64,000 nt of DNA. Origin: Sphingobium nicotianae (GTDB lineage: Bacteria; Pseudomonadota; Alphaproteobacteria; Sphingomonadales; Sphingomonadaceae). Below the pieces are notes generated by a model. It saw only the letters and a list, made by a program, of their open reading frames with translations, was not told the DNA's origin and did not search any database. This document shows positions 1 through 64,000 of the stretch, in pieces (position 1 is the stretch's first letter; every line of letters starts with the position of its first letter). Position numbers and translations under genes: made by a program. The DNA is taken from assembly GCF_018603885.1 (NCBI RefSeq), contig NZ_JAHGAW010000017.1:1-64000 (forward strand), in the 5' to 3' direction.

Positions 1-140
1 CCAAGCATCTCGACGAGAAGGTCGCCGCCCTCCACCTCGACAAGCTCGGGGTCAAGCTCTCCACCCTCACCGAGAAGCAGGCCGCCTATATCGGCGTCTC
101 CACCAAGGGCCCCTTCAAGCCCGATCACTATCGGTATTGA
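1..140 (+). CDS. ahcY: Adenosylhomocysteinase, C-terminal end (partial)
   Basis: Only the last 45 or so residues are present; the frame enters the window open and ends in TGA. The tail reads [11 protein letters not shown], then QAAYIGV, then [10 protein letters not shown], which is the highly conserved C-terminus of S-adenosylhomocysteine hydrolase; the final KPDHYRY contains the Lys and Tyr that contact NAD across the subunit interface in this family. The enzyme splits S-adenosylhomocysteine into adenosine and homocysteine in the cytoplasm, completing the methyl cycle. A strong hairpin follows the stop, so it ends its own transcript. Confidence 0.93.
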
Positions 141-169
141 GGTCGAAAACAGACCGATAGGCTGCATGA

Positions 170-200
170 GGGCAGCGGTGCGTCGCACCGCTGCCCTTTT
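170..200 (+). terminator. Rho-independent terminator after ahcY
   Basis: A 13-bp perfect inverted repeat (170-182 with 184-196, GC rich, practically no spacer so the real loop uses a few stem bases) is followed by TTTT. It lies 30 bases after the ahcY stop and separates it from the next gene. Confidence 0.85.
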
Positions 201-242
201 CGCTGCCTTGTGTCCCGCCGCATTGCCTCGTAATCCAGCGCG

Positions 243-2594
243 GTGACATCGCTTCCGCCGTTTTCCTTCGCCTTGATCGGAGGCTTGCTCGCCATATGGC
301 TGGCGCTGTCGGCTTGGGCGCTCGTTTCGGGCCTCGCCCTGCGCCGCAGCTCGCAGCAGGCGCGCGGGCAGGCGGGGCGCCTCGCTGATCTGCTCCAGTC
401 CGCGCCGGCCATTCCCATGCTCGTACGCGCCGATGGCCGGGTCGAAGCACCCGATCGACTGGCAAGCTGGCTTGGCCGTACCACCGTTCCGGCCTTTCTT
501 TCCGAGCTGGTTTCCGAGGAAGGCGGCTTGGAGCCTGACCATGCGCGCGCGCTCGCGGCAGAGATCAAGGCAGCCCAGCGCGGCAGCCGCTCCTTCGCCT
601 TGCCGGTCAGCGCCCAGGGATCGAGCCGCACATTGCTGGTGCGCGGCGGCCCGGCAGGGCCCGACCTGGCCAGTCCCGGCACGATCGTGCTGTGGATCTT
701 CGATGCGACCGAGAGCCAGTCCCAGATCGAGGATCTGCGCGAACAGGTGACGCGCTATCGCGATGCCCTGGAAGCGCTCTCGGGCGTCATCGAGGCGGCG
801 CCGATGCCCGTCTGGCACCGCACGCCGGACCAACGCCTCAGCCTCGTCAACACCGCTTATGTCCAGGCGGTCGACGCCCAGTCAGCCAGCCAGGTGATCG
901 AGCAGGGCATCGAGCTGATCGAGGCGATCGACGGCCTTTCGCCCGGCGCATCGGCCGCCCGCGCGGCCGATGCCCAGACGCCGACCGCGCGCATGCTTCC
1001 GGTCACGATCGATGGGGCGCGGCGGCTGATGCGCATCGTCGACGTGCCGCTCGGGCCAGTCGGCGTCGCGGGCTATGCGATCGACATGCAGGAGCTGGAG
1101 GAGGTGCGCGCCGAGCTGCGTCACCTCGTTCAGGCGAATCGCGACATGCTCGACCGGCTCTCGGCCGGCGTGGTCCAGTTCGGCTCCAACCAGCTGCTCG
1201 AATTCTGCAACCAGCCGTTCCTCAGCATTTTCGGTCTGACGCCGGAGACGGCTTCGGCCGAGACCCATTTCGACCGTGTGCTGGACGCGATGCGCGATGC
1301 CGGTCTCGTCCCCGAGACGGCAGATTTCCCGGCCTGGCGTGCAGAGCGGCGGCAATGGTTCCAGTCGCCCAACGCACAGGAGGAGCATTGGCGGCTGCGC
1401 GATGGGGTCCATATGCGCGTCTATGCACAGCCGCTCCCCGATGGCGGCCTGCTGCTGATCTTCGAGGATCGCACCGAGCATGTGCAGCTCTCCAGTGCGC
1501 GCGACACGCTGCTGCGCGTTCGCACCGCGACGCTCGACAATCTGTTCGAGGCGATCGCGGTGTTCTCCTCCGACGGTCGCCTGCATCTGTGGAACAGCCG
1601 GTTCCGACAGATCTGGGCTGTGCAGGAGGTGATGCTCGCCACGCATCCGCGCGTCGACGAGTTGATGGCGGCGCTGGCCGACCGGCTTGCCCGGCCGCAG
1701 CAATCCAGCCTGGTCCACCAGCTCATTCGTGCCGCGACGGTCGAGCGCCGCCAGCGGGGCGGTCGTATCGCCTTCGCGGATGGGCGCTATTTCGAGTTTG
1801 CGGCGATTCCGCTGCCGGACGGCAATGCCCTGTTCGTCATGCTCGATATCAGCGACAGCCGCCGCATCGAGCAGGCGCTGCGCGACCGCAACGAGGCGCT
1901 GGAGGATGCCGATCGGGTCAAGACCGCGTTCGTTTCCAACATGAGCTATGAGTTGCGCACGCCGCTGACCTCGATCGTCGGCTTCGCCGAGATGATGCAG
2001 TCCGGGTATGCCGGCGAGCTTAGCGACCAGGCGCGCGAATATGTCGATGCGATCATCAGCAGCACGACGCGGCTCGCGCGGCTGATCGACAATGTGCTGG
2101 ACCTGACGCAGGGCGCGGCGGGCGGCCTGCCGATCGAGCGCAAGCCGGTCGCGATCGAGCCGCTCATCCGCGCGGTCGCGGAGAAGTTCGAGCCGCGGGT
2201 GGCGGAGAGGAAGATTACTCTAGCGCTCTCGCTGCGACCCAATATCGGCGAGGTGAAGGGCGATGGGCGGCGCATCGAGCAGGCGATCGAGCATGTCGTC
2301 GACAATGCGGTGCGTTTCGTCAACGCCGGTGGCCGGGTGCTCATCCATGCCGAAGGCAGCCAGAAGGGAGTGCGCATCGTCGTCTCGGATGACGGTCCGG
2401 GCATCGAAAGCAAGGTGCAGGCGCGCCTGTTCGACAGCTTTGCGCGCTTCGGCCACAATGAGGAGGGTCAGGCCTCGGGCCTGGGCCTGCCGCTCGTGCG
2501 CCAGTTCGTCGAGGCGCATGAGGGCAGTGTGAGTCTCGTCTCGCAGCCGGGCGAAGGGACGATCGTGACCATCGATCTGCCGCGGGGCGATTGA
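243..2594 (+). CDS. divL: DivL-type PAS sensor kinase with Tyr in place of the phospho-His
   Basis: A 783-residue membrane-anchored kinase-like protein with GTG start. One transmembrane segment lies near residues 6-32, followed by about three PAS-like modules (roughly 165-545), a dimerisation helix and an HATPase domain (about 640-780). The H-box reads NMSYELRTPL, so the usual phospho-accepting histidine is Tyr569. That substitution is the hallmark of DivL, which in Caulobacter controls the CckA-ChpT-CtrA cell-cycle relay through DivK. The ATP-binding lid looks intact (DNAVRFV, DDGPGI, GLGLPLV). Family knowledge says DivL works more as a regulator of CckA than as a kinase. The order ahcY-divL-tsaE is common in alphaproteobacteria. 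tsaE starts four bases after the stop, so they are probably co-transcribed. Function in this organism is inferred by homology. Confidence 0.85.
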   Translation: MTSLPPFSFALIGGLLAIWLALSAWALVSGLALRRSSQQARGQAGRLADLLQSAPAIPMLVRADGRVEAPDRLASWLGRTTVPAFLSELVSEEGGLEPDHARALAAEIKAAQRGSRSFALPVSAQGSSRTLLVRGGPAGPDLASPGTIVLWIFDATESQSQIEDLREQVTRYRDALEALSGVIEAAPMPVWHRTPDQRLSLVNTAYVQAVDAQSASQVIEQGIELIEAIDGLSPGASAARAADAQTPTARMLPVTIDGARRLMRIVDVPLGPVGVAGYAIDMQELEEVRAELRHLVQANRDMLDRLSAGVVQFGSNQLLEFCNQPFLSIFGLTPETASAETHFDRVLDAMRDAGLVPETADFPAWRAERRQWFQSPNAQEEHWRLRDGVHMRVYAQPLPDGGLLLIFEDRTEHVQLSSARDTLLRVRTATLDNLFEAIAVFSSDGRLHLWNSRFRQIWAVQEVMLATHPRVDELMAALADRLARPQQSSLVHQLIRAATVERRQRGGRIAFADGRYFEFAAIPLPDGNALFVMLDISDSRRIEQALRDRNEALEDADRVKTAFVSNMSYELRTPLTSIVGFAEMMQSGYAGELSDQAREYVDAIISSTTRLARLIDNVLDLTQGAAGGLPIERKPVAIEPLIRAVAEKFEPRVAERKITLALSLRPNIGEVKGDGRRIEQAIEHVVDNAVRFVNAGGRVLIHAEGSQKGVRIVVSDDGPGIESKVQARLFDSFARFGHNEEGQASGLGLPLVRQFVEAHEGSVSLVSQPGEGTIVTIDLPRGD

Positions 2595-2597
2595 GCG

Positions 2598-3056
2598 GTG
2601 GACACCGCGACGATCGGCCTCGCCAGTGCTGAGGCGACGGAAGCCGTCGGGCGCCGGGTCGCGGAGGTTCTGCGCGCTGGGGACGTGCTGACGCTCGAAG
2701 GTGGGCTGGGTGCCGGCAAGACCACGCTGGCGCGGGGATTGCTGCGCGGTCTGGGATTCGCGGATGATGCGCCGAGCCCGACCTTTGCGATCCTGCAGGG
2801 CTATGAGCCGCCGGAGGTCCGTCTGCCGCTTGCTCATGTCGATCTCTACCGGATCGAGGAACCCGGCGAGATCGAGGAACTGGGGCTTGATGAGTGGCTG
2901 GAAGGCGGCGCGCTGGTCATCGAATGGCCTGATCGGCTCGACGGACGCTATGGGCAGATTGCCCTCGGAATAAGGCTCGATGTGATGGCGGATGGAACCC
3001 GTCACTTGACAGCGCGCCTGCCCAAGTCTTGGGAAGCGCGATGGCCCTTCACATGA
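2598..3056 (+). CDS. tsaE: tRNA threonylcarbamoyladenosine biosynthesis ATPase TsaE
   Basis: A 152-residue P-loop protein of the usual TsaE length. The Walker A motif GGLGAGKT is at residues 35-42, followed by the family's SPTFAI segment and the LAHVDLYRIE motif. TsaE works with TsaB and TsaD to attach threonylcarbamoyl to A37 of tRNAs that read ANN codons. The GTG start lies four bases after divL, and the stop overlaps the start of the next gene by ATGA, so translation is probably coupled. Confidence 0.93.
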   Translation: MDTATIGLASAEATEAVGRRVAEVLRAGDVLTLEGGLGAGKTTLARGLLRGLGFADDAPSPTFAILQGYEPPEVRLPLAHVDLYRIEEPGEIEELGLDEWLEGGALVIEWPDRLDGRYGQIALGIRLDVMADGTRHLTARLPKSWEARWPFT

Positions 3057-4042
3057 TCCCGCCCGATGGCGCTCCCGCATTTCTCGAGGCCGCTGGCTGG
3101 GGGAAGGCGCAGATCCTGCCGCTCGCTGGCGATGCCTCGTTCCGGCGCTATTTCCGCGTGGTCGACGGGGACCGGCGGGCGGTCCTCATGGATGCGCCGC
3201 CGCCCGAGGAGGATCCGCGTCCGTTCATCGCGGTCGGCGAGTGGCTCTGCGCGCATGGCTTCGCCGCGCCCGCGATCCTGGCGCGCGATCTGGCGCAGGG
3301 GCTGGTGCTGCTGGAGGATTTCGGCGATGAGCGGCTGCGCGAGCATGTCGATGCCGCGCCCGAAGAGGAAATGACGCTCTACCGGCGCGGTGTCGATCTG
3401 CTGGTGGATCTCCACGAGCTTCCGGCGCTGGACAGCCTGCCGCCCTATGATCGCGCCGTCTATGATCGCGAGACCGGCCTTCTGACCGAATGGTTCGCGC
3501 CGGCGGCCGGGCTTGATGTCGATGTCGCCGGCTATGCCGCAGCCTGGGAGAAGGTGTTGCCGATCGCCGAGCAGGATGCCGCGCCGATCGTCTCGGTGCT
3601 GCGCGACTATCATGCCGAGAACATCATGCTGCTGCCCGACAACACCCGCTCGCATGGCCTGGGGCTGCTTGATTTCCAGGACGCGCTGGCGGGCCATCCC
3701 GCCTATGATCTTGTCTCGTTCCTGCAGGACGCGCGGCGCGACGTGAGCCCATCCGTCGAGCAGGCGATGCTGGCTCACTACCAATCGCGCGCGCGCGTCT
3801 CGTCGGACTTCGAAGCCGCTTATGCCGTGCTCGGTGCTCAGCGAAACGCCAAGATCATCGGTATCTTCACCCGCCTGTGGAAGCGGGATGGCAAGCCGCG
3901 CTATCTCGATTTTCTACCGCGCATGTGGGGCCTGCTGGAGCGCGACCTCGCGCATCCGGCGCTCGCGCCCGTCGCGGACTGGTTCGCCGCCAATGTGCCG
4001 GACGAGGCGCGCGGACCGTTGCGAGTAGAAGGCGTCCAATGA
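3053..4042 (+). CDS. amgK: Anomeric N-acetylmuramate/N-acetylglucosamine kinase
   Basis: A 329-residue aminoglycoside-phosphotransferase-fold kinase. The catalytic loop reads DYHAENIML and the metal-binding motif is GLLDFQDAL; the N-terminal lobe carries the GDASFRRYFRV segment. AmgK phosphorylates the anomeric carbon of MurNAc and GlcNAc released from peptidoglycan, feeding MurU next door, and so bypasses de novo UDP-MurNAc synthesis (a route that gives fosfomycin tolerance in pseudomonads). I chose the ATG that forms an ATGA overlap with the tsaE stop; an upstream ATG (3041) or TTG (3029) in the same frame would add 4-8 residues. The pairing with murU is what fixes the substrate, because the fold alone is shared by many small-molecule kinases. 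Confidence 0.88.
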   Translation: MIPPDGAPAFLEAAGWGKAQILPLAGDASFRRYFRVVDGDRRAVLMDAPPPEEDPRPFIAVGEWLCAHGFAAPAILARDLAQGLVLLEDFGDERLREHVDAAPEEEMTLYRRGVDLLVDLHELPALDSLPPYDRAVYDRETGLLTEWFAPAAGLDVDVAGYAAAWEKVLPIAEQDAAPIVSVLRDYHAENIMLLPDNTRSHGLGLLDFQDALAGHPAYDLVSFLQDARRDVSPSVEQAMLAHYQSRARVSSDFEAAYAVLGAQRNAKIIGIFTRLWKRDGKPRYLDFLPRMWGLLERDLAHPALAPVADWFAANVPDEARGPLRVEGVQ

Positions 4043-4764
4043 CTCTCCGGCTCGACATCGCGATGCTGATGGCTGCGGGGCTCGGCAAGCGTATGCGCCC
4101 GCTGACGGTGACGCGCCCCAAGCCGCTGGTCAGGGTGGCGGGGCAGGCGTTGATCGACCATGCGCTCGACAAGGTCGAGGCGGCCGGCATCCGGCGTTCG
4201 ATCATCAACGTCCATTATCTCGCTGACTCGATCGAGGCTCATCTGCAGGCCCGCGCGCGCCAGACCGGGGCTGACTATGTGATCTCCGACGAGCGCGGCA
4301 AACTGCTCGAGACTGGCGGCGGCCTCGTGAAGGCCCTGCCGCTGATCGGCGACAAGCCCTTTCTCTGCGTCAATGCCGATGTGCTTTGGGTGGATGGGCC
4401 GACTGATGCGATCAGCGCGCTCTGCGCGCGCTGGAATCCGGCCATCATGGATGCGCTGTTGCTGCTGATCCCCTTCGCCCGGGCCAATGGCTATCCCGGT
4501 CGCGGCGACTTCCACATGGACCCGCAAGGACGCATAAGCCGCCGAAAGTCGGGGCGGGTGGCGCCATTCGTCTATTGCAGCGTGCAGATCCTGTCGCCCA
4601 GGCTCATCGTCGATCCGCCGTCGGACATCTTCTCGACGGGAGTTTTCTGGGATCGCGCCATCGCCGCCGGCCGCGCCTATGGGTTGGCGCACACCGGCAT
4701 GTGGTTCGACGTCGGGACGCCGCAGGCCATCCCGCTCGTCGAGGCCGCCATTGCCAGTGAGTGA
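4039..4764 (+). CDS. murU: N-acetylmuramate alpha-1-phosphate uridylyltransferase
   Basis: A 241-residue nucleotidyltransferase. The N-terminus has the signature MAAGLGKRMRPLT and then KPLV, typical of sugar-1-phosphate nucleotidyltransferases; the metal-binding Asp sits in the CVNADVLW segment. It makes UDP-MurNAc from MurNAc-1-phosphate, the second step of the AmgK-MurU recycling route. The ATG overlaps the amgK stop (ATGA), and the stop overlaps the addB GTG (GTGA). The same frame is open further upstream, but starting there would run deep into amgK and add residues foreign to the family. Confidence 0.9.
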   Translation: MTLRLDIAMLMAAGLGKRMRPLTVTRPKPLVRVAGQALIDHALDKVEAAGIRRSIINVHYLADSIEAHLQARARQTGADYVISDERGKLLETGGGLVKALPLIGDKPFLCVNADVLWVDGPTDAISALCARWNPAIMDALLLLIPFARANGYPGRGDFHMDPQGRISRRKSGRVAPFVYCSVQILSPRLIVDPPSDIFSTGVFWDRAIAAGRAYGLAHTGMWFDVGTPQAIPLVEAAIASE

Positions 4765-7700
4765 CGGGGCCAGTGGCTGAGCGCGCCGCACCCAAGCTCT
4801 ATACGATCCCCGCGCACCGGGCCTTTTCGGATGCGCTCGCAGCCGGGCTGCTGGCGCAGCATGGCCGCGCCGAGGGCGGTCTGGCGCTTGCGCGTGGCAT
4901 CGTGCTGTTGCCCAATAATCGCGCGATCCGCGCCGTGCGCGATGCCTTCGTGCGCGCATCGGGGACGGGCCTGCTGCTGCCCCGCCTGGTGCCTGTCGGT
5001 GATGTGGATCTCGACGAGACGCTCGGCAGCGCGCTTTCCCCGCTCGGTGCCGATGCAGCCATTCCGCCGGCGATCGCGCCGGCCGAGCGGCTGATGATCC
5101 TGACCCGCATGGTGCGCGACCGGCGGGCGCTCGCGGGGGACCGTCTCGAAATTGGCGAGGCGTGGCGGCTGGCGAACGCTTTCGCCAAGACGCTCGACCA
5201 GCTCACGGTCGAGCGCAAGGGACCGCACGACCTCAAGGCGCTGCAGCCGGAGGATCTCTCGGGCCACTGGCAGTCCGCGTTCGGTGAGTTCGAGGCGCTG
5301 GTCGAGCAATGGCAGCGTGAGCTGGCGGTGCGCGGCGTCATCGACATGGCCGAGCGGCGCAATCGGCTGCTCGATCATGTCGCCCGGCTGTGGCGGGAGA
5401 CCCCGCCCGATCGCTTCGTGGTCGCGGCGGGCATCGTCACCAATGCGCCGGCAGTGGCGGGCCTTCTCAAGACGGTCGCCGGCCTGCCGCAGGGCATGGT
5501 GGTGCTGCCCGACCTCGATCTAAACCTGACCGACGAGCAATGGGACGCGATCGGCCCGGTGACGCCCCCCGAACCGGGGCGCGATCTGCCGCCGCCCGCG
5601 CAGGAATCGCACCCGCAGTTCGCGCTCAAGCTGCTGTTGGAGCGAATGGATGCGCATCGCGACGAGGTCGCGCTGTGGCGCTGGGGAAGCGAGCATGATG
5701 CACGGGCTGTGCGGGGGAAGGCGATCAGCAATGCGCTTCTTCCGCCGCTGCTGACCGACATCTGGCCGGACGTGCCGACCGCGCAGCGCAGTCTGAAGGA
5801 TGTGCGCGCGATCGAGGCCGCCAATCCCGCAGAGGAAGCGCAGGCCATCGCCATCGCGCTGCGCGAGGCGATCGAGACGCCGGGGCGCACCGCCGCTTTG
5901 GTGACGCCTGATCGCGACCTCGCCACCCGCGTCTCCGCGCACTTGCGGCGCTGGGGCATCGATGCGGACGATTCCGCTGGCCGGCCACTCGCGCAGCTTC
6001 CGCCTGGCACCCTGCTGATCGCGCTTGCACAGGCGGCGGCGGAGCAGTTCGCCCCCGTGGCGCTGCTCGCGCTGCTCAAGCATCCGCTGGTAATGGCAGG
6101 CGACGCTCGGCTGCCCTGGTTGGAGCAGGTCCGCGCTCTCGACCTGTTGCTGCGCGGCCCCCGCCCGGCCGCTGGTTTGGCCGGGATCGCCGGCCTGCTC
6201 CGCGAGGAGGGAGAGCGGAGCGAGGCTCTGCGCTCGATGGTGCGGTCCTGGTGGCCCAGTGTCGCCGCCATGTTGGCGCCGATCGAAGCCGCTTTCGCAG
6301 GCGAGCGCCCGCTGGCCGACCTTTTTGCGGCGTTGCGCCAGGCGGCCTCGACACTGACCAACGAGCGCGTCTGGTCCGGGCATCAGGGGCACGACGCCGC
6401 GCGAACTTTCGCCGATGCGGAGGCTGCCGCTGTCCATGGCCCGGTGACGGCCGAGCCATCAGGATTCGTCGGTATGCTCGGCCAAATACTGGGCGCGGTC
6501 GCCATCCGTCCGCCGCAGGGCGGTCATCCGCGCCTGCAGATCCTTGGTCTGCTCGAAGCGCGGTTGCAGCAGGCCGATCTCATGATCCTTGCCGGTCTGA
6601 ACGAGGGAGTTTGGCCGGGCCTGCCGTCGCCCGATCCATGGCTGGCGCCGCGCATCCGCCGCGCGCTCGGGTTGCCGGGGCTGGACTATCGCATCGGCCT
6701 GTCCGCCCATGATTTCGCCAATGGGCTCGGCGCGCCACAGGTCATTCTGTCGCGCGCCCGGCGGGATCGCAGCGCGCCGACTGTCGCTTCGCGCTTCTGG
6801 CTGCGCCTCAAGGCCATGACTGGTGAGCGCTGGGTCGCCGATCGCCGCCTGATCACCCTGGCCGGTGCGATCGACCGACCGGCCCACTCTGCACCCGCCT
6901 ATCAGCCGCCTGCGCCATCGCCGCCGCGAGGCCTGCGCCCGGTCGAGATTGCTGTCACCGATGTCGACCGGTTGCGCGCCGATCCTTACGCTTTCTATGC
7001 CGCCAAGATCCTGCGCCTGTCCGCGCTGGAGCCGGTCGATGCCGATCCCGGCCCGGCCTGGCGGGGCACACGCGCGCACGACGTTCTGCAACGCTGGATG
7101 GAGGAAGGAAGCAGCGATCCCGCGTCTCTCGCGGCACTGGCGAGTGAGATGATCGGGCAGGCCGCAGGGCATCCCTTGCTCAAGGCATTGTGGCAGCCGC
7201 GCCTGTTGGCCGCGCTCGACTGGGTGGCGGAGGAGGTCAGTACGCAAGCGAAGACGGGACGCAGCGTTGCGTTTGGCGAGCAATGGGGCAAGATCGTGCG
7301 CGGCGGCGTCACCTTGCGAGGCAAGCCGGATCGGGTCGACCGGCTGCTCGATGGGTCTGTCGCGATCATCGACTACAAGAGCGGCTCCACCGCGACCGTC
7401 AATCAGGTGCGGGCCGGCTACTCGCTCCAGCTCGGCCTGCTCGGCCTGATCGCGCGGGAGGGCGGCTTCGAGGCAGTGGCGCGGGGCACGGCGGTCAGCG
7501 CTTTCGAATATTGGAAACTCAACAAGGACAGCAAGGGACAGTTCGGCCACAAGCGTGTGCTGACCGATCCAAAAGGCAGCTACAAGCGGATCGTGACGGA
7601 GGAGTTTCTGCCGCTCGTCGAGCGGTTCTTCGATGAGGCGGCCGCCGCATGGCTCACCGGGACCGAACCCTTCGCCGCGCGCCCGCACAGCGACGCGCCG

Positions 7701-7769
7701 GTCTTCACCGATTATGATCAGCTGATGCGGCTCGACGAATGGTTCGGACGAGGTGGAAGCCGTGGCTGA
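4761..7769 (+). CDS. addB: AddB, nuclease/helicase-like subunit of the AddAB repair complex
   Basis: A 1002-residue protein of the alphaproteobacterial AddB type. The C-terminal third carries the PD-(D/E)xK nuclease core (AIIDYKSG, about residue 870), while the N-terminal part is an inactivated UvrD-like fold. With AddA it resects double-strand breaks to load RecA, replacing RecBCD. The GTG start overlaps the murU stop and its 3' end overlaps the start of addA. I do not see the four-cysteine iron-sulphur cluster ligands of the Bacillus protein, as expected for this branch. Confidence 0.92.
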   Translation: MTGPVAERAAPKLYTIPAHRAFSDALAAGLLAQHGRAEGGLALARGIVLLPNNRAIRAVRDAFVRASGTGLLLPRLVPVGDVDLDETLGSALSPLGADAAIPPAIAPAERLMILTRMVRDRRALAGDRLEIGEAWRLANAFAKTLDQLTVERKGPHDLKALQPEDLSGHWQSAFGEFEALVEQWQRELAVRGVIDMAERRNRLLDHVARLWRETPPDRFVVAAGIVTNAPAVAGLLKTVAGLPQGMVVLPDLDLNLTDEQWDAIGPVTPPEPGRDLPPPAQESHPQFALKLLLERMDAHRDEVALWRWGSEHDARAVRGKAISNALLPPLLTDIWPDVPTAQRSLKDVRAIEAANPAEEAQAIAIALREAIETPGRTAALVTPDRDLATRVSAHLRRWGIDADDSAGRPLAQLPPGTLLIALAQAAAEQFAPVALLALLKHPLVMAGDARLPWLEQVRALDLLLRGPRPAAGLAGIAGLLREEGERSEALRSMVRSWWPSVAAMLAPIEAAFAGERPLADLFAALRQAASTLTNERVWSGHQGHDAARTFADAEAAAVHGPVTAEPSGFVGMLGQILGAVAIRPPQGGHPRLQILGLLEARLQQADLMILAGLNEGVWPGLPSPDPWLAPRIRRALGLPGLDYRIGLSAHDFANGLGAPQVILSRARRDRSAPTVASRFWLRLKAMTGERWVADRRLITLAGAIDRPAHSAPAYQPPAPSPPRGLRPVEIAVTDVDRLRADPYAFYAAKILRLSALEPVDADPGPAWRGTRAHDVLQRWMEEGSSDPASLAALASEMIGQAAGHPLLKALWQPRLLAALDWVAEEVSTQAKTGRSVAFGEQWGKIVRGGVTLRGKPDRVDRLLDGSVAIIDYKSGSTATVNQVRAGYSLQLGLLGLIAREGGFEAVARGTAVSAFEYWKLNKDSKGQFGHKRVLTDPKGSYKRIVTEEFLPLVERFFDEAAAAWLTGTEPFAARPHSDAPVFTDYDQLMRLDEWFGRGGSRG

Positions 7770-10700
7770 CGGTCCGCTCAAGCCACTGACGCAAGATCAG
7801 GAGCATGCCTCCCGGCCTGATACGCATGTGTGGCTGAGCGCGTCGGCGGGGACGGGCAAGACGGCGGTGCTGTCCTCGCGCGTGCTGCGGCTGCTCCTGA
7901 ACGGCGTGCCGCCGGAGCGCATCCTCTGCCTTACCTTCACCAAGGCGGGCGCTGCCGAGATGGCCGAGCGGGTCCACAGCCGCCTCGCGCACTGGGTGCA
8001 GATCAACCCGGCGGATCTGCGCAAGGAACTGTTCGCGCTCGGCGAGGACAATAGCGATGCCGCGATTGGCCGCGCGCGCCTGCTCTTTGCGCAGGTGCTG
8101 GACGCGACCGGCGGCGGCCTGCGCATCCAGACGATCCACAGCTTCTGCCAGTCGTTGCTTGCCGCCTTCCCGCTGGAGGCGGGGCTGGTGCCGGGCTTCG
8201 AGCCGCTCGACGAGCGCGGTCAGTCCGAGCTGTCACGCCGCGCCCTGATCGCGATGATCGAGACGGCGGAACGAGAGAGCGACGAGGCGGTGATAGCAGC
8301 GATCGAAATGCTGGCGCTGCGACTCGGCGAGGCGGGGACGCAGGATTATCTGGCGAAATGCGTGCCGGCCGGATCGCTGCTGGAGATCATCGAGGATATT
8401 CCGGCCTTCCTGCTGAGCTTCCTCAAATTGCCCGAGGGCGACGTCGAGGACGCGATTGCGGACTGGTGCGCCGATGAGATCTTCCCCATCGGTTCGCTGC
8501 GCGCCGTCGCGGCGGCCAACCGCGCATGGGGCGCGGCCTCCGGCATCGATTGTGCCGCGCGCATCGCCGGCTGGCTGGAAAGATCCGGTGCGGGCCGCGC
8601 CGGAGCGCTCGACGATCTGCTCGGTGTCCTCATGACCAAGGATGGTGAGGTCAAGAACCGCTCGCGGGACAAACTGCTCGCCGCCGAGCCGGACTATGTC
8701 GCGCTGGCGAGCGAATGCGGCGAGGCGATCAAGGCGCTGCTCGATCTGCGCCGGCAGGTCGCGTTCGCAAACGTCGCGGCGCAGGCACTCGTCGCCGGCC
8801 GCGCTTATGCCAGCGCCTATGCCAAGGCCAAGCGGCAGGCGGGCGCCGTCGATTTCGACGATCTGATCCGCCGCGCGAGCGAACTCCTGACCCGTCCCGG
8901 GATGGCCGACTGGATTCGCTACAAGCTCGATCAGCAGGTCGACCATATCCTCGTCGACGAGGCGCAGGACACCAACAAGTCGCAATGGGACATCGTCTGG
9001 TCGATCGTTGCCGAGTTCCTGCAAGTCGAGGATGACGGGTGGAACAAGTTGCGAACCTTGTTCGTGGTCGGTGACACCAAGCAGGCTATCTTCGGTTTTC
9101 AGGGCACCAGCCCAACGGCTTTCCTGGATGCCTTGCGAGATTTCCGGGGGGCGGTAGACGAGGCGGGCCATCCATTTGCCGAACTGCCCTTGTCCCTCAG
9201 CTTCCGTTCCATGCCGGCCGTCTTGGAGGTGGTCGATGCGGTGCTGGACGAGGTCGGTCATGCGCAGTTTGGCCTTGCTGAGCGTTCTGCGAGACACGAG
9301 AGCGCCCGGCGCCATCCCGGCAGCGTGACGATCCTGCCGCCAACCTCGCTCATCGCCGCGGAGAGCGACGAGGAAGGCGAGGGGGGCGAGGCGCCCGAGG
9401 AAAGCCCGACCGAGGGCGAGGAGGACTGGCTCGCCGATCATCAGCGCCGTCATGCAGAGAAGATCGCCCAGCTGGTCAAGGAGCTGATCGGCAAGCCGCT
9501 CGCCACCAAGGGACGAGATGCCACGCCCGGTGACGTCCTCATCCTGCTGCGCAGCCGTGGCGCACTCTCGCGGCTGATCGTGGCGCGGCTTTATGAGGCG
9601 GGGGTGCCGGTGGCGGGCGTCGACCGGTTGCGGCTGCAGGCGCCGCTTGCAGTGCGCGATCTGCTGGCGGCGCTGCGCTTCGCGGTGCAGCCGGAGGATG
9701 ACCTCAACCTTGCCAATCTGCTGGTTTCGCCCCTGATCGGCTGGAGCCAGGACGATCTCATGAACCGGGCGATCCCGCGCAAGGGTTCGCTCTGGGGCCA
9801 TCTGCGCGAGACGCTGCCCGTTCCGGATCAGGCCCCCTTGCGCGCCTTGCTGGCCTCGGCCGATTTCACCACGCCCTATCGCTATCTGGAAGCGATCCTC
9901 TCCGGCCCGATGGATGGCCGTCGCAAGCTGATCGCGCGGCTTGGTGCGGAAGCGCGCGACGCGATCGACGAGCTGGTCAATGCCGCTCTGGCTTTCGAGG
10001 CGGACGATCACCCTTCGTTGCAGCGCTTCATCGACTGGTTCGACCGGGGCGATGCCGACATCAAGCGCGAGCTGGGCGAGGGCGGGGACATGGTGCGCGT
10101 GATGACCGTCCATGGTGCCAAGGGACTGGAAGCGCCGATCGTCATCCTTGCTGATGCCGCCGCCGACCCGGCGATGAAGCCGCGCGCCCAGGCGATCGAC
10201 CTGCCGGTCAGTGGCGCCAGCCTGCCGCTGATGCGCCCTGGCAAGGGCGAGGCCGGTGCGCAGATCGAGGCGGCAATGGAAGCCGCGAAGACTGCCGAGA
10301 TGGAGGAGCATTGGCGGCTTCTCTACGTGGCGCTGACCCGGGCCGAGGAGCAACTTATCGTCACCGGCGCGCTCGGCAGCCGCGCCAAGGGCGTGCCGCC
10401 CGAGCTCAGCTGGTATCAGGCGGTGGACCGGGCGATGCGCCGGATGGGCGCGGAGCCTGTGGCGGTGCCGAGTTGGGGCGATGCCGAGGGGCGTCGTTGG
10501 CTGGGGCCGCAGGGTCTGGCGTCGGTGAAGCAGACGGCGGTTCAGGCGATTGAGTCCGGACCGTCGGCGGAAGAGCTGCCCGCCTGGCTCCGCGCCCCTG
10601 CTCCGGCCGAAGCGCGCCCGCCACGTCCGCTCGCGCCCTCGGCATCGGTCGAGGATGATGTGCCCAATCCGCCGCCCGACGCCGCCATGCGGGCCGCCGC

Positions 10701-11250
10701 CGAGCGTGGGCGGCTGCTCCATATCCTCTTTGAACGCCTGCCCGACCTTGCGCCCGCCGCACGGGCCGAGGCAGCCGAGCATTGGCTCGCCGGCCCGGGT
10801 GGTGTCGGGGATCCCGCCTTGCGCCGCGACCTTATTGGACATGTGAGTGCGGTATTGGATGATCCCGCCAACGCCGCCCTGTTCGGCCCGGACGCTCTTG
10901 CCGAAGCGCCGATCGCGGCGGTGGTCGAAGGGCAGGTGATCGCCGGCACGGTTGACCGGCTGCTCGTCACCGAGGCGGCAATCCATGTCGTCGACTTCAA
11001 GACCGGCCGCGCGATCCCGACCGATGCCGATGGCCTGCCGCTCTCCCATGTCCGGCAGATGGCCGCCTATGCCGCCGCGCTGGGCGAGATCTTTCCGGGG
11101 CACCCGATCCGGGCGAGTCTGCTCTACACTGCAGGGCCGAGACTTATCGACGTGCCGACCACCCTGCTTGCGCTGCACAAGCCCCGCTTGGGGCAAGGTG
11201 AGCAGTTCTTGTCACCCGGCGGCCTTGAGACCGGCGCGCTCGTCCCCTAG
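7753..11250 (+). CDS. addA: AddA, helicase-nuclease subunit of the AddAB repair complex
   Basis: A 1165-residue superfamily 1 helicase with a C-terminal nuclease. Walker A (SASAGTGKT) is at residues 29-37; the Walker B segment is ILVDEAQDT; further helicase motifs include GDTKQAIFGFQG, MTVHGAKGLE and LLYVALTRAEEQL. The nuclease core is HVVDFKTGR near residue 1080. It unwinds and trims DNA ends together with AddB, whose 3' end it overlaps by 17 bases. A second in-frame GTG at 7762 is an equally plausible start, three residues shorter. The acidic stretch around residues 540-560 is a family-variable linker. Confidence 0.94.
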   Translation: MEAVADGPLKPLTQDQEHASRPDTHVWLSASAGTGKTAVLSSRVLRLLLNGVPPERILCLTFTKAGAAEMAERVHSRLAHWVQINPADLRKELFALGEDNSDAAIGRARLLFAQVLDATGGGLRIQTIHSFCQSLLAAFPLEAGLVPGFEPLDERGQSELSRRALIAMIETAERESDEAVIAAIEMLALRLGEAGTQDYLAKCVPAGSLLEIIEDIPAFLLSFLKLPEGDVEDAIADWCADEIFPIGSLRAVAAANRAWGAASGIDCAARIAGWLERSGAGRAGALDDLLGVLMTKDGEVKNRSRDKLLAAEPDYVALASECGEAIKALLDLRRQVAFANVAAQALVAGRAYASAYAKAKRQAGAVDFDDLIRRASELLTRPGMADWIRYKLDQQVDHILVDEAQDTNKSQWDIVWSIVAEFLQVEDDGWNKLRTLFVVGDTKQAIFGFQGTSPTAFLDALRDFRGAVDEAGHPFAELPLSLSFRSMPAVLEVVDAVLDEVGHAQFGLAERSARHESARRHPGSVTILPPTSLIAAESDEEGEGGEAPEESPTEGEEDWLADHQRRHAEKIAQLVKELIGKPLATKGRDATPGDVLILLRSRGALSRLIVARLYEAGVPVAGVDRLRLQAPLAVRDLLAALRFAVQPEDDLNLANLLVSPLIGWSQDDLMNRAIPRKGSLWGHLRETLPVPDQAPLRALLASADFTTPYRYLEAILSGPMDGRRKLIARLGAEARDAIDELVNAALAFEADDHPSLQRFIDWFDRGDADIKRELGEGGDMVRVMTVHGAKGLEAPIVILADAAADPAMKPRAQAIDLPVSGASLPLMRPGKGEAGAQIEAAMEAAKTAEMEEHWRLLYVALTRAEEQLIVTGALGSRAKGVPPELSWYQAVDRAMRRMGAEPVAVPSWGDAEGRRWLGPQGLASVKQTAVQAIESGPSAEELPAWLRAPAPAEARPPRPLAPSASVEDDVPNPPPDAAMRAAAERGRLLHILFERLPDLAPAARAEAAEHWLAGPGGVGDPALRRDLIGHVSAVLDDPANAALFGPDALAEAPIAAVVEGQVIAGTVDRLLVTEAAIHVVDFKTGRAIPTDADGLPLSHVRQMAAYAAALGEIFPGHPIRASLLYTAGPRLIDVPTTLLALHKPRLGQGEQFLSPGGLETGALVP

Positions 11251-11280
11251 ATTGCGTTTCACGAACAAGGAGTTTGTACC

Positions 11281-11601
11281 ATGAGCACCAAGGCGATTTC
11301 CGACGCGAGCTTTCACGAGGACGTGATTTCGTCCGATCAGCCGGTGCTGGTCGATTTCTGGGCAGAATGGTGCGGTCCCTGCAAGATGATTGGCCCGGCG
11401 CTGGAGGAAATCAGCGAGGAACTGGCGGGCAAGGTGACGATCGCGAAGCTCAACATTGACGATCATCCCGATGCCCCGGCCCGTTACGGCGTGCGTGGCA
11501 TCCCCACGATGATCCTCTTCAAGAATGGCGAGCCGGCCGCGACCAAGGTCGGCGCCGCTCCCAAGAGCGCCCTCAAGGGCTGGCTGGAAAGCTCGCTCTG
11601 A
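11281..11601 (+). CDS. trxA: Thioredoxin 1
   Basis: A 106-residue classical thioredoxin. The redox motif WCGPC has Cys31 and Cys34, and the cis-proline loop reads GIPTMI. It reduces protein disulfides in the cytoplasm at the expense of thioredoxin reductase. A good Shine-Dalgarno (AAGGAG, 11267-11272) precedes the ATG. The gene stands 30 bases after addA, the usual alphaproteobacterial position, and is followed by a terminator. Confidence 0.97.
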
Positions 11602-11650
11602 CGCGGATTTGACCGGCCGGGTTGCCGGGATGGCATGTGCAGTGAAGATA

Positions 11651-11684
11651 CGGCCTCTCCGCGACCTGCGGGAGAGGCCGTTTT
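11651..11684 (+). terminator. Rho-independent terminator after trxA
   Basis: A 10-bp perfect GC-rich stem (11651-11660 with 11671-11680) is followed by TTTT. It closes the divL-trxA run. Confidence 0.85.
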
Positions 11685-11931
11685 CCTTTGGTTTTGCCGC
11701 GAAACTTCTCGAACTTCACACATAGGACGCATAGCGATTCAGGCAAAAGTCAGGACGAGGGCCGAAACGGTCCTTCGAGATTTCCATAGATTTTGACGGG
11801 GAGACAGAGCCGCGCGCAACTGCGGCATGCGCCGGGCTGTGTAGGACAGAGCTGGAGTCTGTTGATATCGATCGGCGGGAAAGTGCTCCCGCGAAAGCAG
11901 GAGCACTTATTCCATCTGACCCGAACCAGTT
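11685..11931. other. Intergenic region between convergent trxA and the IMPase gene
   Basis: Together with the trxA terminator this makes a gap of about 330 bases between convergent genes. Beyond the terminator I see no reading frame with family features, no RNA gene and no clear repeat. Confidence 0.5.
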
Positions 11932-12726
11932 CTAGCCGTAGAGGATCGCCGCGCCTACGTCCCACATGGCGGGGGAGGAGGCCGCGAGCATGCCCTTGCG
12001 GTCCTGATCGGGCCGATAGGCGCTCCCGTCCGGGCGGGCGACGCGGCCGCCCGCCTCGTTGACGAACAACACGCCTGGCGCATGATCCCAGGCCAGAGTG
12101 CGCTCGAACAAGGCAATGTCATGCTGGCCGAGGACGATGCGCGGATATTGCTCGGCGGCGCAGCGCGGGATCGGCGCCATCGTCAGCTTGCCTTCGGCGC
12201 GGTCGATCATGCCCTGCCGCCGGTCGGGATCGACGAACAGCAGCGAGAGTCCCGCAATCGGCAGCGGTGCTCCGCTCTCACGGGCATGCACGCGGTCACC
12301 GTCGATCGTCGCGCCCTTGCCGAGCGCGGCATGGCAGAGGCGCCCCGTGATCGGATCGAGCATCCAGCTCGCCTGCGTCTCGCCGCCGTCGACCAGCGCG
12401 ATCATGATACCGAAAGGGGGATTTCCAGAGGCGAAATTGCTTGTTCCATCAATGGGATCGATCAGCCAGTTGAGGCCGCTGCTGAGCTTGTTGATCAGCC
12501 CCGGATCGGCCGCACAGGCTTCCTCGCCGATCAGACCAGCTTCGGGCAGCAGCCGCGCCAATCCCTCATTGAGCCGCGCCTCGCTCTCCTTGTCGGCGAT
12601 GGTCACCTGCTCGCCGGCGCTCTTTTCCTCGACCTCGTGCGCGGCGAGGTTGCGGAAGCGCGGCATGATCACCTCGGCGGCGACCTGCCGCATGAGATCG
12701 GCGACGGATCGGGTGAGCGCGTCCAT
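11932..12726 (-). CDS. Inositol monophosphatase family phosphatase
   Basis: A 264-residue member of the Li-sensitive, Mg-dependent phosphatase family. The first metal motif lies in GLIGEE, the second is the canonical WLIDPIDGTSNF, and the third is WDHAPGVLFVNEAGG. Members dephosphorylate inositol phosphates, histidinol phosphate (HisN) or 3'-phosphoadenosine 5'-phosphate (CysQ); the sequence alone does not settle which. The downstream position after argJ makes an amino-acid role such as HisN possible, but that is inference. The start was set at the ATG one base after the argJ stop; an upstream in-frame ATG would overlap argJ by 38 bases. Confidence 0.85.
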   Translation of the reverse strand: MDALTRSVADLMRQVAAEVIMPRFRNLAAHEVEEKSAGEQVTIADKESEARLNEGLARLLPEAGLIGEEACAADPGLINKLSSGLNWLIDPIDGTSNFASGNPPFGIMIALVDGGETQASWMLDPITGRLCHAALGKGATIDGDRVHARESGAPLPIAGLSLLFVDPDRRQGMIDRAEGKLTMAPIPRCAAEQYPRIVLGQHDIALFERTLAWDHAPGVLFVNEAGGRVARPDGSAYRPDQDRKGMLAASSPAMWDVGAAILYG

Positions 12727-12727
12727 C

Positions 12728-13951
12728 TCAGCTGCGATAATCGGCGTTGATCGAGATGTAGCCATGCGTCAGGTCGCAGGTCCACACCGTGGCACGGCCC
12801 TCGCCAAGGCCGAGATCGACGCCGATGCGGATGTCCTGCCCCTTGAGGTGCGCTGTGATCGGCGCCTCGTCATAGCTGTCGACGGCAAGGCCTGCCTGCG
12901 CCACCCATTTGTCGGCGAAGCGGATGGCGAGCTTGTCGCGGTCGGCTGGCTCCCCGGCCTTGCCGACCGCCATGACGACGCGGCCCCAATTGGCATCCTC
13001 GCCGGCGATAGCGGTCTTGACGAGCGGCGAATTGGCGACCGAGAGGCCGATCTTGCGCGCGCTCGCGTCGCTGACCGCGCCTGTCACCTCGATCTCGATG
13101 AACTTCTGTGCGCCCTCGCCATCGCGCACGACGAGATGGGCGAGTTGCAGGCAGATGTCGTCAAGCGCGGCCTGGAAGGCGTCCGCGCCGGGGTCGTCCA
13201 TGCTGACAAGAGGCACGTTGCCAGCCTTGCCGGTGGCGAAGACGAGAACGGTGTCGCTGGTCGATGTGTCGCTGTCGACGGTGATGCAGGAGAAGCTGCG
13301 CTTGTTGGCCGCGCTCAGCATTTGCTGGAGCAGGGCGGGGGCGATCGCCGCGTCGGTGAAGATATAGCCGAGCATGGTCGCCATGTCCGGCGCGATCATG
13401 CCGGAACCCTTGATGATGCCGGCGAGCTGGACTTTGGTGCCGCCGATCATCGCGCTGCTCGTCGCGCCCTTCGCAAAGGTGTCGGTCGTGCCGATCGTCT
13501 CCGCAGCCGTCTCCCAACTGCACGGCTCGGCGGCGAGCGCGGCGGCGACGCCCTCGCGCGCCTTGTCCTTGGGCAGCGGGACACCGATGACGCCCGTCGA
13601 GCTGACGAACACGTCGGACGGTGTGCAGCCCAGATGCGCGGCGACCTGATCACAGATCTGCTCGACCGCCTCGCGACCCCGGAAGCCGGTGAAGGCATTG
13701 CTGTTGCCGGCATTGACGACGAGCGCGCGCGCCTTACCCAGCGCCGCGCTCTCGCGGCCCATCTCGACCTCGGTCGAGCAGCAGACGTTGCGCGTGAAGA
13801 CGCCCGCGACGGTCGTGCCTTCGCTCAGCTCCACATAGGTCAGATCGCAGCGGTCCCACGTCTTGTAATGCGCGCGCGCCACGCGCGGCGTCACGCCGGA
13901 TATGGCCGGCAGGGCAGGGAAGGGGCGGGCGAGGGGCGAGACATCGGTCAT
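12728..13951 (-). CDS. argJ: Bifunctional glutamate N-acetyltransferase / amino-acid acetyltransferase
   Basis: A 407-residue ArgJ. The autoproteolysis site ATMLGYIFTD gives cleavage between Ala191 and Thr192, the new N-terminal Thr being the catalytic nucleophile. It transfers acetyl from N-acetylornithine to glutamate, recycling the acetyl group of arginine biosynthesis. The C-terminus HGYISINADYRS is the standard ArgJ ending. The start MTDVSPLARPF fits family length; the frame stays open far upstream without homology. The IMPase gene follows after a single base. Confidence 0.95.
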   Translation of the reverse strand: MTDVSPLARPFPALPAISGVTPRVARAHYKTWDRCDLTYVELSEGTTVAGVFTRNVCCSTEVEMGRESAALGKARALVVNAGNSNAFTGFRGREAVEQICDQVAAHLGCTPSDVFVSSTGVIGVPLPKDKAREGVAAALAAEPCSWETAAETIGTTDTFAKGATSSAMIGGTKVQLAGIIKGSGMIAPDMATMLGYIFTDAAIAPALLQQMLSAANKRSFSCITVDSDTSTSDTVLVFATGKAGNVPLVSMDDPGADAFQAALDDICLQLAHLVVRDGEGAQKFIEIEVTGAVSDASARKIGLSVANSPLVKTAIAGEDANWGRVVMAVGKAGEPADRDKLAIRFADKWVAQAGLAVDSYDEAPITAHLKGQDIRIGVDLGLGEGRATVWTCDLTHGYISINADYRS

Positions 13952-14047
13952 GAGCGCGCGCTTAGCGCATCGCGCGCGGCGATCAAACAGGTTACGGCTT
14001 CCAGCGGTGGCAGGGCGGCCCAATTTGCGCGCCCGGGGGGAAGGGAA

Positions 14048-14530
14048 ATGTCTCAAAAAGATGGCGATACCCTGCTTGCGCCGCTGGGGCTCATTTTCAT
14101 CGGTATCGGTATCGCATTCGTCTTGGAGCGCGCCTGGGCCGGATTTCGCGACATGGAATCTTCGGCAAGATGGACCGAGCGCCAGCAGGAATCGGCCATC
14201 ACGCCCGGAAAGCCACCCGTCTTGCCGACGCCGCCGGGCGGAACGCCGGCGAGCCCGGCCGACGCCGCGCTCTGGATCAGCAACGATGACTATCCCGAAG
14301 AGGCTCTTGAGAACGACTGGCAGGGCCGGGTGTCGATCGGCTGGGTCATCGGGCCCCATGGCAAGGTCGAGGATTGTTACGTCGTCGAGAGCAGTGGCCA
14401 TTCGGTGCTGGACGAGGCCGCCTGCCGCGCCATCAAGCGGAAGGGCCATTATGAGCCGGCGCACGATGTCAATGGATTGGCGATCCGAGCCACGGATAGA
14501 CGGCGTGTGATCTGGCGACTTCCGGACTGA
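14048..14530 (+). CDS. Small membrane-anchored TonB C-terminal-domain protein
   Basis: A 160-residue protein with one N-terminal membrane helix (about residues 10-28), a short proline-rich linker (KPPVLPTPPGGTPASP) and a C-terminal domain of about 80 residues that matches the TonB fold: DYPEEAL, then VSIGWVIGPHGKVEDCYVVESSGH, interrupted here for length, then LDEAACRAI. TonB-like proteins carry proton-motive energy or bind envelope partners. There are no exbB or exbD genes here and the periplasmic linker is very short, so it may not span the periplasm to work as a true energy transducer. It sits alone between argJ and secA. Confidence 0.75.
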   Translation: MSQKDGDTLLAPLGLIFIGIGIAFVLERAWAGFRDMESSARWTERQQESAITPGKPPVLPTPPGGTPASPADAALWISNDDYPEEALENDWQGRVSIGWVIGPHGKVEDCYVVESSGHSVLDEAACRAIKRKGHYEPAHDVNGLAIRATDRRRVIWRLPD

Positions 14531-14642
14531 TCGGCGTCGCGCCCATTCCCGTCCCGTTAATAGTGAATGGCATAGACGAACCGCGCGGCGCATCTTATGG
14601 GATGCGCGTCTCATCGGCGAAGGTTCTCCGCGCTTGCAATTG

Positions 14643-14906
14643 ATGATCCTCCTTTCCGCGCTTCTGGCGTCTCTGACCGGGCTGGTGTCCGGCGAGCGGC
14701 CGGCCGAGCGCGCGCAGGTGGAGCTCAGCGCCGTTGCCGCAGTCGTCGAGACGGGTCAGGCGGCGGCGATCGCGCGGGTTCGTCGCCCCGCATTGCCCGC
14801 GCCGGCGTTCGGCGCGGTGCTGCTGCTTGGCGTTTTGGCGCTCATCGTGGCGCCTGCCCGCAGCGGCCGCGCCCTGCTTTGCCTGAAGCAGAGCTGGCGC
14901 CACTGA
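14643..14906 (+). CDS. Small hypothetical membrane/exported protein upstream of secA
   Basis: An 87-residue open frame starting MILLSALLASLTGLVSG, which looks like a signal peptide or first membrane helix; a second hydrophobic stretch (AFGAVLLLGVLALIVA) lies near residues 55-70, and the tail is basic (SGRALLCLKQSWRH). I recognise no domain. It ends 113 bases before the secA start and runs in the same direction. The same frame opens nine bases earlier at a TTG. It could be a secA leader protein in the manner of SecM, but the SecM arrest motif is not visible. Real coding status is moderately likely. Confidence 0.5.
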   Translation: MILLSALLASLTGLVSGERPAERAQVELSAVAAVVETGQAAAIARVRRPALPAPAFGAVLLLGVLALIVAPARSGRALLCLKQSWRH

Positions 14907-15019
14907 GCCGCTGACCGGGCCGCGCTCGCGCGGTTCGATGCCCTTTCCAGCGCGCGGTTTCGTGTGCCCGCTTCCGGCCGCGATGCCGGCTCCAAGCCCC
15001 AGATTACAGGAACAGTCTC

Positions 15020-17758
15020 ATGTTCAACGCTCTCGCCAAGACCATTTTCGGATCGTCGAACGATCGCTACGTCAAATCCCTCAAGAAGACCGTCGATCAG
15101 ATCGCGGCGTTCGAGCCGACCATTTCGGCGATGAGTGACGAGGAGCTGGCCAACCAGACCGTCAAGTTCCGTGCGCGCCTCGCCGATGGCGCCAATCTCG
15201 ACGATCTGCTGCCCGAGGCCTTTGCCACCGTGCGCGAGGCGGCCAAGCGCACGCTCGGCCAGCGCCACTATGACGTGCAGATGATCGGCGGTATCGTGCT
15301 CCATCGCGGCGAGATTGCCGAGATGCGCACCGGCGAGGGCAAGACGCTGGTCGCCACGCTCGCGACCTATCTGAACGCGCTGGAGGGCAAGGGTGTTCAC
15401 GTCGTCACCGTGAACGACTATCTCGCCGCGCGCGACTGCGAGTGGATGGGGCGAGTCTATCGCTTCCTCGGCATGACGACCGGCACCATCGTGCCCAATC
15501 TCTCCGAGGAGGAGCGCCGCGCGGCCTATAATGCCGACATCACCTACGCGACCAACAACGAGCTCGGCTTCGACTATCTGCGCGACAACATGAAATATGA
15601 GCGCGAGCAGATGGTGCAGCGCCCCTTCAACTACGCGATCGTCGATGAGGTGGACTCGATCCTGATCGACGAGGCGCGCACGCCGCTGATCATTTCCGGC
15701 CCGACTGACGACAAGTCGGAGATGTACATGGCCGTCGACGTGCTGGTGAAGCAACTCGTCGAAGAGGATTACGAGAAGGACGAGAAGCAGCGCTCGATCG
15801 TGCTGACCGAGGACGGCACCGAACGCGTGGAGCGGATGCTGGAAGATGCGGGGCTGCTGCAGGGCAGCAATCTCTACGACTTCGAGAATACGCAGGTCGT
15901 GCACCACGTGAATCAGGCGCTGCGCGCCGTGTTCATGTTCCGTCGCGACATCGACTATATCGTCAAGGACGAGAAGGTCATCATCATCGACGAGTTCACC
16001 GGCCGCATGATGGATGGCCGCCGCTGGTCGGACGGCCTGCATCAGGCGGTCGAGGCCAAGGAAGGCGTCAACATCGAGCCGGAGAACCAGACGCTCGCCT
16101 CGATCACCTTCCAGAATTATTTCCGCATGTATCCCAAGATCTCGGGCATGACCGGCACGGCCTCGACCGAGGCGGCGGAATTCTACGACATCTACAAGAT
16201 GAACGTGGTGACGATCCCGACCAACCTCCCGATCCAGCGGCAGGACGACGAGGATCTCTTCTACAAGAGCCTCGAGGATAAGTTCAAAGGCATTGCGAAG
16301 ACGATCGCCGAGCATGCCGCCAAGGGCCAGCCGGTGCTGGTCGGTACGGTGTCGATCGAGAAGTCCGAGATGCTGTCCGAGTTCCTCAAGCAGGAGAAGG
16401 TGCCGCACAGCGTCCTCAACGCGCGCTTCCACGAGCAGGAAGCGCATATCGTGGCGCAGGCCGGGCGGCTCGGCCGCGTGACGATCGCGACCAACATGGC
16501 CGGCCGCGGCACCGACATTCAGCTGGGCGGCAATCTCGACTTCCGCATCAATGACGAGCTGTCGGGCATGGCGGAAGGGCCGGAGAAGGATGCGGCGATC
16601 GAGCGCATCCGCGCCGAGATCGCGGCCGAGCGGCAGGCGGTGCTGGACGCCGGCGGCCTGTTCGTGCTCGGCACCGAACGGCACGAGAGCCGCCGCATCG
16701 ACAATCAGTTGCGCGGCCGTTCGGGTCGTCAGGGCGATCCCGGCCTCAGCCGCTTCTATCTCAGCCTCGACGACGACCTGCTGCGCATCTTCGGGCCGGA
16801 CACGCTGTTTGCCCGCATGATGCGCTCCAGCCTGGAGGATGGCGAGGCGCTGCCTCCGTCCAAGTGGATGAGCAAGGCGATCGAGACCGCGCAGAAGAAG
16901 GTCGAGCAGCGCAACTACGACATCCGCAAGCAGGTCGTCGAATATGACGACGTGATGAACGATCAGCGCAAGGTCATCTACGAGCAGCGCAGCGAGATCA
17001 TGGATTCGGAGACGGTCAACGATGTCGTCACCGACATGCGCCACGAGACGATCAACGCCATCGTCGGCGAGCATTGCCCGCCGGGCACCTATCCCGAGCA
17101 ATGGAATGTCGCCGCGCTCAAGGAGGAGCTGGAGCGCGTCACCGGCCTGAAGCCGATGATCGATGCCTGGCTGCACGAGGATCATGTCGATCCGGAGATT
17201 TTCGTCGAGCGCATCGTCGCCCAGTCGGACGAGGCGCTGGCCGAGAAGATCGGCGATCTGAAGCCCGAGACCTGGACGCAGATCGAGAAGAGCATTCTCC
17301 TGCAGAATCTCGATCATCACTGGAAGGAGCATCTCTCGACGCTCGATGCGCTGCGCCAGGTCGTGCACCTGCGCGCCTATGCGCAGAAGACGCCGATCAA
17401 CGAGTATAAGCAGGAGGCGTTCGCGTTGTTCCAGCGCATGCTGGACAGCGTCCGTGAGGACGTCACCAACACGATCAGCCATGTCCAGTTCCAGATGGAT
17501 GCGGCCCCGCCGCCGCTGCCCGATCTGCCGAGCTTCCTCACCAGCCATGTCGATCCGTTCACCGGCGAGGACGACACCAACGATCGCGACTTCGGATCGG
17601 ACGGCCTGATCAGCACGACCATCCCGCGTCTGGCGACGGCCCGGCCGGCGGCGGATGGCGCGGCCAATCCCTATGCGGACGAAACGATCAGCCGTAATGC
17701 GCCGTGCCCGTGCGGATCGGGCGAGAAGTACAAGCATTGCCACGGGGCTTTGGCCTGA
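15020..17758 (+). CDS. secA: Preprotein translocase ATPase SecA
   Basis: A 912-residue SecA of normal length. Visible motifs include [13 protein letters not shown] (Walker A), the [14 protein letters not shown] Walker B region, the [13 protein letters not shown] helicase motif and [10 protein letters not shown]. The C-terminus ends with the zinc-binding SEC-C motif [17 protein letters not shown], which binds SecB and ribosomes. It drives unfolded preproteins through SecYEG. The ATG follows an ACAGGA ribosome-binding site. Confidence 0.97.
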
Positions 17759-17766
17759 CGGAAGCC

Positions 17767-17869
17767 GTCATCCCAGCGCAAGCTGGGAGCTCGTCCGGCC
17801 GTTATGCTCGCTTCCGCACGAGACCCCAGCGTTGACCTTCGGTCGCCCTTCGGGTCGCTGGGGTGACGG
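17767..17869. repeat. Pair of REP-like palindromes (CCCAGC/GCTGGG family), copy 1
   Basis: A short palindrome with core CCCAGCGCAAGCTGGG (17767-17790) is followed about 30 bases on by an inverted, longer hairpin whose arms are ACCCCAGCG (17823-17831) and CGCTGGGGT (17856-17864). The same paired arrangement occurs after pepA near 47381-47462. It lies between secA and the convergent MFS gene and may also help stop transcription from both sides. Confidence 0.75.
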
Positions 17870-17893
17870 AGAGGCATGGGATAACGGTCCTGC

Positions 17894-19186
17894 TCAGTCC
17901 CGCGCGATCCAGACCAGCCCGATCAGGCTGATCGCGCCGGCGGCCGAGAGGTAGAGCCCGACCGCGCCGATGCCGTAGCCCGTCACCAGGAACTGCGCGA
18001 CGATCGGCGCCAGTGCGCCGCCGATAATGCCGCCGATGTTGAAGGCGAAGGAGGCCCCCGAATAGCGCACGCGCGGCGGGAACAGGGCGGTCAGCCACTC
18101 GCCGAGCGGGCCGTAGGTGAAGCCCATGATGAACAAAGAGACGGCGAGGACCATGAACAGCATGCCCGGCTCGGCGGGATCGAAGCCGGCGCCGAAGAGG
18201 AACCCGAGCGGGATGGTCGCAGCGCAGCCGGCAATCAGCATCTTGCGCGCCGATTGCCTGTCCGACGCCCATCCCGAGAGGATGATGCCGAGCGCCATCA
18301 TCAAGATCGCGGCGAGCTGGATCTCCAGCACAAGGGTGCGCGGCATCTTGAGCGAGGCGGTCGCATAGCCGAGCGCAAAGGCGGTGCAGATGTAGAAGAG
18401 CGCGAAGCAGGTGACGGCGCCCAGCGTGCCGGCAATGGTGCCCCGCAGATGGCGGGACAGCAGCTCGGCGAGCGGCACGGCCGGCGGTGCCTCCGCTTCC
18501 AGCGCGGCGCGAAACTCCGGCGTTTCTCCTAGCTTCAGGCGCACCCAGAGACCCACGATGACCAGCAGCGCACTCGCCACGAACGGCAGGCGCCAGCCCC
18601 AGGCGACGAAATCCGCGTCCGACAGAAACAGGCCGAGCAGTAGGAACAGACCGTTGGCGGCGACGAAGCCCAGCGGTGCGCCGAGCTGCGGCATCATGCC
18701 GAACCGCGCGCGCCAGCCGGGCGGCGCATTCTCGACCGCCAGCAGCGCCGCGCCGCCCCACTCGCCGCCGAGGCCGAAGCCTTGGCCGAAGCGCAGGATG
18801 CAGAGCAGCAGCGGCGCCACCCAGCCGATCATCGCATAGGTGGGCAGGAAGGCGATGAGGAAGGTCGATCCGCCCATCAGCATCAGCGAGGCGACGAGGG
18901 TCGATTTGCGGCCGATGCGGTCGCCATAATGGCCGAACACTGCGGCGCCGAGCGGCCGCGCGACGAAGGCGAGGGCGATGGTCGCGAAGGAGGCGAGGAG
19001 CTGCGCGGTCGGGGAACTGCTCGGGAAGAACAGCGGCCCGAAGATCAAGCTCGCCGCCGTGGCGTAGATGTAGAAATCGTAGAACTCGATGGTGGTGCCC
19101 GCGAGGCTCGCGACGAGCACGCGGCGATGCTTCACCATTGTCGCAATGCCCCCCGGCATCGCGTTGTCACCCATGTTTGCACGCAT
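17894..19186 (-). CDS. MFS metabolite:H+ symporter (MHS family)
   Basis: A 430-residue transporter with about twelve hydrophobic segments. The MHS-type signature is clear: TTIEFYDFYIYATAA in helix 1, the loop GDRIGRKSTL between helices 2 and 3, then LRFGQGFGLGGEWGGA. Relatives include ProP, ShiA, KgtP and CitA, which import osmolytes, shikimate, 2-oxoglutarate or citrate with protons. The substrate cannot be read from the sequence and no neighbouring catabolic genes hint at one. An alternative start lies four codons in (MGDNAM). Confidence 0.85.
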   Translation of the reverse strand: MRANMGDNAMPGGIATMVKHRRVLVASLAGTTIEFYDFYIYATAASLIFGPLFFPSSSPTAQLLASFATIALAFVARPLGAAVFGHYGDRIGRKSTLVASLMLMGGSTFLIAFLPTYAMIGWVAPLLLCILRFGQGFGLGGEWGGAALLAVENAPPGWRARFGMMPQLGAPLGFVAANGLFLLLGLFLSDADFVAWGWRLPFVASALLVIVGLWVRLKLGETPEFRAALEAEAPPAVPLAELLSRHLRGTIAGTLGAVTCFALFYICTAFALGYATASLKMPRTLVLEIQLAAILMMALGIILSGWASDRQSARKMLIAGCAATIPLGFLFGAGFDPAEPGMLFMVLAVSLFIMGFTYGPLGEWLTALFPPRVRYSGASFAFNIGGIIGGALAPIVAQFLVTGYGIGAVGLYLSAAGAISLIGLVWIARD

Positions 19187-19629
19187 CTTAACCCCGATCC
19201 TCCCCGCCCGCCCTTTGACACGTCAATAGGCTGGCGGGAAGTCCGGTTTGCGGCATCGATCAAAAAGAGCAGCTGATCGAATCCGTCGATCAGGGGTGTC
19301 AAAGGTCACCAAAGTCACACTATCGGCACAATGTTTCACTCGCGAAACCGCCATTCCCTGTATGGTCTGACCGAGTGGGTTGATTGATCACCGGTCCACT
19401 GCTCAGCCCGACGAGCCTGCATCAGAAGCGGTCGTGTAGGACAGGCTTTTCTGCCAGGCGCGCGGCATTTGACTGGGGGGTGGGGGGGGGGCGATATCGC
19501 CCCGGAGGTGAGGTTAAGCCCCGTAGAAGGAGAAGGGCGTCGGTCTTTAACGAGGGGAGAGGGGGAAGAGGGAGCATTCTCGGCCCCCACCAGATTGACT
19601 ATCCGAGCGGCCAAACTTGTCCCGCCGCG
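19187..19629. other. 443-base intergenic region with a G-rich tract
   Basis: This stretch lies upstream of the MFS gene and downstream of the RNA methyltransferase, both on the minus strand. It must hold the MFS promoter near its left end. It contains an unusual G-run (G6-T-G10, 19475-19491) on the plus strand and purine-rich sequence after it. Open frames crossing it show no family features, and I see no tRNA or terminator. Confidence 0.5.
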
Positions 19630-20436
19630 CTAGCCGCCCCGCCGCATCTGGTTGAGCACCTCATAGGCCATGACCGCGCCGGCGACCGAGGCGTTGAGGC
19701 TGTCGGCCCGGCCCATCATCGGCATCTTGACGAGCAGGTCGCAGGCCGCCTCATAGTCTCCCGGCAATCCCCGCGCCTCGTTGCCGATCAACAGGAAGGT
19801 CGGCGCCGTGTAGCTCGGCGCCTGATAATCGAACTCGGTGTTGAGGCTGGTGCCGACGAGCTGGCCCGGCCCTGCGCGCAGCCAGGCGAGGAAATCCGGC
19901 CACTCCGCCTGCACGACATGCTGGGTGAACAGGGCGCCCATCGAGGCGCGCACCGTCTCCACCGAGAAGGGATCGACGCAATCGTCGACCAGGATCACGC
20001 CGCCCGCGCCGACTGCGTCGCCGATGCGCATGAGGGTGCCGAGATTGCCGGGATCGCGCATCGCCTGCGCCACGAACCAGATCGGCGCGGCGCTGCGGTC
20101 GAGATCGGCGAGGGGCGTGAGGCGGTCGCGATAGACGCCGACCACCGCCTGGGCATTGTCCTTGCCCGAGATCTTGCCGAGAATGTCCGGGCTGGTGAAG
20201 ATCACGTCGCCGCCGGCCGCCTCGACCGCGTCGATCAGCACCTGCGCGAGGGGGTGGGGCGGGGTGCCGGTCGCCAGGAACAGCATTTCGGGCAGGATAC
20301 CGCTGTCGCGCGCTTCGGTCAGGATGCGCAGGCCCTCGGCGAGGAACAGCCCCTCGCGCTTGCGCAGCTTCTTCTCGCGCAGGCCGCGCACGCGCTTGAT
20401 GAGCGGATTGGAAAAGCCGGTGATCTCGCGTGGCAT
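19630..20436 (-). CDS. SpoU/TrmH-family RNA 2'-O-methyltransferase
   Basis: A 268-residue SPOUT-class methyltransferase. An N-terminal substrate-binding domain (NPLIKRVRGLREKKLRKREG) precedes the three SpoU motifs: DPGNLGTLMRIGDAVG, LLIGNEARGLPG and DSLNASVAGAVMAYE, which form the knotted AdoMet site. Such enzymes methylate ribose in tRNA or 23S rRNA (TrmH, RlmB, TsnR types); the target here is unknown. It lies 166 bases downstream of the PTS operon, separated by a large palindromic repeat. Confidence 0.88.
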   Translation of the reverse strand: MPREITGFSNPLIKRVRGLREKKLRKREGLFLAEGLRILTEARDSGILPEMLFLATGTPPHPLAQVLIDAVEAAGGDVIFTSPDILGKISGKDNAQAVVGVYRDRLTPLADLDRSAAPIWFVAQAMRDPGNLGTLMRIGDAVGAGGVILVDDCVDPFSVETVRASMGALFTQHVVQAEWPDFLAWLRAGPGQLVGTSLNTEFDYQAPSYTAPTFLLIGNEARGLPGDYEAACDLLVKMPMMGRADSLNASVAGAVMAYEVLNQMRRGG

Positions 20437-20465
20437 GGATCAGGAACCTATCGTCGGAAATAATC

Positions 20466-20569
20466 CCGTTCGTTTCGAGCTGAGGTTCGAGCTTGTCGAG
20501 AACCGGAGTCGAGAAAGCCGTTCTCGACAGCCGTCTCGACTTCGCTCGACAGCCGCTCGAACCGAACGG
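20466..20569. repeat. Nested palindromic intergenic repeat (TCGAGAAC family)
   Basis: Three nested inverted arms can be paired: CCGTTCG (20466-20472) with CGAACGG (20563-20569), GGTTCGAGC (20484-20492) with GCTCGAACC (20555-20563), and TGTCGAGAAC (20494-20503) with GTTCTCGACA (20520-20529). It fills the gap between the PTS genes and the RNA methyltransferase gene and would fold into one long RNA hairpin. Related TCGA-rich palindromes are scattered in sphingomonad genomes. Confidence 0.75.
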
Positions 20570-20602
20570 TTGTCGGAATTCCCGCAGAGGAGCACTTGAG
20601 CC

Positions 20603-20887
20603 CTATTCCTCGCCGAAGCGGTCTTCGACCAGCTCCGTCATGGCGTTCAGGGCGCTTTCGGCGCCATCGCCCGTGGCCGAGATGGTGATGTCGTCGCCCA
20701 TCGCGGCGCCGAGCATCATCAGGCCCATGATCGAGGTGCCGACGACCTCCGTATCCTGGCCGTCCTTGCGCACGGTGATCGTGGCGGTGAGGCCGCTCGC
20801 CATCGTTACGAACTTGGCGCTGGCGCGGGCGTGGAGGCCGCGCTTGTTGGTGATGCGTACGGTCTTGCTGTGGATGGCCTCGCTCAA
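20603..20887 (-). CDS. ptsH: HPr-family phosphocarrier of the regulatory PTS
   Basis: A 94-residue HPr-like protein. The phosphorylated histidine is His19 in GLHARASAKF, and Ser52 (TSIMGLMML) is in the place of the regulatory serine that HprK modifies. In alphaproteobacteria this protein passes phosphate from EI-Ntr to EIIA proteins that regulate rather than transport. Its ATG overlaps the EIIA stop by four bases. HprK two genes upstream is its likely kinase/phosphorylase. Confidence 0.93.
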   Translation of the reverse strand: MSEAIHSKTVRITNKRGLHARASAKFVTMASGLTATITVRKDGQDTEVVGTSIMGLMMLGAAMGDDITISATGDGAESALNAMTELVEDRFGEE

Positions 20888-21288
20888 GGCGCATCTCCCA
20901 GCAGCTCGGAGGCGACGCTGATATATTTCTTGCCGGCCTCCCGCGCGGCGGCGACGGCCTGGGTCACGCTCATCGTGCGGCGCGCGCTCTCGAGGCGGAT
21001 CAGCATCGGCAGGTTGATGCCGGCGATGACCTCGATGCGGCCGGCATCGAGCAGGGAAATAGCGAGATTCGAGGGCGTGCCGCCGAACAGATCGGTCAGC
21101 AGGATGACGCCGGAACCGTCATTCACGCGTTCGACCGCCGCGGCGATGTCCGCCCGGCGTGCTTCCATGTCGTCATCGGGACCGATGCAAACGGTCTCGA
21201 TCGCTTCCTGCGGCCCGACGACATGTTCCATGGCGATTCGAAATTCGGTCGCCAGCCCGCCGTGAGTCACGAGCACCAGTCCAATCAT
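20884..21288 (-). CDS. PTS EIIA component, mannose (fructose/mannitol-fold ManX) type
   Basis: A 134-residue EIIA of the mannose family. His9 in VLVTHGG is the phosphorylation site, and LLTDLFGGTPSNLA is the conserved second motif. No EIIB or EIIC membrane permease is present, so it most likely serves as a regulatory phosphate acceptor rather than a sugar importer, as for EIIA-Man in other alphaproteobacteria. It follows rapZ after five bases and overlaps ptsH. Confidence 0.92.
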   Translation of the reverse strand: MIGLVLVTHGGLATEFRIAMEHVVGPQEAIETVCIGPDDDMEARRADIAAAVERVNDGSGVILLTDLFGGTPSNLAISLLDAGRIEVIAGINLPMLIRLESARRTMSVTQAVAAAREAGKKYISVASELLGDAP

Positions 21289-21293
21289 GATGC

Positions 21294-22241
21294 CTAAACG
21301 CCCCGCCCTTCATTACCATTTCGATCGCTCTGGCGCCGGTTCTCATAGGCGTCTAGCTGCGTTGATTCCAGATTGCGGTGCGCGATGGTGGGCGAAAAGC
21401 CAGCCGCACGCAAGCGCATAGCAATCTCCTCCGTGACACAGACCGACCGATGCCGCCCGCCGGTGCATCCGAAGGCGATGGTCACATAGGCTTTGCCATC
21501 CTCGCTGTAGCGCGGCAGGATCGTGATCAGCAGTGCCTCGATCTGGCCGACCGCCTTGTCGAACAAGGGATCGGCCATGACATGGGCACGTACCTCGGGG
21601 TCAAGGCCGGTGAGGTCACGCAGCGATTCGTCCCAATAGGGATTCTGCAGGAAGCGCATGTCGAACATGAGATCGGCATCGCGCGGTACGCCGCGCGAAA
21701 AGCCGAAGCTCAGCAAGGTCAACGTCGATTCGAAGCTCTGGGCGAAGCGCTGGCGGATCGCCTGTTGCAGCGCATTGCTGGTAAGGTCGCTGCTGTCGAT
21801 GACATGTTCGGCAGCGCGACGCAGCGGCTCCATCAGCTCGCGCTCGCGAGCGATGCCGTCCGCTGCGGGGCGGTCGAGCGCCAGCGGATGGCGGCGGCGC
21901 GTCTCGGCATAGCGTCGCTCGAGCACCGAGCCCGAGCAATCGAGAAACAGGATCTCGACGCGATATTCCTTGCGCTGGCGCAGCGTGGCGATCACCGCCA
22001 GGATCGCTTCGGCGTCGAACCCGCGCGTGCGGCTGTCGACGCCAAACGCGAGCGGGCGCTCCTCGCGGGCGTCGTGCCCTTCGGGCGCGGGCGCGGCCAG
22101 CAGGCGATCGAGCAGCATCAGCGGGAGATTGTCGACCGTCTCCCAGCCGGCATCCTCCAGGGTCTTGAGGCTGGTCGACTTGCCCGCGCCGGAAAGGCCG
22201 GTGACGATCAGGATCGACTTGGGCGAGCGCGCATTGCTCAT
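21294..22241 (-). CDS. rapZ: RapZ-family nucleotide-binding RNase adaptor
   Basis: A 315-residue RapZ/YvcJ protein. The N-terminal P-loop is GLSGAGKS (residues 15-22) and the C-terminal domain holds the conserved TIAFGCTGGRHRSV motif. In E. coli RapZ binds glucosamine-6-phosphate and guides RNase E to the GlmZ small RNA; alphaproteobacteria usually lack GlmZ, so its partner here is unknown. It starts with an ATGA overlap at the hprK stop. The frame opens nine codons earlier inside hprK, which I rejected because the family begins at the MSNARSP-type tail just before the P-loop. Confidence 0.92.
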   Translation of the reverse strand: MSNARSPKSILIVTGLSGAGKSTSLKTLEDAGWETVDNLPLMLLDRLLAAPAPEGHDAREERPLAFGVDSRTRGFDAEAILAVIATLRQRKEYRVEILFLDCSGSVLERRYAETRRRHPLALDRPAADGIARERELMEPLRRAAEHVIDSSDLTSNALQQAIRQRFAQSFESTLTLLSFGFSRGVPRDADLMFDMRFLQNPYWDESLRDLTGLDPEVRAHVMADPLFDKAVGQIEALLITILPRYSEDGKAYVTIAFGCTGGRHRSVCVTEEIAMRLRAAGFSPTIAHRNLESTQLDAYENRRQSDRNGNEGRGV

Positions 22242-22663
22242 CGATTGAGAACCTCGCGCAAGGCGCATTCCGCCTTGATCGGGGCGGATGCCTCGCGGCC
22301 GGCCAGCGCCACGAGCGGCACGGCAATGCCGGCGAGCATGATCGTGAGATGCGGGTCGGGCATGCGGGGCGGATCATCTTCCAGTCTGATCGCCAGCTTC
22401 GCCGGCACATCATCGACATGCGGCATGGCGACAATGCCTAGGTGACGGATTTCCATAGTCTGCGCAATATTCACAGGCGCGCTTAACAGGAGCTGGCCGT
22501 CCCGCTGCGTGACAATCGTATAGTCGTCGCTGATCAGGCGCGCGCCGCGATCGATCAGGCGCAGGGCGAGGTCGGACTTGCCCGATCCGCTCGGCCCCAT
22601 GATCAGCACGCCGTGACCCTCGATCGCGACGCTGGTGGCGTGAACGGTTTCTCTGCCGGACAT
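22238..22663 (-). CDS. hprK: Short HPr kinase/phosphorylase
   Basis: A 141-residue HprK made of the catalytic C-terminal domain only, the usual alphaproteobacterial form (Gram-positive HprK is about 310 residues with an extra N-terminal domain). Walker A is GPSGSGKS at residues 23-30, followed by ARLISDDYT, the segment carrying the catalytic acidic residues. It phosphorylates and dephosphorylates the regulatory serine of HPr. It begins four bases after chvG ends and overlaps rapZ. The frame is open upstream through chvG but without homology. Confidence 0.92.
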   Translation of the reverse strand: MSGRETVHATSVAIEGHGVLIMGPSGSGKSDLALRLIDRGARLISDDYTIVTQRDGQLLLSAPVNIAQTMEIRHLGIVAMPHVDDVPAKLAIRLEDDPPRMPDPHLTIMLAGIAVPLVALAGREASAPIKAECALREVLNR

Positions 22664-22667
22664 CGCG

Positions 22668-24266
22668 TCAGGTTCCGGGCGCATTGTCAGGACGCGGCAT
22701 CGCGAGGGGCAGGGTGAAGACGAAGCGGCCGCCAGGTTTGCCATCCGGCCGGTCTTCCACCCACACGGTGCCGTGATGGCCGGCGAGAATGTCGCGCGCG
22801 ATGGCGAGGCCGAGACCGCTATGCTTGCCGAACCCGTCCCGCTCTGGCCGGACGCTGTGGAAGCGACGGAAGATCGATTCGCGCTCGGCTTCAGGCACAC
22901 CAGGCCCGTCATCCTCGATCGCCACCAGCGCCCGGTCGCTGCCCGCCTCGACCGTCAGGCGCACGCGCCCGCCTTCCGGCGAGAAGGAGCGGGCATTGTC
23001 GACCAGATTCTCCACGACCCGGGCGAGCTTCTGCGGATCGCCCATCACATGGACGGCGCCGCGCCCCGGGCCGGCATAAGAGAATTTGATGGTTGGCGCG
23101 CCTTCGCGCGGAGCCTGGCTGCGCGCGATCCGGCCGATCATGCGGCCAAGATCGATCGGCTCGAAAGGCGTGCGCGACAGCTGGGCATCGATGCGCGAGG
23201 CTTCGGCAATGTCGGTGACCAGCCGGTCGAGCCGGCGCACATCGTCCTGCGCGATGTCGAGCAGCCTGGCGCGCAGGCCCGCGTCCTCGATCTTGCCGAG
23301 GCCCTCCAGCGCGGAGCGCAGCGAGGCGATCGGATTCTTGAGCTCGTGGCTCACATCAGCGGCGAAGGCGTCGGTCGCGTCGATGCGCTGGCGCAGCGCC
23401 TGACTCATGTCGGAAATGGCGCGGGCGAGCATGCCGATCTCGTCGCGTCGCTCGGGCAGGCGCGGCACGATGACCTCGCGCGCCCGGCCCAGCCGCACGC
23501 GCACCGCCGCCCGCGCCAGCCGTCGCAAGGGCAGCACGATGGTCCGGGCGAGGAACAGCGAGAGCAGCACCGAAGCGATGATCGCCGCCGCCAGGACGAG
23601 GCCGATGCGGACCCGTTCGGCGCGCACGATCTCGGTGATGTCGCGCGCGTTGGCGGTGGCGAGCAGGACGCTGTGCGGACCGAGCGGCCGCGCGGCGCTC
23701 AGGAACGGCGTGCGATCCGGCGCGAAGCGATAGGTGACGGTGGGCGTGTGCCGTGCGATCGCCTCGCGCGCCTCCTGCCAATTGCCCAGCCGGTCATCCA
23801 GCGGTTCCTGCAGATAGGGCGGTGTATTGGCCAGGGCGATGGTCTCCACGACCTTGTCCAGGAAACGGGCGAGCTTGATATGGATCGGGTCCGCGTCGGG
23901 ATCCCGCAATTCATAGGTCGGTTTGGCCAGCGCGAAGCTGTCCGCCACTTTGTGTCCCGCCACGTCATAGATGCGCAGGCGCAGACCGGTCGCCTCGGCC
24001 GAGCGCGCGAGCAGCCGCGGGCGATCCCGGTTCGGCGCGATCTCGATGGCGGTGGCGACCAGCGCTGCCTCGCGCTCGATGGTCGCGAGCCGCCCGTCGA
24101 TCAGGCGCGCGCGATAGCTGTCGAGATAGAAGAAGCCGCCGGCCAGGATCGCGAGCGCGAAGATGTTGACCGCGAGGATGCGCCGGGTGAGCGAGATGCG
24201 GGTGGTCCACTCGCCGCTGCTCGCCTGGCGCTCCTCACTCCTCGTTGAAACGGTATCCGGCGCCAT
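22668..24266 (-). CDS. chvG: ChvG-type sensor histidine kinase
   Basis: A 532-residue membrane kinase: transmembrane helix 1 near 29-47, a periplasmic sensor domain of about 170 residues, helix 2 near 221-240, a HAMP linker, then a HisKA domain with His307 in DVSHELKNP and an HATPase domain ([29 protein letters not shown]). ChvG/ExoS kinases sense acid or envelope stress and are held off by ExoR in rhizobia. The start is the ATG inside the end of chvI (overlap 32 bases), because no ATG, GTG or TTG in frame lies between it and the first membrane helix. The neighbourhood with hprK and pckA supports the ChvG name. Confidence 0.9.
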
Positions 24267-24939
24267 AGAGCGTGTCGATCGCGTTGAAATCCGGCGCCAC
24301 GTCGCGGAACTTGCGGCGTAGGCGCTTGATGTGGCTGTCGATGGTGCGGTCATCGACATAGATGTCGTCCTGATAGGCGGCATCCATGAGCTGGTTGCGC
24401 GTCTTGACGATGCCGGGCCGCTGGGCGAGCGCTTCGAGGATCATGAACTCGGTGACGGTGAGAGCAACATCCCTGCCGTCCCACAGCACCCGATGGCGCG
24501 CCGGGTCCATGCTCAGGCGCCCGCGCGCGATCGTCTCGGGCAGCTCGTCGCTTGCCGCCTCGGGGGTCTCGGCCAGCGCCGCGCGGCGCAGCAGGGCGCG
24601 AATCCGCGCGATCAGCAGCCGCTGCGAGAAGGGCTTGGCGATATAGTCGTCGGCGCCCATCGCGAAGCCGAGCGCCTCGTCCAGCTCATCGGTCTTCGAG
24701 GTCAGGAAGATGAAGGGCAGGCTGCTCTTCTCGCGCAGGCGCCGCAGCAGTTCGACGCCGTCGAGATTGGGCATCTTGATGTCGCAGACGACGAGATCGG
24801 GCGGATTGTCGATCAAAGCGGGGAGAGCGGCGGCGCCGTCCGAATAGAGCCGCGTCACAAAACCTTCCGCAATCAGCGCGATGCTGAGCGACGAGAGAAT
24901 GTTGCGGTCGTCGTCGACCAGGGCGATCGAGGCGCTCAT
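24235..24939 (-). CDS. chvI: ChvI-type OmpR/PhoB response regulator
   Basis: A 234-residue regulator. The receiver domain has the acidic pair DDD at 9-11 and phospho-acceptor Asp53 ([12 protein letters not shown]); Thr in the FLTSKTD segment and Lys in DDYIAKPF complete the active site. A winged-helix domain follows ([15 protein letters not shown]) and the C-terminus is TLYGAGYRF. It is the partner of ChvG and first gene of a six-gene minus-strand operon. The gap of 258 bases to divergent pckA should hold both promoters. Confidence 0.93.
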
Positions 24940-25197
24940 CGAGCCTTTGCGTCAGCCTGTGTTGCGGGAACGTCCCGACTAGACGAAGCGCTTATGGTGC
25001 GCAACAATTGCCCGGTCGGTCGATGCCGCCTGATTGAGGCGGTGCGTACCCGGACTGTCCCAATGCGTGGCACTGCAACATGGTATCTGGTTTGACGCTG
25101 ACCGGCCAAACGCTTATGCGCAGATGACTAGGACAATTTATGGACAGGCCCGGTCGCAGGACGATGCGGGTGATCGTCGATGATTTAGGAGACAAGT

Positions 25198-26802
<1,605 letters not shown>

Positions 26803-26831
26803 TCGCGCACTCACGGAGTATCAAGAAACCG

Positions 26832-26867
26832 AAATGGCGGCCGCTCCAGATGGAGCGGCCGCCATTT
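26832..26867 (+). terminator. Hairpin terminator after pckA
   Basis: A 16-bp perfect inverted repeat (26832-26847 with 26852-26867, loop AGAT) begins 29 bases after the pckA stop. The T-run is short (ATTT closing the stem), so it may act bidirectionally or with help. Confidence 0.75.
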
Positions 26868-27033
26868 GGTCGTGCGGGAGGCTCAGCTCCCGGCAGGCCG
26901 GGTCGGCAAGGCGCCGAGTTGTGGTTAATAATGCCCGGTTTTCTTTCGCAACTGCGGAATGAATGGTAAATTCCCGATAATCATAAAAACGGGAATGCCC
27001 GGATCGCATTAAGCACCCAGTGGGAGATTCGTT

Positions 27034-27639
27034 ATGAAGAAGCTCGTTAGCGCGTGTCTAATGGCGGCCTTCGCCGGCTCGGCGCACGCCACCGTCATCA
27101 CCTTCGAAGGCTATACCGACCCGACCACGTCCGGCGGCTTCACCGACTCCGGTGCTACGTTCAGCCCGCTTGCCGGCACCACCGAATTCGAGATCAGCAC
27201 CTATGGTGTGCCCAACTGGGGAACTGGCGCGCCGATGATCCTGTGCCCCCGCACAACCAGCAATTATTGCGGCGGCGACTTCGCGGTCAGCTTCGCCAGC
27301 GTCGTCAATTCGCTGACCTTCCTCTTCACCGGCGACGACAGCGTTCAGAGCCTATCGGTCGAGGCGTTTCTCGGCGCGGCAACGCTGGGCACGCTCACCG
27401 TGTTTGGCGATGGCGTGACCGGCACGGCGCAACTGGTCAATCTCGCCGCCTTCGGTGATCTCGACCGGATCGTGGTGACCGGCGCATCGAAGGATCCGGC
27501 GGGCTATGGCTATGACGACTTCACCTTTCAGCTCGCGGGAACCATTCCCGAACCGTCGAGCTGGGCGCTGATGATCGGCGGCTTCGGTCTGGTTGGCATG
27601 GCCATGCGCCGCCGGTCGGCGCGCGTCGCCTTCAGCTGA
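27034..27639 (+). CDS. Secreted PEPxxWA-CTERM protein
   Basis: A 201-residue exported protein. It has a classical signal peptide (KKLVSACLMAAFAGSAHA), a beta-rich body with two cysteines (about residues 70-80), and the C-terminal sorting cassette: PEPSSWALMIGGFGLVG followed by the basic RRR cluster. PEP-CTERM proteins are recognised by an exosortase and anchored or released at the cell surface together with exopolysaccharide. The body has no domain I can name. It has its own promoter region with AT-rich sequence at 26925-27010. Confidence 0.9.
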   Translation: MKKLVSACLMAAFAGSAHATVITFEGYTDPTTSGGFTDSGATFSPLAGTTEFEISTYGVPNWGTGAPMILCPRTTSNYCGGDFAVSFASVVNSLTFLFTGDDSVQSLSVEAFLGAATLGTLTVFGDGVTGTAQLVNLAAFGDLDRIVVTGASKDPAGYGYDDFTFQLAGTIPEPSSWALMIGGFGLVGMAMRRRSARVAFS

Positions 27640-27683
27640 CATGGCTCACGCAGCGTTGGTTGCGTGATGCGAGTTTGCTTTCT

Positions 27684-27717
27684 GGCGGCGGCTCCCCGTG
27701 ATAGGGTGGCCGCCGCC
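27684..27717 (+). terminator. Hairpin between the PEP-CTERM gene and the next small gene
   Basis: Arms GGCGGCGGC (27684-27692) and GCCGCCGCC (27709-27717) enclose a loop in which CCC and GGG can also pair. No clear T-run follows, so terminator function is uncertain; it lies 45 bases after the stop of the upstream gene. Confidence 0.45.
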
Positions 27718-27746
27718 TGATTGTCAGGCCGTTGGAGGGACGTCCC

Positions 27747-28064
27747 ATGAGCATGTTCGACAATATTCTCGGCAATCTTGATGATGTTGCGGGCAAGCTC
27801 GGGCTGCCGGCCGATAAGATCCAGGCCGCGGTCCAGGCGATCCAGGAAAAGGTCGCAGCCGGCGGTGATCATGTGACCGCGCTCCAGGATGTCGCCAGGG
27901 AGCATGGCATTTCGCTCGATGGCCTGCAGGGCATGCTCGGCAGCGTGGGCAGCGGTGCGCAGGATATGCTCGCCAAGGGCATGAGTGCGCTCGACAAGGA
28001 TGGCGACGGCAATCCGCTCAACAATCTGGGCGGCCTCGCCAAGGGGCTGTTCGGCAAGGACTGA
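27747..28064 (+). CDS. Small conserved-looking protein with a calcium-loop-like motif
   Basis: A 105-residue soluble protein, glycine and alanine rich, beginning MSMFDNILGNLDDVAGKLG. No signal peptide or membrane helix. Near the C-terminus DKDGDGNPLNNL resembles an EF-hand calcium loop (D-x-D-x-D-G), but without the flanking helices of a full EF hand. A good GGAGGG ribosome-binding site 8-13 bases before this ATG sets the start over one five codons upstream. Function unknown. Confidence 0.75.
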   Translation: MSMFDNILGNLDDVAGKLGLPADKIQAAVQAIQEKVAAGGDHVTALQDVAREHGISLDGLQGMLGSVGSGAQDMLAKGMSALDKDGDGNPLNNLGGLAKGLFGKD

Positions 28065-28301
28065 CTTTCATTTTCGGCGCATTTCCGTAGAGATAGCGAC
28101 GGCAACGTCGCGATTCGCTGCGCGACGTCCATCTGACCCTTCCTCAGGCGGGAGGGGTGACCTCATTCGGGAGTTGGTCATGAACTTGCAACGACAGGGC
28201 ATCGCCTAGGCAAGTCGAGCGGGGGAGAGCGGTGCCCGCATCGGCACACGCTCGCGGATTGAGACGCCGCTCTCGCGACCAGATTTCGAACGGACTTCAC
28301 A
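28065..28301. other. Intergenic region with a degenerate copy of the GGGAGGGG repeat
   Basis: Around 28099-28157 the motifs GCAACGTCGC, CGCTGCGCGACGTC and GGCGGGAGGGG echo the central and outer parts of the large repeats at 38117 and 54864. The copy is worn and incomplete. No gene is visible; the right part should hold the promoter of the next gene. Confidence 0.45.
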
Positions 28302-28754
28302 ATGACTGATACATACGCGCCGCGCCTGTTCGCGCGGGCCGAGGATATTCGCGCGACCGGCGAGGCGATGCTCGCGCGGACGCTTCCCAAGGAGGCATGG
28401 ACGCACGAGGCGCATCTCGCCACCTGTCTCTGGCTCCTTGTCGAGCGGCCGGACATCCGCGTCGATCGCGACATTGGCGATCTCATCCGGCGCTACAACG
28501 AGGCCGTCGGCGGCGTGAACGACGCGACGCAGGGCTATCATGAATCGATCACCCGCGCCTTTGTGGCCGGGGTGCGCTTCTATCTGGTCCGCACCGGCGA
28601 AACCGAGTTGCTGGCCGCCGTCAATGGCCTGCTCGGTGCGCCGGAGGGACAGCGGGACTGGCCGTTGCGCTTCTACTCGCGCGACAAGCTCTTCTCGGCC
28701 GAGGCGCGGCTGGGCTTCGTCGAACCCGATCTGGGCGCGCTACCCCGCATCTGA
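28302..28754 (+). CDS. Conserved hypothetical protein with His motifs
   Basis: A 150-residue soluble protein of a family I recognise by pattern but not by function. Conserved-type motifs are WTHEAHLATCLW (His35, His38) and GYHESITRAF (His80 and the following Glu), spaced as in a possible metal site. No signal peptide. Its 3' end overlaps the convergent murA-like gene by 15 bases. Confidence 0.75.
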   Translation: MTDTYAPRLFARAEDIRATGEAMLARTLPKEAWTHEAHLATCLWLLVERPDIRVDRDIGDLIRRYNEAVGGVNDATQGYHESITRAFVAGVRFYLVRTGETELLAAVNGLLGAPEGQRDWPLRFYSRDKLFSAEARLGFVEPDLGALPRI

Positions 28755-30050
28755 CTGCCGCGTGCCGACCCATTCGACGTCCGCACCGAGCGCGCAGAGA
28801 TTTTCTGCGAAGCGCGGATGCGCGCGGCGGATCGGGTCGGCATTGAGGATCGTCGAACGACCGGGCACGGCGCAGGCGACCATGAGCAGGGCGATCGCGA
28901 CGCGGATGATGTAGGGGCTCTCCACCTCGGCGGGCGTGAGATGGTCGCTGCTGCCCAGCGTGATCAGCCGGTGCGGATCGCACAGCACGGTCTGCACGCC
29001 GAACTTGCTGAGCTCCGACGACCAGCCGAGCGCGCCTTCATAAACCTTGTTCCAATAGAGCATCGACCCGTTGGTGCAGGCGCCGAGCGCGATGAAGATG
29101 GGGAGCAGGTCGGCGGGAATATAGGGCCAGGGCGCTGCCTCGACCTTGGGCAGCATATGCGCCGTGAAGGGGCGCTGGACATGGGGATCACGCGCGGCGA
29201 CGCGCGACCAGCCGTCCTTATGCTCGACGGTCACGCCGAACTTGGCGAAGGTCCGGTCGAGCAGCGGGAAGTGGTGCGGCACTCCGTTCCTGATCCGCAT
29301 GTCGCCGCCGGTCATCGCCGAGAGGGCGAGGAAGGTCGCGACCTCGTGAAAATCCTCCTCGAAGCTGTGGTGGGCTTCCGCCAGCGGGATGCCGCCCTCG
29401 ACGGTGATCGTTGAGGTGCCCGTCCCGGTCAGCTTCACGCCCATCGAGGTGAGAAAGGCGCAGAGCTCCTGCACATGCGGCTCGCAGGCGGCATTGATCA
29501 GCCGCGAGGTGCCCTGCGCGGAGAGCGCGCACATGATGAAATTCTCGGTGGTCGTGACCGAGGCATAATCGAGCCAGTGGTGGATCGCCTGCGCCTGACC
29601 GGCCATCTCGATCACGACGTTTCCGGCCGCGCCGTGCACGGTCGCGCCGAACGCCTTGAACAGGTCGATATGCGGATCGATCTCGCGCGAGCCCAAAGTG
29701 CAGCCCTTGGCGTCCGTCTCCAGGATCGCCTGGCCGAAGCGGTGCAGCATCGGCGGGATCAACATGACCGAGGAGCGCATGCCGACCGGCAGCACCGCGT
29801 CGGGCCGGATGCCGGGGCCGTGATGCAGCCGGACCTTGCCGGTGTCGAAGTCCACCGCGACCTCGCTGCCAAGCTTGCGGAAGAAATCGAGCATCAGGTG
29901 CACGTCGGTGATGTCCGGCACGTTCGAGAGCGTGACCGGCGCCTGCGTCAATAAAGTCGCGCAGAGGACCGGCAGCACCGCATTCTTGTTGGCCGAGGGG
30001 CTGAGGCTGCCATTGAGCGGCCGGCCGCCCTCGACGATGATATTGGACAA
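28740..30050 (-). CDS. Divergent MurA-like enolpyruvyl transferase
   Basis: A 436-residue member of the UDP-GlcNAc 1-carboxyvinyltransferase family. Catalytic positions are kept at almost the same numbers as E. coli MurA: Lys22-Asn23 (SANKNA), Arg92, Cys117 in KGCTLGS (the fosfomycin target) and Arg122. Away from them it differs strongly; the usual GGCAIGARPVDLH loop reads KGCTLGSREIDPH, and the late DLRAS segment is replaced. MurA normally makes enolpyruvyl-UDP-GlcNAc, the first step of peptidoglycan synthesis. A TTG start is inferred because no ATG or GTG lies near the family's N-terminus (SNIIVEGG). A standard murA probably exists elsewhere and this would then be a paralogue with altered role or substrate. 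Confidence 0.8.
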   Translation of the reverse strand: MSNIIVEGGRPLNGSLSPSANKNAVLPVLCATLLTQAPVTLSNVPDITDVHLMLDFFRKLGSEVAVDFDTGKVRLHHGPGIRPDAVLPVGMRSSVMLIPPMLHRFGQAILETDAKGCTLGSREIDPHIDLFKAFGATVHGAAGNVVIEMAGQAQAIHHWLDYASVTTTENFIMCALSAQGTSRLINAACEPHVQELCAFLTSMGVKLTGTGTSTITVEGGIPLAEAHHSFEEDFHEVATFLALSAMTGGDMRIRNGVPHHFPLLDRTFAKFGVTVEHKDGWSRVAARDPHVQRPFTAHMLPKVEAAPWPYIPADLLPIFIALGACTNGSMLYWNKVYEGALGWSSELSKFGVQTVLCDPHRLITLGSSDHLTPAEVESPYIIRVAIALLMVACAVPGRSTILNADPIRRAHPRFAENLCALGADVEWVGTRQSDAG

Positions 30051-30195
30051 GCGAGGTCTCCGAGCGATTTCGACCCGCGTCGCAGAGTGCGAAAGGAGTC
30101 GCAAGGGGGAAGCGGAATGCCGCACCATCGCGGCGCGTCGACCCGTGTTTCCGTAAGGATGGGGAACCGCGCCGGTCCTTCGCAGTTGCGGAAGC

Positions 30196-31299
30196 ATGCA
30201 GTTCAGCCTGCCCGACCATTGGGCCGTGCCGCCCTTGCTCGCCTCGCTCATCCTGATCGCGGTGACCGTGGCCGGCGCTCTCGCCCTTCACTGGATCGCG
30301 ATGCGTCTGCTGTGCCGGCTCGTGACGCGCAGCCGGACCGCGCTGGACGATCCGTTCGTGATCCGCGCCCGCCGCCCGCTGCGCTGGCTGATCGTCGCGC
30401 TGGCGCTGGCTTTCCTGCGGCCGTCGCTGGTGCTGGGGGATCGCGGCCATGCGATCTGGGAGCAGGCCGCCGCCATTCTCGTGCCGGGTCTGATCGGCTG
30501 GCTGGCGATTGCGATGATCAGGGCGTTGCAGGACGTCGTCACGCTGCGCGCCGACATCAGCATGGAGGATAATCTGCACGCCCGGCGCAGGCGGACGCGG
30601 ACCGCGATCCTGGGCCGGATCGCCATCCTGCTCGCAGTCTTCATCACGCTTTGCCTCATGCTCTTCAGCATTCCCGCCGTGCGAGCGGTGGGTGTCACCC
30701 TGATGGCTTCGGCGGGACTGGCGGCGCTGGCCGTGGGCGCGGCGGCGCAACCCTTGCTCAAGAACATCATCGCCGGGGTCCAGCTCGCGTTCACGGAGCC
30801 GATCCGCATCGACGATGTCGTCATCATGGATGGCGAGTGGGGCAAGGTCGAGGAAATCCACCTGACCTATGTCGTCGTCGCGATATGGGACGAGCGGCGT
30901 CTCGTCGTGCCGATCTCGAAATTCCTGGAGGAGAGCTTCCAGAACTGGACGCGCGCGACGAGCCGGCTACTCGGGTCGGTCTTCTTCTATCTTGATCCCG
31001 GCGCCGACGTGAGCCGGTTACGGGCGCGCTACGAGGAGATCGTCAAGGCATCCCGGCTGTGGGACGGGCGCGGGCAGGTGTTGCAGGTTACCGACATGAA
31101 GGCCGACGCAATCGAGGTGCGCGGTCTCGCGACGGCCCGCAACGCGTCCGAGGCGTTCGATCTGCGCTGCGAACTGCGCGAGAAGCTGCTCGCCTTCATC
31201 CGCGAGGAGATGCCCGAAGCCATGCCGCGCCGCCGCAACGTCGCGGTCGGCGGGGAGGAGAAGGACGCGGTCAGGCCGGTTCGGGCGGCAGGTGGGTGA
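30196..31299 (+). CDS. MscS-family mechanosensitive channel
   Basis: A 367-residue membrane protein with about four or five hydrophobic segments in its first 200 residues. The pore-lining helix reads LMASAGLAALAVGAAAQ, rich in Gly and Ala as in MscS TM3, followed by the beta-domain motif IRIDDVVIMDGEWGKVEEI. It should open under membrane tension to release solutes. Starts divergently from the murA-like gene with 145 bases between; the 3' end overlaps the convergent nfeD-like gene by 29 bases. Confidence 0.88.
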   Translation: MQFSLPDHWAVPPLLASLILIAVTVAGALALHWIAMRLLCRLVTRSRTALDDPFVIRARRPLRWLIVALALAFLRPSLVLGDRGHAIWEQAAAILVPGLIGWLAIAMIRALQDVVTLRADISMEDNLHARRRRTRTAILGRIAILLAVFITLCLMLFSIPAVRAVGVTLMASAGLAALAVGAAAQPLLKNIIAGVQLAFTEPIRIDDVVIMDGEWGKVEEIHLTYVVVAIWDERRLVVPISKFLEESFQNWTRATSRLLGSVFFYLDPGADVSRLRARYEEIVKASRLWDGRGQVLQVTDMKADAIEVRGLATARNASEAFDLRCELREKLLAFIREEMPEAMPRRRNVAVGGEEKDAVRPVRAAGG

Positions 31300-31735
31300 C
31301 GGTCAGGGTCGAGCCGGACACGCCGGTGACGAGCATATGCGCGCCAACTTCCGCATCCGGCCCATTCGCCCGCCAGCTTCCATCATCGACGCGCACCCGC
31401 CCTTCGCCTTTCACGATCGCCTCGATCACTTCGACTTTGCGGCCAATCATCCGCGCGGCGCGATCGTTGAGCAGGGGGTCTTCCGCCTCGACCGGCCGGG
31501 CGAGATACCAGAGGCGACCGCCCGAAACCGAGAGCGCGCTCAGGATGGCGAAGGCGAGCATCTGGAAGGACGGGTCGACCGGCAGCAGCAGGGTGACGCC
31601 CGCGGTGAGCGCGGCGGCCAGCGAGATCCAGATGAGGAAGGTGCCGGGTATCACCATCTCGGCGATGGCGAGGACGATGGCCAATATGCCCCAGAGCAAG
31701 GCCGGGGAAGCGCCGTCGAACCAGTGCATGATCAC
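31271..31735 (-). CDS. NfeD-like membrane protein
   Basis: A 154-residue protein with two or three membrane helices in the first 80 residues and a C-terminal OB-fold domain (GRKVEVIEAIVKGEGRV, then VGAHMLVTGVSGSTLTV), the short NfeD type. NfeD proteins pair with SPFH proteins, often from the same operon, in membrane microdomain upkeep. Its start overlaps the end of the SPFH gene by four bases. Confidence 0.88.
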   Translation of the reverse strand: MIMHWFDGASPALLWGILAIVLAIAEMVIPGTFLIWISLAAALTAGVTLLLPVDPSFQMLAFAILSALSVSGGRLWYLARPVEAEDPLLNDRAARMIGRKVEVIEAIVKGEGRVRVDDGSWRANGPDAEVGAHMLVTGVSGSTLTVTHLPPEPA

Positions 31736-32700
31736 GGCGTCTTGGTCCTTGGCAGGCCGCTTCCAGTGCGGGGCGCGGTGCCGGTTTCGTCAAGGCCGAG
31801 CGCCTCCCGGGCAATCTGGCCGATCCCGCCGAGCGTGCCGATGAGCTGCGTCGCCTCGACCGGGAAGAGGATGGTCTTGGCATTGGGCGAGCTGGCGAAC
31901 TGGCTGACCGCTTCGACATATTTCTGCGCGACGAAATAGTTGATCGCCTGCGCGTTCCCGCCCGCGATGGCCTCACTGACCAGCGTTGTCGCCTTCGCTT
32001 CGGCCTCAGCGGCGCGCTCGCGGGCCTCGGCCTCGCGGAAGGCAGCCTCGCGCTTGCCCTCGGCTTCCAGGATCTGCGCCTGCTTGGCGCCCTCGGCGCG
32101 CAGGATCTCGGCGCTCTTGAAGCCCTCGGCCTCCAGGATGTTGGCGCGTTTCTCGCGCTCCGCCTTCATCTGCCGGCCCATCGCATTGACGATGTCGGCG
32201 GGCGGGCGGATGTCCTTGAGCTCCACGCGTGTGATCTTGACGCCCCAGGCATTGGTCGCATGGTCGACCACCGAGAGCAGCCGCGCATTGATTTCGTCGC
32301 GCTTCGAGAGGGTCTCGTCGAGGTCCATCGACCCCATGACGGTGCGCAGGTTCGTCGTGGCGAGCTGGAGCAAGGCGACATTGAGCTGGCTCACCTCATA
32401 GGCGGCCTTGGCGGCATCGAGCACCTGGAAGAAGACGACGCCATCGACCGAGACCATCGCATTGTCCTTGGTGATGATCTCCTGGCTGGGCACATCGATG
32501 ACCTGCTCCATCATGTTGATCTTGCGACCGACGCGGTAGAAGAAGGCGGGGTAAAGGTTGAAGCCCGGTGCTGCGACCTCGGTGAAACGCCCGAAGCGCT
32601 CGATCGTATAGCGATAGCCCTGGCGGACGATCTTCACGCTTGCGAAGAGATAGAAGACGACGAGAATGACGACGAACAAGGCGAGAGTGATCACGTCCAT
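31732..32700 (-). CDS. qmcA: SPFH-domain membrane protein (QmcA/stomatin type)
   Basis: A 322-residue protein with one N-terminal membrane helix (residues 4-22), an SPFH/Band 7 domain (VRQGYRYTIERFGRF to about residue 190) and a long charged Glu-Ala coiled-coil (EREKRANILEAEGFKSA onward, about 190-255). Such proteins form large oligomers at the inner membrane and regulate proteases such as FtsH or organise microdomains. Gene order SPFH-nfeD with overlap is the usual pairing. Confidence 0.9.
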   Translation of the reverse strand: MDVITLALFVVILVVFYLFASVKIVRQGYRYTIERFGRFTEVAAPGFNLYPAFFYRVGRKINMMEQVIDVPSQEIITKDNAMVSVDGVVFFQVLDAAKAAYEVSQLNVALLQLATTNLRTVMGSMDLDETLSKRDEINARLLSVVDHATNAWGVKITRVELKDIRPPADIVNAMGRQMKAEREKRANILEAEGFKSAEILRAEGAKQAQILEAEGKREAAFREAEARERAAEAEAKATTLVSEAIAGGNAQAINYFVAQKYVEAVSQFASSPNAKTILFPVEATQLIGTLGGIGQIAREALGLDETGTAPRTGSGLPRTKTP

Positions 32701-32793
32701 GGCCGATGGCCTCCTGCTCCGGGTGCCGCTACTATGGCTCTACGAAACGCCGCCGGAAAGCGGAATCGGCCGGACGACAGGGAGAGACGAAGG

Positions 32794-33672
32794 ATGAAGA
32801 AGCCCCGGGACAACTCGGATACGGAATTGCCGCTGCGGCTTGTGCGCACCATGTTGTTCGTGCCTGCCTCACGTCCTCGCGCGATCGAGAAGGCGCGGAC
32901 GGTCGATTGCGATTTCATCATTCTCGATCTTGAGGATTCGGTGCTTCCCGAGGACCGCGACCGCGCCCGGCAAACGGCGGTCGAGGCGGTGCGGGCCGGC
33001 TTTGGCGGCCGCCCCTGCGCGATCCGCATCAACGCCGAGGGGCGGGGCGATCATGGGCTGGACATGGTCGCGGTGCGCGCCGCGTCGCCGCCTTATGTCA
33101 TTCTCCCCAAGGTGATCGAGCCGCGCCAGGCACATGACGCGCATCTCGTGACGCAGCGGCAGGTCATCGCGATGATCGAGAGCCCGGCCGGGATCGTCAA
33201 TTGCCAGCGGATCGCACGGGAGCCGGGCGTCGTCGCGCTGATGGCGGGCACCAATGACCTGCGGCGCGGGCTCGCGATCCCGCCCGATGCGCCGCGCAGC
33301 GCCTTCTCGCTCGCGCTCCAGTCGATCGTGCTGGCGGCGCGGGCTTCCGGCGTCGCGGCGTTCGACGGGGTCTACAACAATCTGGAGGATCCCGAGGGTC
33401 TGGCACACGAATGCGAAGAGGGCCGCCAGATGGGCTTTGACGGCAAGTCGATCATCCATCCGAGCCATATCGAGATCGCCAACGCGGCTTTCTCGCCGAG
33501 CGGTCCTGCGGTTGAGCAGGCGCGTAGCCTCGTCGAGGCCTTTACCGGAGGTGCTCAGCGCTATGACGGCCGCATGATCGAGACCATGCATGTCGAGGAA
33601 GCCAAGGCGCTGATCGATCGCGCCGAGCGCCAGCGGCGCCAGCATGGCGGTGAGGAAAAACCGCTGGTCTGA
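32794..33672 (+). CDS. CitE-like HpcH/HpaI-family acyl-CoA lyase
   Basis: A 292-residue TIM-barrel enzyme. Family motifs are MLFVPASRPRAIEKA, the metal loop FIILDLEDSV, the Arg in AIRINAEG and IESPAGIVN. Relatives cleave citryl-CoA, malyl-CoA or (S)-citramalyl-CoA; no citrate lyase alpha or gamma subunits are near, so this is a stand-alone CitE-like enzyme. The start with AAGGATG spacing follows GGGAGAGACGAAGG. Confidence 0.87.
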   Translation: MKKPRDNSDTELPLRLVRTMLFVPASRPRAIEKARTVDCDFIILDLEDSVLPEDRDRARQTAVEAVRAGFGGRPCAIRINAEGRGDHGLDMVAVRAASPPYVILPKVIEPRQAHDAHLVTQRQVIAMIESPAGIVNCQRIAREPGVVALMAGTNDLRRGLAIPPDAPRSAFSLALQSIVLAARASGVAAFDGVYNNLEDPEGLAHECEEGRQMGFDGKSIIHPSHIEIANAAFSPSGPAVEQARSLVEAFTGGAQRYDGRMIETMHVEEAKALIDRAERQRRQHGGEEKPLV

Positions 33673-33690
33673 CCGGCCGCGGACGATCGG

Positions 33691-34110
33691 TCAGGCGACG
33701 ACCTGCTCGATCGTCCGCCGCAGCTGAAAAGACGACACCGGCTTGAACAGGGTCGCCGCGGCATGGTCGAGCGCAATCCGGTCGATCGTGGCCTGTTCGC
33801 GCGATCCTGTGATGAAGATGACCTTGGAGCCGACCCGCGCGTGGATTGCGAGCGCGGCGTCGACGCCGTCGCCTTCGCCCTTGAGCCGCATGTCCATGAG
33901 CACGAGTCCGGGCGCATGCCGGGCGGCGAGATCGATCGCGTCGCCCGCACTTGCGGCAATACCGCATACCTCGATGCCCATGTCCTGGAGTTGCACCCGC
34001 AACCCCTCCGCGATGATGAACTCGTCCTCGACGACGAGCGCGCAATTGATCGATGTCAGACCAGTTTCGGCGTTGGCAGCGTGACCCTTGCCATCGTCCC
34101 TTTTTGCCAT
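33691..34110 (-). CDS. Single-domain response regulator
   Basis: A 139-residue receiver domain with no output domain. Acidic pocket Glu28-Asp29, phospho-acceptor Asp73 in LVLMDMRLKG, Thr/Ser in FITGSRE and Lys in LFKPVSS are all present. It starts inside the 3' end of the upstream histidine kinase gene (55-base overlap), making it that kinase's evident partner. Single-domain regulators of HWE/HisKA_2 kinases in sphingomonads often act as phosphate shuttles or sinks, for example in the general stress response. Confidence 0.9.
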   Translation of the reverse strand: MAKRDDGKGHAANAETGLTSINCALVVEDEFIIAEGLRVQLQDMGIEVCGIAASAGDAIDLAARHAPGLVLMDMRLKGEGDGVDAALAIHARVGSKVIFITGSREQATIDRIALDHAAATLFKPVSSFQLRRTIEQVVA

Positions 34111-35279
34111 TGAATGTCCATCCGTCCCTGTAATTGTTGCACCAGCCCCTGAATCAACCGCTTGCCGAGCCCCGTCCGGGAGGCTTCGTCCGTCTTGTCG
34201 CCCTGGCCGTTGTCGGCGACCGTGACGTCGATCCGGTCATCCTCCGCGTGCCGGACGAGTGTCACCGATATCCTGCCGTTGCCGTCGGGGAAAGCATGCT
34301 TGATCGCATTCGTGACCAGCTCAGTGACAAGCAGGCCGAGCGGCACCGCATAATCGAGATTGACCGGCAGCTCGTCCGCCTCGACCTCCAGCGCGATATC
34401 GCCCATCGCGCCGGCCGCGACGACATTCTCGGCAAGCTCCTTGAGAAAGGGCGCGATGTCAAACGTCTGCAGATCGCGCGAGGTCATGAGCTGCTGGTGG
34501 ACGAGGCCGAGCGCGTAGATCCGGCTGCGCAGCGACTGGAGCGCGGCACGGGCTCTCTCGTCGTTCAGCTCGCCTTCCTGCATGGTGATGATCGCGTCGA
34601 CGATCTGGAGATTGTTCTTCACCCGGTGATACACCTCGCGCAGCAGCAGGTTGCGCTGCTGGAGCGCGTCCTCGCGCTCCTTCACCATCCCCACCAGCTC
34701 CTCGCGCGTCTCGCGCAGATCTTCCAGCGTTGCTTCCAGGCTGGCATTCGCGCTCGTCAGATCGGCGGTGCGCTGCACCACGCGTGCTTCCAGCTCGGCA
34801 TTGGCGCTGCGCACCCGCTCTTCGCTGGCGATGAGAAGGTGATTGGTGCGCTCCTGCTCGTCGATCTTGTTCGACAAGGCGACATTCAGGGCGGTCATCT
34901 GGGTCGGCGAGGGGAGGGCGAGCAGGCGCGGGATGAGCGGCCAGAGCAGACCCGCGGTGATGACGGAGAGGATCGCGGTGACCAGCTTGAGGAGGCCCTC
35001 GACGCCGTAGGCGGCGACCCACAGGACATAGACGGACATGAAGTGCGTCATGCCGCAGGCCATGATGAAGCCCACGAACAGATAGACGATCCAGCGGAAT
35101 TCCACGTCTTTGCGGCGCATCAGGAAGTAAGTGAGCGCGACGGGGATCGAGAAATAGGCAAGGCCGATCACGATGTCCGAAATCGCGTGGAGCCAGATGA
35201 GGCCGGGCGCCCAGGTCAGGCAGAAGCCATGCGGCGTCAGGCCCGTCGGATTGACCAGCCAGCTCCAGATATCGTTCAT
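34056..35279 (-). CDS. Histidine kinase with an ETR1-like (ethylene-receptor) membrane domain
   Basis: A 407-residue kinase. The first ~122 residues hold three membrane helices that match the plant ETR1 sensor domain: SDIVIGLAYFSIP and FIMACGMTHF, with Asp35, Tyr42, Ile72, Cys75 and His79 in the same spacing as ETR1 Asp25, Tyr32, Ile62, Cys65 and His69. Cys65 and His69 bind Cu(I), the ethylene cofactor. The third helix (LLKLVTAILSVITAGLL) also fits. A coiled coil (about 136-210) leads to a HisKA_2 H-box with His218 (REVYHRVKNNLQIV) and an HATPase domain (ELVTNAIKHAF, VADNGQGD). There is no GAF domain. ATG start preceded by AGGGGGA. Same operon as the single-domain regulator. Ligand binding is inferred, not shown; bacterial proteins with this domain are known, e.g. 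in Synechocystis. Confidence 0.85.
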   Translation of the reverse strand: MNDIWSWLVNPTGLTPHGFCLTWAPGLIWLHAISDIVIGLAYFSIPVALTYFLMRRKDVEFRWIVYLFVGFIMACGMTHFMSVYVLWVAAYGVEGLLKLVTAILSVITAGLLWPLIPRLLALPSPTQMTALNVALSNKIDEQERTNHLLIASEERVRSANAELEARVVQRTADLTSANASLEATLEDLRETREELVGMVKEREDALQQRNLLLREVYHRVKNNLQIVDAIITMQEGELNDERARAALQSLRSRIYALGLVHQQLMTSRDLQTFDIAPFLKELAENVVAAGAMGDIALEVEADELPVNLDYAVPLGLLVTELVTNAIKHAFPDGNGRISVTLVRHAEDDRIDVTVADNGQGDKTDEASRTGLGKRLIQGLVQQLQGRMDIQWQKGTMARVTLPTPKLV

Positions 35280-35378
35280 CGACCGTCCCCCTGTAGCGAC
35301 ATGCCTAGCATGACTTGAGTCGTGTTCGAAACTGCACACAGTGCATGTTAACGCCGGATTCCAGGGCATTTTCTTTAT

Positions 35379-35393
35379 TTAACCGTGCCTTAG
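35379..35393 (+). promoter_or_regulatory. Possible CtrA-binding site (TTAA-N7-TTAG)
   Basis: TTAA, seven bases, then TTAG, one mismatch from the CtrA full-site consensus TTAA-N7-TTAA. It lies 66 bases before the chemoreceptor-like gene's ATG, in the shared promoter region with the divergent kinase. CtrA commonly controls motility and chemotaxis genes in alphaproteobacteria. A site this short can occur by chance. Confidence 0.3.
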
Positions 35394-35458
35394 CCTATTC
35401 CCCCTATGGTCGGCGCATCAAACATAAAGTTTCAGGCGCGCCGCAGCGGGCCGGAACG

Positions 35459-36523
35459 ATGAGGTCGCAAGCAGTGCCACAACGGATCATAGCGCTCTTT
35501 GAGCAGGTCAGGGATCACATCGACGCGTTTGGCGATGCCAATGGATCGATCGTCCGCCAGATTCGCCTGCTCGCGCTCAACGCCGCCATTGAGGCGGCCC
35601 GGTCCGGCGAAGCGGGGCGGGGTTTTTCCGTTGTCGCCCAGGAAGTGAAAGCGCTGGCCGAGCAGGCCAGCTGCGTATCCGGCACCTTTGGCGAGGGCAT
35701 CAGCAGTAGCATCCGCGCCGGCGCCATGGTTGCAGGCCAGCTCACCGAGGAACTCGAAACGGGTCGACTGCTCGATCGGGCACACTCCCTGGCTCAGTCG
35801 GTCATCGGCCTGGTTGCGGGCCGCGCGGGCGAGGTCTGCACGCTCGCGACCGACAGCGATCTCCACAATGCGCTGGTGGCGCCCTCCAGCGAAACGATCG
35901 CGACGGCCGAGGCACGCCTGGCCCTGTTTACATCCTGCTCCCCTTTCTATCGCAATATCTTCATCGCCGATCGTGCCGGCAATGTCGTCGCCTCCGCTGA
36001 TGCCTCGTCCGCTGCGCAAGCCGGCAACATCTCGGACAGGACGAGCTTCAGCAGGGCGCTGATGCTTTCCTCGGCCACGCAATGGCAGGTGGGCGAGGTC
36101 TGGCAGACGCCCTGGCAGAAGGACCGTGTCTCGCTGATGCTGAGCGGCGGCGTGCGGCACTGCACGGATCCGCACGGCTCGCCGGCCGGCGTCGTGGTCC
36201 TCGAGTTCGACTGGGGCACCCAGATCGGCGCCATGCTCGCGGCCGCCGCCAGTTCGAGCAGCGAAGCGGATCGCACGCGCCTGACGCTGATCGATGCGGA
36301 CCGCCGCATCGTCGCCTCGTCGTGGGGCGCTCCGTTCGGCGAGAAGGTCGCCCTGCATTGCGGCGACCGGCGCGGCATCGAGCGGGATGCGGACGCCGTG
36401 ACGGCCTATGCCAAGGCGCTCCCCCACAAGGGCCTCGACGGGCTCGGCCTGACCTGCCTCGTCGAGAAACGCCGGCTCACCCATGACGAAGTCCGCTCGA
36501 GCCTGAGCCGCGCCGCTGCCTGA
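35459..36523 (+). CDS. Soluble chemoreceptor-like protein, signalling tip N-terminal and Cache-like sensor C-terminal
   Basis: A 354-residue protein with no membrane helix or signal peptide. Residues 37-68 are the conserved hairpin tip of methyl-accepting chemotaxis proteins ([20 protein letters not shown], then [12 protein letters not shown]), which contacts CheA and CheW. The arms on either side are much shorter than in normal receptors. After the hairpin, residues ~150-280 resemble a Cache/PAS-like sensor ([19 protein letters not shown]), followed by a second sensor-like segment ([15 protein letters not shown]). The usual order is sensor first, signalling domain last. An in-frame start at 35315 would extend into the kinase's promoter; the ATG at 35459 is preferred. 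Confidence 0.75.
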
Positions 36524-38104
<1,581 letters not shown>

Positions 38105-38116
38105 GGCCCTCCATAA

Positions 38117-38239
38117 GCCCCTGCCTTTCAAGGGAGGGGTAGGGGGTGGGTGTCGCGAAGCGAACTGCGACGTCGCCAACCCCACCCCAACCCTTCAACA
38201 GAGTCACGCGCCCCTGTTGAACCTGAAGGGGAGGGGCTC
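38117..38239. repeat. Large intergenic repeat, GGGAGGGG...CCCCTCCC family, copy 1
   Basis: Outer arms CCCCTGCCTTTCAAGGGAGGGG and CTGAAGGGGAGGGGC enclose GGGGGTGGGTGTCGCGAAGCG, CGACGTCGCC and CCCCACCCCAACCC. A nested perfect palindrome, TTCAACAG (38194-38201) with CTGTTGAA (38214-38221), is inserted near the right end. The right arm lies just 10 bases before the rsmB ATG and may supply its ribosome-binding site. Copy 2 is at 54864. Confidence 0.85.
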
Positions 38240-38248
38240 AATGCTGCC

Positions 38249-39433
38249 ATGACCCCCGCCGCTCGCCTCCAGGCCGCTATCGACCTGCTCGATCTCATCA
38301 TTGCCGCGGCGCGGGACGATGGCCCGGCCGCCGACACGCTCATTGCGCGCTATTTCCGCGATCGCCGCTATGCCGGATCGAAGGATCGGCGCGCCGTCCG
38401 CGATCTCGTCTATCGGGCGATCCGGGCCTATGGTGACCGGCCGGAAAGCGGGCGCACAGCGCTGGTGGGCATCGCGCGGGAGGATGGCGAGCTTGCCGCC
38501 CTTTTTGACGGATCGACCCATGGTCCGGCGCCGATCCTGCCGGGTGAGGGCGCATCGGCGCGAAGCCTGCTGCCCCGCTGGATTGTCCCCGAACTTGCGG
38601 AGCTTATCAGCACCCAGGAGCAGGCGGCGCTGCTCGACCGGGCGCCGCTCCACATCCGGGTCAATCCGCTCAAGACGACGCGCCAGATCGTGTTGGCACG
38701 CTGGCCGGGTGCGCAACCGATCGCGGAAACGCGGCAGGGCGTCGCGCTGCCCTCTGGAACGGATGTCGAGAGCGATCAGCTTGCCCGCGATGGCGCACTC
38801 GAGATTCAGGATGCCGGTAGCCAGATCATTGCGCAGGTCTGTGCGGCGGGGCCGGGTATGACGGTGCTCGATCTATGCGCCGGCGGCGGCGGCAAGACGC
38901 TGGCGCTGGCGGCGGACATGGCCGGCGAAGGGCGTCTCATTGCCGCCGACACGGTGCGCGATCGCCTCGCGCGCCTTGTGCCGCGCGCCGAGCGGGCCGG
39001 TTGCGCCGGGCTGATCGAGACCCTGCTGCTTGATCCCGGCCGGGAGTCCGAGCGCCTCGCCCCGCTGGATAGCCAATGCGATGTCGTGCTCATCGATGCG
39101 CCCTGCAGCGGATCGGGCACATGGCGGCGCAATCCCGAAGCCCGTTGGCGCCTGACGCCCGACCGGCTGGCCCGCATCGCTGCCTTGCAGGCGCGGCTGC
39201 TCCAGGTCGCCGCACCGCTGGTCAAACCGGGCGGGCGGCTCGTCTATGCCGTCTGCTCGCTGATCGATCGCGAGGGGCACGATCAGGTTCAGCAATTTGT
39301 TAGCTCGAACTTCTTATGGTCGCCGCAACGCAGCACCGAAGCGGGAAGGCCGTGGGGTCTCGGCACATTGCTGAGCCCGCAACATGACGGAACGGACGGC
39401 TTTTTCTTTTCTGTGCTCGAAAAACCATGCTAG
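38249..39433 (+). CDS. rsmB: RsmB-type rRNA cytosine-C5 methyltransferase
   Basis: A 394-residue protein with an N-terminal NusB-like RNA-binding domain (residues ~1-130) and a C-terminal Rossmann methyltransferase domain. Motifs: AdoMet loop VLDLCAGGGGKTLALA, catalytic DAPCSGSGTWRRNPEARW and VYAVCSL, giving the two-cysteine RCMT mechanism. E. coli RsmB makes m5C967 in 16S rRNA; specificity here is by homology. The preceding repeat abuts the start; a longer frame running back through the repeat was rejected. Confidence 0.88.
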   Translation: MTPAARLQAAIDLLDLIIAAARDDGPAADTLIARYFRDRRYAGSKDRRAVRDLVYRAIRAYGDRPESGRTALVGIAREDGELAALFDGSTHGPAPILPGEGASARSLLPRWIVPELAELISTQEQAALLDRAPLHIRVNPLKTTRQIVLARWPGAQPIAETRQGVALPSGTDVESDQLARDGALEIQDAGSQIIAQVCAAGPGMTVLDLCAGGGGKTLALAADMAGEGRLIAADTVRDRLARLVPRAERAGCAGLIETLLLDPGRESERLAPLDSQCDVVLIDAPCSGSGTWRRNPEARWRLTPDRLARIAALQARLLQVAAPLVKPGGRLVYAVCSLIDREGHDQVQQFVSSNFLWSPQRSTEAGRPWGLGTLLSPQHDGTDGFFFSVLEKPC

Positions 39434-39483
39434 CCTCGACCGATATGGCGTCATTCGCACGCGGTTCTATTCTGGAGACGATT

Positions 39484-39993
39484 ATGCGGTTTACTCCCGC
39501 TTCCATCATGCTTGCGGCCGCGCTTGCCCTGTCGGCGAGCAGCACCCTCGGCAAGAAGGCGGATGTGCCTGTGCCCAATGCACGGGCAGTGCAGTGGACG
39601 GTCAAGGCGCAGGAAGCGCTGGCGGCTGGCAACATCACCCAGGCGCGCGACGCCTATGAAACCGCGCTGCTGCTCGCTCCGCAGGATCCAGGCATCTACA
39701 TGGCGCTCGGCAAGATCGCGCGGCTCCAGAAAATGCCTGGCAAGGCGATCCGTTATTTCGGCCGCGCGCTCGAGATCGATCCGGACAACCAGACCGCGCT
39801 GCAGGGCGAGGGCCTTGCGATGATGGACAAGGGCGCGACCGAAAGCGCGCGCGAGACGCTCGCCAAGCTGCGCACCATCTGCAAGCAGAGCTGCGCCAGC
39901 GCGGAGCCGCTGGTCGCCGCCATCGCGGCGGGTGCGCCCAAGGTCGCCGCGGCCGACAAGGTGCCGGCGCCGCGGATGCCTGAAGCTAACTGA
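39484..39993 (+). CDS. Exported TPR-repeat protein
   Basis: A 169-residue protein with a signal peptide (RFTPASIMLAAALALSASS) and two to three tetratricopeptide-like helices (AQEALAAGNITQARDAYETAL; PGKAIRYFGRALEIDPDN). Two cysteines near residue 138-142 (CKQSCAS) may form a disulfide. TPR proteins scaffold complexes; the partner is unknown. It starts 50 bases after rsmB and ends seven bases before the convergent rsmA. A start 19 codons upstream inside rsmB was rejected because it would bury the signal peptide. Confidence 0.82.
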   Translation: MRFTPASIMLAAALALSASSTLGKKADVPVPNARAVQWTVKAQEALAAGNITQARDAYETALLLAPQDPGIYMALGKIARLQKMPGKAIRYFGRALEIDPDNQTALQGEGLAMMDKGATESARETLAKLRTICKQSCASAEPLVAAIAAGAPKVAAADKVPAPRMPEAN

Positions 39994-40000
39994 GTCGGAT

Positions 40001-40849
40001 TTAGGGCGCGGCGCCCAGCAGCCGCGCCACGGCCACGAAATCCTCGACCGTCAATGTCTCGGCGCGGCGACTTTCGTCGATGCCGAGCCGAGCCAGCGCG
40101 TCGAGCGCGCCCGGCAGACCCTTGAGGCTCTGACGCAGCATCTTGCGGCGCTGGCCGAATGCGGCGGCGGTGAGCTTGCCGAGCACCTTCACATCAACGC
40201 CCTCCGGCGCGACCGTCGGCACGAGATGCACGACGGCGGACATGATCTTGGGCGGCGGGGTGAAGGCGGAGCGGTGGACCTTCATCGCGATGCGCGCCTC
40301 GCAGCGCCATTGGGCGAGCACGGCGAGGCGGCCATAGGCATCGCTGCCGGGCTTCGCGACAATGCGCTCGGCGACCTCGGCCTGGAACATCAATGTCGCG
40401 GATTTCCACCACGGCGCCCAGGTCTCGCTCTCCAGCCAGCCGACGAGCAGGGCCGTGCCGACATTGTAGGGCAGGTTGGCGACGATATGGGCCGGACCGC
40501 CACAGGCTTCCAGCGGATCGACCTTGAGCGCATCGTCCGCGATCACGCGCAGCTTGCCGGGAAAGGCTGCGGCCAGCTCGGCGAGCGCAGGCAGGCACCG
40601 CTCGTCGCGTTCGACCGCCGTCACCTGCGCGCCGGCGCGCAGCAATGCGCGCGTCAGGCCGCCGGGGCCGGGACCGACCTCATAGGCGCGCTCGCCGGCC
40701 AGCGGACCCGGCACGGCGGCGATGCGGTCCAGCAATTGCTCGTCGAGCAGGAAGTTCTGCCCCAGCGCCTTGCTGGCGCGCAGGCCGTGAGCGGCGATCA
40801 CGTCCCGAAGGGGTGGAAGATCGGGGCGCATGGGCGAGAGGCCGGTCAT
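40001..40849 (-). CDS. rsmA: 16S rRNA adenine dimethyltransferase
   Basis: A 282-residue KsgA/RsmA. Motifs: [10 protein letters not shown] at the N-terminus, AdoMet loop [15 protein letters not shown] and the catalytic [11 protein letters not shown]. It dimethylates A1518 and A1519 of 16S rRNA, a late 30S maturation check. Last gene of the lptD-surA-pdxA-rsmA operon; it begins five bases after pdxA. A start 23 codons upstream inside pdxA is open but unlikely. Confidence 0.95.
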
Positions 40850-40853
40850 GGCG

Positions 40854-41855
40854 TCAGGCGGGTTCGGCCCAGGCGCGGCGGTTGATCTCGGCATCGCGCG
40901 CCATCTTGATCGCAGCAATCATCGCGCCGGGATGGGCGTGGCCGCGCCCGGCAATCTCGAAGGCGGTGCCATGATCGGGCGAGGTGCGCACGATCGGCAG
41001 GCCCAGCGTGATGTTGACGCCATCGTCGAAATGCAGCGTCTTGATCGGGATCAGCGCCTGATCATGATAGCAGCAGAGCGCGGCGTCATAGCGCGAGCGG
41101 GCGCGCTCGCTGAACATGGCGTCGGCGGCATGCGGGCCGGTAATATCGATGCCTTCCTCGCGCAATTGCTCGAGAACGGGGGCGATCAATATCTGCTCCT
41201 CGTCGCCCAGCAAACCATTCTCGCCGGCGTGGGGATTGAGTCCAGCCATGGCAAGGCGCGGATTTTCGATGCCGAACAGGCGCCGCAGCCCGCGCACCGT
41301 CGCCAGCGCACGGCTGCGGATCAGCGAGGCCGTCAATGTCTGCGGAACCTGCACGAAGGGCACATGGATGGTGATCGGCACGACGCGCAGGGTCGGGCCG
41401 GCGAGCATCATCACGATATTGTCGCGCCCGACGCCGCAGCGCTCGGCGACGAATTCGGTCTGGCCGGGATGCGTGAAACCGACCTGCGCGAGTTGCGCCT
41501 TGGAAACCGGGCCGGTGACGAGCGCGCTCGCGCTTTCCGCCCGGGCAAGGCCGGTCGCGACTTCCAGCGCCTGGAACGCGCAGCGCGCGCCGTCGAGGGT
41601 CGGCTGACCCGGAATGATCTCACCGGCATCGGCCACTTGCAGGCAGGGCAGGGCATGGTCGAAGACGCTGGCCGCGGCGCCAGGATCGTCGAGCCGCTCG
41701 ACCGGCCCGTTCCAGACGGCCTTGATCGCCTCGACATCGCCCACGACGAAGAAGCTCGGCAGTTGCTCGCTCTGCCGCAGGTCCCAGGCCTTGGCGATGA
41801 TCTCCGGACCGATTCCCGCCGGATCGCCCAGCGAGATCGCGATTGGCCGCGTCAG
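40854..41855 (-). CDS. pdxA: 4-hydroxythreonine-4-phosphate dehydrogenase, apparent CTG start
   Basis: A PdxA of 333 residues if read from the CTG at 41855. That start restores the family's N-terminal [18 protein letters not shown], essential for substrate binding. From the frame's upstream stop to this point there is no ATG, GTG or TTG; the first GTG (41744) would remove 37 conserved residues. Other motifs: [18 protein letters not shown]-like segment [11 protein letters not shown], the metal ligands in [12 protein letters not shown] and [10 protein letters not shown]. It oxidises 4-phosphohydroxy-threonine in vitamin B6 synthesis. surA ends 13 bases before the CTG, so coupled translation is likely. 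Confidence 0.88.
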
Positions 41856-41868
41856 TCCTGGCCGCTGG

Positions 41869-43239
41869 TCAGTTATAGTCGATCACCGCATCGCGACGCA
41901 GGTCGCGCAGATAGGTGCGGGCACGCTTGTTCACGCGCTCCTCTTCCATCTGCGAGGCGATCTGCTCGGCATTGGGCGCGGTTGCGTCCTGCGGATCGTC
42001 CCGGCCGCACAGCACAAGGGCGCGCACGCCTTCCTGCGCGGATCCGAACGGTGGTGTCGATTCGCCGACCTGCATCTGGAGCAGGATGGTCTGCAGCTGC
42101 GGCGGCAGATTGCGTGCCTGGATGTCGTTCTCGACGACTGTCGCGCCGATCTTCGTCGCCATCTCATTGACCGGCCCACAGCCGTGAATCGACTTGATCG
42201 CCTCGCCGAATTCGTTGGCGCGCCTCTGTGCTTCAGCCGGCGTGGTTCCGGCCGGGAAGTCGACGGCGAGCTGCTTGAGGCTGAGCACCGCGTCGCGCGG
42301 ATCGGCGGTCAGCACCTGCCGCTTGTCGATCAGATAGATGATCGAGTAGCCGCCCGGGATCGGGATCGGCCCCGCAACCTGGCCGACCTGCATCTGCTGC
42401 GCGGCGGAGGCCAGCTCGTCGGGAAGCTGCGCGGCGCGCACCCAGCCGAGCTCACCACCGACCGACGCCGTCGATGCCTCGGAATACTGCCGGGCATAGG
42501 CCTGGAAGGAGCCGCCCTTCTTGATCTGCTCGAGGATCTGCTCGCCATTCTTCTGGACCTGCAGCGTCGTCTCGGGCGTCGCGGAGAGATAGATCTCGCC
42601 GACCCGGAATTCTTCCTTGCCCTTGTCCGCCTTCAGGCGATTGACGATGGCGGTCACTTCCTCGGTCGAGACGTTGATGAACGGATTGACCTCACGGCGG
42701 AGCAGGCGGCTCCAGGCGACTTCACCCTCGATCTGACGCTTGATGCTGCGATCCGACGATCCTTGCGCCTTGAGATATTTGGCGAAGCCATCCGGCGAGA
42801 ACTTGAAGTTGCTCGCCACGCGGGCGAAATTCTCGTCCAGCTCTTCCTTTGAGACCTTGATGTCCTTGGCAGCGGCGGCCTGGATCTGCAGCGTCTCGTC
42901 GATGAGATTGCGCAGCACCTGGAGACGCAGGCGGTTGCGCTCTTCATCGCTCACCTTGCCGCCATTGGCGAGGACGACGAGCGCGAGGCGCTGCTCGATG
43001 TCGGTCTCGGTAATGACTTCGCCGTTCACCAGCGCCAGCGCCTTGCGCACATTGGGGTCACGCTTGCCGAACAGGACGACATCCTCGGGAATGTCGAGTC
43101 CTGCGGACGGCGCGCTCAGATTGTCTTCCTGCACCGTTTGCGCCAGAGCAAAGGGACCCTGCAGACATGTCGTGACGCCCGCGATCGCCATGATGAAACG
43201 GGCTGTCATCTTCTTCACGTCACTCAAAATGCTCTCCAT
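41869..43239 (-). CDS. surA: SurA-type periplasmic peptidyl-prolyl isomerase/chaperone
   Basis: A 456-residue exported protein. A signal-like N-terminus (MTARFIMAIAGVTTCLQG, ending FALAQ) precedes the SurA chaperone domain (ALVNGEVITETDIEQRL) and a parvulin PPIase domain (YSEASTASVGGELGWVRAAQLPDE, read in pieces). It escorts outer-membrane proteins such as LptD through the periplasm. Between lptD and pdxA in the standard order. The first ten residues before MTARF may not be translated. Confidence 0.9.
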   Translation of the reverse strand: MESILSDVKKMTARFIMAIAGVTTCLQGPFALAQTVQEDNLSAPSAGLDIPEDVVLFGKRDPNVRKALALVNGEVITETDIEQRLALVVLANGGKVSDEERNRLRLQVLRNLIDETLQIQAAAAKDIKVSKEELDENFARVASNFKFSPDGFAKYLKAQGSSDRSIKRQIEGEVAWSRLLRREVNPFINVSTEEVTAIVNRLKADKGKEEFRVGEIYLSATPETTLQVQKNGEQILEQIKKGGSFQAYARQYSEASTASVGGELGWVRAAQLPDELASAAQQMQVGQVAGPIPIPGGYSIIYLIDKRQVLTADPRDAVLSLKQLAVDFPAGTTPAEAQRRANEFGEAIKSIHGCGPVNEMATKIGATVVENDIQARNLPPQLQTILLQMQVGESTPPFGSAQEGVRALVLCGRDDPQDATAPNAEQIASQMEEERVNKRARTYLRDLRRDAVIDYN

Positions 43240-43371
43240 TCAGAAGCAGGCATATCTCCAACTGCGCGTTGACCTGCTCCGCCGATGCTCCGTTCATAGC
43301 CGTCGCGCATGAACCCCGGCTGAGCAGCGCGCAGCCGTTCAGGGTCGCGCGGCCATGCCGAGCGCCCGTCT

Positions 43372-45735
43372 TTATATGCCCAGATTCTTAAATACCAGCC
43401 GCAGCTGAAAGGAATTGCCCGCCTGCGCGTCGCCGACGGTCTGATAGTCGCGGCGCCAGGTCAGGCCCATCTCGACGCAATCATCCTCATAGGCGATGCC
43501 GAGGCGGTGGCGCACGGGCTCGAAGCCGGAGAGCTGACTGGTCGGATCGTCGCTCGCGCCGGTCAAATCGATGTTGGTCGATCCGAACACCGACCAGCGC
43601 TTCGCGAAGGCGATGCGCCCGGCAAGGCGGATTTCCTCGACGTCGCGCAGATCCTCGACGCCGGCGGTCACGTTGCGGTTGAGCCGGATATAGCCGACTT
43701 CCATATAGGTCTTGCGCGACCCGACCGTGGCCTCGATCTCGTTGCGGCGCACGGCGAGATTGTCCTTGTCGAGCCGGAAGCGGTGCGTGACCGTCACGAA
43801 ATCCTTGAAGCGCAGCTGCTCGCGCCCGACGATGTCCGACAGGCGATCGGAGAGGCCGGTGCCGTTGGGCAGGACGCTGGCGCTCTCGTCGAGCCGATAG
43901 CTCTGGCCGATCGTGGCGTCGAAGGTGAAGTTGGGGATGTTGAGGGTATAGTCGAAGCCATAGGTGACACGGCTCGAATCCTCGTAGCGATCATAACCGG
44001 GGAAGCGGTTGAGCGCGAAGAGGTTGCTGTCCTCCAGGTCGATCGCGCGCGCATCCTCGTTCGGCACGTTGAGGTTGGCGAGATGAGGCGACAGCACGAG
44101 CTGCACGCGCGGCACGATCCGCTGCGCGCCGCCCAGCGCCTTGCCGATGAACGGCCAGCGCATGTCGAGCGCGAGCGCTGCGATCCCGCGCGTTTCCCAG
44201 CCGGGGTTGCCGCGATAGATGACGGTCGGCGAGAGCTCGTTCTGGTCGCTGTGATACACGTCGCCGCGCGCATAGCCGGTGACGCTGACTTCCTGGCCCA
44301 GCCCGGTCAGGAAGTTCTTGGTCCAGGTGAGGCCGGTGAAGGCGCGCTGGGTATCCTGCCCCGTTGTGCGCAGGATGGAGAGGCTGTTGGCCTGCAGCTG
44401 CACCGTGCCGCCGAGCAGCGGATCGGTCATCCGCAGCCGATAGTCGATCGCGGGGATGGCGATCGGCACCTGACCGGTAGGCTCGTTCGTGCGGAGCGAC
44501 TGGAATGCCCAGCCGGCGATCGAGAGGTAGCTGCGCGTGTCGATGCGTTCGAGATTGAGCGTCGAGCGCAGCCGATCCTCATGGCTGATGTCGTAGCGGT
44601 TGAGGAAGGTACGGTCGGTCACGTAGCGCAGCGATCCCGACAGCGACCAGAGCGGATCGAACTGGAACTTGCCGCTCGCCGCGAAATAGCCGCGCAACTT
44701 CTCGTCGGTCGTCGCCGTCGTTCCCCCGATGTCGGTCTGCGAACTGAAGGTGGCGTAGCCAGTGACCTGAAAGGCGCCGGTGGACAGCAAGGCACGATAA
44801 TTGCCTTCCACCATCGGGATGACGTTGCTGTAGACATGTGGCGTGATGGTGAGATCGCGATTGCTGGCGAGGCGCCAATAATAAGGCACCGCGATCTCGA
44901 AGCCGTTGCGCCGGTCATAGTTGATGTTCGGCACGAGCAGCCCGCTGCCGCCATTTTCGCCGATATTGTGGCGCAGGCCGGGCAGGGGAATGACCGGCAG
45001 GCCGAACAACTTCACCCGCGCGCCGTCATAGCGGACGAGTTCGCGCGCCCGGTCCAGCACGACACGATCGGCCTGGATCTGCCAGGTCGGCTCCTTGGGG
45101 CAGCCATTGTCGTCTTCCACGCGGCATGGCGTGTAGGCGGCATGGTTGAGGATATAGATCTCGCCCTTGCGCTCGCCCCGCTCGGCGGCGAGGCGATTCT
45201 CGTCATTGGTGACGATCAGCAGATTGTCGATAATGCCGTCCCGCAGGCTCTCGGTGACGTCCATCTCGTCGGCATAGGCCTTGTCGCCCTTCTCGTTGAC
45301 GAGGGCGACATCGCCGCGGGCGATCACCGTGCCGGCCTTGCGGTCCCACACCACCTGATCGGCGGCGAGGCGCGATCCTTCGCGCGTGACATGGACATTG
45401 CCCGATGCCGTCACGACGTCGGCGCCATAATCATAGTCGATCTTGTCCGCCTCGAAGCCGATTTCCTCGGCCGAGATGGGCTGCCCCGGTGGCGCAACAT
45501 CGCGCGTCTCGCGGTCCATAAGGCTCGGCGCGGCATTCTCGCTCGGCGGCGGGCTTTCCTGGGCATTGGCCCGCTCCGCCCCGGCGACGAGCAGCAGGGT
45601 CGCGAGTGCCGCTGGCCCGAAGATGCCGAGCCCGCTGCCGTCACGCCCCCGGATGCCGCTACGCGCCCAGATACCATCGTCGTCTTCGCGGCGCATCCTG
45701 GTCGCCAAACTCACAGTCTCCATCCCACGGGTCAT
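43372..45735 (-). CDS. lptD: LPS-assembly outer-membrane protein LptD
   Basis: A 787-residue protein. After an N-terminal export signal (about residues 37-60, ending in ANAQ) comes the OstA/LptA-like jelly-roll domain (DKIDYDYGADVVTASGNV, then VIARGDVALVNEKGDKAYAD) and a large beta-barrel domain ending in the phenylalanine/leucine-rich LRLVFKNLGI. Two cysteines in the linker (TPCRVEDDNGC) could form the disulfide typical of LptD. It inserts LPS into the outer leaflet. The first ~36 residues are unusual before a signal peptide; a downstream start such as the ATG of MRREDD is possible. Confidence 0.9.
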   Translation of the reverse strand: MTRGMETVSLATRMRREDDDGIWARSGIRGRDGSGLGIFGPAALATLLLVAGAERANAQESPPPSENAAPSLMDRETRDVAPPGQPISAEEIGFEADKIDYDYGADVVTASGNVHVTREGSRLAADQVVWDRKAGTVIARGDVALVNEKGDKAYADEMDVTESLRDGIIDNLLIVTNDENRLAAERGERKGEIYILNHAAYTPCRVEDDNGCPKEPTWQIQADRVVLDRARELVRYDGARVKLFGLPVIPLPGLRHNIGENGGSGLLVPNINYDRRNGFEIAVPYYWRLASNRDLTITPHVYSNVIPMVEGNYRALLSTGAFQVTGYATFSSQTDIGGTTATTDEKLRGYFAASGKFQFDPLWSLSGSLRYVTDRTFLNRYDISHEDRLRSTLNLERIDTRSYLSIAGWAFQSLRTNEPTGQVPIAIPAIDYRLRMTDPLLGGTVQLQANSLSILRTTGQDTQRAFTGLTWTKNFLTGLGQEVSVTGYARGDVYHSDQNELSPTVIYRGNPGWETRGIAALALDMRWPFIGKALGGAQRIVPRVQLVLSPHLANLNVPNEDARAIDLEDSNLFALNRFPGYDRYEDSSRVTYGFDYTLNIPNFTFDATIGQSYRLDESASVLPNGTGLSDRLSDIVGREQLRFKDFVTVTHRFRLDKDNLAVRRNEIEATVGSRKTYMEVGYIRLNRNVTAGVEDLRDVEEIRLAGRIAFAKRWSVFGSTNIDLTGASDDPTSQLSGFEPVRHRLGIAYEDDCVEMGLTWRRDYQTVGDAQAGNSFQLRLVFKNLGI

Positions 45736-45912
45736 AGCCCTTGGCGCCTAACGCATGAACTCGCCTATTGCACCGCACCGCGATGATCGCAATCTTCTTG
45801 CCACGCATGAAATCGCGGTAATCATGCCGTTTGCCGTGGCGAAGGCGCCGGCAAAGCGCTATTCCGCTTCGATCCAGTCGCCGTCCGGCGCATGTTGTCC
45901 CAGGAGTTTTCC

Positions 45913-47367
45913 ATGAAGATCGCCCTCAGTGCTTCCCGTCCGGCGGAGGCGAGCTGCCTCATCTTTCCGATCGCCAAGGGCAGCCCCATCGCGCCTGCGA
46001 TCGAGGCACAGGCGCTGGCGGCCGAGGCGGCGAGCGGCCTGCGCTTTGCTGGCGAGACCGGCGCACTGGTCGAGCTGTTCGCGAGCGAAGCCGGCACGAC
46101 GCAGCGCATCCTGCTCGTCGGTACGGGCGAGGGAAAGCCGGTCGATTTCGAGAAGGCGGGCGCGGCAGTGACTGCGCGGCTCCACACGTCGGGCGTCGTC
46201 CATGCCGCCGTCGAAGGCGCGGGCGTCGCGGCCGCCGATCTTGCCCATCTCGGCTTCGGCGCGCTGCTGCGTGCCTGGCGGATCGACACGTATCGCACCA
46301 AGCTCGCCGAAAAATCCAAGCCGACGCTTGAGACGATCACGCTGGTCAGCGACGCCGCCGATCTGCCCGCGCTCTGGGCCGATCGCGAGGCGCTGGCGGG
46401 CGGCATCGCCTTCACGCGCGAGCTGGTCTCCGAGCCGGCGAACATCCTCTACCCCGAGACGTTCGTGGAGCGCTGCCGGCCCCTCGCCGATCTCGGCATC
46501 GAGATCACCGTGCTCGACGAGGCCGAGATGGCCGCTCTCGGCATGGGTGCGCTGCTCGGCGTGGCGCAAGGATCGGTCCGCAAGCCGCGCCTGCTCGCGA
46601 TGCGCTGGGACGGCACCGGCGGCGTGCAGGAGACGCCCCTGGCCTTCGTCGGCAAGGGTGTGACCTTCGACACCGGCGGCATCTCGCTCAAGCCCGGCCC
46701 GGGCATGGAAGACATGAAATGGGACATGGGCGGCGCCGGCGCCGTCGCGGGCACGATGAAGGCACTGGCGCTGCGCAAGGCGAATGCACATGTCGTGGGC
46801 ATTTGCGGCCTGGTCGAGAATATGCCGGACGGCGGCGCGATGCGGCCGGGCGACATAGTCACCACCATGTCCGGCCAGACTGTCGAAGTGCTGAACACCG
46901 ATGCGGAAGGCCGCCTTGTCCTGTGCGACGCGGTCTGGTGGGCGCAGCAGACCTACAAGCCGCAGACGATCGTCGATCTCGCCACGCTGACCGGCGCGAT
47001 GATCGTCGCGCTCGGCCATGAGCATGGCGGCTTGTTCAGCAATGACGAGGAACTTGCGGAGCGCTTGCTCGTGGCGGGCCAGCTGACCGGCGACAAATTG
47101 TGGCGCTTCCCGCTTTCGCCGGACTATGACAAGCTCATCGACAGCCCGATCGCCGACATGAAGAATATCGGCCCGCGCTTTGGTGGCTCGATCACGGCGG
47201 CACAGTTCATCAAGCGCTACATCCAGGACGGCGTCAAATGGGCGCATCTCGACATTGCCGGCATGGTCTGGGCCGACAAGCCAGGCGCGACCTGGGACAA
47301 GGGCGCGACGGGCTATGGCGTGCGCCTGCTCGACCAGCTCGTGCGGGACCATTATTCGGCGGTTTGA
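45913..47367 (+). CDS. pepA: Leucyl aminopeptidase (M17)
   Basis: A 484-residue cytosol aminopeptidase. The dinuclear-zinc motifs are clear: VGKGVTFDTGGISLKP and the signature NTDAEGRLVL. It removes N-terminal residues from peptides, and in enterobacteria also binds DNA. It lies divergently from lptD. The ATG after AGGAGTTTTCC is preferred over one seven codons upstream. Downstream REP-like hairpins separate it from holC. Confidence 0.94.
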   Translation: MKIALSASRPAEASCLIFPIAKGSPIAPAIEAQALAAEAASGLRFAGETGALVELFASEAGTTQRILLVGTGEGKPVDFEKAGAAVTARLHTSGVVHAAVEGAGVAAADLAHLGFGALLRAWRIDTYRTKLAEKSKPTLETITLVSDAADLPALWADREALAGGIAFTRELVSEPANILYPETFVERCRPLADLGIEITVLDEAEMAALGMGALLGVAQGSVRKPRLLAMRWDGTGGVQETPLAFVGKGVTFDTGGISLKPGPGMEDMKWDMGGAGAVAGTMKALALRKANAHVVGICGLVENMPDGGAMRPGDIVTTMSGQTVEVLNTDAEGRLVLCDAVWWAQQTYKPQTIVDLATLTGAMIVALGHEHGGLFSNDEELAERLLVAGQLTGDKLWRFPLSPDYDKLIDSPIADMKNIGPRFGGSITAAQFIKRYIQDGVKWAHLDIAGMVWADKPGATWDKGATGYGVRLLDQLVRDHYSAV

Positions 47368-47380
47368 CCTGATCCTATAT

Positions 47381-47462
47381 CGTCACCCCAGCGAACGCTG
47401 GGGTCGCTTTCATAAGTGAAGTGCCTGACCGCATGAGACCCCGGCGTTCGCTGGGGTGACGG
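47381..47462. repeat. Pair of REP-like palindromes (CCCAGC/GCTGGG family), copy 2
   Basis: Palindrome CACCCCAGCGAACGCTGGGGT (arms, 47383-47404) and a second one with core CCGGCGTTCGCTGGGG (47435-47462) stand about 30 bases apart in opposite sense, as at 17767. Located between pepA and holC; the second element ends 18 bases before a possible holC start. Confidence 0.8.
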
Positions 47463-47491
47463 CCGTGGAGCAGCGCTGTATGGCCACATCC

Positions 47492-47929
47492 ATGCAGGTC
47501 GATTTCTACCAGCTCAGCCGCGATCCCGCCGAGGCGGTGATCCCGGTGATCGCCCGCCGCATCCTTGAGGACGGCGGGCGGCTGCTCGTCGTGTCGAGCG
47601 AGCGGCCGCAGCTCGATCGCATCTCCCAGGGCCTGTGGAGCGCCGGCCCGGAGACATACCTGGCCAATGATCATGCCGATGCCGCAATGCCGGAGGTCCA
47701 GCCCATCTTGCTTGCGGACGCCTGCGCCGCCGCCAATGGCGCTCGCCACATCGCGCTGGCCGATGGTCGCTGGCGCGAGGAAGCGCTCGGCTTCGAGCGC
47801 GCTTTCTATTTCTTCGACGACGAGACGATCGACGAAGCGCGCGCGGCCTGGCGCGCGCTCAGCAAGGTCGAAGGCGTTTCACCGAGGTTCTGGAGGCAGG
47901 ACGGCGGCAAATGGCGGCAAGGGCCTTAG
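47492..47929 (+). CDS. holC: DNA polymerase III chi subunit
   Basis: A 145-residue HolC. The start MQVDFYQLSRDP and the motifs VIARRILEDGGRLLVV and FFDDETIDEARAAWRA are typical. Chi links the clamp loader to single-strand binding protein during replication. In alphaproteobacteria holC commonly follows pepA, as here. ATGs 4 and 12 codons upstream are open; MQVDFYQ matches the family best. Confidence 0.9.
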   Translation: MQVDFYQLSRDPAEAVIPVIARRILEDGGRLLVVSSERPQLDRISQGLWSAGPETYLANDHADAAMPEVQPILLADACAAANGARHIALADGRWREEALGFERAFYFFDDETIDEARAAWRALSKVEGVSPRFWRQDGGKWRQGP

Positions 47930-47992
47930 ACGACCCGAAGGCGTCACGTGGCTGCAAAACTTTGCGCGCGTTGTTGTGGGTGCCTCTTGTTT

Positions 47993-48907
47993 TTACCGCT
48001 TCTGGTCGAGAAAGGCTCTGACGGTCTTCACCGTAATCGCCGGCTGCTCCTCCATCACCCAATGACCCGCGCCGGGGATCACGGCGCCCTGCACATTCGA
48101 TGCGGCAAACCCCATCACGGTTGCCATCGTCGTGCCGAAAGACTTCTCGCCGCCGATCGCCAGCACCGGCATGGCGAGCTTGCCCGCCGCAAGGAAGGCG
48201 TGATTGTCGATCGCGTCCTGATCGAATGCTGCGAACTGCGCGAAGCCGGCGTGCATGGCGCCGGGCAGGGCATACAAAGCCGCATAATGCTGGCGCGAGG
48301 CCTCGTCGAAATTCTTGGGGTCGGCCGAGAACTCGTTCCAGAAGCGGTCGAGATAAATGCGCTCGCGTCCGGCGACGAGCCGCTCCATGTCCGGCCCGCC
48401 GAAGCGGAAATGCCACAGTAGCGGGTTCTTGAGGATTTCCTCCCACGGGCCGACGCCCGGCAGCGGCGCGTCCATCAGCACCAGCCTGGTCGTGCGCTGC
48501 GGATATTGCGCGACGAAGGCATAGGCGACCATGTTGCCGATGTCGTGCCCGACAATGTCCGCCTTCTGCACCTTGAGCGCATCGAGGAGCGCGGCGATGT
48601 CCTGCCCCTGCGTCTTCTTGTCATAGCCGCCGGCGGGACGCTGCGAGAGGCCCATGCCGCGCAGATCGGGCACGATGACCAGATGATCGCGGGCCAGATC
48701 GGCCGCGAGCGGCGCCCACATGTCACCGGTCTCGCCATAGCCGTGGATCAGGACGACTGCCGGGCCGCTGCCGCCGACGCGGACATGCTGGGCGATGCCG
48801 TTGGCCTTGATGTCCTGAACCTTGAAACTGGACGGATAGGCCGGAACCTGCGCAAGCGCGGGTGCGGTGGCGATCATGGCGATCGCGATCAAGATGCGGC
48901 GGAACAT
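47993..48907 (-). CDS. Exported alpha/beta hydrolase, epoxide hydrolase/dehalogenase type
   Basis: A 304-residue protein with a signal peptide (FRRILIAIAMIATAPALA). The fold shows the oxyanion motif HGYGETGDMW, the nucleophile elbow GHDIGNM (Asp, not Ser) and the catalytic His in GAGHWVMEEQP. An Asp nucleophile is the mark of epoxide hydrolases, haloalkane and fluoroacetate dehalogenases rather than esterases. Substrate unknown. The start after AGGGAGATCGTCCA is chosen to expose the signal peptide. Confidence 0.87.
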   Translation of the reverse strand: MFRRILIAIAMIATAPALAQVPAYPSSFKVQDIKANGIAQHVRVGGSGPAVVLIHGYGETGDMWAPLAADLARDHLVIVPDLRGMGLSQRPAGGYDKKTQGQDIAALLDALKVQKADIVGHDIGNMVAYAFVAQYPQRTTRLVLMDAPLPGVGPWEEILKNPLLWHFRFGGPDMERLVAGRERIYLDRFWNEFSADPKNFDEASRQHYAALYALPGAMHAGFAQFAAFDQDAIDNHAFLAAGKLAMPVLAIGGEKSFGTTMATVMGFAASNVQGAVIPGAGHWVMEEQPAITVKTVRAFLDQKR

Positions 48908-49082
48908 TGGACGATCTCCCTGTCGGGCGAAGCCTGCAGGGCGCGGCCCTTTTCCCCCGCGCGGAACATGCCATTCCTTTGAATGGTTTGCGAGCCAAAT
49001 CCACCGCACCCTTGATCCCGCAACGCTTCGCCGCTAGAGGGCGCGCGTCTTTCTTTTCAGCCGAAAATTCCGGAGATTTCCC

Positions 49083-49505
49083 ATGGCGGTGACCCGCACC
49101 TTCTCGATCATCAAGCCCGACGCCACGCGCCGCAACCTGACCGGCGCCGTCACCAAGATGCTGGAGGAAGCCGGCCTGCGTGTCGTGGCTTCGAAGCGGA
49201 TCCACATGACCCGCGAGCAGGCCGAGGGCTTCTATGCGGTCCACAAGGAGCGCCCCTTCTTCGGCGAGCTGGTCGAATTCATGATTTCCGGTCCGGTCGT
49301 GGTCCAGGTGCTCGAAGGCGAGAACGCCATGCAGCGCAATCGCGACGTCATGGGCGCCACCAACCCGGCCAATGCCGAGCCCGGCACGATCCGCAAGGAG
49401 CTGGCCGAATCGATCGAGGCGAACACGGTCCATGGTTCGGACAGCGATGAGAATGCCGCGATCGAGATCGCCTATTTCTTCAAGCCGGAAGAGATTGTCG
49501 GCTGA
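49083..49505 (+). CDS. ndk: Nucleoside diphosphate kinase
   Basis: A 140-residue NDK. Active His117 lies in TVHGSDS; the N-terminal TFSIIKPDA is diagnostic. It equalises nucleoside triphosphate pools by ping-pong phosphate transfer. Stands alone with its own terminator-like hairpin downstream. Confidence 0.97.
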
Positions 49506-49545
49506 ACATTATGCCATTGCCGGCGCGAGCCGGGATGACGAATGG

Positions 49546-49578
49546 AGGGGCTGCCGGCTATGCTAGCGGCCCCTTTCT
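49546..49578 (+). terminator. Terminator-like hairpin after ndk
   Basis: Arms GGGGC (49547-49551) and GCCCC (49569-49573) with an inner GCTA/TAGC pairing, followed by TTTCTT. It overlaps the first bases before the next gene's possible GTG start. Confidence 0.5.
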
Positions 49579-49581
49579 TGT

Positions 49582-51117
49582 GTGGGGACCGGTTTGAAAC
49601 GCCAATTCGCCATCCTTCTCGCCCTGCTGTGCGCCTCGGCCGCGCCTGCCGAGATATGGCACATCGATTCCGAACATGGCGACGACGCCTATACCGGCCT
49701 CGCGCCGGACCAGGCATGGCGGTCGTTTGCCCAGCTTCTGCGGGCCGACATCAAGCCCGGCGACACCGTCTTGCTCATGGCGGGATCGGCTTGGCGTGAA
49801 CCGCTGCTCCTGACCCATTCCGGAACCGCCGAGGCGCCGATAACGATCACGCGGGGCGGGGAGGGGCCACGGCCGCGCATTGAGGTCGGCGGGGTAGCCG
49901 AAAACGCCGTCGAGATCCGCAATGCCGACAACATTGCCGTCAGCGGCCTTGAGCTCACCAACACCGGTCCCGGCACGGGCCTGCGCCGCGGCGTGTTCAT
50001 CAATGCCATCGATTTTGGCGTGGCGACCAACATCGCGCTGCGTGATCTCTATATTCACGACATCAAAGGCACCAACGAGCGCAAGGATAATGGCGGCATC
50101 GTCTTCTCCGCGCTCGGGCCGGCGGTGCCTACGCGATTCGAGGGCATCACCATCGAGCGCAACCTGCTGTGGAAGGTGGATCGGTCGGGGATTGCCGGAA
50201 TCAGCGATCAGGTGAGCGTGGCGCGCTGGTTTCCCAGCCGCTTCGTGGTGATCCGCGACAATGTCCTGGAGGACATCGGTGGCGATGGCATCGTCGCGCG
50301 CGGCGCGGACGGCACGCTGATCGAGCATAACATCGTGCGCCACGCCGCGTCGCGTGCGCCCGGTTACAATGTCGCCATCTGGCAATGGAGCACGGACAAT
50401 ACGCTGATCCAGCTAAACGAAGCGGCCTTCACTCACGGCATCTACGACGGGATGGGCTTCGATTCCGATTTCAATTCGCGCAACACGACCTTGCTGTCCA
50501 ATTTCAGCCACGACAATGAGGGTGGCTTTCTCCTGATCTGCACGCCGGTGGTACGGGATCCGGTCGAGAATATCGGCAATAGCGGCACGCTCGTCCGGCA
50601 GAATGTGAGCTACAATGATCGCGAGCGGATCATCCAGCTCGGCGGCGCATCGGATGCGTTGATCGAAAAGAATGTGATCCACGCCGGGCCGGGCGAGGTC
50701 CAGATGGTCGTCGCGACCTGGTGGGATGGCTGGTCCGAGCGGATCACCCTGCGTGACAATCTGCTGGGGACGCGCGGGACGGCGCACTATGGCTATGAGA
50801 CCGGTCGATCGGGTGGCCATTATGTGGCGAGCCCCGGCTTCCCGCCGCCGCTGAGCGTCGCCTTTGACGGCAATGTCTATGCCGGCGAGCATCTCGACCG
50901 GCCCGCCGACGCGACCGGCCGCGAGAAGAGCGCCAGGGAGCCGCGGCCGGAGCAATGGGCGGTGCCGGTGCTCGATCCCGCGCGGCCGGACGATCTGCCT
51001 GGGTTCCTGGCACGTCACAGGGCCTGGATGCTGGCCATGCTGCGCCGCGAGCTCGGCGAGCGGCCCGCGCTGGAGCAGCCCCGGCTGATGATGCCTGTCG
51101 ACTATCGTCGGCGCTGA
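49582..51117 (+). CDS. Exported right-handed parallel beta-helix protein
   Basis: A 511-residue protein with a signal peptide (KRQFAILLALLCASAAPA). The body repeats short strands of the parallel beta-helix type, for example AVEIRNADNIAVSGLELTN, FVVIRDNVLEDIGGDGIVA and LIEHNIVRHAA. Such folds occur in polysaccharide lyases, pectinases and surface adhesins; I see no diagnostic catalytic set. It may degrade or bind a polysaccharide in the periplasm or outside. The start is uncertain: GTG at 49582 or TTG four codons later; both leave an intact signal peptide. Confidence 0.85.
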   Translation: MGTGLKRQFAILLALLCASAAPAEIWHIDSEHGDDAYTGLAPDQAWRSFAQLLRADIKPGDTVLLMAGSAWREPLLLTHSGTAEAPITITRGGEGPRPRIEVGGVAENAVEIRNADNIAVSGLELTNTGPGTGLRRGVFINAIDFGVATNIALRDLYIHDIKGTNERKDNGGIVFSALGPAVPTRFEGITIERNLLWKVDRSGIAGISDQVSVARWFPSRFVVIRDNVLEDIGGDGIVARGADGTLIEHNIVRHAASRAPGYNVAIWQWSTDNTLIQLNEAAFTHGIYDGMGFDSDFNSRNTTLLSNFSHDNEGGFLLICTPVVRDPVENIGNSGTLVRQNVSYNDRERIIQLGGASDALIEKNVIHAGPGEVQMVVATWWDGWSERITLRDNLLGTRGTAHYGYETGRSGGHYVASPGFPPPLSVAFDGNVYAGEHLDRPADATGREKSAREPRPEQWAVPVLDPARPDDLPGFLARHRAWMLAMLRRELGERPALEQPRLMMPVDYRRR

Positions 51118-51194
51118 GCCGTCGCCGCATCGCCCTTGCCAGCCCAGTCATTCCTCTCTAAGAAATTACTACACATGATAAGGAAGAGGAAGTC

Positions 51195-51701
51195 ATGAGC
51201 GACACATTGGAACAGACTGACGCCCTGAAGCTGGTTCAGGAAGTGCGCGATCGCATGGCAATCGAGGAATTGTTCGTCCGCTATTATTCGGGCCTGGGCA
51301 GCGGCGATCCCGATGCGTTCGGCGGCTTCTTCGCCGAAAATCCGGAGCTGGACGTGAACGGCATCGTCTGCCGTAGTACCGAAGAGATCCGCACCATGTA
51401 TGCCGAGGTGGACGCCGACAAGCCGAACCTGATCGGCCAGTTCCGCATGATGCTCACCAACCTCATCATCGAGGTCGACGGCGACACGGCGCGTGCCCAG
51501 ATGCTCTGGACGCAGACCCTCAACGAGACGATCAAGTCGGTGCCGCGCTTCATCGAGCAGGGTCGCGAATATGATCTGCTGGTGAAGCAAGGCGGGCGCT
51601 GGAAGATCAAGAAGCGCGTCGTCATCGCCGACTCCAACCTGCCGGACATGATGGACAAGACCTACACGCCGCGCGCCGACTATCAGATGTCTTCGCTCTG
51701 A
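51195..51701 (+). CDS. SnoaL-like (NTF2-fold) protein
   Basis: A 168-residue cone-fold protein. Features of the SnoaL_4-type family: an N-terminal helix pair (AIEELFVRYYSGLGSGD) then the beta-sheet segments around LTNLIIEVDGDTARAQMLWTQTL and the end GGRWKIKKRVV. Relatives are small isomerases, dehydratases or ring-hydroxylating dioxygenase beta-like proteins in aromatic or steroid metabolism. No linked catabolic genes are visible. AGGAAGAGGAAGTC precedes the ATG. Confidence 0.83.
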   Translation: MSDTLEQTDALKLVQEVRDRMAIEELFVRYYSGLGSGDPDAFGGFFAENPELDVNGIVCRSTEEIRTMYAEVDADKPNLIGQFRMMLTNLIIEVDGDTARAQMLWTQTLNETIKSVPRFIEQGREYDLLVKQGGRWKIKKRVVIADSNLPDMMDKTYTPRADYQMSSL

Positions 51702-51730
51702 TCCGGCAATAACCGGTCATCTCGGGGGAA

Positions 51731-51764
51731 GAAGCCCCGCCGCAGCAGCATGCGGCGGGGCTTC
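51731..51764. terminator. Bidirectional terminator between convergent genes
   Basis: A 14-bp perfect stem (51731-51744 with 51751-51764, loop GCAGCA) sits between the SnoaL-like gene and the convergent chorismate mutase gene, 30 and 11 bases from their stops. T-rich sequence follows on the plus side (GTCTATTCT). Confidence 0.8.
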
Positions 51765-51774
51765 GTCTATTCTG

Positions 51775-52056
51775 CTATTCTGCCGCCCGCGCTTTCTCGT
51801 GATGGCGGATCACTTCATCGATGATGAAGCGCAGGAATTTCTCGGTGAAGTCCGGGTCGAGATTGGCGTCCTCGGCCAGGCGCCGCAGCCGGGCGATCTG
51901 CTGGCCCTCGCGCGCCGGGTCGGCCGGGGGCAGGGCGGCGCCGGCCTTGTATTCGCCCACTGCCTTGGTGACCTTGAACCGCTCCGCCAGCATGAAGACG
52001 AGCGCCGCGTCGATATTGTCGATGCTTTCGCGATAGCGCCTGAGCGTTTCGTCCAT
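51775..52056 (-). CDS. Chorismate mutase (AroQ type)
   Basis: A 93-residue all-helical AroQ-type chorismate mutase. Helix 1 contains YRESIDNIDAALVFMLAERFKVTKAVGEYK, seen in parts, with the substrate-binding Arg and Lys in their family places (RESID, AERFKVT, VGEYK). It turns chorismate to prephenate for Phe and Tyr. Stand-alone, without a fused dehydratase or dehydrogenase. Confidence 0.92.
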   Translation of the reverse strand: MDETLRRYRESIDNIDAALVFMLAERFKVTKAVGEYKAGAALPPADPAREGQQIARLRRLAEDANLDPDFTEKFLRFIIDEVIRHHEKARAAE

Positions 52057-52164
52057 GCCGCGGCCTTCTCCCTTTTTTGACGGGGCGCATCACTCGCCGC
52101 TCTTGTCGCACATGGCAAGCCTATTTGCTTGCCAAAGCGCCATCGGCTCGCCACAGGACCGGCC

Positions 52165-53178
52165 ATGAGCGCCACGATCCATCGCATGCCGGGCCGCGCC
52201 GCCCCGTCTCTCCAGCCGATGATGAGCCTCGTCGCCGAGGACATGAACGCCGTCAATGCGGTGATCCTCGCGCGGATGCAGTCGCGCATCCCGTTGATCC
52301 CGGAACTGGCCGGCCACCTCATCGCGGGCGGCGGCAAACGCATGCGGCCCATGCTGACGCTCGCCTGCGCGCGGCTGCTCGATTATGCCGGCACGCGCCA
52401 TCACAAGCTCTCGGCCGCGGTCGAGTTCATCCACACCGCGACCCTGCTGCACGACGATGTCGTTGACGGCAGCGGCATGCGCCGGGGTCGCCGCACCGCC
52501 AACATGATCTGGGGCAACAATGCCTCGGTCCTCGTCGGCGATTTCCTGTTCAGCCGCTCGTTCGAGCTGATGGTCGAGGATGGCTCCCTGAAGGTACTGC
52601 GCATCCTCTCCAATGCCTCGGCGGTGATCGCGGAGGGCGAGGTGAACCAGCTCACCGCCCAGCGCCGCATCGAGACGGACGAGGACCAGTATCTCGACAT
52701 CATCGGCGCCAAGACCGCCGCGCTCTTCGCCGCCGCCTGCCGCATTTCCGCGGTCGTCGCCGAGCGGCCCGAGTCGGAGGAGCTGGCGCTCGATGCCTAT
52801 GGCCGCAATCTCGGCATCGCCTTCCAGCTCGTCGACGACGCAATCGACTATGTCTCGGACGGCGCGACGATGGGCAAGGACACGGGTGACGATTTCCGCG
52901 ACGGCAAGATCACCCTGCCGGTGATCCTGGCTTATGCGCGCGGCAGCGAAGCCGACCGCAAGTTCTGGAAGGACGCCATGTCCGGCCTGCTCGGCGAGAC
53001 GGCCGATCTCGGCCATGCCCAGAGCCTGCTGGCCGCGAGCGGCGCCATCGACGATACACTCGCCCGCGCCCGTCACTATGGTCAGCGCGCGATCGACGCG
53101 ATCGGCATGTTCGGCAACGGCGCGGCCAAGTCGGCATTGGTCGAGGCCGTCGAGTTCGCGATCGCGCGGGCCTATTAA
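52165..53178 (+). CDS. ispB: Polyprenyl diphosphate synthase (octaprenyl/decaprenyl, ubiquinone chain)
   Basis: A 337-residue trans-isoprenyl diphosphate synthase. First aspartate-rich motif DDVVD at residues 97-101 and second DDAID at 224-228; GGGKRMRPML is the N-terminal diphosphate-binding motif. The small residues before the first motif fit long-chain products. In sphingomonads the ubiquinone chain is Q-10, so a decaprenyl product is likely by inference. A start 12 codons upstream is open; MSATIHRMPG is preferred as the frame before it overlaps promoter sequence. Confidence 0.93.
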   Translation: MSATIHRMPGRAAPSLQPMMSLVAEDMNAVNAVILARMQSRIPLIPELAGHLIAGGGKRMRPMLTLACARLLDYAGTRHHKLSAAVEFIHTATLLHDDVVDGSGMRRGRRTANMIWGNNASVLVGDFLFSRSFELMVEDGSLKVLRILSNASAVIAEGEVNQLTAQRRIETDEDQYLDIIGAKTAALFAAACRISAVVAERPESEELALDAYGRNLGIAFQLVDDAIDYVSDGATMGKDTGDDFRDGKITLPVILAYARGSEADRKFWKDAMSGLLGETADLGHAQSLLAASGAIDDTLARARHYGQRAIDAIGMFGNGAAKSALVEAVEFAIARAY

Positions 53179-53347
53179 GCTTGTACCGAAGGCGGGTTCG
53201 CGCCGGACGTCACCTTCGGGGCTGTCGATCGTCGGCCTGACAGATCTGTGGCGGCGGGCGGTTTGAGTTCTAGCCGGGCGATCGTGCTGCCATAAAGCGG
53301 TAATGCGACGGTATAAGGGATGCCGACGTCATCGAGAGGAACCGTTC

Positions 53348-54058
53348 ATGAGCAAGCTGGATCAATTCCCCATCGCGCGCCGCTGGCCTGCCACCAATCC
53401 GGACGTCATCCAGCTTTACGGCCTGCCGACGCCCAATGGCGTCAAGGTGTCGATCGCGCTGGAGGAGATGGGGCTGCCGTACGAGCCACACCTTGTCGAT
53501 ATCATGAAGAATGAAAGCTGGACCGAGGAGTTTCTCGCGCTCAATCCCAACGGCAAGATCCCGGTGATCATCGATCCGGACGGGCCGGACGGTAAGCCGA
53601 TCGGCCTCATCGAATCGAATGCCATCCTGCTCTATCTCGCCGAGAAATCCGGCAAGCTGATCCCGGCGGATCGCGCCGGCCAGCTCAAGGTGCGCGAGTG
53701 GTTGTTCCTGCAGGCCGCCCATATCGGCCCGATGTTCGGCCAGGTCGGCTTCTTCCATAAATTCGCCGGCAAGGACATCGAGGACAAGCGCCCGCGCGAT
53801 CGTTTCGTGGGTGAGGCCAAGCGGATGCTGAAGCTGCTCGACGATGTGCTTGCCGATGGCCGATCCTGGCTGATGGGCGACGACTTTACGATCGTCGAGT
53901 GTGCCTGTCTCGGCTGGGTGCGCAATCTCATCGGTTTCTATGAAGCCGGCGAACTGGTCGACTATGCCTCGCTGAAGCATGTGCCGCGCTGGCTGGAGGC
54001 CGGCTTGGCGCGGCCCGCCGTCCAAAGGGGACTTGCGATTCCGGCGAGGGCGGCATGA
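53348..54058 (+). CDS. Glutathione S-transferase, YfcG/YghU-like
   Basis: A 236-residue GST. The thioredoxin-like N-terminal domain begins IQLYGLPTPNG and holds the cis-Pro in NPNGKIPVI and the glutathione-binding IESNAILLYLAE; an all-helical C-terminal domain follows (LFLQAAHIGPMFGQ). The TPNG motif matches the nu-class enzymes YfcG and YghU, which reduce disulfides and peroxides with two glutathiones. ATGA overlap with the next gene implies coupled expression. Confidence 0.9.
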   Translation: MSKLDQFPIARRWPATNPDVIQLYGLPTPNGVKVSIALEEMGLPYEPHLVDIMKNESWTEEFLALNPNGKIPVIIDPDGPDGKPIGLIESNAILLYLAEKSGKLIPADRAGQLKVREWLFLQAAHIGPMFGQVGFFHKFAGKDIEDKRPRDRFVGEAKRMLKLLDDVLADGRSWLMGDDFTIVECACLGWVRNLIGFYEAGELVDYASLKHVPRWLEAGLARPAVQRGLAIPARAA

Positions 54059-54861
54059 GCGCGCAGGCCGAGCGCTACGAGCGCTTCCGTGCACTGCACG
54101 AGCGGCCCGGTGCCTTCATCATGCCCAATGCCTGGGATGCGCTCTCCGCAGCGCTGCTGGCGCGTGAGGGATTCGAGGCGCTGGGATCGACATCGGCCGC
54201 GATTGCGTTCGCTTTGGGCAGGCAGGACGGCGCACATGCTGTGAGCCGCGCGGAAGCGATCGACAACGCCGTTTTGCTCGGCGCCGCCAGCGGTCTGCCG
54301 ATCAACGGCGATCTGGAGGATGGCTTCGGGCCGGATCCGGATGATTGCGTCGCGACGGTTGAAGCGGCGATCGCGGCGGGTCTTGCCGGGCTTGGCATAG
54401 AGGATACGACGGCCAATCGCGCCAATCCGATCCATGGCTTCGATACAGCCGTGGCGCGGATCGCCGCTGCTGCGAAGGCCGCAAACGGTCGCATCCTGCT
54501 CACCGCCCGTGCCGACAACTTCATCAACGGACGGCCTGACCTCGACGACACGATCCGTCGCCTCACCGCATTCGCCGAGGCCGGCGCGGACGTGCTCTAT
54601 GCGCCCGGCCTGCCGTCGCTCGAGGCGATCGAGGCGGTGGTCAGGGCGGTTGCGCCGAAACCGGTCAATGTCCTGATCGGCCCGGGGGATCTCGCCACGC
54701 TGTCGGCGCTTGGCGTCAAGCGCATCAGCATGGGCGGCGCCCTCCAGCGCCGGGCTTATGATGGCCTCATCGACGCTGCGCAGGCCTTGCAAGCTGGAAA
54801 CATGGCGGATGCGGGGGCCAGGCTCGGCCATGGCGAGGTGATGGCGCTGTTCGCAAAATAA
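54055..54861 (+). CDS. Isocitrate lyase/PEP mutase superfamily enzyme
   Basis: A 268-residue TIM-barrel protein. Motifs include PNAWDALSAALL, the metal loop INGDLEDGFG and LTARADNFINGR. The KKCGH catalytic-cysteine loop of isocitrate and methylisocitrate lyases is missing, so it is more like oxaloacetate decarboxylase or PEP mutase-related hydrolases. It overlaps the GST by ATGA; whether the pair forms one pathway is unknown. Confidence 0.85.
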   Translation: MSAQAERYERFRALHERPGAFIMPNAWDALSAALLAREGFEALGSTSAAIAFALGRQDGAHAVSRAEAIDNAVLLGAASGLPINGDLEDGFGPDPDDCVATVEAAIAAGLAGLGIEDTTANRANPIHGFDTAVARIAAAAKAANGRILLTARADNFINGRPDLDDTIRRLTAFAEAGADVLYAPGLPSLEAIEAVVRAVAPKPVNVLIGPGDLATLSALGVKRISMGGALQRRAYDGLIDAAQALQAGNMADAGARLGHGEVMALFAK

Positions 54862-54863
54862 AC

Positions 54864-55024
54864 ACCCCTCCCTTTCAAGGGAGGGGCGCACCAGGTCGGT
54901 CATGCCCCTGGCATGACCTAAACAGCGCGGGGCGCTGTTTACCTGATGCGGGGTGGGTGTCGCGCAGCGATCTGCAACGTCGAATTCCCCACCCCAACGC
55001 CTCCCCTGAAGGGGAGGGGCTTTT
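54864..55024. repeat. Large intergenic repeat, GGGAGGGG...CCCCTCCC family, copy 2
   Basis: Outer arms CCCCTCCCTTTCAAGGGAGGGG and CCTCCCCTGAAGGGGAGGGG frame GGGGTGGGTGTCGCGCAGCG, GCAACGTCGAATT and CCCCACCCCAACG. Inserted in the left half are two perfect hairpins: GGTCATGCC/GGCATGACC (54898-54918) and AAACAGCGC/GCGCTGTTT (54920-54940), each with a 3-base loop. The right arm followed by TTTT can end transcription from the upstream gene. Confidence 0.88.
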
Positions 55025-55073
55025 GAAATATCCACCCTTGCCCTCGTTATGAGCAAGCTGCACGGAGGCACCG

Positions 55074-57542
55074 ATGAACCTCCCCATCCAAGCCGTCCTG
55101 CCTGATCTTCTTGCGGCCTTGCGCGAGCGCCCGAGCGCCGTGCTGGTCGCGCCGCCGGGGGCGGGCAAGACGACGATGGTCGCGCCGGCTCTGCTCCCCG
55201 AGCCCTGGGTTGCCGGGGGACAGATCTGGCTGCTCTCGCCCCGCCGGCTCGCCGCGCGGGCGGCTGCCGAGCGGATGGCAGATCTGGCGGGCGAGAAGGT
55301 GGGCGAGATGATCGGCTATGCAACCCGGCTGGAAAGCCGCAGTTCCGCTCGCACGCGCATCCTCGTCGTCACCGAAGGCATCTTCCGCCGCCGCATTCAG
55401 GCCGATCCGGAGCTGGCGGGCGTGGCCGCCGTCCTGTTCGACGAGGTGCATGAGCGTAGCCTGGAGGGCGATTTCGGCCTCGCACTCGCGCTGGATGCGC
55501 AGGCCGGACTGCGCGAGGATCTGCGTCTGCTCGCGATGTCCGCGACGCTCGATGGCGCCCGCTTCGCCGCGCTGATGGACGGCGCGCCGGTCATCGAAAG
55601 CCAGGGGCGCAGCTACCCTATCGACCTGCGCCATATCGGTCGTCCGGCCGACGCGCGCATCGAGGACGCCATGGCCGCCGCCATCCGCCGCGCACTGAGC
55701 GAGGAGAGCGAAGGTGATCTGCTCGCGTTCCTCCCTGGTGTCGGCGTGATCGAGCGGACGGCCGAGCGCCTGACCGGGCTGGCTCTCCACATTGCGCTGC
55801 ACAAGCTGCACGGATCGCTCGATCCCGCCGAGCAACGCGCGGCACTGAGGCCGGCACCGCCCGGTACGCGTAAGATCATCCTGGCCACCAGCATCGCCGA
55901 GACCAGCCTCACCATCGACGGCGTGCGCATCGTTATCGATTCGGGTCTCGCGCGTCGCCCTCGCCACGATCTGGCCGCTGGACTCACGCGCCTCGTTACC
56001 GAACGCGCGAGCCAGGCCGCCGTGACCCAGCGCGCTGGTCGAGCGGGTCGACAGGCCCCCGGCGTCGCCTATCGCCTCTGGGAAGCTGCGGCGACTGCCG
56101 GCCTGCCGCCCTTCGATCCGCCGGAAATCCTGGAAAGCGACCTGACGGGTCTCACGCTCGACTGCGCCGTCTGGGGCGTAACGGATCCGGCCAGCCTGCG
56201 CTGGCTCGATCCGCCGCCTGCCGCCTCGATCAGCGAGGCGCGCCGCCGGCTGATCGCGATCGATGCGCTGGATGGCGAGGGCAGGGCGACCGCCCATGGC
56301 CGCGCCGTGGCGGAGCTTCCTCTGGAACCGCGCCTTGCTCACATGCTGCTCGTCTCCGCGACGGAGGGGGAAGCCGCCGCGGCCGCGGATGTCGCCGTGC
56401 TGCTCACAGAGCGCGGTCTGGGCGGCCCATCGGTCGATCTTGTGCGGCGGCATGCCAATTGGGCGCGCGAGCGCGGTCCTCGCGCCGAGGGCGCGCGGGG
56501 CCTTGCCCGGCGCTGGCTCGCTTTGGTCAAGGGCACCGGCCGTAGCGGACCGATCGACGACGCCCTCCTAGCCCGCTGCCTCATCCGCGCATTCCCGGAC
56601 CGAATCGCCAAGCGCCGCGATTCCACCGGCGCGGACTGGATCAGCGTCGGCGGTCGCGGCTTCCGGCTCGATCCTGCCGATCCGCTGGCCCGGGCCGCGT
56701 GGCTTGCAGTCGGGGAGATCCAGGGCAGCGCCGTGGGCGCGCGTATCCTTTCGGCTGTCGCGATGGAGGAAGGGGAGGTTCTTGCCACCGCCGCCGCGCG
56801 CATCACGGACAAGCGTATCGTGCGCTGGCGCAAGGATCTGGCCGGCGTCGAGGCGTTGCGCGAGCGCTGGCTCGGAGCCATTCGCCTGAGCAGTGGCCCG
56901 GATGAGGCGCCCGAGCGTGCAGCGGTCATCGCGACGCTCGCGCGGGCGCTGCGGAGCGAAGGCCTCGGCCATCTCCCTTGGGGCAAAGCAGCCGAATCCC
57001 TGCGCACCCGCGCCGATTTTGCGGGCGTTGGCGCGCCGATCTCGGATGCCGCCCTGCTTGACGATGCGGAGGCATGGCTGGACCTGCTCCTGCCCGCCAG
57101 TGCCCGCCGCTTGACCGGCATCGATCCGGGTGCCCTGCACGGCCTGCTTACCCAGCGCCTCGGCTGGGACGCGACCCGGCAGATCGAAGCACTTGCACCG
57201 GCCGAGTTCCGCAGCCCGGCAGGCAGTCATCACGCCATCGATTATGCCGCGCCCGCCGGGCCGACCGTGGAACTGCGGGTTCAGGCGCTGTTCGGGCTGG
57301 CCGATCATCCCACCGTGGGCGTCGAGCGCATCCCGCTGGTCCTCTCGCTCACGTCGCCGGCCGGCCGGCCGATCCAGACCACGCGTGATCTGCCGGGTTT
57401 CTGGAAGGGGAGTTGGGCGGCGATCGCCAAGGAGATGCGCGGCCGCTATCCCCGGCATCCCTGGCCCGACGATCCGGCCAGCGCCAGTGCGACGCTGCGC
57501 ACCAAGCGGGCCGATGCGCGGAGCGATCCTAGCTCCAGATGA
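55074..57542 (+). CDS. hrpB: ATP-dependent helicase HrpB
   Basis: An 822-residue DEAH/DEVH-box helicase. Walker A PPGAGKTT at residues 27-34, Walker B box DEVHERSLEGDF, motif III MSATLDG, motif VI TQRAGRAGRQAPGVAYRLW, followed by the HrpB-specific C-terminal domain (PRHPWPDDP). HrpB is widely conserved but its cellular role is poorly known; RNA remodelling is assumed from family. Its 3' end overlaps the convergent DUF1877 gene by 14 bases. Confidence 0.93.
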   Translation: MNLPIQAVLPDLLAALRERPSAVLVAPPGAGKTTMVAPALLPEPWVAGGQIWLLSPRRLAARAAAERMADLAGEKVGEMIGYATRLESRSSARTRILVVTEGIFRRRIQADPELAGVAAVLFDEVHERSLEGDFGLALALDAQAGLREDLRLLAMSATLDGARFAALMDGAPVIESQGRSYPIDLRHIGRPADARIEDAMAAAIRRALSEESEGDLLAFLPGVGVIERTAERLTGLALHIALHKLHGSLDPAEQRAALRPAPPGTRKIILATSIAETSLTIDGVRIVIDSGLARRPRHDLAAGLTRLVTERASQAAVTQRAGRAGRQAPGVAYRLWEAAATAGLPPFDPPEILESDLTGLTLDCAVWGVTDPASLRWLDPPPAASISEARRRLIAIDALDGEGRATAHGRAVAELPLEPRLAHMLLVSATEGEAAAAADVAVLLTERGLGGPSVDLVRRHANWARERGPRAEGARGLARRWLALVKGTGRSGPIDDALLARCLIRAFPDRIAKRRDSTGADWISVGGRGFRLDPADPLARAAWLAVGEIQGSAVGARILSAVAMEEGEVLATAAARITDKRIVRWRKDLAGVEALRERWLGAIRLSSGPDEAPERAAVIATLARALRSEGLGHLPWGKAAESLRTRADFAGVGAPISDAALLDDAEAWLDLLLPASARRLTGIDPGALHGLLTQRLGWDATRQIEALAPAEFRSPAGSHHAIDYAAPAGPTVELRVQALFGLADHPTVGVERIPLVLSLTSPAGRPIQTTRDLPGFWKGSWAAIAKEMRGRYPRHPWPDDPASASATLRTKRADARSDPSSR

Positions 57543-58107
57543 GCAGGACGGACTCGCCGGCATCGGCTGCCGATCGATAGAAATGCTTTAGCCGGCTCAG
57601 ATAGGGCAACAGGTAGAAGAGGAAGAGATCCTCGCCTTCCTCCATCCAGTTTCCGGGCAAGACGTCATCGCGATCCATTGTAGCGAAATCGAGGTGCAGA
57701 CGCAGGGATTCCTCGGTGAGCCCGGCGAGCGCAGTTGAGAGCGCCGGCACGCGCTCTGCCGGGTAGAGCACTGCCGCCAGTCCGATATCGGGAATGATGA
57801 CGCCGCCTTCCTTCCACCTCTCGATCGCGGCGAGAGCGTCCTCGACGGGCATCCTGTCGATTGCCGCCAGGGACCGGCGCGCCTCGTGGTCGGGCCAGTC
57901 CGCATCGCGCATCAGTCGGTCATGATAGGCCGCTTCTGCGCGCTTGCGCGGCGAGGCAAGCCATGCGAGGCCATCGGTCGCCCTGTCGATGTCGATCATC
58001 GTCACGTCCTTTCCGGCAAAGCAGCGTTCCGGGATGCTGTCCGGATCGGCGCACAGACTTTCCATGATGGCCGGCTTCGCGCGGACATAGGTGCAAATGA
58101 TGCTCAT
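57529..58107 (-). CDS. DUF1877 (YfbM-like) protein
   Basis: A 192-residue soluble protein. The ending (PGNWMEEGEDLFLFYL, then FYRSAADAGESVLLIWS) and the DIDRATDGLAWL segment agree with the DUF1877 family that includes E. coli YfbM. Function unknown. The ATG MSIICTYVR was chosen over one eleven codons upstream because AGAGGGCCCA provides a ribosome-binding site and the family begins there. Confidence 0.8.
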   Translation of the reverse strand: MSIICTYVRAKPAIMESLCADPDSIPERCFAGKDVTMIDIDRATDGLAWLASPRKRAEAAYHDRLMRDADWPDHEARRSLAAIDRMPVEDALAAIERWKEGGVIIPDIGLAAVLYPAERVPALSTALAGLTEESLRLHLDFATMDRDDVLPGNWMEEGEDLFLFYLLPYLSRLKHFYRSAADAGESVLLIWS

Positions 58108-58290
58108 TGGGCCCTCTTGCAGTTGGCGACGAGGGAGCACGATAGCGGTATTCGATCCATTTTAGCGGGCGAGAGCCGGGGACTGATCCAAAACGGACAT
58201 GACTGGCGGCAGGGGCGCCCGGCGCACATATTCTTGACATCGCGCCCCGCTTTGGGCGACGGCAGCAGCATTGAACAAGGGAGTAGCTCG

Positions 58291-58569
58291 ATGTCCGCGC
58301 GGATCTACCAGATGCCCAAGAATGCCCTGCAATCGGGCAAGGCGCGCACCTCGACCTGGATGCTGGAATTCGCGCCCGCCGAGGCCAAGAAGCCAGACCC
58401 GATGACGGGCTGGGCCGGCTCGGGCGATACGCAGGAACAGGTCAAGCTGACCTTCGACAGCGCGGACGCCGCCAGCGCTTATTGTGAGCGGAATGGCATC
58501 GCATACAACATCATCAAGACGCCGCCCAAGACACTGAAGATTCAGGCTTATGCCGATAATTTTCGCTGA
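58291..58569 (+). CDS. NDUFS4-type accessory subunit of respiratory complex I
   Basis: A 92-residue protein of the ETC complex I subunit family. It begins SARIYQMPKNALQSGK and carries STWMLEFAPAE, MTGWAGSGD and FDSADAASAYCERNGI, the hallmarks of the 18-kDa (NDUFS4) subunit found in alphaproteobacteria and mitochondria. It stabilises the NADH-binding arm of complex I; the nuo operon is elsewhere. AAGGGAGTAG precedes the ATG, and TTGACA upstream (58233) may be part of its promoter. Confidence 0.9.
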   Translation: MSARIYQMPKNALQSGKARTSTWMLEFAPAEAKKPDPMTGWAGSGDTQEQVKLTFDSADAASAYCERNGIAYNIIKTPPKTLKIQAYADNFR

Positions 58570-58580
58570 ACCACCATCAT

Positions 58581-59738
58581 TCAACGGGCGGTTCGTTTCG
58601 CGCTAGCTTGCAGAAGTGCCTCCATTTCCTGAATGGAATCTCTACCCTTGATGGCCTCTCCAATTTTATCGTCTGGATCTGCCTCGAAATAGGATTTCAT
58701 CTGAACCGTGACGGAGGCGAGTCTTTCAAACGTTTCCTCTCCAATTCTCTTGCGGACCATCTTGAGTCCCTCGGTCAGCGCAAAAAAAGTCGTTTCAATA
58801 TTCATGTCAGGAAAATACCCAGTCTTGTCTTCGAATTTGGGAGAGTGAAGAAGCATCCAGCTCAATAAATCCATAACCTCGCTGATATTCTTGGGAATAT
58901 AGGGCTTGTACGACTGCATTTCATTTCTCCAGAGGTGCGATTGCGTAAATGCTATGCGGCCAGCCCGGACATCTCGAATTGCTTCGTCGTAGGCCTTGTC
59001 CGTACTCTCTTGGATGAAGCGCAGCAGTTCGACTTGCAGAGGCCTAAGGTCTCCTCGCCTTCGATACATTATGGCTGCCCGCTCCAGTCGTAGATGGCGT
59101 ATAAGATTGATTTGTCCTTTGAGCGTCTGCGGAAAACCTAGGGACTCAAAATGATAACTGGGGTCCATGCTTTGAATGTCTGCAATCAGGCGATCAATGT
59201 GTGCTTCAGTTAGCGCAACTGAGAGATTTTGCGCAGGGCCCGTCAAATCCAAAATATTATCCGCCATGGCGACGATAATTCCACCGGGCCCCTTATGAAA
59301 GTTAGGAAAGACCTCCTGCAAAGTTACTGGGTCGTTGAGCGGAGGTCCGCCATTATTACCTATTCTGACCCGAGGATTTGGACGATAATTGGCGGGGGTG
59401 AGCTTCGCGGAGTTGCTTGTTGACTGAGCCTGTCCAATCGATGCCTCGGACTCCGTCTTCCCAGTGGGTAAAATATCTGGTTTCCTGCGCGTTGTAGCGA
59501 TTGATGCAGAGGCTGGGCGCGGGCCGCGATTGTGGGAGACAATTACATGCTGTAGCGAGCGCGGCCCACCGGGTGCAAAGGTAAACCGCCCGTCGCGAGG
59601 ATCATGATATGGATTGAATTTCCGCTCTGTCGCGATTGGCAACATCTGAAGATCGAGATGCTGGCCGGTGCGGAGATAATGTTCGAACTGAAGGCGTTTA
59701 CCTGATTTACGTGCGACTTTCGAACAATGTTCCATCAT
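58581..59738 (-). CDS. Orphan protein with NPYHDPRDGRFT motif, lower GC
   Basis: A 385-residue protein of unknown function. Near the start is FNPYHDPRDGRFTFAPGG, then VRIGNNGGPPLND (about residue 125); these two motifs turn up in sphingomonad and phage-related proteins but name no function. The C-terminal ~230 residues are helical and charged, with no membrane helix. Base composition is visibly more AT-rich than the neighbours, suggesting transfer. The ATG pair at 59738/59735 follows CGGGAG; a longer frame starts 13 codons upstream. No partner or immunity-like gene is obvious. Confidence 0.75.
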   Translation of the reverse strand: MMEHCSKVARKSGKRLQFEHYLRTGQHLDLQMLPIATERKFNPYHDPRDGRFTFAPGGPRSLQHVIVSHNRGPRPASASIATTRRKPDILPTGKTESEASIGQAQSTSNSAKLTPANYRPNPRVRIGNNGGPPLNDPVTLQEVFPNFHKGPGGIIVAMADNILDLTGPAQNLSVALTEAHIDRLIADIQSMDPSYHFESLGFPQTLKGQINLIRHLRLERAAIMYRRRGDLRPLQVELLRFIQESTDKAYDEAIRDVRAGRIAFTQSHLWRNEMQSYKPYIPKNISEVMDLLSWMLLHSPKFEDKTGYFPDMNIETTFFALTEGLKMVRKRIGEETFERLASVTVQMKSYFEADPDDKIGEAIKGRDSIQEMEALLQASAKRTAR

Positions 59739-59840
59739 TCTCTGCTCCCGCCTGAAGCGGGAACATTTCAAGAACAAATCCTACTAGTCAAGCCCGAATG
59801 GACCCGACCTTCCAATGATCGGGCCCACCGATTTTTATCC

Positions 59841-60527
59841 TCAGGCGAAGCTGACGGTCCGCTTGCGGCGGGCGGCGGCGCCGATCAGCGCGAAGCCACC
59901 GATCATCATCGCCCAGGTCGCGGGCTCCGGAACGGCGGCCGTCGCCGTGAACGGATAGCGGCCCGGATTGCCGAGGTCGGCCGGCGAGGTCGGCGCGAAG
60001 GCCGAGCCATAGGCATCGCCCACCGAGGCGTTGAGGAACTGCGCGTTGACCACCTGACCGGTCACGCCTTCCGGACGATTGCGCGAGATGCCGCGCGTCG
60101 TGCCCGAATAGGTGACGCTGTCGACCAACGTGCCGGCATTCTGCGTGGCCGAGCTGTAGATGTTGATCGTGTCATCGCTGCCGAGATTCGAGTTGCCGCC
60201 GATCGAGAAGACCCGGACGGTCGAAGCGAGGCCCCAATAGGTGCGGAACGCATCGGGCGTCATCTCGGTCAGGACGATCGATTCGTTGGCGGCAAGCGTG
60301 CCGAAGAAATTGCCGAACGAGACCGGATTGTTGGGGTTATTGTCGTTGTAGCTCCAGCCGTTGATGTCGACTGCGGTGCTGCTGATGTTGGTGAGCTCGA
60401 AAAACTCGCGGTTCCCCGAATTGGCGCCCTGATACATGAATTCGGTGATGCGGACGTCGGCCCGGGCGGTCGTCGCGCCGGCGATCGCGGCGAGCGCGAT
60501 GAGGGCAGTGGACAGGATCTTGGTCAT
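59841..60527 (-). CDS. Secreted lamin-tail-like PEPxxWA-CTERM protein
   Basis: A 228-residue exported protein: signal peptide (TKILSTALIALAAIAGATTARA), then a lamin-tail-domain pattern (RITEFMYQGANSGNREFFELTN, in pieces, with VDINGWSYNDNN), and a C-terminal PEPATWAMMIGGFALIG followed by RRKR. The lamin-tail fold is an Ig-like beta sandwich found in surface proteins. Processed by an exosortase by analogy. Direct repeats of GTTAAC lie just upstream (60549, 60562). Confidence 0.88.
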   Translation of the reverse strand: MTKILSTALIALAAIAGATTARADVRITEFMYQGANSGNREFFELTNISSTAVDINGWSYNDNNPNNPVSFGNFFGTLAANESIVLTEMTPDAFRTYWGLASTVRVFSIGGNSNLGSDDTINIYSSATQNAGTLVDSVTYSGTTRGISRNRPEGVTGQVVNAQFLNASVGDAYGSAFAPTSPADLGNPGRYPFTATAAVPEPATWAMMIGGFALIGAAARRKRTVSFA

Positions 60528-60646
60528 TTTGTCAGACTCCCACTTGTCGTTAACGGAAAAGGTTAACAGTGGGCGCCTATGCGGAGAGTTTGACAGGCCG
60601 CTTACCGATTCATGACTCTTTTGCGCCGCGGCGCGCCTCGGCCGGT

Positions 60647-61618
60647 TCAGAATGTTTCGGCTATTTCCATGAGCTTGCTCAGTCGCCGCGGGGCGACGGC
60701 GCGCCAGCTCTTGGCGAGCCAGTCGCTGACATGATCCCAGTCGACACCCGGCCGGTCGAGCTTGAGCGCGATCCAGCCAGCCGCGCCATAATAAGCCGGG
60801 CGATAATAGATGTCCGGCTCGGCATCGATGAGCGCGGTCATCTCGTCCGGCCCCGAGGTCTTGACCAGCAGGGCGACGGCATCCTCGCCATGATGATTGA
60901 CCGAGACATAGGCGAAGAATTTGCCGCTCTTCTCGCCGCCGACCCGCCAGCCCAGGCTGCCGTGGGATGAGCGGGCATCCGTCTCGGGCAAGGCGAGCGC
61001 GAGTTCGCCGACCCTGGCGATGATCCAGTCCGCATCCATTTCCCGCCCGACATAGTCGGCGAGCATGCGCGGATAGAGCTGATATTCGGCATAGAGCACG
61101 CGCTGGGCGAGCGTCTCGGGTGTGTCACCGGATAGGATCGCGACCGGGATCTGGCCGAGCACGGGTCCGGCATCCAGCTCTGGCGTCACGATATGCACCG
61201 TGCAGCCGCCGTGGCTGTCGCCGGCGTCGATCGCGCGCTGGTGCGTGTCGAGGCCGGGATATTTGGGCAGCAGCGAGGGGTGGGTGTTGAGCATCCGGCC
61301 GGTCCATTGCGCGACAAAGCCCGGCGAGAAGATGCGCATATAGCCGCACAGCGCGACATAGTCGGCGCCGGACCGCTCGATCTGCTCCTGCATGACCGCG
61401 TCATGCGCCTCGCGCGTCAGCCCCTTGTGGCTGTGCGCGAAGGTCGGGATGCCCTCTGCGGCCGCGACCTGAAGACCCCGCGCATCCGGCTTGTTGGAGA
61501 GGACAAGCACGATCTCATAGGGACAATCGGGCAGGCGCGAGGCGAACAGCAGCGAGGCCATGGTCGTGCCCGTGCCGGACAGCATGACGGCGACTTTGGC
61601 TTTTCCTGACTTGTTCAT
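60647..61618 (-). CDS. purN: PurN glycinamide ribonucleotide formyltransferase fused to an MmcQ/YjbR-like domain
   Basis: A 323-residue protein. Residues 1-190 are PurN (AVMLSGTGTTMASLL, the catalytic Asn/His segment MLNTHPSLLPKYPGLDTH and the DSHGGCTVHIVTPELDAGPV loop, in pieces), which formylates GAR in purine synthesis. Residues ~205-323 form an extra domain: GELALALPETDARSSHG, GKFFAYVS, then YYRPAYYGAAGWIALKL, the MmcQ/YjbR (CyaY-like, DUF419) pattern. Bacterial PurN is usually about 200-220 residues. Starts with an ATGA overlap on the GNAT gene and is the last gene of the purM operon. Confidence 0.9.
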   Translation of the reverse strand: MNKSGKAKVAVMLSGTGTTMASLLFASRLPDCPYEIVLVLSNKPDARGLQVAAAEGIPTFAHSHKGLTREAHDAVMQEQIERSGADYVALCGYMRIFSPGFVAQWTGRMLNTHPSLLPKYPGLDTHQRAIDAGDSHGGCTVHIVTPELDAGPVLGQIPVAILSGDTPETLAQRVLYAEYQLYPRMLADYVGREMDADWIIARVGELALALPETDARSSHGSLGWRVGGEKSGKFFAYVSVNHHGEDAVALLVKTSGPDEMTALIDAEPDIYYRPAYYGAAGWIALKLDRPGVDWDHVSDWLAKSWRAVAPRRLSKLMEIAETF

Positions 61619-62208
61619 GCTTCGCCTCGTTCAAGTCTTTTCGTCCAGATCAACTGCGTCTCGTCCGGATGCTCCGGATAGGCATCCTCGTTTGCCCGGA
61701 TCAGGCGAAACCCGGCTCTTGCATAGCATCGGCAGGCAGCAAGGTTGATGTTTTGCGTCTCGACCCTGATTTCGTTGCAGCCATGTTGCTTGGCCCAACT
61801 CTCCGCCGTCGCGATCAGGCGCGTACCGATACCCTGTTCGCGCGCGGTGGCCAGAACGCGAAGATCCCAGATGACGGCAAGATCGTGTCTGCCCTCGAGC
61901 ATATCCAAGTCTGCCGCGTCGAACGCAATAAGCGCCGATCCTACGTTCTGCTCATCGGCTCGCGCCAGCAGCAATCCCCAATGGGAGAGATCGAAGCGCT
62001 CCACCCAGGATCCTGGCCGGTTTCCCGCAATGCCGTCATAGTCTTTGATGTAGGGCGTAGCGATTGTCCGCTCTACGAGGTCGAAGCCACCGTCGTCATT
62101 CCCGATGACATCGCAAATTCGCTCGACGCGAAAGGCGCAGGATATTGCCGCGATGTCCGGTACAAGCGCGACGCTGACCTCCTCGATGTCGATCGATGCC
62201 ATATCCAC
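61615..62208 (-). CDS. GNAT acetyltransferase, streptothricin-acetyltransferase-like
   Basis: A 197-residue GNAT protein. The acetyl-CoA loop is REQGIGTRLI and the end has CRCYARAGFRLI. IATPYIKDYD before it and IRVETQNINLAAC recall streptothricin acetyltransferases (Sat family), which acetylate beta-lysine of streptothricin; other substrates are quite possible. It starts 16 bases after purM and overlaps purN by ATGA, an unusual insertion into the purM-purN pair. Resistance function is inference only. Confidence 0.85.
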   Translation of the reverse strand: MDMASIDIEEVSVALVPDIAAISCAFRVERICDVIGNDDGGFDLVERTIATPYIKDYDGIAGNRPGSWVERFDLSHWGLLLARADEQNVGSALIAFDAADLDMLEGRHDLAVIWDLRVLATAREQGIGTRLIATAESWAKQHGCNEIRVETQNINLAACRCYARAGFRLIRANEDAYPEHPDETQLIWTKRLERGEA

Positions 62209-62224
62209 GCCCCGAACGGCTTCG

Positions 62225-63331
62225 TCAGCCCAGATGCGTTGCTTCCCAGGCTGCCATCGCGCTCCAGGCGTCCGCCGAGCCGCTGACGGTGCAGCCCTTG
62301 GCGCCCGCGCGAATCTCGCCGATGCGGTGGACCGTCTCGCCGGCCTCGGTCAGGGCCGCCATCGCTGCACCCACATCGCCCGGCGCGACCACCACGGCCA
62401 TGCCGATCCCGCAATTGAAGGTCCGCGCCATCTCCCCCGGCTCGATATGGCCCTGCGCCTGCAGGAAGGCCATGAGGCGCGGCTGTTCCCAGAGGTCCGC
62501 CTCGATATAAGCGTGGAGATCGGCGGGCAGCACGCGCGGGATATTCTCCAGCAGCCCGCCGCCGGTGATGTGCGCCATGGCGTGGACCAACCCCTTGCGC
62601 ACCAGCGGCAGCAGCGGCTTCACATAGATGCGCGTCGGCGCCATCAGCGCGTCGATCAGCAGCACGTCCTGATCGAACAGGGCGGGGCGGTCCAGCTTCC
62701 AGCCCTTGTCGGCGGCGAGGCGACGCACCAGCGAATAGCCGTTCGAATGCACGCCGGAGGAGGCGAGGCCGAGAATCACGTCGCCCTCCGCCACCTTGTC
62801 GGCGGTCAGCACTTCGTCGCGCTCCACGGCGCCGACGCAGAAGCCGGCGAGGTCATAGTCGCCATCGGCATACATGCCTGGCATTTCCGCCGTCTCGCCG
62901 CCGATCAGCGCACAGCCGGCCTGCTTGCAGCCCTCCGCGATGCCGGCGATCACGCGCTCGGCGACGCCATTGTCGAGTTTCCCGGTGGCGAAATAATCCA
63001 GGAAGAAGAGCGGCTCGGCACCCTGCACGATGAGGTCGTTGGCGCACATGGCGACGAGATCGATGCCGACCGTGTCGTGCTTGCCGCTGTCGATGGCGAG
63101 CTTGAGCTTGGTGCCGACGCCGTCATTGGCAGCGACCAGCAGCGGATCCTTGAAGCCCGCCGCGCGCAGATCGAAGAAGCCGCCAAAGCCGCCCAGATCC
63201 GCGTCCGCGCCCGGCCGGCGGGTCGCCTTGGCGAGCGGGGCGATGGCGCGCACCAGCGCATTGCCGGCGGCGATGTCGACGCCGGCTTGCGCATAGGTAT
63301 AGCCGGCGGGTTCGTTGTGCTTCGGGTCCAT
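62225..63331 (-). CDS. purM: Phosphoribosylformylglycinamidine cyclo-ligase (AIR synthetase)
   Basis: A 368-residue PurM. Motifs: [16 protein letters not shown], the ATP site [24 protein letters not shown] and [16 protein letters not shown]. It closes the imidazole ring to make AIR. Heads the purM-GNAT-purN operon. The 59 bases to the divergent gene hold both promoters. Confidence 0.96.
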
Positions 63332-63390
63332 GCTGAGCGCCTTACCAAATCGCGCTTGGTTTTCCAGAACAATGCCGCCAAAAGGGCGCC

Positions 63391-64000
63391 GTGACGCTCA
63401 GCCTCCCTTCTCTGCGCCCCATTCATCTCGTTTTCGCGCTGGTGCTGGCGGCCTTCGCGGCCGTGCTCGTCGCGCAGATCGAGGGCGAGCGCGGCATCGC
63501 GCCGATCGCCTCCAATGGCGACTTCGAGGTGCGCGATATCAAGGTCGACGTCTATGGCAAGACCAGCGAGCAGGCCCGCGCAACGGGCTGGCGCCTGGCG
63601 CAGCGCCTGGGCTGGCGCGCGCTCTGGCAGCGCACGAATGGCGGACCCGGGCCGATGCTTTCAGATGGAACGCTCGACGCTTTGGTCTCCGGCATCGAGG
63701 TGCAGCAGGAGCAGATCGGCCCCAATCGCTATATCGCCACGCTCGCCATCCTGTTCGATCGCGCCCGCGCGGGACAGGCGATGGGGGTCAGCGGACAGGT
63801 AATGCGCTCGCCGCCGCTGCTGGTGATTCCCGTGCTCTGGGATGGCGGCGTCGCCACCACTTTCGAGACGCCGACCGAGTGGCAGAAGGCCTGGGCGCTG
63901 TTCCGCACCGCGGACAGCTCGATCGATTATGTGCGCACCACCGGTGACGGAGCTGACCCGATGCTGCTGAACGCCGGCCAGCCGAGTCGCAGGGGGCGCA
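63391..64000 (+). CDS. Exported/membrane-anchored conserved protein, partial (DUF2066-like)
   Basis: A GTG-started frame of at least 203 residues that leaves the window open. It has an N-terminal hydrophobic helix ([18 protein letters not shown]), then a beta-alpha body with repeated [18 protein letters not shown] and the strand [18 protein letters not shown]. The pattern recalls DUF2066 proteins, which stand divergent from purM in other proteobacteria. Function unknown. Confidence 0.75.

Follow-up and report, generated by a model that had tools for sequence, protein, structure and literature searches.

Results

The 64,000-nt stretch of Sphingobium nicotianae DNA analysed here (the window) carries on its minus strand a gene for a histidine kinase of 407 residues (34056..35279; start codon ATG at 35277-35279, stop codon ending at 34056), followed by a gene for a single-domain response regulator (33691..34110) whose ORF overlaps it by 55 nt. 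In Pfam searches, residues 27-122 of the kinase matched the ethylene-binding-type domain ETR1_N (PF25487) with an E-value of 4.9e-37 and 126.5 bits against a curated cut-off of 27, and the profile matched none of 14 control genomes, so that a chance match can be excluded. The N-terminal segment and three predicted helices (residues 1-125; 34905..35279) lead through a helical linker to a HisKA_2 domain (residues 215-287, 34419..34637; 9.4e-20), with the predicted phospho-acceptor His218 (34626-34628) in YHRVKNN, and to a HATPase_c domain (residues 313-404, 34068..34343; 6.4e-12); the motifs HRVKNN, ELVTN and DNGQG stand at residues 218, 320 and 356. Hydropathy windows above 1.6 at residues 27-54, 59-89 and 85-122 fit three helices, as judged by hydropathy only. 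Up to E = 1, Pfam found neither GAF nor PAS in the kinase, which thus lacks the GAF domain that follows the sensor in plant-type ETR1/ERS1, and a profile search for solved structures related to the ETR1_N domain gave no match. An earlier sequence-only reading had described an ETR1-like sensor with a HisKA_2 output, a co-encoded single-domain regulator and no GAF domain. The ORF, coordinates and residues that it named agree with the ORF list and our residue check, the profile search it had suggested assigns the sensor to ETR1_N, with no match to an unrelated family, and Pfam agrees on the other three points. A longer kinase ORF from 35369 is an unlikely gene, because the start at 35279 is the one with which relatives agree when trimmed to a Met equally far from the domain. 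In the genome as a whole, profile searches found one ETR1_N protein, seven HisKA_2 matches and one full-length PhyR.

All seven ethylene-binding positions are intact in the kinase (D35, Y42, I45, P46, I72, C75 and H79). Through the numbering of AzoEtr1 from Azospirillum brasilense, Asp35 (35175..35177, minus strand) is equivalent to ETR1 Asp25, and Cys75 (35055..35057) and His79 (35043..35045), on the same strand, to ETR1 Cys65 and His69; the latter two are predicted Cu(I) ligands. Seven residues of AtETR1 have been reported to be necessary for ethylene binding, with D25, C65 and H69 among those named in the available part of the source. Y42, I45, P46 and I72 of the window kinase are presumably the remaining four of the set. 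The ETR1 spacing, previously described as gapless, is indeed so from D25 to H69 but not after helix 2, where the offset shifts; the window kinase has a lysine at position 98, as does AzoEtr1, whose K98 corresponds to ETR1 K91 in the available part of its description (PMC11819568). Over residues 16-109, the ethylene-binding domains (EBDs) of AzoEtr1 and the window kinase are 56.4% identical. The authors of the AzoEtr1 study number its critical residues, in the part of the text available, as D35, C75, H79 and K98, and report saturable binding of radiolabelled ethylene by its first 130 residues (PMC11819568). It is mainly this combination of identity, equal residue numbers and reported binding that leads us to expect binding of Cu(I) and ethylene by the window kinase. 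The site residues are almost invariant among 83 rows chosen by profile, with D35 in 77, Y42 in 75, C75 in 77 and H79 in 79.

A further motif, PHGxC (P16 H17 G18 F19 C20; 35220..35234, minus strand), precedes helix 1 and is not covered by the Pfam model. Its His stands exactly 18 residues ahead of the Asp in 100 of 100 distinct EBDs, a set biased to close relatives, which was drawn by a pattern excluding PHGxC from 129 of 136 source sequences (the window, L001-L133, L162 and L163). The pattern missed L059, L066, L098, L103, L125, L128 and L162; the last, AzoEtr1, lacks an Ile that the pattern requires, yet reads PHGVC. When rows were instead chosen by profile only (83 rows, comprising the window and 82 loci, with 6 of 88 loci dropped as too short for automatic placing), H17 was present in 74 and C20 in 75. 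With L001, a copy of the window, excluded, both residues occur in 70 of the 71 rows that have the site Asp, Cys and His versus 1 of the 11 that do not (Fisher value 5.6e-11, which ignores relatedness), the exceptions being L212 and L213. Because relatedness is ignored, some of the 11 site-less rows are poorly aligned or broken upstream (e.g. L185), and diverged proteins lose many residues together, we treat this link as an association rather than proof, and as a small new lead drawn from alignments. Degenerate ETR1_N domains that have lost the site residues are seen on kinase-sized ORFs in L212, L213, L214, L215 and L216.

The regulator consists of a receiver domain (7.2e-16 in Pfam) with the predicted phospho-acceptor Asp73 at 33892-33894, and its start codon is uncertain. 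At 34054-34110, the window and a second genome of the genus, G090, read CTGA instead of the ATGA-type stop/start overlap (ATG, TTG or GTG) of most relatives; translation of the regulator may begin in these two genomes at this CTG or at an ATG that lies in frame 54 nt upstream of it. The relatives sampled were the best 80 of more than 572 in a genome collection, together with 20 loci from further genomes, and 11 of them are kinases with the motif YHRVKNNLQ. In this sample, a receiver gene overlaps or abuts the downstream end of all 11 (12 of 12 with the window), and ETR1_N plus HisKA_2 were found by Pfam in all nine that were scanned. The carriers among the loci sampled are G090, a Rhizorhapis, the metagenome-assembled genomes (MAGs) L055 and L057, a Phenylobacterium, two Caulobacter, three Nitrospirillum and Azospirillum sp. 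B4. A tree of 101 EBDs, built on only 108 columns and with many unresolved forks, unites the 12 kinases, which span several alphaproteobacterial orders, with the contig-truncated L056 in one clade (support 98/95). The linkers within the clade differ, having zero, one or two PAS-like insertions. HisKA_2 kinase and regulator form a conserved cassette, which looks like a distinct variant of the known bacterial ethylene receptors.

By motif, the outputs behind the 101 EBDs are NtrB-like in 59, HWE in 12, HisKA in nine, HisKA_2 in 13 and unassigned in eight. We rejected the idea that a HisKA_2 output is unique to the cassette, since HRVKNN kinases also stand behind the EBD in the cyanobacterial L163 and in L164, L172 and L178 of the class sample. 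L163 falls apart from the cassette clade in the EBD tree, from which the other three were left out; no regulator directly follows the kinase in L164 or L172, and the one in L178 precedes it. In L163, from Kovacikia, the kinase part of the ETR1_N-type protein (2947-5241, plus strand) reads HHRVKNN, and the ORF downstream, which overlaps this gene, opens with a receiver domain. Stand-alone ETR1_N proteins of about 138-140 residues occur in L169 (1423-1839) and L173 (1429-1851), both on the match strand and each with a distinct ORF for a membrane protein directly behind it, so that they are possibly split receptors; L188 is arranged similarly, with a degenerate domain. In L165 (1258-2520, match strand), the ETR1_N ORF stops and is succeeded by an HDFNN kinase ORF in a different frame, as in a split or frameshifted receptor.

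Divergently from the cassette, on the plus strand, lies a gene for an MCP-signalling/Cache-like protein (35459..36523; Pfam); the two carriers of the genus both have this gene next to the cassette. An MCP-signalling stretch (1e-16) lies at the N-terminus, ahead of a weak Cache match (2.4e-8, below the cut-off), the reverse of the domain order usual in chemoreceptors. Its only close homologue among 94 genomes of the genus is in G090 (68% identity), the next best reaching 33%. The gene order, namely SPFH protein, HpcH/HpaI-type lyase, the block of regulator-kinase and MCP-like gene, IMP dehydrogenase and RsmB, is identical in G090, and among 30 loci with the lyase gene (about 1.5 kb on each side) the cassette adjoins it only in these two genomes. 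Between lyase and IMP dehydrogenase, G046 has 679 nt, G061 532 nt and G059 4158 nt with other genes. In G057, a fragment of the 3' end of the MCP-like gene (residues 316-353; L268:5007-5121) directly follows the lyase gene, which points to loss of the block there. As the two carriers are sisters, however, their common neighbours may reflect mere inheritance.

The cassette was found in 2 of the 94 genomes of the genus. ETR1_N itself matched in 5 of those 94, in 34 of 296 genomes of the order, in 28 of 385 of the class and in 28 of 398 of the phylum, in samples that overlap; its presence in five genomes of the genus, with the cassette in two, indicates that the function is dispensable. That bacterial proteins with this domain are known had been noted before, and the phylum sample shows them to be commoner than the Synechocystis example then cited implies. 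No match was found in the phage collection, which gives no sign of a phage origin. Eighteen plasmid records matched the EBD (best identity 60.2%), and the cassette was identified in none of them. Nitrospirillum, Azospirillum, Rhizorhapis and the Caulobacter 'Root' isolates are plant-associated, and further carriers come from MAGs with no plant link stated. ACC deaminase, which we took as a sign of plant life, was not found in the genome of the window. A plant link of the cassette is only suggested.

Discussion

Taken as a whole, the locus is best explained as a two-component system whose kinase serves as a bacterial ethylene receptor, a reading to which we assign a probability of roughly 0.75. 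By analogy with its relatives, the kinase is very probably a Cu(I)/ethylene sensor, and binding of both ligands, considered by itself, is to be expected with good confidence. We propose that the three-helix N-terminal domain would hold Cu(I) via Cys75 and His79, with Asp35 close by, and that ethylene would bind at this copper. Binding might then alter the packing of the helices, with helix 3 and the linker relaying the signal to the HisKA_2 kinase, whose activity ethylene would lower if it behaves as its relatives do. Asp73 of the regulator encoded alongside would receive the phosphate of His218, a transfer predicted from the family. Lacking an output domain, the regulator may act by contacting other proteins or by shuttling phosphate.

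The same ligands would also suit a sensor of copper itself, or of another small Cu(I) ligand such as CO or another alkene, in which case the domain would bind copper and the kinase would report a metal or gas state rather than ethylene. The PHGxC motif, kept in nearly every protein with an intact site (70 of 71), looks like additional metal- or redox-handling, and no ethylene-related gene was found among ten neighbours scanned, in a genome that lacks ACC deaminase. However, copper-handling genes were equally absent from those ten neighbours, the whole seven-residue set is kept beyond the metal ligands, and AzoEtr1, with the same residue set, binds ethylene (PMC11819568). We consider a copper or gas signal improbable. 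Decay is less credible still. Degenerate ETR1_N domains do occur (e.g. L212-L216), and the near relative L268 retains a mere piece of the neighbouring MCP gene, so the kinase could in principle be a constitutive relic with a decayed sensor. In the window, by contrast, site residues, kinase motifs and regulator are all intact, and the G090 copies, which share 76% identity with the kinase and 77% with the regulator, retain the same residues; a relic is extremely improbable.

Where the signal of such a receptor would go beyond the regulator is a matter for guesses. The output of AzoEtr1 cannot be transferred to the window kinase, as its kinase class is different. Our best guess, a tentative one with the odds somewhat against it, is the network of HisKA_2/HWE phosphorelays that leads into the general stress response of Alphaproteobacteria, where kinase and regulator would act like LovK-LovR or an MrrA/SdrG-type hub and ethylene would tune PhyR-EcfG; this is compatible with the ethylene-receptor explanation, and the link is plausible from profile matches. 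The best NCBIfam match of the kinase is PhyK, with 148.3 bits over residues 181-401, although far below the equivalog cut-off of 750 (NF051872), so that membership of PhyK was rejected. Two kinases of the clade score comparably (L054 143, L061 148.5); two further HisKA_2 kinases from the genome of the window reach 96 and 77, and three more that were tested are nearer to LOV kinases. The regulator ranks third of 14 PhyR-profile matches in the genome (73.4 bits, PhyR itself 336) and scores 74.9 bits against the PhyR receiver of NCBIfam (cut-off 240), but such receiver matches are generic, with 10 of the 14 control genomes also matching. A further point against this output is that GGAAC-N16/17-CGTT, which we take to be the EcfG promoter motif, has no occurrence in the window (0.64 expected) and no near match in the 300 nt ahead of any of the 12 cassette kinases. 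Most HWE/HisKA_2 kinases of Caulobacter and Sphingomonas converge on such a hub, according to the available part of the source (PMC5964349). The FATGUY motif of MrrA/SdrG, given there as PFXFATG(G/Y), is, however, missing from the regulator, which reads KVIFITGS, the other 11 having FITGS, FVTGS or FITAS; membership of that group was rejected. Control of motility, surface attachment or biofilm, with the divergent MCP/Cache protein as partner, is our next guess. It concerns the output only, and would fit the position of the MCP-like gene, a neighbour of the cassette in each of the two carriers within the genus, and the effects of ethylene on phototaxis and biofilm in Synechocystis and on biofilm in Azospirillum, as available excerpts report. 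Yet a comparison of neighbouring genes did not find the MCP gene next to the cassette in any of the 10 carriers outside the genus, and the two sisters may simply have inherited their neighbours, so we regard this output as unlikely. More speculative again is a mobile two-gene ethylene cassette that feeds through a HisKA_2 hub into the alphaproteobacterial stress response, with PHGxC as a second copper-handling element lost by plants, and we would bet against this combination.

Bacterial ethylene receptors are already known; what differs here is the HisKA_2 cassette and the PHGxC association. AzoEtr1/AzoRR-etr1, as far as the available text describes it, resembles the window system in its ETR1_N domain, equal residue numbers, membrane histidine kinase and a lone receiver encoded by a downstream gene that overlaps the kinase gene (PMC11819568). 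A co-encoded lone regulator, part of the combination that the sequence-only reading called unlike plant receptors, is therefore not unusual for bacterial ethylene receptors. In contrast, AzoEtr1, which is located on plasmid ABSP7_p1, combines a PAS domain with a kinase of the HisKA class (HEMSQP) that gives no HisKA_2 match; its EBD falls outside the cassette clade and its regulator belongs to a different sequence type. SynEtr1 of Synechocystis (slr1212/UirS) has, in the accounts available in part, a light-sensing cyanobacteriochrome domain, unlike the window kinase with neither PAS nor GAF, and its regulator is reported to raise csiR1 transcription. Plant ETR1, described in similarly partial sources, shares the three-helix Cu(I) site with Asp25, Cys65 and His69, which in the window is predicted from residues, but combines it with GAF, a HisKA-type kinase and a fused receiver in place of HisKA_2 and a separate receiver, and has two N-terminal cysteines where the window kinase has PHGxC with one. 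To our knowledge, the His of PHGxC is absent from plant receptors, and the available parts of the sources make no mention of this His or of its constant spacing. LovK-LovR and the MrrA/SdrG relay likewise pair a HisKA_2/HWE kinase with a single-domain receiver lacking an output, but with an unrelated sensor domain and, as the available part of the source describes it, a FATGUY motif that the window regulator lacks (PMC5964349). We found no paper that joins an ethylene receptor to Sphingomonas, histidine kinase and copper, or to the general stress response of Alphaproteobacteria, although papers that mention ethylene receptors together with HisKA_2 exist; as most subscription papers lie outside our coverage, we claim no priority.

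Few bacterial ethylene receptors, those of Synechocystis and Azospirillum, have been tested according to the available part of the literature. The window kinase adds a third kinase wiring, testable where HisKA_2 networks are well mapped, as in the cassette-carrying relatives of Caulobacter. Furthermore, PHGxC offers a mutable candidate for how bacterial receptors may obtain or guard their copper, or hold the dimer.
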